Shown: piece by piece, positions 1 through 64,000 of the stretch
Layout of the letters: each line of letters starts with the position of its first letter
How positions within the stretch are numbered: the first letter of the stretch is position 1
Source of the DNA: Apoderus coryli
Taxonomy: Eukaryota; Arthropoda; Insecta; Coleoptera; Attelabidae
Reading direction: 5' to 3'
Assembly: GCA_911728435.2 (NCBI GenBank)
Contig: OU452199.1
Coordinates: 19,106,860 to 19,170,859, forward strand
DNA: 64,000 nt
Made by a program: the position numbers and the translations under genes
Notes under the pieces: generated by a model
Database searches by the model: none
Seen by the model: the letters and a program-made list of their open reading frames with translations, nothing else
Told to the model about the DNA's origin: nothing

Positions 1-271
1 CATTTAAAAGGTGTTTAAATTGTAGAACTTTTCTCTAAGTTAACCGACATTGTCACTCCGACCGTTTCCAAGATCAACCAACCCTAGTTGTTTATGTGCT
101 GAGCAATATTCTCAGGAATTCCGGCAAAGGATTCAGCCGCATTATACCTACCCACTTTAACATGTGTAGATTGAAGTTTGACTATATATACCTAGCTTAT
201 ATTATACCTAATACAAGATTTTCAGTAGGCTTAAGTTTATTTTAAAAAAATAAATAAATAAGAGTCGCACT
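1..271. other. AT-rich sequence, no gene seen
   Basis: No open frame, repeat or conserved motif that I can support. It ends where the inverted-repeat element at 272 begins. Confidence 0.5.
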
Positions 272-849
272 AAAAACCTGATGGTGGTTCAGATAAAAAA
301 ACGTAAGCACCACAGGGACCCCCAAATCTTGTCTACCCCTTCTAGAAAAAATTAGTAGAAGAGAGAGCCAAACACTATTTGTCATTTAAATAAAAATATA
401 TTGTATGTTAGCAAAGTTTATTAGTTATTTTAGTAATGTAGAAAAATTTACTGGATAGACATTAAACGAGTATCATCACTAAAATAACTAGTAAACTTTG
501 CTAGCATACAATATACTTTTATTTAAATGACAAATAGTGTTTGTCTCTCCCAGACAAGGAGCATATGTAAACTATTCAAGAATATTATCTAAATGACATA
601 ATGTCTATCCAGTAAATTTTTCTACATTACTAAAATTACTAATAAACTTTGCTGGCATACAATATATTTTTATTTAAATGACAAAAAGTGTTTGTCTCTT
701 TTAGACAAGAAGCATATGTAAACTATTCAAGAATATTATCTAAATGACATAATGTCTATCCAGTAAATTTTTCTAGAAGGGGTAGACAAGGTTTTGGCTG
801 TCCCTGTGGTGCTTACGTTTTTTATCTATCTGAACCAAGGTTTTTTTTT
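272..849. mobile_element. Foldback/MITE-like non-autonomous DNA element
   Basis: The ends form an imperfect inverted repeat of about 75 bp: 280-352 (ggttcagataaaaaaacgta onwards) matches the reverse complement of 765-838, including the shared stretch around gcaccacaggga and ctaccccttctaga. Inside, a unit of about 151 bp is repeated in tandem (the string actattcaagaatattatct occurs at 571 and 722). A part of the same unit lies in inverted orientation at about 367-470, so most of the element can fold on itself. It codes for no protein and would need a transposase supplied elsewhere. No clear target duplication was resolved; the superfamily is unknown. Confidence 0.7.
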
Positions 850-1448
850 CTGTGCATAATTGCCAAACTAAAATTTAACAAATTCAACAGCGACTAATAT
901 GTTACGTAATTCTTATAATACGAGTATAATATAAAATATTTACATATATAATACTAAATTCATTTTTACAAATATCAAACAATATACACACAAAGTTTGT
1001 ATATTAATACGCATAACTATTCCTGATAAGACATCAAGAGCTGTTGAAGCCTAAAATTTACCTTAGTAAAAACTAGATTACGACAATAACACAACATTTA
1101 CAATTTCAACTACATTACACAAAGATAAAATAACTATAACAATGGGAATTTCCCTATTGACTGTGCAGCAAATATTTCTTTATTCCATCTCTATAGCATT
1201 CAATGACATATTGAAATTCTACACCGTTATATGAAAAAGACCGTTTAAATATTTCTTTTTTGTAAATAGCGACAGTATTTTACGTCTCATACTAACACTG
1301 AACCAAAAAGTCCGTATAAATATAACAAACACGATTGTCACATTAACTATGCGAGTTGTTAATATTACAAATTTATGTTTGTTCAAAATCGATTCTATCA
1401 ATACCTACGTAATATTAGCAGAATTTATATGTTGTCAGAACAAACTTT
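850..1448. other. AT-rich sequence, no gene seen
   Basis: Short frames only, with no recognisable protein or repeat. Confidence 0.5.
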
Positions 1449-1645
1449 TACTTTCCCGCACAGGGAATAAAAGTATTGTGATTACGCTAAAAAAAATTGA
1501 GATAAAGACGGATATAACCATATTAAAGTTCCCTGAGACGATTAAGACCATTTCCAGGTGTCAGTCTGTGTGTATGTATTTTACCGTGATAGCGCCCAAA
1601 CGCTTTAACCAATTGAGCTAAATTTTGGCATATGAGTTTGGGGCA
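1449..1645. repeat. Dispersed repeat related to the one at 62370-62600
   Basis: The block running from the cccgcacagggaataaaa region to caattgagctaaattttggc reads, on the reverse strand, like 62370-62600. Shared landmarks are ctaaattttagc/gctaaattttggc, the 'gcgttt..ggtgctatc' block, the 'gacgattaagac' or 'gtcttaatcgtct' block and the gagataaagacggata segment. It is non-coding and looks like two diverged copies of an unnamed interspersed repeat. Confidence 0.5.
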
Positions 1646-2312
1646 GTTCTAGGATGAAGCCTTTAGATTTTGGTTGAAATCGCTTAAGCCCTGTGATATG
1701 GGTGGACACAACCGCTAAATTTTCATATATCAGTAGGGGTCGAGTGATATATCATTTTAAACCATTTTTATTTGCTTTACAGCGATAAGGTCACTTTTGA
1801 TATCTGCCCCATAATTCTCGAGAAAATTGCGTTTAAAATTTTACCAGTTAATTAGTTCGAACGTATATTAAATACAATATGAGTATATAAGAAAGGTGGT
1901 ACCCTGGCTTCGTTGATAGAGCCTTCGCATTGTATTCGGAAGATCAGGCGTTCGAATCCCAACTCTGGAAATACTTCCTTTTTCTTCTAATTTTTGAATA
2001 AAGTAGTTAGTTTGTTACGTTAGTTTATTGGAAATAATGCAAATAATACAATTATAATTATTATTATTAAAATTCATTTTCATTACGCAGGTCATAATTT
2101 TTAATTAGGTATATTATATCTTGTCGGGAAAGTTTTGGTGCGACACAACCGATTTTTTTGATAATATTAACAAACTAATATATTCAATATTATGAACTAG
2201 TACGTCGTAGTATAACAAAGCGTAAACGTTACTACGACAATTATCATTCATAATATTAATAATATGTTTTTATAATATAATTAGGATTTATGAACGCTAC
2301 GCTGCCGCTGTA
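1646..2312. other. Non-coding sequence
   Basis: No protein frame. A tRNA-like stretch with a B-box-like gttcgaatccc lies at about 1895-1970 but does not fold into a convincing tRNA. The remainder is AT-rich with ATT runs. Confidence 0.4.
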
Positions 2313-3040
2313 TTAATAAAATGTAATCATTGTTAAAATAAAGATCTTCTTTAACTTATGAGAAACTCTCTGTCGTCTTCTAATACCATCAATAAATCTG
2401 AGAAATGAGTTCTGGAGTTTTACTATGAATGTTTTCATGACAAGGACCATAATATGCAATGTCACAATAGTTAAGTGGGCCAATACCAATGCCTCACATA
2501 GCATTGCTCGAGTTTTTCAACTATACAGATAAGATAGTGTCGCAGGAGATATATTTGAACGTGCCATAAGCTATTTGAAGCTAAAAGGTTACATTATGTG
2601 TTCCTCAAAAGAGACCTTGAAAATAAATAGCTACAACCCTAAGACTCTATAGCTTAATCTTTAAAAATTTATACGCTCCCAATCAATCTTAATTTTTTAT
2701 TTTTCGATAAAAAAAACTCCGAAATAGTACAGTTGCGTGTTGTCAGCATTTAAATGGTAATCACAATATTCTGAAACATTAGGAAACGAACAGTTATGCA
2801 ACGTAATGGGCTGATAATGCTTCCCTGTGATACACCAGATAAAACGTCACGACTGCCAGAACTAATATCATCAGTCTCCACACATTGCAATCGACTCAAT
2901 AAGATTTATTCAATTGTTAACAGCTCCCTCGTCGAACCCCACATAATTTAAAACAGCTCACAAAATCCTAGGATTCGGCATATCAAACGGCTTACTGTAA
3001 TCCAATAGTATTAGCTTTGTTATTTTCATTAAGAAACAAC
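2313..3040 (-). pseudogene. Decayed non-LTR retrotransposon reverse transcriptase
   Basis: On the minus strand, broken frames recall a CR1/Jockey-group reverse transcriptase read from 3040 down to 2313. An LLDYSKPFDM motif (family: DYSKAFD) lies near 3000, VSQGSIISPL near 2830, a degraded catalytic box NADNTQLYY (family: YADDTQ) near 2740, and QNSFLRFIDGIRRRQR near 2380. Several stop codons and frame changes separate these pieces, and both active-site aspartates are altered, so it cannot be functional. The motif order matches the C-terminal half of the enzyme. The clade is uncertain. Confidence 0.75.
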
Positions 3041-3571
3041 AAACGTTTTACTAGTCATGTACCAAATGTCACACATTTATAATTTGAATTTTGTTATACG
3101 TTTAATAATGACTATGGCTACCGGATTAAAATGTAACAAAATCATCAAATTATTATATGAACTTGTTTTTATGTCAGACACCCTAAGGTTAAAGTATGGT
3201 ATATATCATTTGAAAGCAAATTTGAGAAAATTGACTTGGGAATACAAAAATATAATCAATAAGGTGTTCCATTTCAAATAAGAAAGTTGCTATCAACATG
3301 CGGTATAACTGACAGTCGTACAAATATGACAATGTCATAGATTGATAGATTCAATTGAGTAAACACTTAAATTTTACAATCGTATGGTTACTTTTTCCAA
3401 AACTTCTCATGTACCATCGACCAGCAAACACCCTGTATGTATAGTAAAAATACAGACATTCTCTAAAAAGGTCAAGTGGAATACACCTGAAAACAAATGT
3501 TAAAAGTGACTACAGTAGTTATTTTAGAATATTGGGAATAATTGGTTGTTTTAAACTTTGATTTTTTCGTC
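3041..3571. other. Non-coding sequence, no gene seen
   Basis: AT-rich. The one short open frame here shows no known domain. Confidence 0.4.
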
Positions 3572-4648
3572 CAGTGTCCAGTGAAGCATAACATAAAATA
3601 AAGTCATATACTTATTAGGTAGCTAAAATTAATAGGGATATCCCTACTTCGTCAACTGCATAAAATATAGGTTATGTTTATAAGTAGATACCCCACTTAA
3701 GTATTGTTTTCTTTAAAAAGCGTAATTAGTATCTAGAATATATTTACCTACTTCATAATACCTAATACTAAATAAAACACATTTTATGAAACTGTCGATC
3801 AAATTTCTTTTATGCTTCCTGTTAGCAAATCATAATACGTCTCATATCAGATATTATTAAAAGCTCTGCTTTTATGCATTTGCCTTTCTTTATATTTATC
3901 AAACATTTATTTAAATCTGGAACAGGTGGGTCGTATATTTTTAACAAGATTTTTCTGTTCTTAAAAGGAGTGTTGATTAAAAAAACTTAACTTTAGTTAA
4001 AATTAACAAATAAACATCATTTTTCATAATAACTTCGCTTACCTGATGTCAGCGTAAATATAATTTACGCTGCTGATGTGTAGTACTTCCACTTGCTTCT
4101 TCCATATTAAAGTATGAGATATTATAATATATTATATTATTAAAAAAACAATATTTTACGGTACCCACCCATTTATTTTTATAAAAATAGGTAGGTACCA
4201 ACTAATTAATAACTGTATATATATTTTTTTAATTTGTTCACTACTTTTTTAGATTTTAAAACTTAAATTAAATATGTAGGTAACTAAATAGAAAGATTAA
4301 TTTGTATTCAAAATATCAAAAATCAAAACTTTAAGCTTCCCGAAAAGTAAATAAAATTACTTTTATTACACGAATAAAAAATGAGGGAAATATCTATAGG
4401 TATGTAAATGTATGTAAATTAAGTATGTTAAATAGGTGTATACGATAAAACCTGCTTCAGATCAAGACGTAATTCAAAATTACAGTTCTATGGTAAAGCA
4501 GGTTGAAATTAAGTATACGTTAATTTATAGTTTAAATTTTATATGGAGAAAAATAAATACACAAAATTAAATACTTAAATATTATTAATTTTACTGATTA
4601 TTTAGGTGAAGCGTTGCTTCACTTGCTTCATAGGACAAGCCGCCACTG
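3572..4648. mobile_element. hAT-type non-autonomous element, internally deleted copy
   Basis: This is the inverted, shorter relative of the element at 38790-40303. Matching blocks run from the gcataacataaaataaa start (about 3585) through ggatatccct, the small hairpin gcgtaaatataatttacgc near 4053, and the end acaagccgccactg (4635-4648). The right end keeps the 14-bp terminal sequence of the family. The left end is degraded to cagtg plus a gap. Relative to the 38790 copy it lacks about 430 bp (the part at 39057-39500). No protein is encoded and no matching 8-bp target duplication is visible, so it is older or rearranged. Confidence 0.75.
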
Positions 4649-4778
4649 ATCAATTCGTTAAATGTAAGTTAAAGTTGAATGGACATTAACCAATTAATAT
4701 ATTGTTGATAATTTTTTATGTGAGCTATTGGATAAAAGTAGTGGCGTATACATTTTGCCTTTTCATCTGTCGAATATT

Positions 4779-5486
4779 ATGGTTAAAACTAATGTTACTC
4801 TAGACGACGTCTATAAATTGATACAGAGTGTAAATACTAATTTGACTGATAAAATTTGAGTATGTTACAACTGTTCTACAGAGGCTGAGTAATAAACTTG
4901 ACACAGAAGTAACATTGTTTCACGAGAAAATAAGTTTATTAGAGGCCGAAAACAAGCTATTATATGAAAAGCTACAACATTCGGAATGGAAAATAAGACA
5001 ATGTAACTTAGTGTTTGCTGGAGTTGCAGAGAATGCAGATGTAGCAGTTGAGCGTGAAAAAATTGGAGACATTATAAAGTCAAATTTATCGGTAGAACTT
5101 CAAGAATGGGACATCTCTAATTGTTTTCGTATGGGAAATAGGATTCGAAACCTCGACCCATCTTAGTGGAATTCGTTAAATCTTCAAAAAGGAATGAGGT
5201 ACTATTAAAAAAAAACTTAAATGGCACGAATATTTTCATTATTGAAGATCTGATAAAAGAAGATATTGAGCAACGAAAAATATTCAACACAGCATTCAAA
5301 AAGGCTAGATCGACAAATAACTCCGCGATATTTAGACGCAACAAGCTATTTATTAATGGTGAAGATATTACATATACAAGAGCTTTGGAATATGTACGCA
5401 AGAAGAGAACATTCGGCGAGAGTCAAACTGGTGATAGTGTTGATGACGAGAAGAAGAGAAAACCCGTAGAGAGTCCTGAGTGTTAG
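4779..5486 (+). pseudogene. LINE ORF1-like relic (coiled coil plus RNA-binding-like region)
   Basis: The frame starting with an ATG at 4779 (MVKTNVTLDD) has a stop near 4857, then reopens with a heptad-rich segment (EKISLLEAENKLLYEKL) and NLVFAGVAEN, RMGNRIR. A one-base shift near 5150 moves the reading to EFVKSSKRNEVLLKKNLNGT and FRRNKLFINGEDITYTRA, ending at 5486. This order (coiled coil, 'VFxGVxE', 'VEFVxxxKRxEVL', 'NKLxING') is what insect non-LTR retrotransposon ORF1 proteins show. With one stop and one frameshift it is a pseudogene. No ORF2 follows it, so only the 5' portion of the element survives here. Confidence 0.7.
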
Positions 5487-8021
5487 ATCCAAAGTAAAAA
5501 ACTCAAAGACTCGACGAAATTGGTTAGGCAATCAAGTCGTACTCGTAATTTGTCTAATAACTGATTTTGAGGGAGAATGTGTGCGGTTAGTGTTGTTTAT
5601 GTTTATATGTTATATTTATATAGTTTATATCGTTGTAGGTAAGGAACATACAAACTGAGTAGTTCGTTTATTATATTAGAAATTACAGTACCTACCTACT
5701 TTATACGAGTATATATATTATCTCGTAATGATGTTTGAATAATAATATTGGAATGGGTAAATAGTGAATTCTGCGGAATATTATGAAGTGTTAATGGGTT
5801 ATTTATTTATTTGAATATTTTATAATATAATGGGTCCTCTTATTATCGCATTGGGTTCCGGTAATTTCAGATAGCGGTATCGATAAAAGAAAATAAAAAA
5901 CTGATGTATGAATAATTACTTTAAAATTTTGGAATATTTAAATATGTATAATTATATAAGAAATTTTGATTTACAGGAAAGGCGGAAAGCAAAAAAAAAA
6001 TGTTTTTGATATTGGGTACGGTGTTTGCTGTACATATCCACAAGACACAGACAAGGTTTTCTTAAGTGTCTTGTGGATGATGATATGATGGGAGATGACT
6101 TGACCCTGTATTAAATATTTCGTAATGGATATGTTTTGTTTTGTTTATTTGTTTGCATGTATCATGTATTGAGGATTAAGTTTAAATAAAGTTATTCTAA
6201 CCATTGTTGCAAATGAACAAATTTATTATTATTATTATACTCTGCGTTTTCATTAATTTCGAGTTATTTTTGAATATTCGTAATTATATGATAATCCTAT
6301 AAACCTCCATCTACATTAAAATTATATATCCAAATGTATTTGCTTTTAATGTCCTTGTTTTATAATTTTATTTCAAAATTTCTGTTAAATTTAATTTAAG
6401 ATTATCTCTAAGACAAAACCACATACAACGCAGTCACTGACATCTGTTCCATAAAATTTTTATCTCTTAAATTTAATGTCAGCTTTTGTTGTACAGGCTT
6501 TTCGTTTTTATAATACTCACTTTATCCACAGCATAATATTACAAGACAGTGTCTGCTGAATATAAGAACAACTTTTCAACGTATATGCTCAAAAGCACAC
6601 CAGATCTAAATACCCATACTTAAAGCCAGCTTACTCTTATTACCTCACATGTTAACTCCTACCTACACAGTAAACACATGGCGTAACAATGCGGCATGCA
6701 ATATAAATGGATTATGATAGTAATTGCACTTTATATTACATTTAACATTTAATACCGTCATAAATATCCGCTATAGCCGTCGCCCGACGCGATGGGTATT
6801 CCTTTTTGGCCTGACCCAGAAAACGTACATGGCGGCAATGTCGGTTGCTTGCTAGTAATAGTAATACATATAGTATCCAATAGCGGAAGTGACATGCAGG
6901 AAGCGCTTTGGAAACTCGCGTAGCTTGAATGTTTATTCGGCATCATTTGTGCTATATAGGTACTTGTAAAGGTGTAGGTTTAGGATAAAGTTATAGAGCA
7001 TACACAGAAAAAAGCAAATACTTAAACAAAGCATTTCAATATTCTTATTTTCTTTTACTTGTTCTAAGACTTTTTATTCTCATTCGGTGCAAAATGTTTT
7101 AATTTGAAAATTTTGAAATGCTTAAATGTGGATTTCCATATATTCAACAAAAATGTTCATTTTAAGTATATAGTTTTCATTAGAACATTCAAACCTACTC
7201 TATTTAAATGACCTACCTCCTATATTTAAGAATATATGGTTTTTTTATAGTAGATATTCAGTGTTCTTTATATAAGACTACATCAGCTTATAATAAGGAT
7301 ATTCGTATACTCAAATTGAATTTCCCACAAATTCGATTCAAATATAAAATATTTTAATGTTAAAAATACTTTATCCCATGCATAATAAAAATGACATCAA
7401 CTTAAACGAAAATTATATACATTTGATCTGAGATTCGGTGGCACTCTATAGTCTCCAATGAAGCATATTGCACAGGGCAACACTGTGCAATACATATATA
7501 ATTATGGAATTCTAACATAATTTTGTGATGCAGGATTATTTACATTCAAAGCCGGTCAATCATTAAAAACCGTGAAGCTCGATCGACAACTTTTTAACAT
7601 ACGTTACTAGATCACACAATAAAGTGTTGATAAGAAGCATGGTCTCTATAAAGGCAATATGTCAGAAGGTACATATTATATTTATTTTCCTGCAATCATA
7701 CAATATTAATTGGATTCTTCATATTATGCTAGTAGTAAAGTTCTTTGTTGTTTGAGGACAATTTGTTATTTTAATAGTGTGAATATAACTAATAGAACAA
7801 CAACACTATCTAATTTGGTTACTACACCTTAGTTTTAGTTCTTACTCATATACAAAACTATTACAACTGCGACGAATCATTCCTTTGGAGAAACATGTGT
7901 AACTTCTCTGGAATGAATCCTCTTCCTAAGATATCTATACATATATAAAAAAGTACTTGTTTAGTAATGTTTATTTATTTTTTTTGATGAAGTAGTCCAT
8001 CTCTTTGTGGATGACCAATTT
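5487..8021. other. AT-rich non-coding sequence
   Basis: About 2.5 kb with no protein frame I can support. Small hairpins and A- or T-runs occur (for example the near-inverted 'gtcttgtgg' pair at 6040-6075), but I recognise no element. Confidence 0.5.
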
Positions 8022-8400
8022 CTTGGAATAAAACTCAGTCACATCCACCAAATTGTTTAATTAAAATTATAGACTTGCTTCGACCTTAGCTAAGGTCATC
8101 ATCAGTATAACTTAGTGGAAAGGAACACACAACAAAATTATGAACATTATTTGAATTGATAAGTTACATAGTAGCTAATGCCTTAGGCATAGCGAAAATT
8201 TTTTCTTTTATTCATCGGTCAAGTATAAAATTTTTAATATTATAACCTCTCAATTATCTTCCTTACAACGATAAGAATTGTGAAATGATGATTTTTAACA
8301 ACAACAACAATTTTCGCTATGCCTTAGGCATTAGCTACTATGTAACGTATCAATTTAAATAATGTTCAATTTGGTGGATGTGACTAAGTTTTATTCCAAG
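8022..8400 (-). mobile_element. Penelope-like foldback module with a hammerhead motif
   Basis: The outer arms 8022-8055 and 8367-8400 are inverted repeats of 34 bp with one mismatch (ttggaataaaactcagtcac against its mirror). A second inverted pair inside carries tagctaatgccttaggcat (about 8160-8195 and 8315-8350). On the minus strand the left arm region reads CTGATGA, a palindromic stem and GAAG, like the module at 38430-38555, which shares the downstream caatttggtggatg sequence. Hammerhead motifs and inverted flanks are known from terminal repeats of Penelope-like retroelements. No reverse transcriptase frame is present, so this is a terminal remnant only. Confidence 0.55.
8074..8105 (-). 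ncRNA. Hammerhead ribozyme motif (Penelope-like type)
   Basis: Read on the minus strand: CTGATGA (8105-8099), a near-palindromic stem II (8098-8082), GAAG in place of GAAA (8081-8078), a very short stem III GC-AA-GT and the cleavage triplet GTC, with C17 at 8074. Flanking TTATA and TATAA can pair as stem I. The G at position 15.1 could form a wobble pair with U16.1. The one core deviation makes activity doubtful. Confidence 0.5.
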
Positions 8401-9463
8401 GAATGTTTATTTAACCTACTGGCAACATAGCCCATGGTTCCTCATTTTGTGACCATGCATTTTATGCAAGTTGCGTACATATAATTCGTAGCCGAGATCT
8501 CGCGAAAAAAACGGGTCAAACTTGTGAAGTCTTCGGCGTTACTTTGATGTTGAAAATTTAAAGCATTGTTATTCCTATTAATATAATAGTTGATGTAGTT
8601 ATAGGATTAAATCTTCTCAAGTGTGTCCAATACATTTTAATACTAATAATATAATAATATCTCTTATGGTGGAGGAGAACACTTCGGAAATGGAAATTAG
8701 AATGGGGTTGACCAGAATCCATAATTCAAGTGGTCAAAGATAAGTGAATATTGTTTTTAACGGAACATGAAAATTATAGTAATTAGCCACAAGGCAGCAT
8801 CTAGTGTGACACGAAATGTAAATTAATATTTTCAAGCTTAGCCCATATTAAACGATCTTAGAGCATATGTTTTAGTAAGTCCTACAATCGTTTCTCTATA
8901 AAAACCATTGCCGCATTTTTCTGCGTCACTAATATTTATTTTTACAATAAATATAACTTTTTTTTAATTCTTGTTTTTTTTTTGATTAACTTAGATTTTG
9001 AAAAAATCTACTCCCAATCGCAGATAGCCTTTCATGTTAAGTGATGGAATTATTTTCAACAAGATTTTGAATTAAATAATATAAAATTATAATATGTAAT
9101 ATAATAAAATATGTAATAATTAATGTTATAATATCTTTACTAAATTTAGAGGTGTCTCATAATAGGTATATTTAATAAATTTGTATTTTGAACTGGTATT
9201 TTTATTTTTGTTGTTATGTGTATAAGATGTCATAATAGTCATATCTTACTCCACTGAAATATGGACTACCTACTTCTTTATTGAATATATTTTCATTCGA
9301 ATATACATATTAAAATATACATATAAAAATATATAAATGAAATTAAGAACAATACATAAAGAAATTAAATAACTATTTTTTTAAACGTATTCCTCTGATA
9401 ATTTGCTGGCAATACACCGTCAAACTTTTTTGATATTTAGAAAACTGTGGAGGATGCAGATAA
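8401..9463. other. AT-rich non-coding sequence
   Basis: No gene or repeat recognised. The region 9040-9360 is nearly pure A and T. Confidence 0.5.
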
Positions 9464-9985
9464 TCATCTGGGCAAAATCCAGACTGTTTCTAATGGTTTC
9501 GGACGCACGTGAGAACATACATAACATTGTACGATGAATAATTGGTCAGATCCACGTTGGAATATGCCGCAGATATTTGCCGTCCAATTTATCAAGTCTA
9601 TATAAATAAGCTTGAGTATGTACAACGCAAATTTTTCAAACATTTGGCTTTTAGGAACGATGGACGCTTTCCAGAACGAGATATTCATCACTAGCTTCTG
9701 TTGAATTGATTTAATTTGGAAATTTACCATGTCTTGCAAGCAACTCATTTATTTAGATATTATCGTCAAACACATTCAAGGTATGAGTGTATTCCTGTTA
9801 GTCAAATAAAGTGTTATTATATCACAAGAAGTATTTTGTAATATTATTATATTTATAACAATGAGACAATTAATATATTTGATAGTAAATAGACATAGGT
9901 ACACTCTGAAACAGAGAAGTTACATCTATTTTTATTTAAATGGAACTCAAGAATCGCATGTTTTTCAAAAATCTATTAAAAAAAC
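9464..9985 (+). pseudogene. LINE reverse transcriptase C-terminal relic
   Basis: On the plus strand, interrupted frames give LEYAADIWPSNL at about 9555-9590 and KLEYVQRKFFKHLAFRNDGR at about 9608-9668. They match the 'LEYASxVWSP... IERVQKKFLRYLAFR' segment that follows the palm domain in CR1/Jockey-group reverse transcriptases. Stops precede and follow it, so it is dead. It lies just upstream of another LINE fragment (10025-11880) and is a separate, older insertion. Confidence 0.6.
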
Positions 9986-10024
9986 TATATTATAACTAAT
10001 TTCGAAATTGAAATGTTTTAACGC

Positions 10025-11880
10025 GCTATACATTATTTATCAGGACAGTTAGGTTAAAACCTATTAATTTATTAGACGTCATAAAAGGTTTAAAATTACA
10101 ACAAATGGACACAACTTTCCGTTTTAGAGAGATATCCACTGAGGATATCTTTAATAGTTTGAGATTGATGAAGTCCAATGCTTGTGGTGTGGATGGTATC
10201 AATACAAAGATGTTAAATCTGATTATTCCATATTGTATTGAGATCATTAAGAATATTTTTAATTATTGTGTTCATTTAGGCGAGTTTCCCACAGTTTGGA
10301 AGTCAGCCATAGTTATGCCACTCCCAAAAGTTTCGACCCCTAGTTCATTCAATGATCTAAGACCCATTAGTCTACTTCCTACCTTATCAAAAATGTTTGA
10401 GAGAGTAATAGCGTTCCAGATGAGGGAATATCTAAATGATTTTCAAATTCTACCAGCTGCCCAATCTGGTTTTCGTTCTAGGCATTCCACTGCCACGGCC
10501 TTATTAAAGGTGACAAATGATATCTCATATGCCTTGGATAAGTCTAAGTGTACGGTTTTGGTGTTACTGGATCAAAGTAAGGCATTTGATCTGGTTAATT
10601 TTGATCTCTTATTGAGCAAGCTTTATTATTTGGGATTCGATGAAACTTCCTTAAGATGGTTTAATAGCTACTTATTTCAAAGACACCAGTGTGTAAAAGT
10701 AAATTCAAGAAGCTCTCAGTTTAAAGAACTAACGAGTGGTGTTCCTCAGGGAAGTATTTTGGGACCTCTCTTATTCTCCATTTTCACGTTTGATTTGCCA
10801 ATGACTATGATACATTCAGAAATACACCTTTATGCTGATGATGCACAAATATACCTTCATTGTGGTATTGCTGAATTTCAAAGAGCGATTTTTAATGTTA
10901 ATCAAGATCTAACGTGTTTTTCCGACTGGTGTAGACGCCATGGCCTCAGATTAAACCCTAATAAAACTGTTGCGTTATGCATTGGTAATGAGCGCCATAC
11001 GGAGTTGATACGGACTTCTGGTAGTGTTATTGTTGATGGAACAGTGGTGGGGTGGGTGGATACCGCAAAGGATCTGGGTATCTTAATTGACTCCAAATTA
11101 AGTTTTAGTGACCACTGTTGTCAGTTATATAAAAATTCGTTTTTTAGGATCAAATGTATGTACCATCTAAAATATATTTTGGATGAAAATACAAAGTTGC
11201 TTCTTGTTAAATCCTTGATATATCCGCACCTTGACTACTGTTCCCAAGTGTATTATTATTACTTGCCTAATTATAATAAAGCTAAAATTCAGAGAATTCA
11301 AAACGCGTGCGTGAGATTCATCTGTTCCATTCCATTTGCGGCTCATATTACACCATTTTTAACAAAGCTTGCAGAACCTAGTCTGGCGGTTAGATTCGAT
11401 TATCTGTACTCTGTTTTGCTGTACAAAATAGTTACTTCTCATACGCCTGAGTATTTATTTAATGTACTTTTAAGAAGATTTGATGTTCACGGACTGGGTC
11501 TGCGCTTCAACTTGTATACAATTCCACAACATTCTACGTCCAAATTTGAAGGATGTTTTGCTTATAACGGGCCGAAACTTTTAAATAAACTGCTGGAGTT
11601 TATAGATATGCCTTTGGTTAGTTTTAGGCGTGAGTTGAGGCGCAGACTTTTTCCATAGCACTGGACAAGTAGTATATGGCGTGTTCTTTCTTTCTTTTAG
11701 GTTTATGATTTATTTTGGAATGAGTGGAAGAGTGGCATATGCCAAATCTCATTTCCTTTGTGTTGATAGCCTTAGGACTTAACTTGACTGTATTAGATTA
11801 TGTAAAATATTGTAAAATTTATTGTTTGGTTTTGTCATTTGGTTATTTTGCACAATAAAGCATTTAATAATAATAATAAT
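10025..11880 (+). mobile_element. 5'-truncated TAA-tailed LINE (CR1/Jockey group)
   Basis: The fragment consists of an open reverse transcriptase (10105-11658), a 3' untranslated region of about 200 bp and a short (TAA)n tail at 11867-11880 just after aataaagcatttaa. No endonuclease or ORF1 is present upstream, so the copy is truncated in the linker before the polymerase, the usual outcome of incomplete target-primed reverse transcription. The frame runs open upstream of the first ATG to about 10025. The tail resembles that of the LINE at 47905-52270 on the other strand. Confidence 0.75.
10105..11658 (+). CDS. Non-LTR retrotransposon reverse transcriptase (ORF2 C-terminal part)
   Basis: The 517-residue frame is a reverse transcriptase of the CR1/Jockey group, which copies element RNA at a nicked chromosomal target. 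Visible motifs are ACGVDGINTKML near residue 28, KSAIVMPLPK and DLRPISLLPTLSKMFER near 75-95, QSGFRSRHST near 122, VLLDQSKAFD near 153, [15 protein letters not shown] near 214, and the catalytic box LYADDAQIY near residue 245. The C-terminal region has the 'IQRIQNACVRFI' thumb-like motif. The endonuclease normally found upstream is missing, so it is a fragment of ORF2; the ATG used here is simply the first in the surviving frame. No internal stop or shift is seen, suggesting a fairly recent copy. Expression is unknown. Confidence 0.8.
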   Translation: MDTTFRFREISTEDIFNSLRLMKSNACGVDGINTKMLNLIIPYCIEIIKNIFNYCVHLGEFPTVWKSAIVMPLPKVSTPSSFNDLRPISLLPTLSKMFERVIAFQMREYLNDFQILPAAQSGFRSRHSTATALLKVTNDISYALDKSKCTVLVLLDQSKAFDLVNFDLLLSKLYYLGFDETSLRWFNSYLFQRHQCVKVNSRSSQFKELTSGVPQGSILGPLLFSIFTFDLPMTMIHSEIHLYADDAQIYLHCGIAEFQRAIFNVNQDLTCFSDWCRRHGLRLNPNKTVALCIGNERHTELIRTSGSVIVDGTVVGWVDTAKDLGILIDSKLSFSDHCCQLYKNSFFRIKCMYHLKYILDENTKLLLVKSLIYPHLDYCSQVYYYYLPNYNKAKIQRIQNACVRFICSIPFAAHITPFLTKLAEPSLAVRFDYLYSVLLYKIVTSHTPEYLFNVLLRRFDVHGLGLRFNLYTIPQHSTSKFEGCFAYNGPKLLNKLLEFIDMPLVSFRRELRRRLFP

Positions 11881-12012
11881 AACAATAGAATTTGATATAG
11901 GTACTCAGGAAAATAGTTATTAACGAGAATTACGAGGTAAATATTGAGTTCAATATCGCTGCAACTGCATAAAGAAATATTTGTTTACTTCTGGCTTTAA
12001 ATGAAACTAATT
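11881..12012. other. Non-coding sequence
   Basis: Short spacer between the LINE tail and the hairpin at 12013; nothing recognised. Confidence 0.4.
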
Positions 12013-12108
12013 ATGTATTGTAATAGGAAATAAAAGTCTGACTCCACAAAATCATGATCATGATTATGATTTTGTGGAGTCAGACTTTTATTTCCTATTA
12101 CAATACAT
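12013..12108. repeat. Perfect 43-bp inverted repeat (hairpin)
   Basis: 12013-12055 is the exact reverse complement of 12066-12108, separated by 10 bases (gatcatgatt). The arms begin atgtattgtaataggaaata. The transcript of either strand would form a 43-bp perfect duplex. It may be a young foldback, a microRNA-like hairpin or a replication slip product. I see no target duplication. Confidence 0.85.
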
Positions 12109-14782
12109 TCACTCCACTTCAGAATGGACTACTTCTTTAAAATAATTATGTATTGTTCTTTGGTTGTCTTGCCATAACTAAACAGTCTAGTTTTGGTAAA
12201 CAATATTAAATTAATCAAACATCTGTCGCAACAGACATTCAACTTTGATACTAAATATTGTAATGCATTGTGTATAAGAGTTACAAAAGGAAATTACTTA
12301 CAAAGCTCTTAAATTTTTCAATGCTTCTATTCAAACACTTAACGGTAATGTATGTACCAAAGCCGTCATCGTCTTCCTTTCACTAAACTTTGAATATGCA
12401 GACCTAATACAATAATATAATGCCGAGTAGGTACGTAATTTGTTATAAGTAATTAATATTTATAAATTGAATAGACACTGTCACTGTATTATATACATAT
12501 AGCATTATATACCAATTTAATGAAGGAAAAGTTGTTGGTAAATATGTTTTTAAAGAACCTTAAAAATATTAATAATATCAAAGGTATCTTTATATACCAT
12601 CGCCAAAGTGGTGTTTCTTAGGATGTGGGCCGTTTCTATAAAGATTTATATATTAAGTACAAGAGTTTTTATCGCATACGTGTTTTACATCAACTTTTTG
12701 ACTGTAAAAATAGTGTTTTTGTTTATAATATTTTTTCAAACAGTGTAAAGATTTTTAACTCGTTTATATTAGCTTATAAAATAAACAATAAAAGGAACAC
12801 ACCATAAAATTCGTGTTTATGAAAATATTTATAACAAAAGAGGAAAATTTAGATATATTTTCACTCTTAGGTACTTATAATAAAATATCTCAATTAAGAT
12901 CACAAAAATATGTATGAATAGACTTCCTTATTAAACACTTATATACAGGCTTTTTAGAAGAGTGTATATTTACCCATGATTTCCATCAGGGTTTTAGAGT
13001 AGTTCGGGCTTAAAAGTATGTAGTCATTAATATAAAAAGTTGAAATATGTATATTAAAGAAGAAAACAAGATTTACTATACTTATAATAATAATAATAAT
13101 AATAATACGCCTCAGACACACATAGTTTCTTTTCCGAGCTGGGGGGTACAGACAGAGGGAGAATCGACATCACTGGAGATAGGCCGCTCCAGTCGATTTC
13201 GGTAACCGAATGTAGCATAATAAATTTATTTGCAGTTCAACATAACATAAAGTTCAAATTCTATAATACATACATTTATAATGCATAAACACGAAGGAAC
13301 TACAAAAACTGATATAGAAATCTAACCCCATACCTAAGCTATTTTCAATTTTTAGTATTTTTAGAACTGTGACCCTGAGCACTTTTAATTAAATCATCAC
13401 ATACATTATACTGAACAGACACACAACCACATATTTAGATTACAAACAAAATATTTATTTACCTCTTATCTCGTACACGCCAACAATGAACTCTACCCTG
13501 AACACAGGAGTGAGCGGTATCTATCTACGTCTATGCGACTAGTGACACGTTCTCTCCTACAATGGCGGCATGCGCGACGAGATGCGTTGACGCTTCGCAA
13601 GCGGAGATTCTGAATATTGTTTTATTTGTACTGTGGTATTGTTATGTTTTGTCATGGTGAGATGTCAGTTTGAGAAAAATATAGAAAACTGAGGAACAAA
13701 AATACAAACCAGCATTACTAATTCACAAGAAATGCGCGTACTTTTAACACATTCATAATAAATATACAAATTTTCTTAACTATAGCAATTAAATATCTGG
13801 AAAGCCCAATTATATTTCTTTTGCGTACCTGGGCCAAATAGAGCAATTTGTCTTTTGAAACATACTTTGGGTAATCTGGAGGCAACGATTAACAGAATCT
13901 TAATAAGGAAGTTCAAAGTTAATTTAAATATGAAATATCCCAAATGAATAGAACCAGTTTCGGCCCTTATAAGTGCGTTTTAATTTAAATTCACTTAATG
14001 CATATTAAACATTTTGGCGACCGTGACAGGACAAAAGTTCCTTTGTTTATGGAGAAGGTGAAAAAAGCATTACACATACAGAGAGTATCCTTTGACAAGA
14101 TGTATGAAAGGTAAAATGCGTGTGTTGGATATCAAAAATTAGGAAATAATTAAATTCATTTATTCCATATTTAACAGAGAAGATTATTTGAACATCCTGC
14201 AAAATTTACAACATGAAGATTTGAATTGGAACTTGGAATTGAGTGTTTTTAAACAGCTATTTTACCAACATGATGGCGCATTTTTAGAAAGCGGTTTTGA
14301 TAACCGATAGATAGGTAACAGTGGTCCTTTTCTTTGACCACTACGTTCAGCAGATTAATCATCACTCATTTTTTTATTTGAAGTAGAGTTAAAAGTCGTG
14401 TTTACAGTATTCCGGTAACTACAATAATAATAATTATCACTTATTCCCAACGCAGGTCAAACCCACTTACAGGAAAATCAATACATTTTCGAATTAATTG
14501 AAAAAAAAAACATATCAAATCAAAGAGAAAAACAAAGGAAAAACAACCAAATAAATACGCTACAAAACAAAACAATAAATGCAAACAATGATTAAATGTT
14601 CCAGAATGTCAAAATTTCTGCAAAGGAAGATTGCCTTCAAAGAGTAAGAAATTAGTTGAAAAATTCGAATCAACTAGAAAAGCAGCACATTCAAAACTGC
14701 TAATTAGATGCGAAATGTTTGGATGTTAGAGGACATCAATTTGAACATTTACTAAAGTAATAAACGAAAAATAAAAAATTAT
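12109..14782. other. Non-coding sequence with a short (TAA)n microsatellite
   Basis: AT-rich with no supported protein frame. A run of TAA units lies at about 13083-13108 beside a more GC-rich block (13110-13210). Around 13490-13610 there is a GC-richer stretch sharing 'gcgactagt.acac' with 18335, perhaps an unnamed repeat. Confidence 0.45.
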
Positions 14783-14819
14783 TTAGTAACAAGACTTTTA
14801 GTTATGTTGGAAATTTGGT

Positions 14820-14897
14820 TTACACCACCATGCTTTCACCAGACGGGCCGTTTCGTTGATCCACAACTCATCAGTGGTGATCGGCAGGCAGTGTGAC
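14820..14897 (-). ncRNA. Type I hammerhead ribozyme, copy 1 of tandem repeat
   Basis: Minus strand: CTGATGA at 14874-14868, stem II GTTG/CAAC with loop TGGAT (14867-14855), GAAA at 14854-14851, stem III ACG/CGT, and the cleavage triplet GTC at 14844-14842, with cleavage expected 3' of the base at 14842. Inner stem I is TCACCA (14880-14875) with TGGTGA (14841-14836). An outer stem I helix pairs the 14887-14897 region with 14820-14830 after an internal loop. All core nucleotides are canonical. Confidence 0.8.
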
Positions 14898-15154
14898 CCA
14901 AATTTCCAACATTTACGAAGAGCTTATACTAGCACGAGAGACGAAAAGAAACAAGATGTTTTGGCGACATTTAATGTGAGGAGGCAATATGCCCGTGAAG
15001 CACAGTTCACTAACGATGACCGGACGAGAGGCAACAACTCTATTATATCCTATTGCCAACACTAGACGCGCCCTAATTCCCTGGCGGGAGGCTTTATTTG
15101 TGAATTGCTTATTACATAAAGGTACAAGACTTTTAGTTTTCTTGGAAATTTGGT

Positions 15155-15232
15155 TCACACCACCATGCTTTCATCCGAGAGGCCGTTTCATTGATCCACA
15201 ACTCATCAGTGGTGATCGGCAGGTAGCGTGAC
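15155..15232 (-). ncRNA. Hammerhead ribozyme, copy 2, decayed
   Basis: Same layout as the copy at 14820-14897. CTGATGA (15209-15203) and GAAA (15189-15186) are kept. Stem II now closes with a G-T pair, the GTC cleavage triplet is lost (the segment reads CTCTCGG), and inner stem I has mismatches. Self-cleavage is unlikely. Confidence 0.6.
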
Positions 15233-15452
15233 CCAAATTTCCAACATTTAAGAACAGCTTATACTAGCACGAGAGATGAAAGGCAACAAAATGTTTTTGG
15301 CGACACTAGTGTGAGCAGGCAATATGCCCAGTGAAACACAGTTCACAAACGATGGCCGGACGAGAAGCTCCATCATATTCTATTGCCAACACTAGTTGCG
15401 CCCGAATTCCCTCGCGGGAGGCTTTATTTGTGAATTGCTTGATACATAAAGT

Positions 15453-18400
15453 ATGTAATTCCTGATTTGTCATTATTTTTAACAAATATCGTTGGATGTG
15501 TTAAAACATATTAGACAAAACAACTATTTTAATAATTCCATTCTTAACACGTTTTTTTCTCTTCTCTTTTATTTTAAAAGATCCAAAGCCATTATTGGTA
15601 ATGTATGACATGTTCTGATCACTTTTAACATTCGTCTCCAAAGTTGTTATTGTTGCATTATTTTTGTGTCGTTTGATTAAGTTTAGTATAATAAGTAATT
15701 ATTAAACATTAATAACTTTCTTTTGCTTCAATTGGGCATCCAGCAATTAATTTTTTTTATGGCACGTAACCGTGATATTTATATAATGGCCAGCGAAATT
15801 AAATTATGCATAGTCAGAAGCGTGAAAAACCGAAGGCAATGTTAAATTTGCCCATATTTCTAAAACTACAAATTTTCTAAATAGACAACCTATTACAAAG
15901 ATGCCTTTATTTTGAATGCTAAACACAATAAAATTATAAAAAAATAGAGGTTCCATTTGGAAATTTTGAGTTTCAACTATTGTTGTAGCTTAATTTTCAA
16001 TATAATTTGTGTATAAAGAAATTACGAAATATGTTGCAGAGTGGGCAAACATTGCCCTTTACAAGATCAAGAAAAATGCCTTAATATTTGCCTCCTCAAT
16101 GAAAAAGATTAGTGTTATTGGCCTGCAAACGTCAATTATGACAAAATTCTTCAAATAAGCAAAAATCGTGGAACTTAGCTATAGGACAAATTACTCTAGA
16201 ATTTCAAGTAAAAATGCAACAATATATAGAGTGTTCCATTTAAAATAATCAAGTACAAATCTACCTACCGGTATTACCAGAAGTGCCACCAATTTAAAAG
16301 TATGTTTGTCGTCTGACCGCCACGGAGCGCCGTGTGGAGTTTAGTATATACTTCCAAATTTTCCTAGCTTTCCGATTTGTACTTTTTTTTAATATTTATC
16401 GCGGCCTCTCCCGGAGGGACACCGTGCATAGTCTCAATTTCATACATCTGTAGGTTGCCCCGCAAAAAATAAGTTATTTTCTTAATAGGTGGTCAAAAAA
16501 AAACGTCTATTTTTAACCAACAATATTCTTATTGCGTATTTGAATTGTCTTTCGCGTCATATAGTGTTAAAAATTTCCTCAAAACAAGATTTGAAAAATA
16601 ATTTATAATTTTATTTCTAAAAGTTTCTAGGTATATAAAATTTGCAATTTACAAGTACAATGCGCTCAAATGTACATAATTCCAAAAAATATTATTTTTT
16701 TGGTCGGCCAATTTATCGTAATCAATTTAACCATAAATATGACCTTTACGCAGTTTGGTTAATCGTGTTGTGCTTTGTCGGTATCACATGAAATGGCAAT
16801 ATTAGTACGTACCAACAAAGTTTTTCAAACTGGTTCAAATTGAGCGCGCTCTTGCATTACAAAGGGAATTATTCTGTCGGTTTTTCAATTATGATTAACG
16901 GGCCATATAGATTATATTCCGGACAGCTGCGTGTTGGCAGTACGAAATGCTACCCAGCGGAATCACAGATTAGTGTTCTATTAAAATTAATGGAAAAGAG
17001 GGCTGTGCGTTGATAAATTTATCCATTTTTTCGTACAAAAGCATCTATTAATTTTGTTGATTATAGTATCTACGGATCAGTGATCTGCCTGTACAGTTTA
17101 ATCGAAAGTTAGTTATACATTTGACTTCAACTAAATACAAAATAAAAAAAAAGTTATATGATACTGAAATACCTACCTAAAACATTTTAAACTAATTTCG
17201 ATATACGAGCATGTTTGGTTCGCAACCTATTTTGCAACCGTAGAAAAAGTATTATAGTGTGTAACACTTGCTGTAGCGGCTTTTTCGCGCTTGTGTGACG
17301 CTTGGGGCTCGTGTCACAAACGGTGTCACGCGTGCGAAAAATACAATTTTCCACACTTGTTGCACAATATAGGTAGATACTATTATATTGTAAATTTTTC
17401 ATTCCAAATAATAGCGTTCTCATAATCAATGGCATTCTTTTCGATACGCATTCTTTAATTTTATCTATATTTCTACATTCTTACCTATTTTCAGACCATT
17501 TTTTACAGGAGCAGCTTTTACATAAGTTGTATAACGCAGATTTTTAACACAACCCAAGTTCTATTGGGAAATATTTAATTTCCCTTTAGTTTACGTCCCT
17601 TTTTTCCTATTCCTCCTCATCTTAGTTTGCATCCCAAAAACTGATCGGCCTTGGCCATGTCCAGTAGTACTCAGATTGCAGACATATTATAGGCAAATCA
17701 AATATTCCTATTGAAAGGTTGATGGTTTCATAAAATTTTTTAATTTCCATTAAACTCTTTGTTTTGTTTTTAAAATCATCTGTTTGTATGATTACTAACA
17801 AAATGACTGAATGAGTTTCAACTTATAGAGCATAGGGGAGGCATATAAAACGGTCCTAGATTAAAAACAAAAACATCTTTCCTAAAGTAAATGAAAAATT
17901 AATAAATAATGGAGACTATCCTAAAGAATTTGCCCTATACAGTCCTTGTATCTATAAGCGTTTAATTGAGGAATAAATTCTAAAAAAGTTTACTACTACC
18001 AATTCAGAGTAGAAGGCAAAACAACTTCTTTGGCTAATACGACTGACAATGAATTACAAGCACAAGTGTTCTAAATAAATACTAAAATGAAAATTTTATA
18101 TAGCTTTTTCACACCAAATTAATTGAACATATAAGTACAACAAAAACCCAAATAAAAACCATTGAAATTCAATGAAAAATATATAATGTTATTAGATGAT
18201 GTTAATGTTTTTTAATGTTCATCAATTTATTAACATATTAACGTATGTATTTAGGTGAAAAATAAAACACACTTCACTTACTCTTTTCTTGAAGTTTGTT
18301 ATTTCAAAATATTGTGACGAATATGACAATGTACACCTACGCGACTAGTTACACTCGAGCTTGTTGTGTCGCAGACCACCATGGAATAGAATAGAAGAGA

Positions 18401-20079
18401 CTGGACTTATATGCATAAGTCAATTTCCTTTCAAATGATATAGCATATTCCTATCCCTAAATGGTAAGGTTCCTGAAATAAAAGCAAATTTCTCGAAAAA
18501 ATAAATTATCATGGTAAATTAAGCAGGCATAAAACGCATATCTAAAAGTGAAAGTCACGTTAGACACCACCTGAAATTAGATTTCAGAGTTTAAATTTTC
18601 TTTAGGATGTAGTTTTCCAAACTCGATTTGTATATCTTTTGAAATATAAAAGTTTTTACATTGTTACAAAAAAAATATCTGATTAAATTTTTGGTTTTAG
18701 ATCATGCAGAACATTTTCAAGTTTTGTTTCATAACATTATGAAAACAATTATTGCAAATTCTAAAAGCCATCGTCAGTTTTATACAATGCAAGGTATGAA
18801 TTTTGTATACAGCAAAAAATTGTGCAACGTTATCTTAAATTACAGCCTTAACTTTTATAGACAATTATTTCAAATACTAGATAATGCAAGTAGCTACACG
18901 CAAAAAATAAAAGTTGACAGATACTGCAGTGCAATTTACCATGTGCTCTTTTATAGCCTCAACTAAAGCCGTATAACTACCATAACCACTTACTGTGAAA
19001 CTTGCTCGCATTTTAAGTGCCGAAAGAGTTGAAATGCATTAAAATAATAATTTAGTCATCAAGTTTTATTTTATTACAGGTACTTTATAATAAATTTACT
19101 AATTAACCCATCAAAAGATAAAGGTTTTTTAGCACCAAGGCTTCATTATTTTCCCAATAACAATCTTATGTCTGTTTAATAAAAAGACGAAATATAAGTA
19201 CCAAATTATCAAGATCTGAGCGACTAAAAATAGATAAAACTAAGATTGAGAAAGAATGATTTCACAAAATGAAATATAATAAATAAACATGATTGCTCTT
19301 ATTCACTCACTACACAAAAAATAACATAACTATTAAAAAATCAAAACATTCAAGAGTGAGTTTAAAAATCGTTGAACTCAGCTTGAACGACCTATTTCGG
19401 GCGTTCAAGTTCACCATCAAAAGAGCGCATTTTCTCGGCTGAATCGAAGATCAAGGTGCACTTCGGGTGAACCCTCATTGTAAAACCGGGCTAATGTGTT
19501 AAATATTATTCTTCGTGTTTATTAAATTCTTTTTACCAGATATTTCAATAGTTATACACTGTCATGATATGAATTTATAAATTATAAAATATATATATTT
19601 GACGTGACGAATGATATTGTAAACAAAACTGCAACCCAAATGGAGACATTTAATTTGACGAGGATGCTAAAACTGTCAACTTTCTTTCATTAGTAGAGAT
19701 GCAAGAAATGTATGATATATTCGACTGCAACTGCGTATATTGGCCGCTTGTATATATAATATATAATTTACAAATTATCATAATCCATTATCTATTGGGC
19801 AAAGCAACCTATTCTACTCAAAGTGTTTTTACAATAGTAACCAATACACATATTATATACTTACTGCAAGATTATTTTACATAATTATATTAATGTTGCA
19901 TCATGAAGCTCTATATTATGAAACTATTCAAGATTTTGTGAAAAATAGAATGGCAATTGAGTTTAATTTTTATATAGTTGGTTACTTACGATAGGTATAG
20001 GAATATAAATTGAAATGAATTACTATAATAAAAATAAAAACAAAACCATAGATCTCTTAACTTCCATCCAACCAAAAAA
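15453..20079. other. Long AT-rich region without a recognised gene
   Basis: About 4.6 kb with only short random-looking frames. GC-richer islands near 16310-16440 and 17210-17340 carry no known protein. A short segment at 18000-18075 (ggcaaaacaacttctttggc) recurs in altered form at 26875-26940, so it belongs to a dispersed repeat. Nothing else could be supported. Confidence 0.45.
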
Positions 20080-20290
20080 TAATTGAAACTGTTTTGAAAG
20101 GATCGCCATGTAATGTTCCGCTACTAAGGTGCCTTCAGATTCAGAAGACATTTTTAATCACAAATCACTAAGATGGATAATTATTATTCTAATAATAAGC
20201 TTCGTATATTCTATTGAACCGTGTGGCTGAAGATGTGTGTAATCACGCACGAGACGTACCAATAATAATTAAATAAAAAAAAGTAAAGAA
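20080..20290 (+). repeat. Possible Penelope-like terminal remnant
   Basis: The stretch contains a hammerhead-like core at 20227-20258 and, downstream, caataataattaaataaaaa, comparable to the AT-rich sequence after the other Penelope-like motifs. No reverse transcriptase frame was seen. Confidence 0.3.
20227..20258 (+). ncRNA. Degraded hammerhead motif
   Basis: CTGAAGA (20227-20233, fits CUGANGA), stem II GTGTGT/ACGCAC with loop AATC (20235-20250), then GAGA where GAAA is required (20251-20254), minimal stem III ACGT and A at the cleavage position (20258). The GAAA change should abolish activity. It is best read as a relic. Confidence 0.35.
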
Positions 20291-20979
20291 GCAACATAAT
20301 ATGGTCTTATCATTGAGGGAAGCTTTAAGATAGAAGTGTGCAATCAAAGACCGAGAACAGCAGATATGAAGAATTACAAATTATTAATTATTGAACTAGA
20401 AGATGAGAAATCTGAATCGTTATAGTTATTCTTGAAAATCGATTAGGTAAACTGTGCCAATCATAGTTATTGATGACAGCTCGAGATTACATAATTTATT
20501 TGTAAACTTATCAAATAATATTTACAACATAAACAAAGAAATAAATATAGAAATATTCAGGATAAGACATATTGCAACATATAGGTGTTTATGTATAAAA
20601 TAATTTTCGAATTAAAATGAAGAAATAATTGGCAAATAATCAAAATCATATTAGCAATTACGTATATATTGAGTTTTGAAACTTTCTCACAAATGTGAAT
20701 AAATAGTTATCTCCATCCATATATACATATAAAATAATTTATGAAAATTTGTTAGGGATCTTAGAATGTAAGTAAGTATTCTTCTGTAATTAGATACGTA
20801 TTTGTTTAATAATTTATTTCAATAAATAGGACATGGTTATATCAATTTTATCGATAATTTCAACGTAGAGATTGTGTTTATCTTGTATAAAAATTATCCT
20901 GTAAATATACATATTATATATATATATATATCTAATCGGGTTTTAACACTAATTTGGAACATAACCTGCTTTATCCAAA
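20291..20979. other. AT-rich sequence with a short (TA)n run
   Basis: (TA)n at about 20912-20932; nothing coding. Confidence 0.45.
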
Positions 20980-22010
20980 TCTTCTTCTTGAAGTGCCTAT
21001 CCTCTGTGGATGTTGGCTATCACATTGGTCCAAATCATTCTATTCACCGCCGCTCTGAATAGTGCTGTTGACGTCATTCCGGTCCATGTTCGCAGATTTC
21101 GCAGCCATGATATTCGTCTGCGTCCTGCTGACCTTCGACCCTCTATTTTTCCCTGCAGGATAAGTTGAAGAAGGTGGTATTTTTCACCTCGCATGACATG
21201 CCCCAAGTATTCCATTTTTCTGCGTTTGACATTTGGTAGGAATTCTAGTTGTCCACCAATGCGTTGCAGTACTGTGTCGTTTGATACGTGGTGCACCCAT
21301 GGGATTCTTAGCATGCGGCGATAGCACCACATCTCAAACGCATCTATGCGTTAGATGAGGCATCAGTAAGGGTCCACGCTTCTGCCCCGTATAGGAGGGT
21401 TGAGAGTACATAGCATTCATAAAATTCTTATTCTGGTATGGATGTTGAGAGATAGGCTACATAGTATGTTACGCATCTTGTTGAATGTACCTCTTGCTTT
21501 TTCGATTCGGCATCTTATTTCTCGAGAGTGATCCCAATCCTTATTCAAGGTACAGCCAAGGTATGTAACTGTCTCGGCTACTGTGAGAGCCACATTGCTG
21601 GCGGTGAACTGTAAGTTTCCAATGGTATTTTTACTGACAATTAGTATGTGTGTCTTCTTACAGTTTATATTCATACCATATCTCTTACATGCGGTCTCTA
21701 CACTGTCTATAAGTCTCTGAAGTCCTTCAGCCGTGTCTGCTATAAGGACGGTATCATCAGCATATCTTATGTTGTTTATTATTTCCCCGTTTATTACAAC
21801 TCCATCCTCCATGTTCTCCAATGCCTCTTTAAATAGGTGTTCCGAGTATACGTTGAATAGAAGAGGCGACAGTATACAACCTTGGCGCACTCCTCTCCTT
21901 ATATTAAACTCTTCCGATGTTTCGTTTTCGACCTGTACAATGGCTTTTTGTTTTAGGTATCCAAATGAGATTCTGAATTCCAATATTCCAATTTTAAGAA
22001 CACTATTTTA
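20980..22010 (-). pseudogene. RTE-type LINE fragment (reverse transcriptase C-terminal part)
   Basis: Minus strand. The frame 21983-21417 encodes NIRRGVRQGCILSPLLFNVY, the catalytic box IRYADDTVLIAD and VTYLGCTLNKDWDHSREIRC, diagnostic of RTE-clade reverse transcriptases. After a frame break at about 21350-21420 the frame 21332-20997 gives FEMWCYRRMLRIPWVHHVSN-type text and RRSAGRRRISWLRNLRTWTG, the RTE C-terminal domain. The element ends near 20980 with a short AAGAAGA tail. It lacks the endonuclease and fingers, so it is 5'-truncated, and the frame break plus truncation make it non-functional. It is better preserved than the RTE-like relic at 55610-57150. Confidence 0.85.
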
Positions 22011-22517
22011 AACTATCACTTAAAAGAAAATGGTGCCATGGAAATCATACCTTGTTTTACTCAAATATTGCCTCCGCATAAAAGGGAGGAATTGAAGACT
22101 TCGAATATACTGCCTAAATTAAAAAAGTTAAAAATGTATGTTAAATTCACAATTACTTTCAATAAAACCTTTCAAATAAAAGCTGTCAATTATAAAAAAC
22201 AATACCAAAATATGTTGTTCTGTTAACTAATACAATATGAACTGTTAATTTGACAAATGTATAGTGTTTAATATAATTATTTGAATTAATGTTTTCAAAT
22301 AAGCAAAGTTTTATATAAGTTTTACAAAGACAAAAATAAAATTAATAAAATAAGAATGTTGTTTTAAGTTTATTTGGCAAAATGTTACTCCTTTGTTTTG
22401 TGTTTTCAACAAACTAAAAACTGTTACCTACCTTTTGTGGACAAAAGAATATGGTTGATATTGAAAAAGTACTTTTGATCTTATTTTGAATTTTATTCTA
22501 TACTTCTGTTTCCAACT

Positions 22518-22560
<43 letters not shown>

Positions 22561-23148
22561 ATGTCATTCTGTTTAATTTTTAAAATAGAACAAAAAACCA
22601 TTTTAGCAAATGATCTGCAACAAACATATATTTTCTCACAGTATAAATTCAATTTACACCAACATATGGTACCTATTTGTCTGTTTACTTATGAAACATT
22701 ACTCTCTGACGGAAGTGATTCTTTATATTTATGAATAACAAATTTTCTTTTATTTTTAACATGTAAATTTAAAAATTATAAAGACAACGTTTGTTCCATA
22801 AGTTCAGTTCAATTATCTTTTTATTTGATGAAAATCGTATCCCAGGAAGAGTTTTTGTATACATAAAGTAAAAAGAGCCACCAGAGGTCAGAGAAGACTA
22901 AATCTGGCTAATCGGTGATTTAACCATGTTTGGTAAATTGTAGGGGCAGTTGCTTTTTCTTGATGGAAAATGGTTTTTTGTCTCGAAACTAGAAAATTAT
23001 TCATTAATTAAAAATTTTTACAAAACACACCAATAATGGAGTGTATTATGAGTAAAATATAACATACAAACAAATCATAAAATCTTTGCTCTTAAATTTA
23101 GGAATAATCAAGAAATTCTCAAATTAAAGCTATTATATACAGGATGGC
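22011..23148. other. Non-coding sequence with a (TA)n microsatellite
   Basis: A (TA)n tract of about 38 bp lies at 22518-22556. The frames that cross it on both strands are artefacts of the repeat. Otherwise AT-rich with no recognised feature. Confidence 0.6.
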
Positions 23149-23343
23149 CCATTAGTGTTTGAGCGGAACATATCTCAAGATCTATAAGCGATAGACAAAA
23201 ATATCATTTACAATACTTTTAGACAGTAATTATAATTAAATACATTTTTGGGTTGTCTAGAAATTTTATATAGGATTTCTTTGTGTATCGCTTACTTATA
23301 GATCTTCAGATATCTTCCGCCCACACACTAATGGTTCAACCTG
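23149..23343. mobile_element. Small MITE with about 55-bp inverted ends
   Basis: Left end acaggatggcccattagtgt (23147 onwards), continuing with atctcaagatctataagcgata, is mirrored at the right end by gcttacttatagatcttcag and cacactaatggttcaacctgt. Total length is about 195 bp. TA-rich flanks fit a Tc1/mariner-type MITE. It is non-coding. Confidence 0.7.
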
Positions 23344-23446
23344 TAAATATGTAATTAGACAGCTTATGTTTGTTCTACAATTATTATTGTGTGTATGTTT
23401 TATTCTTCTCTCTCTTCTCTTGAGCTTGACACTTTTAGCTTTCAGG

Positions 23447-23480
23447 CTGATGATGGAGTCAGCACACTCCGAAATATGGC
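23447..23480 (+). ncRNA. Hammerhead-like motif, uncertain stem III
   Basis: CTGATGA (23447-23453), stem II GGAGT/ACTCC (23455-23459 with 23466-23470), GAAA (23471-23474). Upstream ACTTTT (23431-23436) can pair with a downstream AAAAGT as stem I. Stem III and a legal cleavage base are not clear (AUA/UAU would leave G at the cleavage position). It could be a decayed Penelope-like ribozyme or chance. Confidence 0.35.
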
Positions 23481-23914
23481 CCTTATGTGATAAAAAAAGT
23501 AAAAAATAAATAAAATAAATAATATAGTGGAGACGACGATTGTGTTTTCTTTCGTAATTAAAAATTCTCACAATGAGAACAATTTTGTTGTAAAATATGT
23601 AATTTGTGTGCATATTATACTTAACAAAAATTTACAACTTAAATTGTTGCGTCGAAATAAAATGCGGAAAAAATACTGACAAATATGACTCAGAAAATCC
23701 AAATTGTTAATGCAGAAAAACTAGCCAATATTTTGGGTTAAAAGATCAACCTAAAATTAGAATGAATAACGAAAACAATATAAGTATATTGAAGAAGCAT
23801 CTAACCGACCTACTAATTTGCAAGTTATATATTTATTCTACGGTTGTTGACATGTAAAATCCATATTACTATTTTATTAAATTCTTAAGCTAAGGCTCAT
23901 AAAACAATTAATTT
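23481..23914. other. AT-rich sequence, no gene seen
   Basis: Short frames only. Confidence 0.4.
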
Positions 23915-24125
23915 TTACAAAGACATGTTTTTGGCGACATCTCTCGTGCTAGCATAAGCTCATCGTAAATGTTGGAAATTTGGGTCACACTGCCTGCCGA
24001 TCACCACTGATGAGTTGTGGATCAACGAAACGGCCCGTCTGGTGAAAGCGTGGTAGTGTGAAACACATTTCCAACATAACTGAAGGTTTTGTTACTTTAT
24101 GTAACAAGCAATTCATTAATTAATT
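23915..24125 (+). repeat. Single truncated copy of the hammerhead repeat (retrozyme-like)
   Basis: This is the reverse orientation relative to 14783-15452. It matches from tttttggcgacat and ctctcgtgctagcataagct through the ribozyme to gttactttatgtaacaagca, i.e. about 200 bp of the 335-bp unit, and it crosses the monomer junction (the gttac..ctttatgtaa boundary). Crossing that junction suggests it derives from a multimeric or circular template rather than from simple duplication of one genomic monomer. It is non-coding. Confidence 0.75.
23985..24061 (+). ncRNA. Type I hammerhead ribozyme, complete core
   Basis: Core: CTGATGA (24007-24013), stem II GTTG/CAAC with loop TGGAT (24014-24026), GAAA (24027-24030), stem III ACG/CGT around GCC (24030-24038), and cleavage site GTC with C17 at 24039. 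Inner stem I is TCACCA (24001-24006) with TGGTGA (24040-24045), 6 bp. Outer stem I is TCACACTGCC (23985-23994) with GGTAGTGTGA (24052-24061), 10 bp with one G-T. The two helices flank an internal loop (TGCCGA/AAGCGT), the place where natural hammerheads make the contact with loop II. Every catalytically required base is present, so self-cleavage is predicted. Confidence 0.87.
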
Positions 24126-25327
24126 TTTAGGTCGATTAAATTTTACAAAGAAGTAGATTATTAAAACTCCAATTGAAAAGATGCCAAATGTTTTACTGCT
24201 GTAAAAAATATAATAAAGAAAAGTTTTATAGGTTGACACTAATGCGGCGCCACGCCTTTTTTCATATAAATTACTTTAGTCCATACTCTGTTGTATCTAA
24301 TAATATACTCTTATCTAAAATGCGAGCTTACAATAATACGTTGTTTATTTTATCGTTCCGTGTAAAAACAAACTGTCATCTATCAAAGAAGAGTAAATAC
24401 AAATTTTCATGTCGTGAATTTCTAGCACATTTTTACATATTTCTGCTTTTAGCAATGACGTGTTTCAATAAAAGCAATGTTAAACATGTCATGTTTTTAA
24501 AATGTTTCGATAAGAACTAGGTACGATTTATTTCAGTGTGTCGAATAAATCACAAAATGTTGTAGATATTAAACTAAATTTACGGAAAATAGAATATTTA
24601 TTTTTTTAACTATTTAATACCACAATATATTTTTTGTTCGTGCAATCTTATTGTTGTCTTACAATAATTATTAGTAGTTTCAATAATTGTAATAATTGAT
24701 AAATGAAGTTATTAATGAAAATGTATTTATAACCAAAGCTCTTGTAGAAAGGTTTAAGTTATATTTACAATTTGTTCTGTGTTTTTGCATGTATTATATT
24801 TTTTTTTTGCTATTTATTGTAATCGAAACCTATATTGGTTATAATGACGACCCTATCCGATCATAACGTTGGCTTGAGGTGTAAATAAATAAATATTGCT
24901 TATGAAACAGCATAAGGACTGCCTCGCTGAAAATTTCTGTATGTGGTAATTATTCAAAATTATACGGTTTCTCTATCATATACATACTATTTTGACAGTT
25001 AATTAATTCAAATATAATATAGGTAGAATACATAATATCTCATAAAAGTCTCTACAAACAAGTTTATTTATTTATTTATATATACAAGTAAACACATTTA
25101 TCTACATCGCACATCCCACATTTTTCTTTAATACACAATTAGGTACCTATCTTATCGACTATTTGACCCGACTATTTTTTAATTTAAAACGTTATTTAAT
25201 GTATTAACTTTTACACTATTTGGTTGTGCAGGTATAATGTCAGTGCATAACATAAATTTCGTGTGTTAGATGTGGGTAATTTAGGTAAAAAAATCGTTGT
25301 TACTTTAACCTACAAAAAGAGGGTATA
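24126..25327. other. Upstream region of the sulfatase gene
   Basis: AT-rich. It must hold the promoter and 5' leader of the sulfatase gene, but I cannot place the transcription start or any 5' non-coding exon. The longer open frame at 24173-24520 has no known domain. Confidence 0.4.
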
Positions 25328-25429
25328 ATGATAATTAAGTTGTTATTTACTGTTGTTGTAATATTTGTAAGTTATACATGTGCGTTAGCCAGGAAACCTC
25401 ATATTATATTTATAATTGCTGATGATTTG
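25328..25429 (+). CDS. Sulfatase exon 1
   Basis: Encodes residues 1-34: start ATG, hydrophobic signal peptide ending about ALA (residues 19-21), then [12 protein letters not shown], the first sulfatase strand with both metal-binding aspartates. The donor gtgagt follows at 25430. Phase 0. Confidence 0.9.
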
Positions 25430-28400
25430 GTGAGTTAAATATATAACTATATATATATTTTTTACAACACAAAGTAATATACCATTAATATAAGACGCAA
25501 CTAACTTAAAATAATTATTTCTGTACTAATTGCGTGAGAAGAATTTCTCGCATAGGGACAAAAACACATATACCGGGTCGGGCAGTACATTCGCCTTGGT
25601 CTCTCATAACCTAACAAAATTGAAATTGCAAATTTTGTTTACGTGGGTATATGTACGTCTACCACCACTACCATTTAACAAACATTTTTTTAAATTGAAC
25701 ACCCAGTATTTTTTGGATTTTTTGAAGACTTTGGATAAAATAAAGTAAAGTTATTGTTGATCTCTATACCTAAAACTACCAGCTTGGCCAATTTTTGCGT
25801 TTTTTGCAAAAAATAAGATCATTTTGAAAAACATTCTGTGCGTTTATTTTTTTAACTAAACCGTTTAAAATTTTAAAATGGCAAGTGGATAGGTCGGTGT
25901 ATAGCCCAATTGTAAATATTGTACAGGGTGGTCACAATTTTTTTATTGTTCTTATCAATCATATTTAAATAACTCTTTTTATTTTAATAGCACACCCTAT
26001 ATTTCATAGCACCTGTCGATAATAATTAATGTTCTCTATCAAATGGTATTAGGCTTCCCTATGCCTAACTACTAACTTGAAAAAATTCGACACGTAAATT
26101 CTCCACCCCTGAACTGTAAACTGCCTTTAATTGATGATAATATTTTAACAACAAAGTTAATGAGTAAACAATTTATTTTTAAATTTACAACAACTCTATG
26201 TAACGCCAGTTCTATCTAGAATGAATTCAACTATTCACTATTCCAATTCTAATATACAAAAGTACAAAAATCCTCTTTATATTTTTTAGCAAAACCTGTT
26301 AATCATCCATTAATGTAATAATGCACCAATTTTTTATAAATATACCTATATACAGTGTGTCCACGAATTGAGTTGGTGAAAGTTGACCTTTTGGGGATCA
26401 GCTTGGTCTAAAACTACAAAGTTGAAAAAATCAGTCCGATTAATTAATGTACAGGGTATTTTTATGATGATTTTTCAAAAATTATCAAGATTAAAGTACC
26501 TTTGTTGTTAAAAATATTAAAAATGTTTACTTAGAAAAGGTGTTCAGAATTTAAAGTTATGACAGATTATCAATTTTCATTTTGATCGGCAACTTGACAA
26601 TTTTTGAAAATTCATCGTAGAAACACCCTGTACATTAATCAATCGAACTGATTTTTTCAACTTCGTAGTTTTAGACCAAGCAGGGCTGATCCCCAAAAGG
26701 TCCACTTTCAAGTCGAATATTTTTTGTCATTTACACATTACGTGCACTCAATCCGTGGACACACTGTATATATCCAAAGAATTATGAAAAATATGAAAGT
26801 GAGTTTAGATTATTTCGATGTGAGACCAATCTGTCCCCGCTATCGAAAATGTTATGTATAAATTTAGAGAACAAGGCAAAATAACTACTCCAATGGCTAA
26901 TACCACGACTGGCATTGAATTGCAAGCACAAGTAGGTGTCAACTTGTTTATTTGAAATAGAACGCCGTATATATTATTACAGTTTAGGATTCTACGTATG
27001 ATTTCAACTAGACTTTGTGATCATGTCTTACCGTTTCTGACTTATTGAAGGTTTTATGTCAAAAATGAAGTTTGCGGGCTCTAAAATCATTATAAAATTT
27101 TTCTATAAAGAAACTTTCAATAATTGATTTAGATACTATTTCTATCTAAAAAATAGTCATTTTATAAGAACTTCTAACTGTTTCGGTAAATATTAACATA
27201 GGTTGTGCAAATTATCACATCAAGCATGAAAATGAGAAAACTGTCCAAAGTGAATATTTTTAAATATGAACTTCAATATTTTATAGTTTTATCTTATTAA
27301 GCAATAAAAATAAGGGTGAATTTGTATAAGGCTGTATATCTCTAAAATGTTTATTTTTGAAATATTGCCAAATGAGTATCTTGCATACGGTAATTTTATT
27401 ACAAGTTTTAAGTTTAAAGACTCTCGAATATTATGTGTTAAGCGATATGTTCTACTTTACTATAGTATATTGTGTAACGAACATGAAACGACATATATTG
27501 TTTGGCAAATTGATCTATCTAATAAAACATGGCTGATTTCATTCATAAAATTTCCAGCGGCGTGCGTTCTAAAAGTTTAGTAATAATTAATAAACATTTA
27601 TGTGATACTAAAAAATTGAAATTAATGAAAAGTTCATCACGTGTTTGGTAAAAGCACATACTGCTATTAAGCTATAACACCGAAGAAGTATTTTATTTAT
27701 ATATTTTATTTCAAATATGTACTAAAGTTTGCATACCAAAAATGAAAATAAACCGTTCTTATACAAAACAAAAACATTCTAAAACAACTTAACGAAATAA
27801 ATTAAATTCTTTGGTAATCTTGCTTGATTTAAACAAAAAAAATCTAAAACAACTTACCGAAAATAATTAAAATATCTTGGACCTTTTTGTTGCTTTAAGT
27901 CACGTTTAGAAACTATAATTAACTGGTTTAAATATTTCGATTAGATATAACGATCATAATTAATATTACTTTATAGAAGGCGGCAATCTGTTAGATTTCG
28001 TCAACTTGAGCATCATCATTATGATCAGTCTCGCTGTCGTCATCTTGTCCTAAACTTATTATAATATGCTCAATTTCCTCCAAAATTCTTCTTCCAACAC
28101 CTTAACATGTCGGCAAAAACTATTCCAATCATTTGGGATATTAAAAATTTCTTTTAATGTAGTTAGGTTGAAATTTCCGGTTGTATTGCGGGTTCTTACA
28201 TATTTAATTTAAGTTTTGCGTAAGTTAACTCTATTGGGTAACTTGCACATATACGAAAGCGTTCTAAGAGATGTTTTTTTTGAATCGAACTACCCTGATT
28301 TTTTTAGCCAATAAAATTGCATATTTTTGTTACTTTTAAATGATATACGAGACTTAATAATTTTAGTTTTAGAAATATCAAAAACCGAGAACGGTATTGA

Positions 28401-31400
28401 AAAATTTATTGTTCCGAGGATTTTTGGACACTCTGTAATTTTGGTATAGTATTAACTTCTGTCACGATTATGTTGTTAATCTTTAAAATACCAAAATTCT
28501 AAGTAGATTCAATAAAAATTTTCAGTTTTGATGCCTTAATAAACACAAACAATGTGTAAGCTTATATTTCTACAAGAACAAAAAAAAATTGTTTTGAACC
28601 TAAAACACTAAAGTAACAGAACCGTAAATATACAATAATAATTTGATATAATATTTGATAATATTGCAACTTATACACGACAACAAAAGTATAAATAATA
28701 ACACCCTCTGCCACTGACTGATTCAATATTACTACGAGGGGCGGCAACAATTGCGGGGAAGAACTCAGTTTCCACCAAATGCGACTTGAACACCCGCATG
28801 GCGACAAAACGTGCGAGGGTCTACGCACCAATTAGGATCATTCAGGCGGCGTCTAACAACCTATTTCGCGTGGTATTGCCGATTTTACAGAAGATCGTAA
28901 TTTCTTTTCCCTATTTTAATATTCAGTGGTAAAAATTTTAGTTATTAAATAAAAATAAAACAAAAAACCACTTAGAAATGCTGAGCTTTTTCCATTATTA
29001 TTATTTGTAATTGTAAAAAATGGATTTTCAATTTAATACTACTTCTTTTCGAGAACTAGTGATATTTTGTAGTTAAATTTGGAAATATAGGATTTTTTTG
29101 TCCGCATTCCTTTCGTTGTCACAGATTCGTTTGCCAAGCAATACATATATTATATTTCCTACTAGTAGGAAATGGTCATTTCATGTGAGTTTCACACTAT
29201 AATTTTTCTACGATTGTTTCAATGCTTGTGAATAAATTAAACAAAATTTTTAGGAAAATATTTGATTTTAGAAACTTACCCCTGTTGGCGTAAGCATAAA
29301 TACGATAAGTTAGAAGTATTAATTTGACTAGGTGGCGTTAAACTATATTTACTATCACTGTTTTTGTGTTTGGAGATTAGCGAAATACTTAATTATAATA
29401 ATTATTAATTATAAATACCTAAAATGTCAATTTGGTGTGTTTGTATTGTCGGCGTTGCTATGGTGATTTTTCATGGCCGACGCTACTCTTGTCATTACCT
29501 GTAAATTTACCCGTGCGTAAAAAATATACCTAGTGGGAAATATTTATTACGGGTAAATAAAAAACAGCATTACAATGTGCTACATTTTTAAATCATGATT
29601 GAAAATATAATAAAGGCAATTATAATATAATGTTAGCTGCTATAATGTCTACTTATAGGGCTGGAATGATGTTGGATTTCACGGGTCTAATGAAATTCCC
29701 ACACCAAATATTGACTGTCTAGCTTACTCTGGATTAATATTAAATAACTACTATGCAAACGCAATATGTACGCCTTCAAGGAGTGCATTAATGACAGGAA
29801 AATATCCTATACACACAGGTATTAGAAAAGTATCTAAAAATTCATGCAATTAGGTAATTAAATAATTTTAAGATTATTGGCTAATTCTACAATTTATTTA
29901 GGAATGCAACATACAGTATTATTTGGGGCAGAACCACGAGGATTACCATTGACTGAGAAAATCTTACCAGAGTACCTGCAAGAATTGGGATACGCAAACC
30001 ACATTGTGGGTAAATGGCACTTGGGTTCATGGAAAAGGGAATACACTCCACTGTATAGGGGATTTGCCTCTCATTTAGGTAATGTCTATTGTATAGTCGA
30101 AGAGTAGAACCTTGGGCGTAGAGTAATATTCAAAGATACATTATGCTATTCCACTAAGAAGTATTTTAAACCGTAACACGCATTCCGCTAACGCAGTTAG
30201 GATCCGCAAAATAATTGTCTGTTTAGATATTGTATGTATAGACGGCTAGTTGCTTCCGTATACTCATCACTTTCTATAAAGCACTTTAACATATCGTATT
30301 TCTCCTTATCAGAATAGGAGCTATAAGAAAATATACAGGGTGGTCCATAATTAAAAAAAATCACCCCGCACAATAATTAACCAGATTATAGAGAAGATTA
30401 GGTTTTTTAAAAGTTAAGTATCTGTATAAAACCCTTCAATGCATGAATTTCAATTTATGAGTAAAAAAAAATATAGTTCACTAATTTGATGGTCTAGATC
30501 TTAGGAAAAATAATAAAAAAAATATTTAAAAAAATTCTTTATTATTATGTTACAATACGAGGGTTGCCTTTTATATTTCGGGATTAGAGAACAAAAACAA
30601 ATATTAATCATCAAAAATCACTTTACTGTTTTTCAAAATATTCCTCATGAAGATCTATACACTTTTGCATGCGTTTGAACCAATTGTCGAAGCAGTTTCG
30701 CCACTATGATTGAGGTATCTCCAAAACATGCATTCTGAATGCAGCAACCGCTTCTTTACGTCTCGAAAAACGTTGACCTCTCAGTTTGTTTTTTACGTAC
30801 GTCGGAATCCAAATTCCGATTGTTTTTTACGTACGAGTCATTCGGTGCCAAGTCAGGACTGTACGACGGATGACTCATCAAATGTTTTGGGTGCTCAAAA
30901 ATGTAGTTGTTTGAGCCGATGTGTGAGAGCTCGCATTGTTGTGGAGAAGAGTGATCCGTCATCGACGGTTGATTTTCCTGATTTCTTGGAAGACAACTGG
31001 CAACCAAATGGTTTTGTATCACTTAGAATTGACTGTTCTGCGTTGTTCTAGTGGTACGGTTGCCAGTTTTTCAAAAAAAACAGGCGGCGATGTGCTTCGT
31101 GCGCGAACAACATTTGTTGGATTTGGCTCATCTTATACACCCATACAGTCGACTGCTATTTACTTTCGGGCTCATACGCGTAAATCCACGATTCATTATC
31201 TGTCACGATGTCATAGACGTGTTTCGAAGCACCGCGATCCTATTTTTTGAGCATTTCTTTCGACCAATCGACACGAGCCTTTTTTTGAGCGATTGACAAA
31301 TTGTGTGGGATCCAAGGCGAACAAATTTTGTTGACAGGCAAATGTTTATGCAATATTGAATATATGCTGGTCCCACTAATGCCTAAGGTTATCTCAATCT

Positions 31401-34400
31401 CTTGATAGGTCACATGACGATCTTGCAATATCAGTTCGCGCACAGCATCAATGGTTTTCGGAACAATTGATTTTGGACGACCTTCACGAAATTCGTCTTG
31501 GAGTGAACTACGACCACGATTGAATTCACCATACCATCCATATACACTGGTCCTTGATGGAGCTTCATCGGCAAAAATTGAATTAAGTTCATCCATGCAC
31601 TGAAAGTTATAAAAAATAATCGCACGAAAATGTTCACGATTTAGTTCCATTTTTGTGCCGGGATGAATCTTTTAAGTTACTGTAAACAACACAAATAGCG
31701 CTCGTATGTCAAAACGTTCTGGGTACGTATAACTTCAAAAATGTCCAACTTTACGATAGAACTGTCAGTTACCAGATTGCAACACCAGGGTTGCCAAATC
31801 CCGAAATTTAAAAGGCAACCCTCGTATCCAATTGTTGATGAAAACTAATGAATGTTCTATCACAGATGCAACCCAACCCTTACAAAAGCAACTTAGAAAC
31901 TTAAAAAACAAGCTAAAAAATCAAAGCCGATTCTAATTTTTAATTTTTCTAGAGGTTAAAGCCAAATCTGCAAGAAAATTAACGAAGCAGTCAGATTTTT
32001 AGTATAACAAAATGAGACTCTACATTTTGTGCACTTTGTAACAGAAAATCCTTTACAATTAGGCATTTTGCACCTTTGTCTATTATTTTCTCAGGAAAGC
32101 CAGTGATTTATTTGATGAGTTCGTCCAACTTTAGGAGGGACATAAGCAGTGGACCTCTATATATTTTTTGTTCAACACGTTCCTCAACCTGTGATGGTCT
32201 ACTACGTTTTGGTGATTGGGAGATGCCACTTTTGCAGCGAACCATTGCAACTTCTCTCGAAATGTAGAAGCCACGCGTTTACTGGAATTACATCAAAAAG
32301 ATGATACAAAAGTCTAGTTGAGTACTGTAATGATTGATTTGAGAATTATTTCAAAAAGACCATTCGTAAACTAGGAAGATTTTCACTTCATATGAAATTT
32401 CGCTAGATCCGAGGAATCTGATTGACTCATCCTTGACACGAAGACTTTTTTCTTCCAATGCACGTCAGCTTTCCGCATAGTTGACTTCAATGAACTCTTG
32501 TATGGTGTTTGTTGTCTCTTAGATTGAGTGGAATTGTTTAGGGTATCTTCATCGACACTAGATAATGTAGATAAGCCGTTTTTAGAAATTCCGTCCTCAT
32601 TCTGCAGCAGTAATATGTATCTTTCCGTCGTCGTGTTCAGAATCACTTGTATATCTGGTTCAAAATCTGGATCTATGACTGAATTGGTATCGCTAAAATC
32701 CCAATCATCCTCACTCAATCCCGTAAATTCGCTCCAATACTTTTCAATATTTTCATGAATCAGATACTTTTTAGATTTCGCCGATATTATGACTAAAAAA
32801 AAACGGATGGTAGAATCGCATGTTGTAGCTCAGAAGCTACATTCCTTTTTTTACATTATTTGCGGTTTTTTTCTAACGGCACTTTAAACTACAGTAAAAA
32901 TTTATTTATACATACCTCAAACACTGCGTAATAAAATATACATAAATTTGTTTACACTAACAAGCTTATGCCTGCGCACTTTGTATATTTTGATCATCTG
33001 CCTATCCAAACTAAAAATGACATGAAAGAAAAAGTTTACTGTCACCTTATACGAATTTTTATAATTAATGTTATAAATAGAAATAGGTATAGGTATAGTA
33101 TACGTGCTACACCAGGCAGAGCTGTTAGAAAGGTTCTGTTATCTTTTCGCATTTAAAAATTTTAACTGTATCTTATATGCATTAGTATGCATTGATGGGT
33201 TAAAGAAATTATGAACCATCAAAGAATTTGAGTAAAATCGAGAAACTGCGAAACCGTTAGATATATCTAAATTCTTACGCCAGTGATTTTCTCACAAAAT
33301 TTGATTACGAAGGTCGCAGGTTCATTTTTCTTCAGCTCCACAAATAAATGCATCTAGTTTTACCCACCCTGTACTAAAATAAAATCAACTATTTTAATGT
33401 ATTTCTTTTCATGAAATGATGCATTGCTGATTGCACCAACTGTTTTTTCAATAACATGTGTTAAAGTAATTATTGTATATTAAAGCATCACTTGTCCTGT
33501 TTATACCCGTAAGGTTTTTGGACCGGTCATCAAGACTATTTTGATCATACCGCAATGGAAAAGGGACAATGGGGTTTAGATATGAGAGAAAATATGACCG
33601 TTGCTTACAATTTACATGGAGAGTATTCTACAGATTTATTCACAGGTAATTTTCCTTTGTCTTCTTTCTACAAGTACATTACTAACAATATTCGCTGTTT
33701 TAATGAAAAGACTATTATATCTACAGTGAGGACAAAAAGCCCGACCCCCTTCTAACTTCTGAACCGTTTGGTATGTTGTGATGTAATTTGGAACAATACT
33801 ATATGAACAAGTTCTGCGTTTTTTGACACATCAATGACAGCTTTAAGTGACATAATCATAGCTGTGGGAGCTTTCGATTGTTGTTTTAAAAAGCGGGGGG
33901 GAGGGGGGTCGAATGATACCTCATTTTAAAAGTATTTTATATATTTATTAACGCGCAATGCCCATTTACAATTAAACAAGATTAAGTACAATACTATAAA
34001 ACCTAAATAAAACTAAAACTAACAAATATCAAATATTTTGTAAGATATCTACTAGCAAAGATTAATCTACACAATAGATAGTCAGCGTATATGGGAAATA
34101 AAACAAAAATTGAAACTGTCTCGACACGAGCTACATCTATTAGAAAAACATGCAACCATGGAAATTGTAGATGGCGTTATATGTATTGTGTTGAAATAAA
34201 ATAATCATATGGGCAATGTTAGACAAGGACGAGTATACTTTCCCCTATGAGGTGGGAGTTTGTTTTTATATTATAGGTATCATATATGTCTACTGTGCAG
34301 CAGTGTTTTTTGTTTAAAATTATATGGTATACGTATACCTATCTACGCAAAGATTAATGTGTATGGACGAAAATAAAAGAAATTACTATAATAGTATAAA

Positions 34401-37400
34401 TATACAGGGCTGGTTTATTAAATGTTTTAGACAATAATTTTAAATGACTAAAATAATATTATTTCAGTCATTTAATTTTAAATTTCGGATATAAGGATGC
34501 ATCAAAAAGTTATATTTAAATTAACGAAATTTGGCGTTATAGATAGGACTTCCGGTTATTACCTGATTCAGTTTTAAGGATCAAACTCAAACAGCAGATT
34601 CAACTTGTCGTTAACATTATGAAAAAATAAATCTCAGAGGCGGGTAAATTAAAGGGGCATACAGGCGTGAAATGCTACCCTAACTTTTTTATGCACATTT
34701 TTTGCGTGTGTTTCAATTCGGAGATGTAAAATCTAACAAATTATATACGTAATAAATGTATCCTTCTGTGATATTGATAGAAAGTCATCGTTATCGCGTA
34801 ATATCGATTTTAAGAAATGTTAATATTAAAAAGGCTGTGCTTTTTACAAGTTGCTGAAGTAAATAAGGTTTGAAATTTCCAGCATGACAATAATTATTTA
34901 AAAAAATACGGTTTCGAAATGCAGGATGTAAAAAATTAGAATTTTTAATCTGTTTTTAATGAAAATTTAAATCTATTGAGAAATATGGTTCAGGGTTTTT
35001 GTGAAATGTATTTTAATACAAAGATTCTACTTATCGATTATAACCGAATTAATTTACTCAAAAATATCTATACCAGTAAAATAACACAATTATCACAATT
35101 AGGTTCAAATTCTGCAACGCCGAATTGAAAAAAAAATTACAGTCTCCCTAATATTGGTTTTTGTGCAATGATCATAAAACTTTAAAAAACTAACGATTTA
35201 TGTAGATTGTATTGTTAACACGTTTCGTAAAAAGCTTTAAAAACCCACCAACAGGGTGTTAAAAGTATCACGACAATAACTTTTTTCATGTTTTAACAAG
35301 TACAATCGTCTGCTTCAGATTGATCCTTAAAAACTGAATAACAGTTTCTCTATATAAAAAAATAAAACTCGTAAATATCATCCCCAAACATTTAATTTGA
35401 ATACAATTACATAACACCATATTTGAAAGTAAATAAAAAAAAACAGCATTACCTAGTTTGACAGATTTGCAAATTGCAAATCAAAGTATCTATGTATACA
35501 GGGTGTTGCATAAGTACTTGTACAAACTTTAAAGGGTGATTCTTTGACTAATTTTAAGATACAAATTTCATATGTACATGGGTCCGCTACGGCTTGGTTT
35601 TCGAGATACAGGTAGTTCAAACAGAATATTATATTTAGGATTATATGCTTGTTCAATAGCATTGCAATTTGGTGCAATTCGGGATACAGGTGTATTGATG
35701 ACACCAGAGCTGTCAAAAGAACTAATAAAAAATACGAAAAATAACAAAATACAAATATCATTCAAAAGACAACAATGCACATAATAGTCGGTACCAAGCC
35801 AAATAGGTAGTAGGTAAATATAGATTTATTTTGTTTCGGGCTTGGGCTTGGCACCGACTTATTGTAATCAAAACTACCCACCAAACGGATACATTTAATT
35901 TTACGCAGATGCTCAAAATGTTAACTTTCTTTCATTAATAGAGACCTGTGAAGTGAGCTTACCTCTTACGCCCACGTATTAAGTACTAAGTTTCAGTTAT
36001 CAGTTATAATTTTTTATTTTCCAAGAAAGCGAAACGAGATATTTAAAACGGCATTGCGCCGCCCTCATGTATACCTCCGGGGGCGGCATCGAAAATCGCT
36101 ACACGTCACAAACTTGTAAATGCTTAGAACTACCCCTATATCAAATTTCTATTTTCTATCTTTTTTGTTTCATACCCAAAGCCCTATTCCTACCGAACTT
36201 ATTATTTACCCGAAGAAACATTAAAAAGAAGTAAAATTTAAGTACCTAAACCGATAAAGTGGAACTTATACCTGATGAAGAGACAGACTATTATAATAGG
36301 TATACCTAATATAATATAGGTAGCACTGATAATTTTTTTATTATAGGTATTATAAGATCTACAACAATCTTGTTACATCTTTGCCACATTGTCTACGTGA
36401 AATATTTAGTCAAAAGTATGTTTCTATCTAAAAGCTTTTCATTTAACGATTGTTCGCCACTGATCATGGGACTGGTCTAGCCTTGAAACATGTATGACAT
36501 GGATTAAATATTATTATATTAAATTTAATTCATAGAGATTAGGCTTTTATTTCAATACTGTACTTGCAATAAATCACCCTGTGTGTTTCTTTTACCGACG
36601 AATTGGCAACAGCACGACACACACCACATTCGCTTGTTTTTTTTTCTACCCTCCCTGCGTATCCCCTCCAGATTAATACAGAATTTCATCAATTTCTCTC
36701 TCTGACAATACAGCATTGCCGGCGCATATCTGTTGCAAATGATCTAAATAATTGTTATACGTTGCGTTTTGTTTTTGATATTAATAAACTACAAAACGGT
36801 TTCTGGCTGTGACAATACTGCTCTATGCTTTACACGCTAGTCTACGCCACGTAGTGGCAGGCATACTTAGAGATGTTCTGATTTTAATGCATTGGGCTGA
36901 CTATCTATTGTGTAGATTAATCTTTGCTACTAGTAACAGTATACAAAAAATGAAAGAAAAAAAAAAGAGAATAAAACAAATGATATACATTAAAAATGTA
37001 CAGGTAAAGCAAAAAGTGAATGAACCCTCGTTTAGCATACAATGTCTCTGACGTCTCTCGAACAACTAGGCTCTTGAAGAGGAAATATCCAAACTAAAAG
37101 GTAAAAGCGTAATTTGTTCAGCTAAAATGTTGATGAAACATTTAGTTCGCGCTTGTGCCTCTGTTCGGCACATGCAGCCTTATCTGGGGCAGCAAACGGG
37201 GGCAATGCAAAGTGCCATTTACTAAGTGAAAGAACACTATCATGTCATGAAGCCGCCTGCGACTTGCCAGTGAATCTACACCGATTTACATCTCTAGTCT
37301 CCTATATACAACGCGTCACGTTAATTAAGACTGAAAGGCATGCGCTCCCTGTAGGAATGATCCTCAAGAATCTATGCTAGACCTGCTCTATCCTTCTTTT

Positions 37401-40400
37401 ATGAACACCATAGTTAAGTGACTATACGCTAGACGCACATTCAAGACAAAGTCTCACAAGAGACGTGTAAAGCAGTTTAATGTTTGATATGTTGGCAAAA
37501 TCTGTAGAGCACCTCAGTATGAAGCCTAGAGTGACTTTGAAACCATTTCCGATATATTAGGAATGAAGCTCAAAGTACTGTCGAACAGTACTTATACCCA
37601 AGTTTTTAATAACAGAAACACAATCAAGAGTCGATTCACCGATCGTACAAAGAAAAGGCATCTGACTCTTAACTTCAGGTGATATGTGATGAGACTTGTC
37701 AACATTTAGATCCATGCAGTTTGTGGTACACCAATCAACGAGCCGGTCAACATCTGCCTGAAGCTTCACATAATCGGTCAGGCTGTCAATAATAGTATAA
37801 AACTTCAGATCATCAGCAAATGATAAAAAATTGCCGGAAGAGAAACATGTAGCGATATCGTTGATAAAGATATTAACAAAAGGGGTCCCAGATGAGAACC
37901 CTGTGGCACATCCGAATGTACTAGTAATAGTCCGTGAATTAAACTCGTTAACCTTCACCACCTGAGTTCTGTCTGTAAGACAACTATGCAGCTATTTGAG
38001 TAGACCGTAAAAATTATATATTTAGCCTTTTAAGTAGTTGAATTAGTGTTAAAAATACACGACAAAAATATTGTGTGCCATAGGCGTACGTGAAAGTCTA
38101 AAAAAGTGTCAGAAAACTCTGTATCCACTATTTATAACTCAATTTTGAAAAATTTGATACAAAAATACTTCAGGATATTGCTAGGTGCTGATTAACTTTT
38201 GGAAAACATTGAGCATAGGCAATCCTCTCTTAATTAATTGTCTGCTAAAATACAATAAGTTAGACACATTTTCGTAAATTATTATCATTAATATATAATA
38301 AAAAACCTTTTTTATTATGTCAGAGGCATTACAATCTTTGTTAAAAATTATTGTTAACTATTCTGTAATCCTATGGAGTTCTATATTTAGTTTTGGTTTT
38401 TTATTTCCGCTAAGTTGTTTAATTAATGTCCAAACTGATGATGACCCTAGCTAGGGTCGAAACATGTTTTTTAATTGTGAAGAAGACTTGGGTTTTAAAA
38501 CAATTTGGTGGATGCGACAGCGTTTTATATCCACTTTAAAACATATTTCCTAAATATAGCCGAAATATTGACTGGTTATTCATAGCTAGATAGAATAGAA
38601 TATTTATATGACTTGCTTACAAAAGCGATAGTAAATAGTGGAAACGGGGTCAAAATAAAAAAGTTCTTAGTCTTATTCGAAATATGGAATAATTCAAATA
38701 AAAATAACAAGGGCAAAAGTTTACTTCAATTCTATTAATTGATTTAATTAATTTCACCTGTTCAACATAAAATGTAGATTACTAATTACCAGTGGCGGCT
38801 TGTCATATTATTAATTAATTAATTAATAATATTTAAGTATTTAATTCTATTTTATAGTGTCATTATTTTTCTCCATATAAAATTTAAACTATAAACTAAT
38901 GTATACTTAATTTTCAACCTGCTTTACCATAAAACTGTAATTTTGAATATCGTCTTCATCTGAAGCAGGCTTCATCCTATACACCTATTAAACATACTTA
39001 ATTTACATACATATAGGTATTTCCCTCTTTTTTTATTCGTGTAATAATAGTAAAACATTATTTATTTCGGTCTCTCTCTTCCCTGTATGCGGCAGTTGAC
39101 ATCCTTGCCAGTGCTTGTGTCCTGTGACACACCAATAGCCTATTTATTTATCATACACGTTCTTATGCAGATGAAGCGTGCCTCAAAGCATTTTCATCTA
39201 TTATTCAGCAACAATGGGCAACACTGCCATCTGGCATATACCCACTATACAACCACCTATCTCTCTTCGTATAAACATGGTTGCCAGCTTTTAATTGTAC
39301 TAAGCATAGTATACGAATCTTGCCATTAAAAAAACACTATAAGAAGCACGCTTCATATAGATGCAGCAGAGATTTAATGTAAAATAAGGTTATATGACAA
39401 CGCTTGGTGAGTGTTTTGTACCTATATGTTGATTATTATTTTGATTATATCTATCTCTATTACACAGTCGCAAATTTCTAGTGCTATGCTAATATTATTT
39501 TTATTTACTTTTCGGGAAGCTTAAAGTTTTGAGATTTTGAATAGAAATTAGTCTTTCTATTTAGTTACCTACATATTTCATTGAAGTTTTAAAATCTAAA
39601 AAAGTAGTGAACAAATTAAAAAAATATATATACGGTTATTAATTAGTAGGTACCTACCTATTTTTATTAAAAATAAATGGGTAGGTACAGTAAAATATTG
39701 TTTTTTTAATAATATAATATATTATAATATCTCATACTTTAATATGTAGGAAGCAAGTGGAAGTAGTACACATCAGCAGCGTAAATTATATTTACGCTGA
39801 CACCAGGTAAGCGCAGTTATTATGAAAAATGATAGTTTATTTTTTAATTTTAACTGAAGTTCAGTTTTTTTAATCAACACTCCTTTTAAGAACAGAACAA
39901 TGTTGTTAAAAATATACAGACACACCTTTTCCAGATTTAAATAAATGTTTGATAAATATAAATAAAGACAAATGCATAAAGCAGAGCTTTTAATAATACC
40001 TTGTATGAGACGTATTATGATTTGCTAACAGGTAGCATAAAAGTAATTTGATTGACAGTTTCATAAAATGTGTTTTATTTAGTATTATTATGAAGTAGAT
40101 AAATATATTCTAAATATTAATTACACTTTAATTAAGGTTTTTAAGAAAACAATACTTAGGTGAGGTACCTACTTATAAACATAACCTATATCTTATGCAG
40201 TTGACGAAGCAGGGATATCCGTATTAATTTTAGCTATCTATTAAGCATATGAGTTTATTTTATGTTATGCTGCACCACATTAAACTGCCACAAGCCGCCA
40301 CTGCTAATTACATTTTTGGACAAAATATTGAATAAAATTAAATTTAAATAATCTCGATTGAAAATATATTCTACGAAAACATATAAATTGTTATTTTTCT

Positions 40401-43400
40401 TTAATAACTTATACTGTCAATTATTTGCTAAAGTTAGTTTATTTACCATTTGTGTTTATGTTTAATTTTTTAGATCATTCCGTAAAAATTATTCAAAACC
40501 ATGATCCAAACGTGCCACTATTTCTTTATTTATCACATGCGGCAGTTCACTCGGGTAACCCTTATAATCCATTACCAGCTCCAGATCAATATGTCGAGCA
40601 ATTTAAATATATCGATGATTACAAAAGACAAAGATTTGCAGGTATTTTAATAAACTGCTGACCTTTTATAAAATAGTTTCTAATACTTTCTAGTACATTT
40701 CAGCAATATTAAGTAGACTGGATCATTCCGTTGGACAAGTAGTACAAGCACTTCAACTGAAAGGAATGCTACAGGATAGTATAATTGTCTTTACAAGTGA
40801 CAATGGCGGTCCAGCAGCCGGATTTAATCTTAATGCAGCTTCAAATTTTCCTCTGCGTGGCGTAAAAAACACACTATGGGAAGGTAATATAAAATGCCAT
40901 ATTACAAATTGACTACAAAATATTTATATCAACTACAATAATTATTAGCAAACATCAGAGCATACTCGCAGTGCTAGTCACAGTTTCTAATTTACAAACA
41001 TCTGTAATATCTGAAAAAACATAAACATCAATAATGGCTGTAAATATGCCAACATCGGAACGAAACAACATAAGAAAGAAATCACAAGGTTTTGTATGAG
41101 TTCATACGATTCCAATGTAGCTTTATTTAAATATCCCTTCAATATACCTTATATTCAAAATTGTTGAATCCATTTATGCAAAATTCTATACGAATTCTTT
41201 TACTATAGAGGAAAATTAAACATCAAAAAACGCGAGAGCACTGATCTGATTTATTTCTATACTTCGACGGTATTGCTGATTTTAAAGCATTTTATAGTAG
41301 GTAATCATAATAAATTCAAACTCAAGAAATTTGTTTGCAGGAGGTGTAAAAGTAGCTGGTTTACTTTGGACTCCATTACTAGAGAAGGCTGCGAGAATCT
41401 CAAATCAAACCATGCATATTGTAGACTGGTTGCCTACATTACTGACTGCAGTAGGAAGTGACATCAAGTAAATTCTTTAATAATTCTTATCTTACTTGTA
41501 TGCAGGGTTATTCACACACACGGAACGAAATAGTGTGGCTAAACTATTTAATTTCCTAAAAGTTTTATTCATGGGTTCGATAAAAATGATTTATGGCTAC
41601 AGTTTAAAAATATTGTGAATATATACAGGGTGTCCTAAATATAGGAAATGAACCATACTTTTGTTTTTTTAAATAGAATGCCCTGTATATGAATATATTT
41701 TTAGATTCCCCGTTCAAAATAAACATCTTTCATTAAAGTACATATCACCTAAACCTGACAGTTTTTTAAATATTTTAATTTTTATAAAAATATACCTAGA
41801 CATAATTTTAATGAAAAAATTCACACCTATTCGTTTTTTCTTTTTAAGACAGTCTGGGCTGATAAATATACCCACTCATCACTTGTTACGCCAAATATAA
41901 AAAACCCCCAACTTATATTATTGAACACCCTGTAGTTCAATAATATAAGTTATATGAACGTAAAATTTAATTCTAAATAACTTGTTTATTTCAAATATAA
42001 TACCCGGTCAAAATTAGATGTACAAAGTAATTATCTGTCAAATATTATAATACTTTCCTATGGATAACGTTTTTGTGGAAAATGCACATATTCATAATAT
42101 TAGAAGAATTTTTAATTGAACTTGTTAATTTCATGTAGACCACCCTCCATTTGATGATCACTATAAGGTTTTCCTATAAATATGTATATTTTTAATTTTG
42201 CATGGAAAAAGCACATATTGGTAGTAATAAGAAGAGTTTCTCAAAAATTATAATATTTCTCAAGTCAGCCATGAGTATTTGACAAACCATATATTTATAC
42301 AAAATAACATAATAAATAAATACATTTTTAACTTAAATTAAATAACAAAATATACATAAATACTGATAAATTTTATAATAAATGTTCAAAATGATTGGAC
42401 TCTACGCACATTTGAATTCTTTTCTTAAATTCCCAGTAAAGCCAGTAAAGCGTTTTTGGACCATTCTCACAGAATAAAAATCATGTCTATTCCTTCTCCT
42501 TTGGAATATGTTCGCATTTTTAATTAATTGAATTAAATCAAATGTCACAGATAAAAAACTGTTTTATAAAAAATTCCCCACTCTTGTCATGGCTGACTTT
42601 ATAAATATTATAACTTTGAAAATTCTTTCTATTATTACCAATATGTGTGCCATTTCCATGCAACTTTAAATATATACATATCTATAGGAAAACTTTACTT
42701 TTACATTAATTTTTGTATCATCAAATACAGGGTGGTCTAGATGAAACTAAGAGATTCAATTAAAAATTCGCCTAATATTATGATTATGTGCATTTTCCAC
42801 GAGAACGTCAAGAGTTATCCATAGGAAAGTATTGTAATATTTGACAGATAATTATTTTGTGCATCTAATTTTGACCTCATATACCGGGTGTTCCATTTGA
42901 AATAAACAAGTTATTTAGAATTAAACTTTACGTTCATATATAATTTATATTATTGGACACCGTGTATATAATATTGGGGGTAATTTATATATGGCGTAAC
43001 AAGTGATGAGTGTGAATATTTATCAGCCCCTGGCTTAAAAAGAACAAACGAATAGGTGTGAATTTTTTCATTCAAATTATGTCTATATTTTTATAAAAAT
43101 TCAAATATTCTAAAAACTATCAGGTTTTAGTGAGATGTACTTTAATGAAAGTTCGGTTTATTTTAAACGGGAAATCTAAAAATATATTTATATACATATA
43201 TATTTTAAAAAACACAACTATAGTTCATTTCTTATATTTGGGACACCCTGTATCGATTCACAATATTTTTAAAATGTAGCCATAAATCATTTTTATCGAA
43301 CCCATTAATAAAACTTTTAAGGAATTAAATAGTTTAGCCACACTATTGCGTGTCGTATGGCGTGAATAACCCTGTATATAGCAATAGGTACAAATCAGAT

Positions 43401-46400
43401 ATACCTATAAAAAAAAAGCTTGATCAGATGTGACCTAGCTAAGTGTAACTTAGCAGGCTGGGCCATGTAATACTTATAATATTTTCTATAAAGAGATGTA
43501 ATCAGACTACTATTGCTTTTCACTTCGAAATAACAAAGCATTTTCTCCATGTCTTTTCTAATTATTTACTAACCCAACTAACTTTCTCCTTAAACTCGAA
43601 GTAAACTGATAATTTTGATCAACGTGATCTTACATTTTTCTTATAGAGGATATGCATTTACGACACGACCACCTGTAATTGGTGTGGTGAGACGGAACTC
43701 AAACTTAGATAGATGACCCAGTTATAACCCACTAAAACCTCTCCGGTGAAAGGAGCTAGCTATTTGCAGATATTCAGAACGGGAGCGTAGTCCACCGCTG
43801 CCCACAGAAGTGAGTCCTGCCTTTTGAAAGACCGATGCTATTCGCGGGATGTTCCATCAAGGAGTTGAGACCCAAATCGCTATGGATGCGGTCGTTCCTC
43901 ACATTCCATGGTGCGTCGAGTCCAACTCTGATAGCCTTATTATCTTGTACTTCCAGTTTCCAACGGAAAGACCCAGCTGCTTGTCCCCATGCTGCTGACC
44001 ATCATGATCGGTCGAATGACAGCCTTGATGAAGAGTAGCTTGCTTTTTAGTGGAATTCTGCTTTTTCTCTTGAACAGAGGCAGAACCGCATCGATAGCCG
44101 CCTGATTTTTTCCGGCCGCTCTGCTGATGTGCTTTTGGAATAGCCTCTGTCCAAAGTAGCGCCAAGGTACTTTGCCATTGGACGATTTGCACCTGTTCCT
44201 TTCTTCTTTTCCACGGATAAACTACTACTTGGCTCGTTTATTTTAATAAGCCGAGTCAAGCACAACTCGCTCATCCTGTCTGCTGCCCGCTGGAGGTGTC
44301 TGGTATTGAAATTTATTATTTTATAGCGGCTTTTATGCAAGTAAAACGCAGGTATAATAATGTATCTGTATTCTATAACGATTTTATTTAGACTGAAAAT
44401 CATACAATAGTAAATATACAACAAAAATCCTTTTTCTTATCTTAAAGAAGATATATACCTAATATGAAAAAGTGTGACATGACACGTTAGGATAGCTGAC
44501 AAAAAAAATATTTCAGTTGGTATATTATTATAAAAATAATATGTAGGTACACCTAAATAAACTTGTGAACTATTATTTCAACTTAATATTAAATTTACAT
44601 TTTTGCCTTTCGGAATCTGGTTTATTTGTTTTTGTAATTGTAATTTCAACACTCCCACTCAAAAACAAAATCAACCAATATAATATGTATTTCTATTCCT
44701 AAGACCCCAAAAAAAAATTATCATTTATTATCTCTAAGGATATAAACAGGTATAATAATTAAGATTATATATTTATAGACAACCAATTTTTTTTTATTTT
44801 TTTTTTTTTTTATAGTAAACCAATCTCAGACCTTATTTTGAGAAATTTGACTGCTGGAAGTGGCTTCGTGAACGCATCAGCCAATTGTTCACCTGTTGAA
44901 ATATATTTTAATACTATGGTATTCAATAAAATTTGTTCACGTGTAAAATGATATTTTATGTCAATATGTTTGGTTCTTTTATGATTTATGGGGTTCTTTG
45001 CTATATTTATGCAAACATTATTATCTTCAAAAATAATTATTGGTAATTGTATTTTGAAATTAATACTCTGTAATAAGTTTCTTAGCCATATAGCTTCTCT
45101 AACACATTCAAAAAGAGCCATGTATTCTGCTTCCGTTGAAGAAGCAGCTACTGAGGACTGTTGTTTGGAGTTCCACGATATTGTACAATTTCCAAAGATT
45201 TTAAATAAATAGCCTGTTGTACTTTTCCTGTTTAACTCATTATTTGCCCAATCTGAGTCAACATAGCCCTCAATCATATTGACATAATTATCGTTACGTG
45301 TATATGTTAATTTAATATCTACAGATCCCTTCACATATTTTAAAACTCTTTTCAAGCATATCCAAAGTTCTTTATTAGTTTTACTTTGAAATCTGCTTAG
45401 AATACTTATTGCAATACAAAGATCGGGTCTTGTACAAAGCATGGCATACATAAGACACCCAATTAAATTTCTGCATGGAACATTCAAATTCTGATCCCTA
45501 TTCAGTTCCTCATAATTTAATTTATTTTCTAATGGTGTATTTACAGATTTGCTTTCAGACATGATAAATTTATTTAGAACTGTTTTTAAATAATAACTCT
45601 GATCTAAAACTATAGTGTTTTCTGTTCTCATGACCCGAATTCCCAAAAAGAGTGAAACTTTGTCTAAGTCTTTCATTTGAAATTCGCTCATGAGATAATT
45701 CTTAAAGGCTGACATTGTATTTTCTTTAGCTGTACAAATTAAAATGTCATCAACATATAAAATCACATAAATATTTTTACTTATGTTCCCTTTATCTAAA
45801 AAATATAAACATGGATCAACTGATGAATTTTTAAAATTAGATTTCTTAATTGTTTGATCAAAATGCTCAAACCAACATCTAGAAGATTGTTTTAGACCAT
45901 AAATTGATTTATTCAATTTGCAAACTTTATTAATATCTGCTTTTATACCCTCAGGAATTTTCATATAGATTTCCTCATCTAAACTACCATGTAAAAATGC
46001 CGTTTTTACATCCATATGATGAACAAGTAAATTATGTTGATTTGAAAAAGCCAGTATCAGTCTAAATGTTGTGATACGTGCAACTGGTGCAAAAGTTTCA
46101 TTAAAATCGATCAAATATTTCTGACTAAATCCTTTTGCTACCAATCTTGCCTTATATTTTGTAGGATTTCCTTGTTCATCAGTTTTGACAGCAAATACCC
46201 ACTTACAGTCTACAATATTTTTGCCCATGGGTTTATTTACAATTGTCCAGGTGTTATTTAAATTAAGTGAATCAATTTCATCTTTAATGGCAGCCTCCCA
46301 CTGACAACGATCATCCCTTGTTTTAATATCATGGTAAAATTTTGGAATTGATTTTACAAGGGTTTGTGCGCATAATATATGACTGATATAAATGTCATTA

Positions 46401-49400
46401 TTTATATCTTGATCATTGTCGTCAGTGTACAGAGGTAATGGATGATTTTTGATTCTCTCACTTCGTCTTAGGTTAGAAGTTTCTGATTCATTTAATGTTT
46501 GGTGGTCCAATGGCATATTTTTATGTTCAGAATCTACTAATTTTTCCGAGTTTAAGTCGGTTTTACTAGTTTTGGGCAGGGATATTGATTCGGTGTCACT
46601 TTTAACGGGCCTAGTGACTTTGTAATTTACCTCATCAATTATTACGTCTCGAGCTATGATAAACTGCTCTTTTTCGACATCCCAAATCTTATACCCGTTA
46701 GGAACATACCCCATTAAAATACCTTTCATTGATTTTTCCTCGAATTTGGTTTTTCGATTTTTAATATGGACATAAACGGTGGAACCGAAAATTCTTAAAT
46801 TGTCCAATCTGGGCTTTTTATTATGCCACAGTTCATATGGTGTTTTGTTAACATGCAGAGCGGTGGTTGGTAAAATATTTATTAGGTAACTAGCTGTCAA
46901 GACAGCTTCACCCCAAAAAGATTTATCCAACCCCGATGTATAAATCATCGTTCTCGCCTTTTCAGTAATAGTACGATTCATCCGCTCTGCTACACCATTT
47001 TGTTGAGGAGTATGAGGTACTGTTAGATGATAAGAAATGCCCGTCTGAACATTATACCCTTTCATTTCATTTGATAAGTATTCTCCTCCATTGTCACAAT
47101 AGATGTTAACTATTTTATAATTACAGTGTGTTTCTGCTTTTGCAACAAAGTCTTTAAAAACTTTTATGACTTCTGATTTTAGTTCAATCAAATATACTAC
47201 AGTATAATGCGTCAAGTCATCTATAAATGTTACGAAATAATTTTTATTGTCGACAGTAGGAGGAGTTATTGGTCCACAAACATCAGAATGAACGATAAAC
47301 AACTGTCTTTGGATATGAGTTTTTGGTTTGGACTTTGCAAACGGTAGTCTAGCTTGTTTCCCATTTATACATGCTTCACACAATGTATTAGTTACAGGAA
47401 CAATATTATTTATATGACTGACATCTTCTACCATTTTAAAATGTTTTAATTTAAAAAACGATTGAGCACTTGGGTGCCCCAAACGTTCATGCCATTTTTG
47501 GTAGTTTTTGTTGTCAATCATATTAATTTTATTCCCATGATCTTTAGGTATTTTAAATTTTATACCTATTAAACCATTAATTGGCTCACCTGTGGCTATT
47601 GTTTCTTGGTTATGTTGAATCTTCACACCATATTCGTCGAAAATCACAACCATTCCTTTATTCTGTAGGCGCGACACTGAAATCAAATTGTATGGAACTT
47701 CAGGTATGAATAAGACATCCTCCAGCGTTCCCTTCACTCCAAGATTCGTCATTACTTCTATTGATCCTCCCTTTGTGGCTTCGACTGTTGTATTATTTTT
47801 AGCTACTGCTATTGGAATTGGTTTTGGTAAGACATGTTTCGATGAAAGGAGTTCTTCTTGGTTAACAATATGATCTGTTGCGCCGGAGTCAAGCAGAAAC
47901 CATACTTATAATAATAATAATAATAAAGACTTTATTGCAAAAAAGTATACAATAGGCGAAGTTGAGACTTAAGCCTCCTCACTTAACCTCAAACACAGAT
48001 AACGACATACACAAATTAGCAATATAATACAAAAATGAAATGAAACCACATGACGTTAAGAAAAATCAAAATTCCCTGGAAATTCCAGATATCTTCAATA
48101 AGTGATTTTGAATACAACAAAAAAAAACAACAAATATTACTAAATAATAAAGTCCTTACGCTACTTATACTAAATTTTTCAAAACATGTCTGACAGACCG
48201 CTTAAATCTATAGCCCGTCAACAATTTCACATCACCCGGTAATCTGTTGTAATATTTAGCAATAGTATAAGAAAAAGACCGTTCAAACATCGCAGTAGAA
48301 TGGAATGGTGGCGCAATTGACGATTTATATCTAATATTGACAGAATGAGCATGACCCCTAAACATTATTCTTTCATACAAATATTCGGGTTCCTTACTGT
48401 TTATGATTTTATTAAATAGTACGAGAGAGTGCAAAATTCGCCTTTCCCTCATCATAGGCCACCCCATCTCATCCAGCTTAGCACTTATTCCCCTTTGGCC
48501 CCTGCGAATACCGCTAATCAATCGTACACACGAATTCTGCATCATTTGAATTCTGTTTTCATCTGATCTCGTTAAGCATGGTCCATACACAACATCAGCA
48601 TAGTTAAATTGGGATAGAACTAAGCTATCACACAGTAACTTTTTTGTTTGGAAATTAAGTATACTGCGGTTATTATAAATTGACTTCAAATTTGCAAAGG
48701 CCCGTTTTATACAGTTGCTCACATGTTTTGTGAATCTCATATCCGTGTCGATGTACAATCCCAAGCTTTTGGCTGAGCACGAGGCCCTAAGCATGACATT
48801 ACTTACAGTGAGGTTCAAATCTTTGTATCGATTCCTGAGAGAGCTATTACCAAACAACAGCAATTCCGACTTACTCGGATTCAACTCTAACCCATGGGAG
48901 TTCGAATCATTGACAACAGTGGCCAAATCCCGATTTAAATTATCAACTTCCGCATTTAAATTCTCAGGTGAGAATGACAGATATATTTGAGTATCGTCTG
49001 CATACATATGAGTTTTGGAATATTGAATATTTTCTGTGATCTGAGCTGTAAATAGGGTAAATAGTATGGGACTCAGAATTGAACCCTGTGGCACTCCATT
49101 ATTAATGTTTTTTTCTTGAGATAAATTCCCCCCAATTTGTACCATTTGTGTGCGATTGCTTAAGTAATTTTTCAATAATAATATAGAATCATTAGTGAAT
49201 CCCAAAAATCCCAGAATCGATAATAAAAGTTCATGATTCAGTCTATCAAATGCCTTACTGTAGTCCAGAAGTACCAGAGCAGTCAACTCTCCTCGGTCAA
49301 TGGCTGTAAAGATATCGTCTGTAATGTTTAATAACGCGGTAGTGCAACTATAATTATGCCTAAACCCCGACTGGTGTTTTGGCAATAAATTGTGAAGCTT

Positions 49401-52400
49401 TACATAGTTCTTGATCTGATCATCGAGAATGCGTTCAACAATTTTACTCAGAGACGGTAGGATGCTAATTGGACGAAGATCTTTGTATTCAGATGGACAG
49501 GAAGTCTTGGGAATTGGGATTACTCTACTCGTTTTCCATTCTTTTGGGAAGGAATTTTTTTCAATACAGTAGTTGACCAAATGAAGTATCACAGGTAGGA
49601 TAAAAGGACAGCTACGGCGCAACATATCCATGCTCACTCCGTCACATCCCACTGCATCACTCTTTATCGAATGTAATGCTTTATCTATATCATCGATAGA
49701 AACCAGCTTAAAATGAAAAGTACCAGCTTTCGGACTATGATTGCTTCTATAATAATTGATCTTCTCCGGATCAGGATGTCTGATTGGGATATTTACAAAA
49801 AAATCGTTTATTTTGTCTGGATCGTTAAGTGAATCGGGGATTTTAAAAGTTTCTTTACCATAAACATTCAAATTTTTTAGGAGTCTCCAGTTTTCTCTAG
49901 AATTATTATATTTCATTTGATTTTCCAGATATTTTTTTTTCAATCGATTAGTTTCTGTTGTTAACAAGTTTCTAATAAATCTATAATTTTCCCAATTTTC
50001 GGGAGTTCTAGACTTTTTGTATTTACTTAGAAATTTGTTTCTTTCTTTTTGCAAGTTTTCAAAATCGTTTGTGATCCACGGGGCTTTTCGTTTAGTTACC
50101 CTAACGGTGCGAATTGGTGCATGACGGTCAAAAGTATTCAATAAACGGTTGTTTTCTTATCTATATCATTTTCATAAAAAATATCGTAAAAGTCCTGATT
50201 TGATAGATCTTCAGAAAATAGATCTTGATTAAAATCCTTAAAGTCGCGGTAAGTATGATAAAAAGGTCTTGGTTTTGTATGGGGTAACAAGTGGAATTGA
50301 CAAAGTGTAGGTGCATGATCTGAAAAATCAGTTGAGTTATCCACCCGGGGATTACCAAAATGCTTATTATTCGAACAAATAATTAGGTCGAGCAACGATG
50401 AGCCTCTAACACCATACCTAGTTGGTTCATCAATCAATTGTTTTAAATTATAATCATCTAAAATTCTTAAAAATCTATGTGTATTATCAGAATTCAGATC
50501 CAAAATATTTATATTGAAATCCCCAATACACAAGAAGTTTTCACAGTCCATCAAAGCTCTACAAATATTTGACTCAAATTCATAAATAAAATCTGATATG
50601 CTATTACCTGGTGGCCTGTATAAAATTCCCATAATATTATTTATTTTATTCATTTTGAAACTTATCCATAGTTGTTCAGAGGAAAGTGTATCGAAATCTG
50701 TCAAAACCTTGAAATCAATTGATAGCCTGATGTAGGCCAGCACTCCACCACCACGATGATGATTACGATCTCGTCGAAGTAGCCTATAACCATTTATATG
50801 TAATGAGTCATCAGATATACTATCTGTCAGCCATGTCTCACTAACACCCACAATGTCAAAGTTGTTGCGCAATACATATTCTCTAAAATCTATAAATTTA
50901 GGAACAATTGATCTTATATTAATATGCATAATACTCAAATTAGCCATCTCTAAATAATGTAAATTAATAGACTATGCTTATAAAACTTATATATTATGTA
51001 CATACATTATTAAGTACCTGATCCCATTAATACATCTATTTGACTGCGAAACTTAATTTTAATAACATTTTCTCCATCATTCTTTCTAACATACACAGCG
51101 CCATTCTTGCACCACACATACTTATATCCATTTTCTCTGAGTCTTCGAGCTTCCTTAAATAAATCTCTGGTAGCCTTTGGGATATCCTCATTAATAAATA
51201 CTTTGCGCAAATTGCCAATCTGTATGTTGCATGAATCCAAGTCCAGGCGCTTTCCCTTTTTTTGAATCATAACCCTGTTTCGTTTTTCTTCTTCAGAAAA
51301 TGACACCAAAACTGGTTTTCTATTCGTGTTGCTTGTGAGAACTTTCACAGTATAGTCATTTTCATCCACATCCACATTCAAATGCGCAAACACTCTGCCG
51401 ACATCCGCCTTCACATTCTTATCACCGGAAAGTCCAACTAATACAACGTTTTTCTTGCGCTGTTCAACCTCGACATCAATAGAGATCTTACGCAATTCAC
51501 TGACCTCCTTTTCTAGTTCGTCGACACGACCAGTTAATGCAACATGATCCCTTTTTAGTTTTTTGTTCTCTTTGATGATATCACTTATTGATGCTTTAAG
51601 GTCCTCCACCATAGCTCCTGTGAAGGTGACTGATTGCTTCAACTCCTCAAACATGCCCTTCATGGCCCTTAGTAGCTCGCGATTGGAGGGACTTTTGACA
51701 GCAAATACGTTTTCAAATCTTTGTGAGATTCTACTATATCCCGCCTGAGTATGTGGTGTATGAGAAGGCAAAACCAGAAGTTCATCATCATCCTCATCTT
51801 CACCTTCTTCTTCTGAAGATATTCTGCAGGTCGCGCAAAGCCACTTTTTTTCACCTTTACTCCTTTCAATCGCCCTAAATTGGTCATCCGTAAGTCCAGA
51901 ACATGATTTATGGACCCATCGTTGGCATTCACCAGAACATAGAATTTTATGCGATGATTTTGCAATTGTTTGTTTGCAAAAAGCACAGATGATCTTTTTA
52001 TTCGTCATAATGGTACTTATAGAACGTCTCCGTATTGAACAATATGAACAAATTTATCAGTATTTGAATAGGTAGCTGTAGATACACTTTTATTTATCTT
52101 ATTTCTACTGCTATTACTATTTTATTCAGGAGCATAAAAAATATTCAAAGATTTTACAACAGTCATACATCACTCAAACGAAAACTGCACCACTTTAAAT
52201 GCACAAAATTTTTCTGCCCGTAACAAGATAAAAATCACAGAAATCGGCACTGTATAACAGGTAAAAATCAATTTTTAGTCGGACGAAAAAGTGTGTGTAT
52301 GTCTAGATAGTCTGTTAATTTGAATTGATTTGAATTCTTTAGCTGCTTGATCAGTCTGCTCCCATGTTATTGCGAGATTATTTCTGAGCATGAAAGCAAA

Positions 52401-55400
52401 ACCACTTCCTTCTGATTGCGTGCGTGTAACAGTTTGAATGGTGCGTTGTTTTTCCAGCATTTGTTTGTGGAGGTAGCAATCTTTTATTAAATGGTTGTTT
52501 CTACCACAATGCTCGCATTTCATATTAGATAATTTAGATGCATCTTTTATTGCCCTTTTAAATTTTCCTTTATTGTGAGGAAATTTCTTTCTTTTATTTT
52601 GTTTTTGACCAAATGCTGAGGAATCATGTTTGGATGAGGAGCCTCTGAATGTGTTTAGCACTTTAAAGCTTGTGGTAGTATTGTCGTTTTTGAGCTTTAC
52701 TTCTTGATCTAGTAATCGTGTTTTCACAAATGACAAATTTAAATTGTCTTCTCCTAAGGTTTCCAATGCAGTGATTACACCTTCATAAGCGGATGGCATT
52801 GTTAGAAGGACATGTGAAATTTTGTCCATTTCATCTAATTTAGCTCCCGCTGCCAGTAATTCCGTGATGATGTCATCAAAAATTATAAAGTGTTGTACCA
52901 ACTGCTGATCTCCACGGAACTTAAGGTTAAGAAGTTTTTTACGTAATGCCAATTGCGTAGCTAAACTTCTCCTTTCATAAATTGCATCCATATCAGCAAA
53001 AACATCACGAGCAGTCGGTTTGTCCTTAACAAAGTTCAGGAATGAGTCACTGAGATATTCTGTGATAATTCCCTTTGCATACACGTCATGCCTTTTCCAT
53101 CTACTGTCGGGTTCAGCAGGAGGTGCTTCCTCAACTACATAAAGTACTTGCGCTTCTGCTAGTAATAGCTTAACACGAAATTTCCAAATACTATATTTTT
53201 CGCCGTTAAACGGTTGAACGTTTCTTGGTTTAGTTTTCTCCATTATAGGAAGTTAAACGGCACTGAGCACTTGAATAATACACGTTCGCGGCACTGGCTA
53301 ATGTTAATTAATTAATTAATAATTATCACCAATTTAAACAAACGTATACAATCCACTATTTACTATACGCGAATACTGAGCTCATAACCTATTGAAATTT
53401 ATTATTTTATAGCGGCTTTTATGCAAGTAAAACGCAGGTATAATAATGTATCTGTATTCTATAACGATTTTATTTAGACTGAAAATCATACAATAGTAAA
53501 TATACAACAAAAATCCTTTTTCTTATCTTAAAGAAGATATATACCTAATATGAAAAAGTGTGACATGACACGTTAGGATAGCTGACAAAAAAAATATTTC
53601 AGTTGGTATATTATTATAAAAATAATATGTAGGTACACCTAAATAAACTTGTGAACTATTATTTCAACTTAATATTAAATTTACATTTTTGCCTTTCGGA
53701 ATCTGGTTTATTTGTTTTTGTAATTGTAATTTCAACATCTGGTGACCATCCTCGGTTGTGTGCTTCTTTTAAAAAGTGCGGTGTCGTCCGCCGGCAAACT
53801 GTGCAATGATCATCTGATCCGTGCGTGGTATGTCACTCCTGTAGACTGTGAAAGTTGAGGTGACAGAAAGGAGCTCTTGGCACCCCTGCCTTTATCTCGC
53901 GAGTATCTGAAATTCACACCGAACCGCACTCGGAAGGTTCGATCCTGCAGGTAGCTGTCTATCAATTGGAGTTGTATTACACAGCGATGCATCACTATTT
54001 ATATGCTCTTAAAATTCTCGTACGCTGCCTGCACACTGGGAGGTATTATAGTAAATATAGCCAAATTCTCTATAACCTTTGCAGTTCGAAAACCATTATT
54101 ATCAAGAATCAACATCAATTTAATTAAAGGACTTCATAAAAGATAATATGGCAATTTCTTTTCAGGAATTTTACAAATTTGGATGGTATGAGCATTTGGG
54201 AATCATTATCAACTAATCGCAAGTCTCCAAGAGAAGAAATTCTGCATAATATTGATGATGAATATGGCAACGCAGCATTAACTATTGGAAAATGGAAACT
54301 TATTAAAGGTGTGTTTTATTCTATCTAAGTTTATCAGTCAGGAGAGATATTAATTATATAGATATTTGATTTAAATTACAGAATAACTTAAGTTTATTTT
54401 ATTAGGAGATACTTACAACAACACATGGGCTGGTTGGTATGGACCGTCAGGACGATCAGGCTCACTCAGTTACAATACGAGCGCACTTACAAACTCACCA
54501 GTATATTTAGCACTAAAATCCTTAGGAAAAGATATACCGTTAGATGAAATGCTAACCCTTCGTGAAAAGGCAACTCTCGTGTGTCAAAACACCACGTCTG
54601 ATATAGAGTGCAAACCATTGGAAGCTCCATGTTTATATGACATTATCAACGATCCCTGCGAATTAAGAAATTTAGCATCACAGTGAGTATAATATATTTT
54701 TTTTACGAGCGTGCGGTAAAGTGTATTTTTCCGCATATTTTTAGTGCGGAAACTTGCACTTTTCCGCACTCAGTGCTGTAATAGTATATTACATAACGTG
54801 TGCTGTAAATGATATTTTATTATTTCATTTTTTTGTCAACTTTCCCTTAAGGCCCACGCGAATTTTAAACGTAAAATAATTTATTAAGTCAATTGGAATG
54901 GCAAAGACAACAAAGTCGCCGCGCGGCTTGCGGCGTTTTACAAAAGACTAATGGCGGCGCTTTGTTTATTATGCTGGCGCGGTGTTTTACTGTATCGACA
55001 AAAGATGCCGAAAACACCACCACTTATTCCTCAGTGAAGTAATATACCTATTTGGCATCGAATATTAACTGTAGATATACGAAGGTTCAGTGGACGCTGA
55101 AAACGGCATCGACTCGTCGCATACCCAGCCACATTTCTGGCCCGCTACTATATATTCTATATATACTATAAGATACTACTACTATAACTTTAAGCTTTGT
55201 AGACATGAATAGCAATCGTATTGACACGAGGTGAAGTAACTGTATATTATTTTAAACTGTGTATTTGGTCCTTATTTTTGTTTTATTTATTATAATAATT
55301 TTATTGTGAAGTTTATACTTGTTGATTGTTCTTTTTAGTTTAATTATTATTTTGCGATATTATGTTTTTGTTTTTAGTGTTTAACTGTTGTTTTACATTA

Positions 55401-57767
55401 TATTAAACCATCAAAAATAAAGTTAAAAAAAATATATTTTTTTTTTCAATATCTTAAATAATTTTATCCTATAGTTATCCGAAATACGACCTTCCCATTT
55501 TTTTTCTCTGTCCAATAATGGGTTAAATGGGGGGCCCAAATCCTGACGGTCGTCTAGAGCCCGACAGTGCCTTAAACCGGCCATGGTTAACCTCTTCCTA
55601 TAAGATTCTAAGGGGATAGGTCTGTATGTGGAAACTACTGCGGTATCTCTCTTCTCTCCATCGCCGGAAAGGTTCTTGCAAGAATTTTGTCTAATCGTCT
55701 TCTCCCACTCTCGGAACAATGCTTGCCGGAAACACAATGTGATTTTAAACCCAACAGAGCTACAGCCAACATAATAATATCTAGTGCAGATACAGGAAAA
55801 TCCACGGGAACCAAATCGTCCTCTATACATGGGATTTAGTCAAGGCGTTTGACTCCGTTAACCGTGAGGCTCTGTGGAGATAACAAAGCTAAAGATTTTA
55901 AATCTCAATGGATGTCCCCAGAAATTCATCCGGATAATTCGACTCCTTCACGATAATATGAAAGCAGCAAACCGGGAGAGCCCTTTCCAATAACAACTGG
56001 TGTAAAGCAGGGTTGTGTCCTTGCACCGACCTTATTTTCGATGTTTGTGGGAACCGTCATTCAACTTGCTATAAGGATGAACTGCCGGGGAGAATAGAGC
56101 TTTGATGGCGGCGGACTCTTCAACCTTCGTAAACTGCAAGCTGGGACGAAGATCGTATCCACATCAGTCATTGAGCTTCAATACGTGGATGACAATGTTG
56201 TCCTAGCTGATACAGAAGAGCATGTTCAATATATACTAAATGTATTTAACAGCGAATACAAGAGTATCGATCTTGAATGGAATATAAAGGAAACAGATTC
56301 TTTACCAGCCTGCACTAAACACTATGGCGATCCCACCACATATTCAAGTTACCAGAGAAAGACTTGAAATTATCGAGAGTATCTCTTACCGGAGCAGTAT
56401 TCTCGCGGCGAACGGAAGTATCAATGATGAGATTCAGCATTTTATAAGATGGGCATGCGCATCTTTGGGCCGTATGAGGAATATTCATAACATCGACATT
56501 CGAACCAAGTTGAGAGTGTATAATACAATTGGAGTTCTTACCCTTACGTATAGCTGTGAGTCCAGCACCAGTTATCGGAGGCATTTAAGATACCTTTGAT
56601 GGTAATTCTCATCAAAGGTATCTTAGAAGAATTTTTGGAATTAAATGGCAGGACCGACGAAAAATCATCAGTGTTCTGGAGCTGAAACAACTAGCATTGA
56701 GGCGATGATAGTCAGGCACCAGCTGCGATGGACTGGCCACATAATCTGCATACCAGGGTATTCACACCTAAAGGTCGGCTCACGAAATCAGGGAAGGCAG
56801 CAAAAGCGGTACAAGGATGTTCTTAAGACCAACATGAAGAAGTGTTGCTTAGATGTGAAGAACAACTGGGCGAAGACCGCGAACGACCGACCGAGATGAA
56901 GGTGTACTATATACGAGGACCATCCAGTTTTTGAAGAGCAACATCGACGACATGAGAATACGAAGAGACAGCATCGGAAGGAGAGAGATCGCATCGATGG
57001 GGCAGCGCACCTACAACAGCCGGTAAATGTTGATGATTGAGTGGAGTTTCTTGACAAAATTTGTGGCTCTAGGATTGGTCTGTTTAGCCATATTAGAGTT
57101 CACAACAGAAATCCTTGGAGTAATTCATACTTGTTAGCGAGCAAATGCTGATGATGATAATATTGTAAATCTTTTAATGGATAAAGTTACAAACATCTGT
57201 GACTTCTTCCTTATTGTATTGTATAACTAAGCTGATAATTTATTGGAAGTTAAATATAACGCTTGTTCCAGTAAGAAAAAGTGTACTTGTTTTACAACTT
57301 ACGAATTCCCATAAATAGTGTTTGCTAAATCAGAGAATAACGGCGCGGCGTTTTATATTAAATAGGTTTATTTTTATTATATGTTAAGTACATAAAATAC
57401 TTTTTGCACAGTATTTAAATTTATAGTGAGAATGCAGTCTTTGTTTTATTTTATTTCTGAGAAGACACTTCGACTGCATCATAATTTTTATTAACAAAAG
57501 GAACAACCTCCTTCATTACGCAATACGTGTTTTCTAATTTTGTCGTTAAATTTAAATTTTAGTTATTAGAATTCTAACTAAAAAGTAGTATGTTTATATT
57601 TCAGATTTCCTGACAAATTGAATAGTCTCTTAAGTCGCTTGGATGAATTTAATTCTACTGTTGTACCGCCAGGAAATCTACCCATTGATCCAACTGGGGA
57701 CCCAAAATATTGGAATTATGTATTTACGAATTTCGGTGATTTTGATAATACAGCAATTATGGTTTGA
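25328..57767 (+). CDS. Arylsulfatase (arylsulfatase B-like), ten-exon gene
   Basis: Sulfatase hydrolysing sulfate esters, by family resemblance arylsulfatase B-like (glycosaminoglycan GalNAc-4-sulfate or similar); the substrate cannot be told from sequence. Exons: 25328-25429, 29659-29818, 29902-30078, 33514-33645, 40474-40641, 40704-40883, 41341-41467, 54166-54308, 54406-54682, 57605-57767, totalling 1629 nt or 542 residues. Every intron is GT-AG and phases agree. Residues 1-21 form a signal peptide. Metal ligands are D32, D33, D279 and N280; the formylglycine cysteine is C71 in [12 protein letters not shown]125 and H127 (GKWHLG), H216 and K301 complete the usual active site. C-terminal cysteines (TLVCQ, IECKP, APCLYD, DPCELR) match the family's disulphide region. 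Length is normal. Introns are swollen by transposons, up to 12.7 kb. No break was found, so it looks functional. Confidence 0.93.
25430..29658 (+). other. Sulfatase intron 1
   Basis: 4.2 kb, mostly AT-rich. It contains the 414-bp MITE at 26353-26766 and a diverged dispersed segment at 26870-26945. I see nothing else coding; a GC-richer piece lies at 28690-28860. Confidence 0.7.
26353..26766. mobile_element. MITE with long inverted ends and TA target site
   Basis: Starts cagtgtgtccacgaattgag and ends with the mirror (actcaatccgtggacacactg), flanked on both sides by TA. Inner sequence is also mirrored: ttttggggatcagcttggtc against gctgatccccaaaagg, with taatgtacagggt against accctgtacatta. The 414-bp element is non-coding and looks like a Tc1/mariner-dependent MITE. 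Confidence 0.8.
29659..29818 (+). CDS. Sulfatase exon 2
   Basis: Begins GWNDVGFHG, directly continuing ADDL of exon 1, and contains PTPNID and the signature [14 protein letters not shown] whose cysteine (residue 71) is converted to formylglycine. Acceptor tatag, donor gtatta. Phase 1 at its end. Confidence 0.93.
29902..30078 (+). CDS. Sulfatase exon 3
   Basis: Encodes [26 protein letters not shown] and GKWHLG (K125, H127 of the active site). The intron before it is only 83 bp. Donor gtaatg at 30079. Confidence 0.93.
30558..31824 (-). mobile_element. Dead mariner transposon
   Basis: The ends cgagggttgccttttatatt (30558) and aaatttaaaaggcaaccctcg (to 31824) are imperfect inverted repeats flanked by TA. 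Length is 1.27 kb, normal for a mariner. The enclosed transposase (minus strand, 31650 to about 30756) is broken. The element lies in sulfatase intron 3. Confidence 0.85.
30756..31650 (-). pseudogene. mariner transposase, broken
   Basis: Minus strand from the ATG at 31650. The frame 31650-31240 is the N-terminal helix-turn-helix region ([50 protein letters not shown]). The catalytic domain follows in other frames: a box reading [13 protein letters not shown] near 31195, where the family has [13 protein letters not shown] near 30930, where the family has HDNA; and YSPDLAPND near 30860. Both of the first two catalytic aspartates are replaced, and there are stops after ESK near 31165 and later. 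It cannot be active. It resembles the mauritiana-type mariners in the WVYKM or EPESKQQST region. Confidence 0.85.
31985..32760 (-). pseudogene. piggyBac-like transposase relic, internally deleted
   Basis: The minus-strand frame 32718-32383 gives an acidic start ([19 protein letters not shown]), like piggyBac transposase N-termini. It is followed (32260 down to about 31985) by broken frames [16 protein letters not shown] and a C-terminal cysteine cluster [18 protein letters not shown] near 32060-32000, typical of the piggyBac C-terminal zinc-binding domain. The catalytic core of about 400 residues is absent, so this is an internally deleted copy. The assignment rests on these two termini. Confidence 0.55.
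32761..33513 (+). other. Rest of sulfatase intron 3
   Basis: AT-rich. I see nothing beyond a short 'caccctgt' motif near 33365 that recalls MITE ends. Confidence 0.4.
33514..33645 (+). CDS. Sulfatase exon 4
   Basis: Encodes the segment with [18 protein letters not shown] and GEYSTDLFT, the usual substrate-side loop and the strand leading to the SHAAVH region. Acceptor cgtaag, donor gtaatt. The preceding 3.4-kb intron holds a mariner and a piggyBac relic. Confidence 0.92.
33646..37399 (+). other. Sulfatase intron 4, first part
   Basis: Mostly non-coding. A G-rich strand tract lies at 33894-33910 (two G7/G6 runs). A 'tacagggtgttgcataagtac' MITE-end-like motif is at 35498, and a short hairpin formed by gtcggtaccaagcc (35788) and ggcttggcaccgac (35846) is present. 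No element could be bounded. Confidence 0.4.
37400..37990 (-). pseudogene. Jockey-like reverse transcriptase fragment
   Basis: The minus-strand frame 37961-37557 contains [17 protein letters not shown] (family: SGVPQGSxLGPLLFxIFINDI), the catalytic box [10 protein letters not shown] and [20 protein letters not shown], all in the expected order for a Jockey/BS-type polymerase palm. The PQGS box is shortened and stops flank the frame, so it is a relic. It lies in sulfatase intron 4. Confidence 0.75.
37991..38429. other. AT-rich intron sequence
   Basis: No feature recognised before the Penelope-like module. Confidence 0.4.
38430..38555 (+). mobile_element. Penelope-like terminal module
   Basis: Contains the hammerhead motif (38435-38468) followed about 40 bases later by aacaatttggtggatgcgac, the same block that follows the hammerhead at 8022-8110 on the other strand. 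Two independent copies sharing both blocks suggest one family. No protein is encoded in this remnant. Confidence 0.5.
38435..38468 (+). ncRNA. Hammerhead ribozyme motif (Penelope-like type)
   Basis: CTGATGA (38435-38441), stem II formed by the palindrome GACCCTAGCTAGGGTC (38443-38458), GAAA (38459-38462), minimal stem III ACATGT (38462-38467), then T as the cleavage base. Stem I can form from AATTAAT upstream (38421-38427) and TTTAATT downstream. The core is complete. Such a short stem III is characteristic of Penelope-like hammerheads, which tend to act as dimers. Confidence 0.65.
38790..40303. mobile_element. Complete hAT-type MITE with 8-bp target duplication
   Basis: Begins cagtggcggcttgt and ends acaagccgccactg, a terminal inverted repeat of about 14 bp. 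It is flanked by the perfect 8-bp direct repeat ctaattac (38782-38789 and 40304-40311). These are the features of the hAT superfamily. Length is 1514 bp with no transposase, so it is non-autonomous. The family is also present at 3572-4648 (inverted, internally deleted) and at 58076-60775 (partial). It lies in sulfatase intron 4, ending 170 bp before exon 5. Confidence 0.9.
40474..40641 (+). CDS. Sulfatase exon 5
   Basis: Encodes [20 protein letters not shown] (active-site H216) and PDQYVEQF. Acceptor ttttag, donor gtattt. The intron before it (6.8 kb) contains the LINE relic, the Penelope-like hammerhead and the complete hAT MITE. Confidence 0.92.
40704..40883 (+). CDS. Sulfatase exon 6
   Basis: Encodes [12 protein letters not shown] and the metal-binding FTSDNGGP (D279, N280), then [13 protein letters not shown] with K301. 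The intron before it is 62 bp. Donor gtaata. Confidence 0.93.
40884..41340 (+). other. Sulfatase intron 6
   Basis: 457-bp intron, AT-rich; nothing else seen. Confidence 0.6.
41341..41467 (+). CDS. Sulfatase exon 7
   Basis: Encodes [12 protein letters not shown] and [10 protein letters not shown], the conserved end of the catalytic domain. Acceptor ttgcag, donor gtaaat. Phase 2 at its end; the next exon is 12.7 kb away. Confidence 0.92.
41503..43374. mobile_element. 1.9-kb palindromic foldback element
   Basis: The outer ends cagggttattcac (41503) and gtgaataaccctg (to 43374) and long blocks inward are mirrored: ggctaaactatttaattcc, ataaaaatgatttatggcta, acagggtgtcctaaatatag and gtaacaagtgatgag (41890/42990), then gacagataattat and the 'gtggtctacatgaaa' block, up to a centre near 42440. 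Arms are about 900 bp and imperfect. Internal cagggtg motifs suggest several MITEs stacked as one inverted structure. It is non-coding and sits in sulfatase intron 7. Confidence 0.75.
43375..43739. other. Intron sequence, no element recognised
   Basis: Spacer between the palindrome and the old LINE relic. Confidence 0.4.
43740..44303 (-). pseudogene. Old Jockey-like LINE, downstream part (split by copia)
   Basis: Broken minus-strand frames contain [11 protein letters not shown] near 44185, [20 protein letters not shown] near 43905 and a further conserved LNSLMEHP end. This is the region after the palm domain in Jockey-type polymerases ('KYLGVTLDR', 'DAPWYVRNDxIHxDL'). The upstream part of the same relic is 53738-54000, displaced by the copia insertion. 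Multiple stops and shifts show it was dead before or independent of that insertion. Confidence 0.8.
44304..44651 (-). repeat. copia 3' LTR
   Basis: 348 bp, reading TGTTGAAATTAC...ATTTCAATA on the minus strand. It shows no difference from the 5' LTR. It carries the polyadenylation function for the element. Confidence 0.93.
44652..44660 (-). promoter_or_regulatory. copia polypurine tract
   Basis: Minus strand GAGTGGGAG lies immediately 5' of the 3' LTR, the position of the plus-strand primer for LTR-retrotransposon DNA synthesis. Confidence 0.75.
44810..47903 (-). CDS. copia pol: protease, integrase, reverse transcriptase, RNase H
   Basis: The frame is open from the LINE junction (47903) to 44810. 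Its first codons give [12 protein letters not shown], the aspartic protease active site. Then come the integrase zinc region (WHERLGHPS and CEACINGKQ), the integrase core with [15 protein letters not shown] and [14 protein letters not shown], and the reverse transcriptase with [18 protein letters not shown] and the catalytic YVDDIL. It ends in RNase H with [19 protein letters not shown] and the [12 protein letters not shown] signature. Order (integrase before reverse transcriptase) defines the Ty1/copia group. No stop or frameshift occurs. Because the LINE separates it from gag and the LTR promoter, it is probably not expressed normally. A 980-residue portion starts at an internal Met (47752). 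Confidence 0.93.
48165..50141 (-). CDS. LINE ORF2, reverse transcriptase part
   Basis: About 658 residues. The linker [20 protein letters not shown] opens the domain, followed by [78 protein letters not shown] and the catalytic [12 protein letters not shown]-terminal [18 protein letters not shown] and the [11 protein letters not shown] ending are typical of the group. There is no RNase H. It begins one frame away from the endonuclease; the first in-frame codon at 50141 is TTG rather than ATG, so this is the second part of a split ORF2, not an independent gene. Confidence 0.88.
   Translation of the reverse strand: MNTFDRHAPIRTVRVTKRKAPWITNDFENLQKERNKFLSKYKKSRTPENWENYRFIRNLLTTETNRLKKKYLENQMKYNNSRENWRLLKNLNVYGKETFKIPDSLNDPDKINDFFVNIPIRHPDPEKINYYRSNHSPKAGTFHFKLVSIDDIDKALHSIKSDAVGCDGVSMDMLRRSCPFILPVILHLVNYCIEKNSFPKEWKTSRVIPIPKTSCPSEYKDLRPISILPSLSKIVERILDDQIKNYVKLHNLLPKHQSGFRHNYSCTTALLNITDDIFTAIDRGELTALVLLDYSKAFDRLNHELLLSILGFLGFTNDSILLLKNYLSNRTQMVQIGGNLSQEKNINNGVPQGSILSPILFTLFTAQITENIQYSKTHMYADDTQIYLSFSPENLNAEVDNLNRDLATVVNDSNSHGLELNPSKSELLLFGNSSLRNRYKDLNLTVSNVMLRASCSAKSLGLYIDTDMRFTKHVSNCIKRAFANLKSIYNNRSILNFQTKKLLCDSLVLSQFNYADVVYGPCLTRSDENRIQMMQNSCVRLISGIRRGQRGISAKLDEMGWPMMRERRILHSLVLFNKIINSKEPEYLYERIMFRGHAHSVNIRYKSSIAPPFHSTAMFERSFSYTIAKYYNRLPGDVKLLTGYRFKRSVRHVLKNLV
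50138..50947 (-). CDS. LINE ORF2, endonuclease part
   Basis: About 269 residues from an ATG (50947). Apurinic-like endonuclease motifs are present: [11 protein letters not shown] (family N site), [11 protein letters not shown] (catalytic E), [33 protein letters not shown] (GDFN box), [10 protein letters not shown] and FSDHAPT (SDH box). It nicks the target DNA to prime reverse transcription. The frame ends at 50138, where the polymerase frame continues one base out of register; the likely cause is an indel in the A-rich run near 50150-50160. In relatives both domains form one protein, so ORF2 is probably broken here. Confidence 0.85.
   Translation of the reverse strand: MANLSIMHINIRSIVPKFIDFREYVLRNNFDIVGVSETWLTDSISDDSLHINGYRLLRRDRNHHRGGGVLAYIRLSIDFKVLTDFDTLSSEQLWISFKMNKINNIMGILYRPPGNSISDFIYEFESNICRALMDCENFLCIGDFNINILDLNSDNTHRFLRILDDYNLKQLIDEPTRYGVRGSSLLDLIICSNNKHFGNPRVDNSTDFSDHAPTLCQFHLLPHTKPRPFYHTYRDFKDFNQDLFSEDLSNQDFYDIFYENDIDKKTTVY
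51010..52008 (-). CDS. LINE ORF1 with PHD finger and coiled coil
   Basis: 332 residues from an ATG at 52008. Residues 8-62 form a PHD-type zinc finger ([25 protein letters not shown]). An acidic spacer ([11 protein letters not shown]) follows, then a predicted coiled coil ([20 protein letters not shown] at about 145-170), then an RNA-binding-like domain with [28 protein letters not shown] and [20 protein letters not shown]. Some CR1/Jockey-group elements carry PHD-type ORF1 proteins, thought to bind element RNA. No break is seen. TAA stop at 51010-51012. Confidence 0.85.
   Translation of the reverse strand: MTNKKIICAFCKQTIAKSSHKILCSGECQRWVHKSCSGLTDDQFRAIERSKGEKKWLCATCRISSEEEGEDEDDDELLVLPSHTPHTQAGYSRISQRFENVFAVKSPSNRELLRAMKGMFEELKQSVTFTGAMVEDLKASISDIIKENKKLKRDHVALTGRVDELEKEVSELRKISIDVEVEQRKKNVVLVGLSGDKNVKADVGRVFAHLNVDVDENDYTVKVLTSNTNRKPVLVSFSEEEKRNRVMIQKKGKRLDLDSCNIQIGNLRKVFINEDIPKATRDLFKEARRLRENGYKYVWCKNGAVYVRKNDGENVIKIKFRSQIDVLMGSGT
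52275..53243 (-). CDS. copia gag (truncated by LINE)
   Basis: Starts with the ATG at 53243, 147 nt after the 5' LTR. The capsid-like region ([47 protein letters not shown]) corresponds to the copia UBN2 or gag-polypeptide family. The zinc knuckle [14 protein letters not shown] lies at about residue 238. Near GFAFML, where copia gag normally runs on into the protease after about 10-20 residues, the sequence instead reaches a stop at 52275 inside or next to the LINE. So gag is intact but is cut off from pol. Confidence 0.88.
   Translation of the reverse strand: MEKTKPRNVQPFNGEKYSIWKFRVKLLLAEAQVLYVVEEAPPAEPDSRWKRHDVYAKGIITEYLSDSFLNFVKDKPTARDVFADMDAIYERRSLATQLALRKKLLNLKFRGDQQLVQHFIIFDDIITELLAAGAKLDEMDKISHVLLTMPSAYEGVITALETLGEDNLNLSFVKTRLLDQEVKLKNDNTTTSFKVLNTFRGSSSKHDSSAFGQKQNKRKKFPHNKGKFKRAIKDASKLSNMKCEHCGRNNHLIKDCYLHKQMLEKQRTIQTVTRTQSEGSGFAFMLRNNLAITWEQTDQAAKEFKSIQINRLSRHTHTFSSD
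53376..53389 (-). promoter_or_regulatory. copia primer binding site (half-tRNA type)
   Basis: Minus strand GGTTATGAGCTCAG directly abuts the 5' LTR. It is complementary to the anticodon-arm region of initiator methionine tRNA (CTCATAACC), the internal-fragment primer used by copia elements, rather than to a tRNA 3' end. Confidence 0.75.
53390..53737 (-). repeat. copia 5' LTR
   Basis: 348 bp, same sequence as 44304-44651. It would hold the element promoter, reading toward lower coordinates, opposite to the sulfatase gene. Confidence 0.93.
53738..54000 (-). pseudogene. Old Jockey-like LINE, upstream part (split by copia)
   Basis: Minus-strand text [16 protein letters not shown] near 53965 matches the Jockey polymerase 'IxSYLxDRxFxVRxG' segment that precedes the PQGS box. 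Frames then break up before the 5-bp tctgg duplication that marks the copia insertion. It pairs with 43740-44303. Confidence 0.75.
54166..54308 (+). CDS. Sulfatase exon 8
   Basis: Encodes [19 protein letters not shown] and [15 protein letters not shown], the start of the sulfatase C-terminal subdomain. Acceptor tttcag, donor gtgtgt. Confidence 0.92.
54406..54682 (+). CDS. Sulfatase exon 9
   Basis: Encodes the cysteine-rich part with [27 protein letters not shown] and [16 protein letters not shown], matching arylsulfatase B-type C-termini. Acceptor attag, donor gtgagt. Confidence 0.92.
54683..55609 (+). other. Sulfatase intron 9, first part
   Basis: Non-coding. It includes a hairpin-like pair ccgcatatttttagtgcgg and a GC-richer block at 54900-55010 without known protein. 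Confidence 0.45.
55610..57150 (+). pseudogene. RTE-like LINE relic
   Basis: Plus-strand pieces in several frames follow RTE polymerase order: [15 protein letters not shown] near 55612, [12 protein letters not shown] near 55665, [18 protein letters not shown] near 55998, the catalytic-box region [15 protein letters not shown] near 56182 (family: YADD), and [14 protein letters not shown] near 56490. [13 protein letters not shown] near 56622, HQLRWTGHI near 56720 and [15 protein letters not shown] near 56800 complete it. A Cys/His ending [14 protein letters not shown] follows near 57070. Stops and shifts are frequent. It lies in the last sulfatase intron, same strand as the host gene. Confidence 0.85.
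57151..57604 (+). other. End of sulfatase intron 9
   Basis: AT-rich; leads to the acceptor tttcag at 57604. Nothing else seen. Confidence 0.5.
57605..57767 (+). CDS. Sulfatase exon 10 (last)
   Basis: Encodes [19 protein letters not shown] and [14 protein letters not shown], the typical arylsulfatase B ending, and stops with TGA at 57765-57767. Confidence 0.92.
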
Positions 57768-57835
57768 AACTACGCGCTGCTCTATAAATATTTCAGTACA
57801 TTGTGCAATATAATACACTATGTATTATCTTTGAA

Positions 57836-57841
57836 AATAAA
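57836..57841 (+). terminator. Polyadenylation signal of the sulfatase gene
   Basis: AATAAA about 70 bases after the stop codon, followed by a T-rich stretch (ttttgtttcctttc). This is the first canonical signal downstream and probably ends the transcript. Confidence 0.65.
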
Positions 57842-58158
57842 GTATATCACTAAATTTTGTTTCCTTTCATTTAATTTTAGTACCCACGATGAGTAGAAAC
57901 TTTGGCGTAGCGTAATATTCAAAAAAAACACGTTTTACCGCTTTACCAAAGCACTTTATTAAAACACGCGTTTCACTTACACGGTAAGAACAAAATAAAG
58001 TTCTCTTTTGAGGTTGCAGTGATAGCGAAACTCGCGTCGCGATTTAAAAAAGTGTTTTAGGCCATTTTGATTACAAATTAGTTTTTTTATTTAGTTACCC
58101 ACATATTTTAATGTAAGTCTTAAAACCTAAGAAAGTAGTGAACAAGTTAAAACATATA

Positions 58159-60245
58159 CAGGGTGGTCCAACGAAAAGTTTGCACCTAGCTTTTCTCTTT
58201 TTTTTGTAGTCGAATGCGAAAATGCTCGGACACGTCGATTTTGCTTTTGAGGGGGACACATTTTAAACATATTTTTCGATCTGCGCCTTTAACCCCCTAG
58301 CGGGGGTGAGTAACAACCCTAAAATTTTAAATGGAAAGAGGGGTCTAATGACATATCATTTGAAAGGACACAAAATTGTCTTTCTAATGATACCCTATTT
58401 GTCGAATTTTACTAAAACAGTTAATACGAAAACGACTTTAAAGACATTAAGCCGATAATTTTGGTATTAATGAGAAATACAAATAAGTTTTAATTATTGC
58501 GAGTGAAAACACCTGCAATCGTTAGTACATTCCAATGTTTGTTAGTTTTAACATTGCTTTGTAAAAAAAGTAAACAAGCTGTTAAATTGATTTATTAAAA
58601 CGTTACATTAACAAATGTTGAAAATGTGACCCATTTGATTCCATACAATAATACAGATTTTGTTCAAATCTATTTCTAACATTTTGTAGTATATCAGGTG
58701 TTATGTTTCTGCACTCTTCTGTAATGCGTTGGCGAAGATCTTCTATGGACTCGGGCTTCGTGGCAAAACATTTATTTTTTAAGTGCCCCCAAAGAAAAAA
58801 GTCTAAAGGCGATAAATCCGGTGACCTGGCAGGCCATTCAATTGGGCCCCTCCTTCCAATCCACCGTCCAGGGAACCGGTCATCTAAGGACTGTCTTACA
58901 GGAGCCACATAGTGCGGAGGTGCTCCATCTTGCTGGAAATAAAGCCGATCAGCAGTATGATTTTGGTCATCTTCTATTATTTGTGTTATTAAAGGATCAA
59001 TTGTGTCTTCAAGCATGTTTAGGTACACTTCACCAGTTAAATTTCCAGGAATAAAAAGTGGTCCTATAATATGATTTCCTAATATGCCACACCAGACGTT
59101 TATTTTTTGAGGATACTGGGTATGAACCTCACGGAATAAATGTGGGTTACTGTCATCCCAGTAACGGCAATTGTGCCTATTTACAGCTCCATTCAAATAA
59201 AATGTGCATTCGTCGGAAAAACAAATGTTAAATAATAATTGCGGATCTTCAATTAAACGCTGGCTCATTGCTTCACAAAATTGCAGCCTTCTATCAGGAT
59301 CATCCTCATTTAGTTCCTGTACTAATTTGATTTTGTACGGATGAAATTTGTACGCTTTTAAAATTCGTATTATGGACGAACGGGAGACACCTGAGGCTTC
59401 AGCTAGTTGACGGGTACTTTGACTATGATCCATTTCAACATGCCCTAAAACAGCGACTTCCACAGCTTCATTTCTGATCGGTTTCTGCGGCTGGTGTTTT
59501 ACATTACAGACAGATCCGGTATCTACAAACTTTTTAACTAACTTGCCAACGTACACATCATTCACATTTTTATCGGGATGTCTCTCATTAAATAAGCGAG
59601 CCGTAAGTCTAGCACTACTATTATTTTGAAAATAAAGTTTAACAATTTCAACTCGTTCTAGAATGGAATAAATCATTTTGTACGGTAAAAGTAAAATAAC
59701 TTGAGAAGCAACCAAACTGAATCAATGAAAAGACTAAAATAAACGGTGTAAATTCTTTTCCTACACGTATCTGCAGTTTTTATTTCAACAAAAACCGCAA
59801 ACGATTAGTGAGGAATTTAGTTCTGATAAATAAGATAGTGTTTTTGAAATCCCGTTTTTCTTCAAAGTAAATAATTTAGAAATGATTGTAGTTGTTTTCA
59901 GTCGTAATAATTAAAACTTATTTGTATTTCTCATTAATACCAAAATTATCGGCTTAATGTCTTTAAAGTCGTTTTCGTATTAACTGTTTTAGTAAAATTC
60001 GACAAATAGGGTATCATTAGAAAGACAATTTTGTGTCCTTTCAAATGATATGTCATTAGACCCCTCTTTCCATTTAAAATTTTAGGGTTGTTACTCACCC
60101 CCGCTAGGGGGTTAAAGGCGCAGATCGAAAAATATGTTTAAAATGTGTCCCCCTCAAAAGCAAAATCGACGTGTCCGAGCATTTTCGCATTCGACTACAA
60201 AAAAAAGAGAAAAGCTAGGTGCAAACTTTTCGTTGGACCACCCTG
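58159..60245 (-). mobile_element. Tc1/mariner-superfamily transposon with 340-bp identical ends
   Basis: Begins cagggtggtccaacgaaaag and ends with its exact mirror. The inverted repeats run 58159-58498 and 59906-60245, 340 bp each, with no difference that I could find. Both sides are flanked by TA. The single intact gene is the transposase on the minus strand. The 2087-bp element therefore has every part needed for cut-and-paste transposition and looks young. Unusually long ends for a mariner-like element. Confidence 0.92.
58603..59676 (-). CDS. Mariner-like transposase, DD41D spacing, intact
   Basis: Cuts and rejoins DNA at the element ends. The frame is open from 59715, but the Met at 59676 (MIYSILERVEIVKLYF) starts the conserved region and gives 357 residues, so I chose it; the longer reading adds 13 residues. 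N-terminal helix-turn-helix regions (SARLTARLFNERHP; STRQLAEASGVSRSSIIRIL) bind the ends. The catalytic triad is D in CFSDECTFYLNG, D in YFQQDGAPPHY and D in WPARSPDLSPLDFFLWG, with 41 residues between the second and third, hence DD41D instead of the DD34D of classical mariners. No stop or frameshift. Confidence 0.92.
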   Translation of the reverse strand: MIYSILERVEIVKLYFQNNSSARLTARLFNERHPDKNVNDVYVGKLVKKFVDTGSVCNVKHQPQKPIRNEAVEVAVLGHVEMDHSQSTRQLAEASGVSRSSIIRILKAYKFHPYKIKLVQELNEDDPDRRLQFCEAMSQRLIEDPQLLFNICFSDECTFYLNGAVNRHNCRYWDDSNPHLFREVHTQYPQKINVWCGILGNHIIGPLFIPGNLTGEVYLNMLEDTIDPLITQIIEDDQNHTADRLYFQQDGAPPHYVAPVRQSLDDRFPGRWIGRRGPIEWPARSPDLSPLDFFLWGHLKNKCFATKPESIEDLRQRITEECRNITPDILQNVRNRFEQNLYYCMESNGSHFQHLLM

Positions 60246-60775
60246 TATATACATAGGGTTAATTAATTATTAGTACCTATTTTTAGCCAAAATAAATGGC
60301 TAGGCAGGTTTGCTTTTTTAAAAATACATAATATCCAATAAATATGGAAGCAGCAAGTGGAAGTAGTACAGGTAGGTAAATATTATGGAAAATGATATAG
60401 GTAGGCACCTAGACATAGTTTATCTTTTAACTAAAGTTAAGTGTTTTAATTAAAACTCCTCTCAAGAAAAGAAAAATCTTGTTAAAAATATACAGACAGA
60501 CCTGTTCCAGATTTAAATAAATGTTTGATAAATATAAATAAAGGCAATAACGGAGATTTGAATAATGCTTGGTATGAGACGAAGATTGGCTAACAGGCTG
60601 AATAAAGTTACATTGATTGACAGTTTCATAAAATGTTTTTTTATTTAGTTTTATTAAGCAGGTAAATATATTCTGGATATTAACTAAATTTTACTTATAT
60701 TTAAAAAAAAAACTATATTTAGCTAAGATGCTTATAAACTTAACCTATAAAATTTAATTTAAAAAACATCGACAG

Positions 60776-61652
60776 GCCGCAATATCAAAGTGGGCAGATG
60801 ACCTTTAAATTTTGCACAATTTTCTATATTATAAATACTATTCTAAAATATACTCAACAAATTTTATTTTACTAAATGTCTTGAAACTGAAATGATTTTT
60901 TTAATGCAAACTAATTTGCAAACTTATATGCGTTATAAGAAAAAATATCACATAAATAATGGAGCAATTTGAAGACCGTCAATCTCCACATTATACATTA
61001 TTTATATGCCAAGAAATCTCGACGCAGAAGCCCAAACTTATTACAGCGTGTTTTGTTGGCAACCACAACGATACAAAGAACATTCAAGTTTAAATTGGGT
61101 CAGGCAAATTTCTTGGTATAGAAAATGGGGCTTCCTCATACATGGCTTGCGGCATTCCGGGTAACTTATTCATCCGGCGGCAGACTACAAAGTAAACGCT
61201 GAATTTAGTTTTTGTGATGTGACGAGGGGTCTAGAATGAGGTATACAGTAACTTTGTTAGATCGGGTAAAAGAGTGCATTTGTTAAATTGGCCTTTGGGA
61301 ATTCTGAATTAGATTGTTAACAAATAAAACCTTTTCAGATTTTGAAATATCATACATAAGTATTATACAAAAGGATATCATTATCAACAAATTGTATCTA
61401 TTACAAAATGTAGGTATAGTTAAGTTAATTTCATAACATATCATCATAATATGTTGCTTGCATAGCGGGTTATTCCTATGCATGGAATAAAATTCATATC
61501 TTTTTTCCTTTTTATTTCTTGTATAAACACAAAAAGACGGACCTAGATAAATAAGTGCTAAATCAAGTTCTTGTTTGCGATGAACATTATTTTGTACCGT
61601 CAATCCTTTCACACTCCAACCGGCCCAACTTTTGTTTTTCAATAGGAAAGAA
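60776..61652. other. Non-coding sequence
   Basis: AT-rich; the short frames here resemble no known protein. Confidence 0.4.
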
Positions 61653-61982
61653 TCAGTTTTTTAACTATGGAACAACACGCTCAAATAAGGTTTGTACAGT
61701 GAACCACATTTTTAAATTTTAGGTTACAGTGGTAAAATTTTATTAACTTCACAACAACTAGGTATAATGTGATTTCAAAATCTAAATGCTAACTGAATTA
61801 ATCGAAGATCGGCACTAATATATCGTGTAGCGCAAAAAAAAACTTCTTCAAAGTAAGTAGTTCAGGTCCGTATTAAAATTCAAATAAAATTAATTTTTTC
61901 TTTTTACCACACTGTAACCTAAAATTTAAAAAGGTGGTATGTTATATAAACCTTTGAGCGTATAGGGATCCATAGTTAAAAA
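61653..61982. mobile_element. Small inverted-repeat element
   Basis: Left block (ttttttaactatgga, cgctcaaataaggttt, ccacatttttaaattttagg, ttacagtggtaaaa) is mirrored at the right (ttttaccacactgtaacc, taaaatttaaaaaggtgg, aaacctttgagcg, tccatagttaaaaaa). About 330 bp, non-coding, probably a MITE. Target duplication not resolved. Confidence 0.7.
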
Positions 61983-62369
61983 AAAAATTATCCTCTCAAT
62001 GAAAAAAAAAAAGTTAGGATGGCTCAACGGTTAATTTAATTTGTATCCTAAAAAATTATTTAGAATCTATTTACACGTGTTTTCGCGTTCACGCAAGAAA
62101 TAAAAAGGAAAAAATATATGAATTTTATTCCATATATATGAATAAACCGGAATAATTTTGACCAATGTGACTCTAAAGTTACATGTTTAAATTCTATTTG
62201 AATATCTGATTTCAAAATTTTTATAATGCAACTGATAGTGAAACATTTGGATTTGGAAACATGGCTGGCAATAAAGTGACATCTGTTCATTTTCAAATTA
62301 GAAATATGTGTGTATATATATAGGTATATAAACTTTTGAACTGAGGTAATTTTTCGGTTCCAGGGGTCA
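61983..62369. other. Non-coding sequence
   Basis: Nothing recognised. Confidence 0.4.
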
Positions 62370-62605
62370 TGAAATGAAGGACTGCAGAAAAATTTCGCTT
62401 GTGTCGATATCTTGAATAGTTAGATTTTTTTTGAAAATCTACTAAAATTTAGCACTTGGTTAAAGCGTTTAGGTGCTATCGTTGACGCATACATACAGAC
62501 ACGCACAGACAGATAGACTTCCATCAGGAAATTGTCTTAATCGTCTCAGAGGACTTAAAAATGGTTATCCGTCTATATCTCAATTTTTTTTAGTCCGTTC
62601 ACAAT
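62370..62605. repeat. Dispersed repeat related to 1449-1645
   Basis: Opposite orientation to the copy near the left edge of the window. Landmarks are ttagcacttggttaaagcgt, ggtgctatcgt, cacgcacagacag, gtcttaatcgtct and gtctatatctcaattttttt. Non-coding, unnamed. Confidence 0.5.
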
Positions 62606-63293
62606 ACTTTCCCTGGGCGGATAAGTAAAAATTGTAATTGGAATTGTTCTTTAATATGCAAACGTCATTTCTGACATAAAATTTCAATTAGTTCGGCTAC
62701 TTATAACCTATAACATATTATGCATAAACTATCTTTATAAATACAAGTAGAATCTGAAAAATATTTAATTTATGTAGGGTCGTATTTAAAATACGGAAGT
62801 TGACACGCACTTCCGTTATAACTGGATGTACTCGATTATTGGAAACATTTTAGCCGAATTGGCCCTAAGTACTGCACCAGATTTTCAGATTGTTCCACAG
62901 TGTAGTGACTACATAATCGATTGAAACCCTTCCCGATGTGACACCCGGTATTTTAGCTGTATATTTATAATAACTACAAAATTCTGATAAAAATGAAGTT
63001 TATTTTTCTTCTTTCTTTTTTTAGAGCAGAAATTGTATCATCATAAAAAAAGAATCGCATTCGTTACCCTAATATTACAGGCAACATAGAACCTTAGTTA
63101 TCATCAGAAAATCAAGGGTGTACGTTGAAAGATATGCGTTTTGTGTATAACAAGGATGTATATATAGAACTTTGTAATAAAAAAATATGTATTATAAAAG
63201 TATTACATGGTTCTATGTTGCAACATACAATCTTGTTATAATATTTTGAATTTTTGTTAATTTCTTTATTCTGTTGAAATAAGTAGGTAGTTT
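62606..63293. other. Non-coding sequence
   Basis: AT-rich, no feature supported. Confidence 0.4.
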
Positions 63294-63908
63294 ATGCACA
63301 GAGTACTAGCAAACCATCCAGAATTTACAGAAATAATTTTATGGAGCGATACTTGTGACCCACAAAATTTAAATAGTCCTTTGAGTTATGCTCTAATGCA
63401 TCTAGTCCAAATGTACCAGAACTTACAAAAAATAACGATTAAATTTTCGGGTCCAGGTCACTATTGCATTCAAGAGGTCGCTGCCATACATAGAGATATA
63501 GAGAGGTCATTCAGCAAAATAGAATAATATTCTCCGGTCTCACTTCTCCGCTTTTTATTAAAAGTAAATCCTTACACAATAATTCAGATGAAAGGGATTT
63601 TATAGAGTTCTAATATTACTCACTTTAACACTGTGCCATTTTCAAAAGTAGTTTGTTCACGGATCTCCAGAAGCTCCTTTGAGCTAAAATATAGAGAATC
63701 TTTCAAACCGTGTAATGCATCTAACTCGTTCATAGTCGTTAACTTGCATCAACGAAAACTCAGAAGAGTTCATGTTACTTCTGGGAGCGAATCACGTATT
63801 CCAACGGAACTAAAAAAATCTGAGAGGACTGTTGCACTGCCTCAAACAAAAGTAGATGCCATAAAATCGATGTACAAGTGGATTCCTGGAATCGATCGGC
63901 AATACTGA
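63294..63908 (+). pseudogene. DUF7869-like protein fragment, C-terminal part
   Basis: The frame 63294-63527 contains ILWSDTCDPQNLNSPLSYAL and KFSGPGHYCIQEVAAIHRDIE. These match a pattern of arthropod uncharacterised proteins (W/F-SDxCxxQNxNS ... GHxxxExDxxHxxIE) that I associate with DUF7869 and which are often multicopy. After a stop and frame change, 63633-63908 continues with SSFELKYRESF and VDAIKSMYKWIPGIDRQY, the usual C-terminal end of these proteins. Only the last third is present and it is broken, with no upstream frame in view, so it is a relic, possibly of a mobile element. Function unknown. Confidence 0.55.
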
Positions 63909-64000
63909 GTTATTATTTTTATACAAAAATAATAATTACTATTATAATAAATATGATTATGATATTTTGTTAGAAAAGTTTTTAAGTTCAAAAATACCAA

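What the first reader, a model, noticed from the sequence alone, without database searches (positions are those of the whole stretch)
14783..15452. Head-to-tail dimer of a 335-bp ribozyme repeat: a candidate insect retrozyme
Two monomers with the same period (core at 14868 and 15203) and a hammerhead in each, none coding. Animal retrozymes are known as short tandem repeats with type I hammerheads whose RNAs become circular. The first copy's core is canonical while the second has lost its cleavage site, so a precursor could be cut only once unless other copies are intact. A separate copy at 23915-24125 crosses the monomer junction, as expected of insertion from a circular or multimeric template.
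Basis: partly seen in the sequence, partly recalled or inferred. Interest (0 to 1): 0.9.

Follow-up and report, generated by a model that had tools for sequence, protein, structure and literature searches.

The report
Retrozyme that inserts as a palindrome
The repeat is an old copy of a ribozyme-carrying jumping element whose younger copies elsewhere in the genome look as if they were written into the DNA from both sides of a cut, starting at two fixed places on a small, probably circular, RNA.

Summary
In detail: 14785-15451 (minus strand) is a head-to-tail dimer of a 335-nt unit with a type I hammerhead core in each copy. The first core is intact, the second degenerate; the units differ by 13.8%. 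It is an eroded member of a dispersed family, not a local satellite.

The new result concerns the family. Of 65 loci examined I read 64 end to end. Complete insertions are palindromes: two arms of the unit head to head, ribozyme strand pointing outward, up to about 10 laps per arm. In 41 loci both outer ends fall on fixed sites; all 41 have one end at site A (u74-86) and the other at B (u228-242), none A/A or B/B. Exact target-site duplications of 11-15 bp flank 40 of 41, and empty sites were found for 4 of 6 tried. Sibling arms carry the same sequence variant. A and B lie in the two longest unpaired runs of the predicted circle.

Seven Penelope-like GIY-YIG pairs of the same assembly, picked as divergent pairs, are also palindromes; six have exact 12-bp duplications, five a tail on one end only. 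Best reading: an animal retrozyme inserted by Penelope-type machinery priming from both target ends on a multi-lap, probably circular, template.

The parts
14785..15451 (-). Head-to-tail dimer of the ~335-nt retrozyme unit (1.97 laps), old and eroded, ribozyme on the minus strand; no target-site duplication recognised
   Evidence: Wraparound alignment, 85% identity to the family unit; units differ by 13.8%; best duplication score 4
14842..14874 (-). Hammerhead core of the first copy, intact; predicted cut after the C at 14842 (minus strand)
   Evidence: CTGATGA...GAAA...GTC on the minus strand
15177..15209 (-). Hammerhead core of the second copy, degenerate around the cleavage site
   Evidence: Sequence printed
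23918..24117 (.). Small complete two-armed insertion of the same family
   Evidence: Arms and duplication
23918..23941 (-). Short B-side arm of that insertion (u209 to about u228)
   Evidence: Local alignment score 32 to an old unit against at most 21 in 300 shuffles
23942..24117 (+). A-side arm of that insertion (from u241 through the ribozyme to about u78; the alignment itself runs on to 24123, u83, into the duplication)
   Evidence: Wraparound alignment, 91% identity
24007..24039 (+). Hammerhead core of that insertion, intact
23906..23917 (.). Left copy of the 12-bp target-site duplication AATTAATTTTTA
24118..24129 (.). Right copy of the 12-bp target-site duplication

Best explanation
The dimer is an old copy of a non-coding, non-autonomous hammerhead retroelement (an animal, non-LTR retrozyme). 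Transcripts are cut by the hammerhead to units of about 337 nt and closed into a circle (inferred from known retrozymes). A Penelope-like reverse transcriptase with GIY-YIG endonuclease makes a staggered cut of about 12 bp in AT-rich DNA (enzyme inferred). The two target 3' ends prime reverse transcription at two different fixed single-stranded places of the RNA, A on one side and B on the other, with help from short microhomology. Each synthesis runs from a fraction of a lap to many laps. The two cDNA ends are then joined at a variable point. The product is a head-to-head palindrome with one A end, one B end and a target-site duplication. Shown here: the palindromes, the A/B rule, the duplications, empty sites, the near-identity of laps and arms, and the same architecture in GIY-YIG elements of the same assembly. 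Inferred: the circle, the enzyme, and that both arms use one molecule.
For: Two-armed palindromes with outward ribozyme strands in 48 of 64 loci; 41 of these have both ends on the fixed sites and all 41 are A/B, none A/A or B/B (individual loci). Exact duplications of 11-15 bp in 40 of 41; 23 displaced control flanks scored at most 8 against 9-15 in the 34 loci tested alongside. Empty sites identical over 54 nt (L019, L028) and 52 nt (L051), and with 1 mismatch in 55 (L034). Microhomology between duplication and unit: mean 2.8 nt at A (39 loci), 1.9 at B (15 loci), control 0.46. Sibling arms identical in 23 of 32 loci against 110 of 2888 between-locus pairs (loci up to L057). 101 of 106 lap polymorphisms lie in a single lap. 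The core pattern is intact in 247 of 260 ribozyme copies. A and B fall in two of the three unpaired runs of 8 nt or more in the circular fold of the family unit. GIY-YIG domains abound (150 scored of 1260 candidates); 7 of 7 fetched divergent pairs are palindromes, 6 of 7 with exact 12-bp duplications, 5 of 7 with a tail of about 31-33 nt on one end only. An anole Penelope enzyme cuts and extends both strands and starts at two internal sites (PMC11167929).
Against: No circle was seen; only DNA was available. In 7 of 48 two-armed loci one or both ends lie elsewhere (L010, L014, L032, L036, L040, L045, L070), and one one-armed locus (L071) has only a B end. Ten single-lap differences separate arms in 6 of 33 loci (L010, L025, L041, L052, L056, L057); they read as later mutations but two templates cannot be excluded there. 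L010 has four lap variants present in several laps and L022 one, and 8 minor variants are polymorphic in two loci each. Both ribozyme copies of L016 fail the core test, so a template with a dead ribozyme was apparently copied. The anole enzyme showed no difference in start site between strands (PMC11167929), unlike the strict A/B rule here. The retrozyme shares no recognisable sequence with the two Penelope families seen. Structure support by covariation is weak: 2 of 96 pairs; the fold of the diverged unit L042 differs. The Penelope pairs were chosen because they diverge, so their being palindromes is not an independent test.
Confidence: 0.66

Rival explanations
1. Same two-ended insertion, but the template is a linear multimeric transcript of an already homogeneous array, not a circle.
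For: Array sources with identical laps exist (for example L019, L024, L034), so lap identity alone does not prove a circle. L010 and L022 hold variants shared by several laps. L016 was copied with a dead ribozyme in both copies. The one-armed locus L059 ends exactly at u1, the predicted cut site.
Against: 101 of 106 lap polymorphisms are single-lap: a linear multimer of an ageing array would pass its lap differences on. Arm ends at the centre do not gather at the cleavage site: 5 of 82 within 5 nt against 2.7 expected. Known animal retrozymes make circles (PMC7229834).
Confidence: 0.22
2. Two-ended priming by another endonuclease/reverse transcriptase, such as a LINE, with the Penelope resemblance coincidental.
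For: LINE reading frames are present in the window (by my reading of the frames listed), LINE inserts can have duplications of this size (15 bp for human L1 in the abstract of PMC4245944), and no sequence links the retrozyme to the Penelope families seen.
Against: Head-to-head palindromes with a longer end on one side and 12-bp duplications are what the Penelope elements of this very assembly show. Twin priming of LINEs (recalled) does not predict a second fixed site B on the inverted arm.
Confidence: 0.09
3. Self-priming: one cDNA snaps back at its end and copies itself, as proposed for inverted Penelope copies in Adineta vaga (PMC3846280).
For: Turning points lie within 16 nt of each other in 8 of 41 loci against 4.0 expected, p 0.04.
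Against: A snap-back arm would mirror the first arm and end at the same site; instead all 41 have different ends, arm lengths are only weakly related (Spearman 0.28, p 0.08), and turning points are mostly far apart.
Confidence: 0.04
4. A foldback-type DNA transposon whose inverted repeats are built of subrepeats.
For: Long inverted repeats made of tandem subrepeats resemble such elements (recalled).
Against: The two termini are different parts of the unit; duplications vary from 11 to 15 bp; one-armed insertions with duplications exist (L059, L060, L065, L066); the repeat carries a conserved ribozyme.
Confidence: 0.02
5. Palindromes are assembly or library artefacts (folded-back reads).
For: Long palindromes are a known artefact of long-read libraries (recalled), and no reads were available.
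Against: Exact duplications and identical empty sites elsewhere in the assembly, and the A/B rule, are not expected of fold-back artefacts.
Confidence: 0.02

Closest known systems
Animal non-LTR retrozymes (Cervera and de la Pena 2020, PMC7229834; parts 1-4 of 6 read)
   Same: Non-coding tandem unit of 170-400 nt with a type I hammerhead, G+C below 50% (here 44%), dispersed copies, duplications larger than 4 bp, highly paired predicted circle, co-existence with Penelope elements carrying minimal hammerheads.
   Different: Insertions here are palindromes with two different fixed ends. The paper describes tandem copies from dimers to large multimers and a general model of circle reverse transcription; inverted arms are not described in the parts read. 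RNA was not tested here.
Penelope-like elements (PMC3846280, passages; PMC11167929, parts 1-2 of 4)
   Same: Inverted copies, a longer end (tail) on one side, AT-rich targets, short duplications, hammerheads, two internal reverse-transcription starts and extension of both target strands in the anole enzyme.
   Different: The retrozyme has no protein gene and shares no recognisable sequence with the two Penelope families seen here. Its two starts are about 157 nt apart one way round the unit and 180 nt the other, against 30-40 bp for the Penelope tail.
pDo500 satellite of Dolichopoda cave crickets (PMC2837043, passages)
   Same: Hammerhead in each repeat of an insect tandem repeat.
   Different: Described as a satellite with repeats of 463-505 bp; the stems transpos, inverted and circular do not occur in that text.
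Newt and axolotl hammerhead repeats (in PMC7229834)
   Same: Repeat of about 330 bp and a weak stem III with a palindromic loop (here GGCC), which in the axolotl works better as a dimer.
   Different: No sequence comparison was made here.

Membership tests
Animal non-LTR retrozyme | Type I hammerhead in each repeat | tested here: met
   Rfam Hammerhead_1 at 32.3 bits, E 9.3e-5, slightly under the gathering score of 34, in 8 units of L024; core pattern in 247 of 260 copies
Animal non-LTR retrozyme | Short non-coding unit of 150-450 bp, in dimers to multimers, low G+C | tested here: met
   337 nt, G+C 44%; arms up to 10.4 laps; no frame over 87 codons between stops over the window dimer
Animal non-LTR retrozyme | No LTR, dispersed copies with target-site duplications longer than 4 bp | tested here: met
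   11-15 bp exact in 40 of 41 A/B loci; empty sites for 4 of 6 loci tried
Animal non-LTR retrozyme | Expressed as circular RNA | not testable with these tools
   No RNA data available
Animal non-LTR retrozyme | Self-cleavage activity | not testable with these tools
   Core and stems are present; activity needs an assay
Mobilised by Penelope-like machinery | GIY-YIG Penelope-like elements present in the genome | tested here: met
Mobilised by Penelope-like machinery | Same insertion architecture: head-to-head arms, unequal ends, about 12-bp duplication | tested here: met
   7 of 7 chosen pairs palindromic, 6 of 7 with exact 12-bp duplication, 5 of 7 with one-sided tail
Mobilised by Penelope-like machinery | Shared end sequence with an autonomous Penelope family | tested here: not met
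   No similarity beyond chance to the two families fetched; other families were not fetched
Local satellite DNA | Copies confined to local arrays | tested here: not met
   Dispersed over many contigs with duplications
Penelope-like element (autonomous) | Encodes reverse transcriptase and endonuclease | tested here: not met
   The unit is 337 nt and non-coding

The most novel reading that the evidence does not exclude
A Penelope-type enzyme works as a pair on a single ribozyme-made RNA circle. Two single-stranded start sites that face each other in the circle are handed one to each end of a staggered cut, and both polymerases follow each other around the same circle, often for several laps, before the two cDNAs are joined. 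This would explain the strict A/B rule and the identical arms together.
Probability: 0.45. Interest if true: 0.86.

Novelty: new variant of a known kind. Interest (0 to 1): 0.73.

Why it matters
Which enzyme moves animal retrozymes, and whether the RNA circle is the template, are left open in the parts of PMC7229834 that I read, which call Penelope elements a strong candidate. The palindromes give a genomic signature that ties retrozymes to Penelope-type insertion and name the exact start sites. They also offer a different explanation (priming from both target ends) for the inverted copies and one-sided tails of Penelope elements, which were read as self-priming in PMC3846280. Both become testable with one enzyme, one circular RNA and a short target.

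Tried and rejected
Rejected readings: local satellite, foldback DNA transposon, snap-back copying, LINE twin priming, assembly artefact (reasons under the rivals).

Led nowhere or went wrong: Rfam on the whole window at E<=1 found no hammerhead. Looking for shared sequence between retrozyme and Penelope ends gave nothing beyond chance. The covariation test was uninformative because the 15 units chosen are too alike. A first mapping script reported tails of masked matches as hits and was replaced. A first arm comparison compared no positions because of a data-type error and was repeated. The centre joins are not uniform along the unit (KS p 0.0016, Rayleigh p 0.007) and I have no explanation. 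Equal arm lengths as in L024 (1389 and 1388) are not a rule. Host identity was not pursued beyond one search: the best COX1 match lies on C129 with 9 in-frame TGA, which fits animal mitochondria but names no species. PMC4209133 is not held. A second duplication candidate for the window copy exists.

Limits: the loci are the best matches of two searches, each of which scored only 39 or 40 of its candidates and whose listings say that more matches are not listed, so the sample leans to long and young copies and the copy number is unknown. Arm and haplotype comparisons cover loci up to L057 only. That palindromic retrozyme insertions are not in print rests on searches of the held open-licence library and on the passages read; subscription papers were not seen.

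Full report
Observation. The dimer is real. It lies on the minus strand at 14785-15451, with hammerhead cores at 14842-14874 (intact) and 15177-15209 (degenerate). Its two units differ by 13.8%, so it is old, and no target-site duplication can be recognised (best score 4). A second copy, 23918-24117, is flanked by a perfect 12-bp repeat found nowhere else in the window. Its right arm is the unit from u241 to about u80 on the plus strand. Its left arm is a scrap of 24 nt, u209 to about u228 on the minus strand, scoring 32 against at most 21 in 300 shuffles. It is thus a small complete insertion of the kind described next.

Sample. A search of the window's own assembly (428 Mb, 129 contigs, unnamed) with the dimer gave 151 matches from 39 scored of 3635 candidates. 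I fetched the 38 clusters I recognised in that listing and the 26 further clusters of a second search with a young unit (177 matches from 40 scored of 1547 candidates). With the window's own locus these are 65 loci. One (L013, 83% identity) fell under the identity filter of the end analysis, leaving 64. A majority unit of 337 nt from 125 tandem units served as a ruler; u1 is the first nucleotide after the predicted cut.

Architecture. Complete insertions are palindromes: a left arm on the minus strand and a right arm on the plus strand, so the ribozyme strand reads outward on both sides. Arms hold from 0.1 to 10.4 laps. Of 64 loci, 48 have two arms. In 41 of these both outer ends fall on A (u74-86) or B (u228-242), and all 41 have one of each. 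The other 7 have one or both ends elsewhere: L014, L032, L036, L040 and L070 have an A end, L010 a B end (its far part, beyond a 187-nt interruption, ends at u81), L045 neither. Of 16 one-armed loci, 14 have an A end, one (L071) a B end, and the last is the window dimer. In two of the 14 (L018, L020) a tiny B-like arm is visible by eye next to the duplication. A therefore looks like the primary site and B the secondary one; that is an inference.

Insertion. Exact duplications flank the 41 A/B loci: 12-15 bp in 39, 11 bp in one, 8 bp in one (the last is L016, which has 12 bp with one mismatch). Displaced control flanks gave at most 8 in 23 trials against 9-15 in the 34 loci tested with them. 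The duplications are 88% A+T. Their inner ends continue the unit by 2.8 nt on average at A (39 loci) and 1.9 nt at B (15 loci), control 0.46, which suggests priming by microhomology. For six loci I joined the flanks and looked for the empty site among the fetched loci: found identical for L019 and L028 (54 nt, in L039) and L051 (52 nt, in L037), with one mismatch in 55 for L034 (in L031), not found within 8 mismatches for L047 and L031. So whole palindromes are single insertions.

Template. In young loci laps of one arm differ by 0 to about 1.4%, in the old ones (L001, L009, L013, L042, L045) by 6.5 to 22%. Arms of different loci differ by a median of 1.8%. Sibling arms are identical in 23 of 32 loci, against 110 of 2888 pairs from different loci; the largest sibling distance is 2.5% (L010). 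Among 33 loci there is no site at which both arms, each read at least twice and uniform, differ; ten differences in six loci rest on a single lap of at least one arm. Of 106 lap polymorphisms 101 occur in one lap only; four in L010 and one in L022 do not, and 8 minor variants recur in a second locus. Both arms therefore mostly come from one sequence laid down by repeated passage over one unit. A circle is the simplest such template and is known for animal retrozymes (PMC7229834, parts 1-4 of 6). A homogeneous linear multimer is not excluded, and L016, whose two ribozyme copies both fail the core test (the copy shown reads CTGATAA), counsels caution.

RNA. One young unit folds better than all 100 shuffles (z -6.1). 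In the circular fold of the ruler only three runs of 8 or more nt are unpaired: u70-87, u217-246 and u318-328 in the ribozyme. The first two contain A and B and lie in one multiloop at the base of the long arm that carries the ribozyme. The folds of L034 and L028 keep these loops, that of the diverged L042 does not, and that of the window unit only in part. Covariation is weak (2 of 96 pairs). So the geometry is a prediction.

Joining. The centre is joined without extra nucleotides in 26 of 41 loci; the others have 1 to 22 nt, and L058 has 1290 nt of other sequence. Ends at the centre do not gather at the cleavage site (5 of 82 within 5 nt, 2.7 expected). They are not uniform along the unit either, which I cannot explain.

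Partner. GIY-YIG domains are abundant: 150 scored of 1260 candidates, with curated cut-off passed. By eye I see 18 pairs within 5 kb in that list, all diverging, minus on the left and plus on the right. I fetched seven. All seven are inverted repeats, as expected from how they were chosen. Six have exact 12-bp duplications; for L079 none was found. In five, one end carries a tail of about 31-33 nt that the other lacks (L073, L074, L076, L077, L078); L075 has one normal and one truncated end. Minimal hammerhead-like cores lie near the ends of six. Rfam scores those of L077 at 18.3 bits, E 3.8, far below threshold, and does not list the one in L078 at E<=5. Inverted copies with a tail on one of them are known marks of Penelope elements (PMC3846280, passages), and the anole enzyme cuts and extends both strands from two internal starts, though without a strand difference (PMC11167929, parts 1-2 of 4). 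No sequence is shared between these two families and the retrozyme, so the partner family remains open.

Verdict. This is a family of animal retrozymes (membership by sequence features; circular RNA untested) with an insertion architecture that I did not find described in the searches named under Tried and rejected. It works like a Penelope insertion; that Penelope proteins do it is inferred. The dimer is an eroded member and the small copy nearby is the better witness.

Noticed in passing
L019 and L028 (C16 and C19), empty site in L039: Two retrozyme insertions sit at the same 14-bp site of two nearly identical copies (99.6-100% in the aligned flanks) of one host repeat, with A and B ends swapped relative to it and different arm lengths, as if two independent insertions chose the same site.
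   Followed up: partly
L031, L034, L070: Three retrozyme insertions lie at different positions of a satellite with a period of about 148 bp.
   Followed up: no
L058:765-2054: A retrozyme palindrome with A and B ends and a 12-bp duplication holds 1290 nt of unrelated sequence between its arms, with GTAATAG-like motifs near both ends of the filler; capture during joining or a later insertion.
   Followed up: no
L077:1793-2611: Between the arms of a Penelope palindrome lies a direct repeat (300 nt, spacing 519) with a hammerhead-like core in each copy; Rfam gives only Hammerhead_HH9 at E 0.45 and 0.93. Possibly a second retrozyme family.
   Followed up: partly
L016 (C10:7790500-7795500): Both ribozyme copies of this insertion fail the core test, so a template with a dead ribozyme seems to have been copied; dimeric or trans cleavage might explain it.
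   Followed up: no
L059: A one-armed insertion ends exactly at u1, the predicted ribozyme cut site, as if the template had been opened there.
   Followed up: no
window 12029-12092: A near-perfect hairpin resembling mir-60 at 32 bits, well below the family's cut-off of 67; probably a small inverted-repeat element.
   Followed up: no
window 474-775: Two-copy tandem repeat with a 151-bp unit, 93% matches.
   Followed up: no
window 44813-53252: Long open frames of mobile elements on the minus strand, by my reading a Copia-like polyprotein and LINE-like frames.
   Followed up: no
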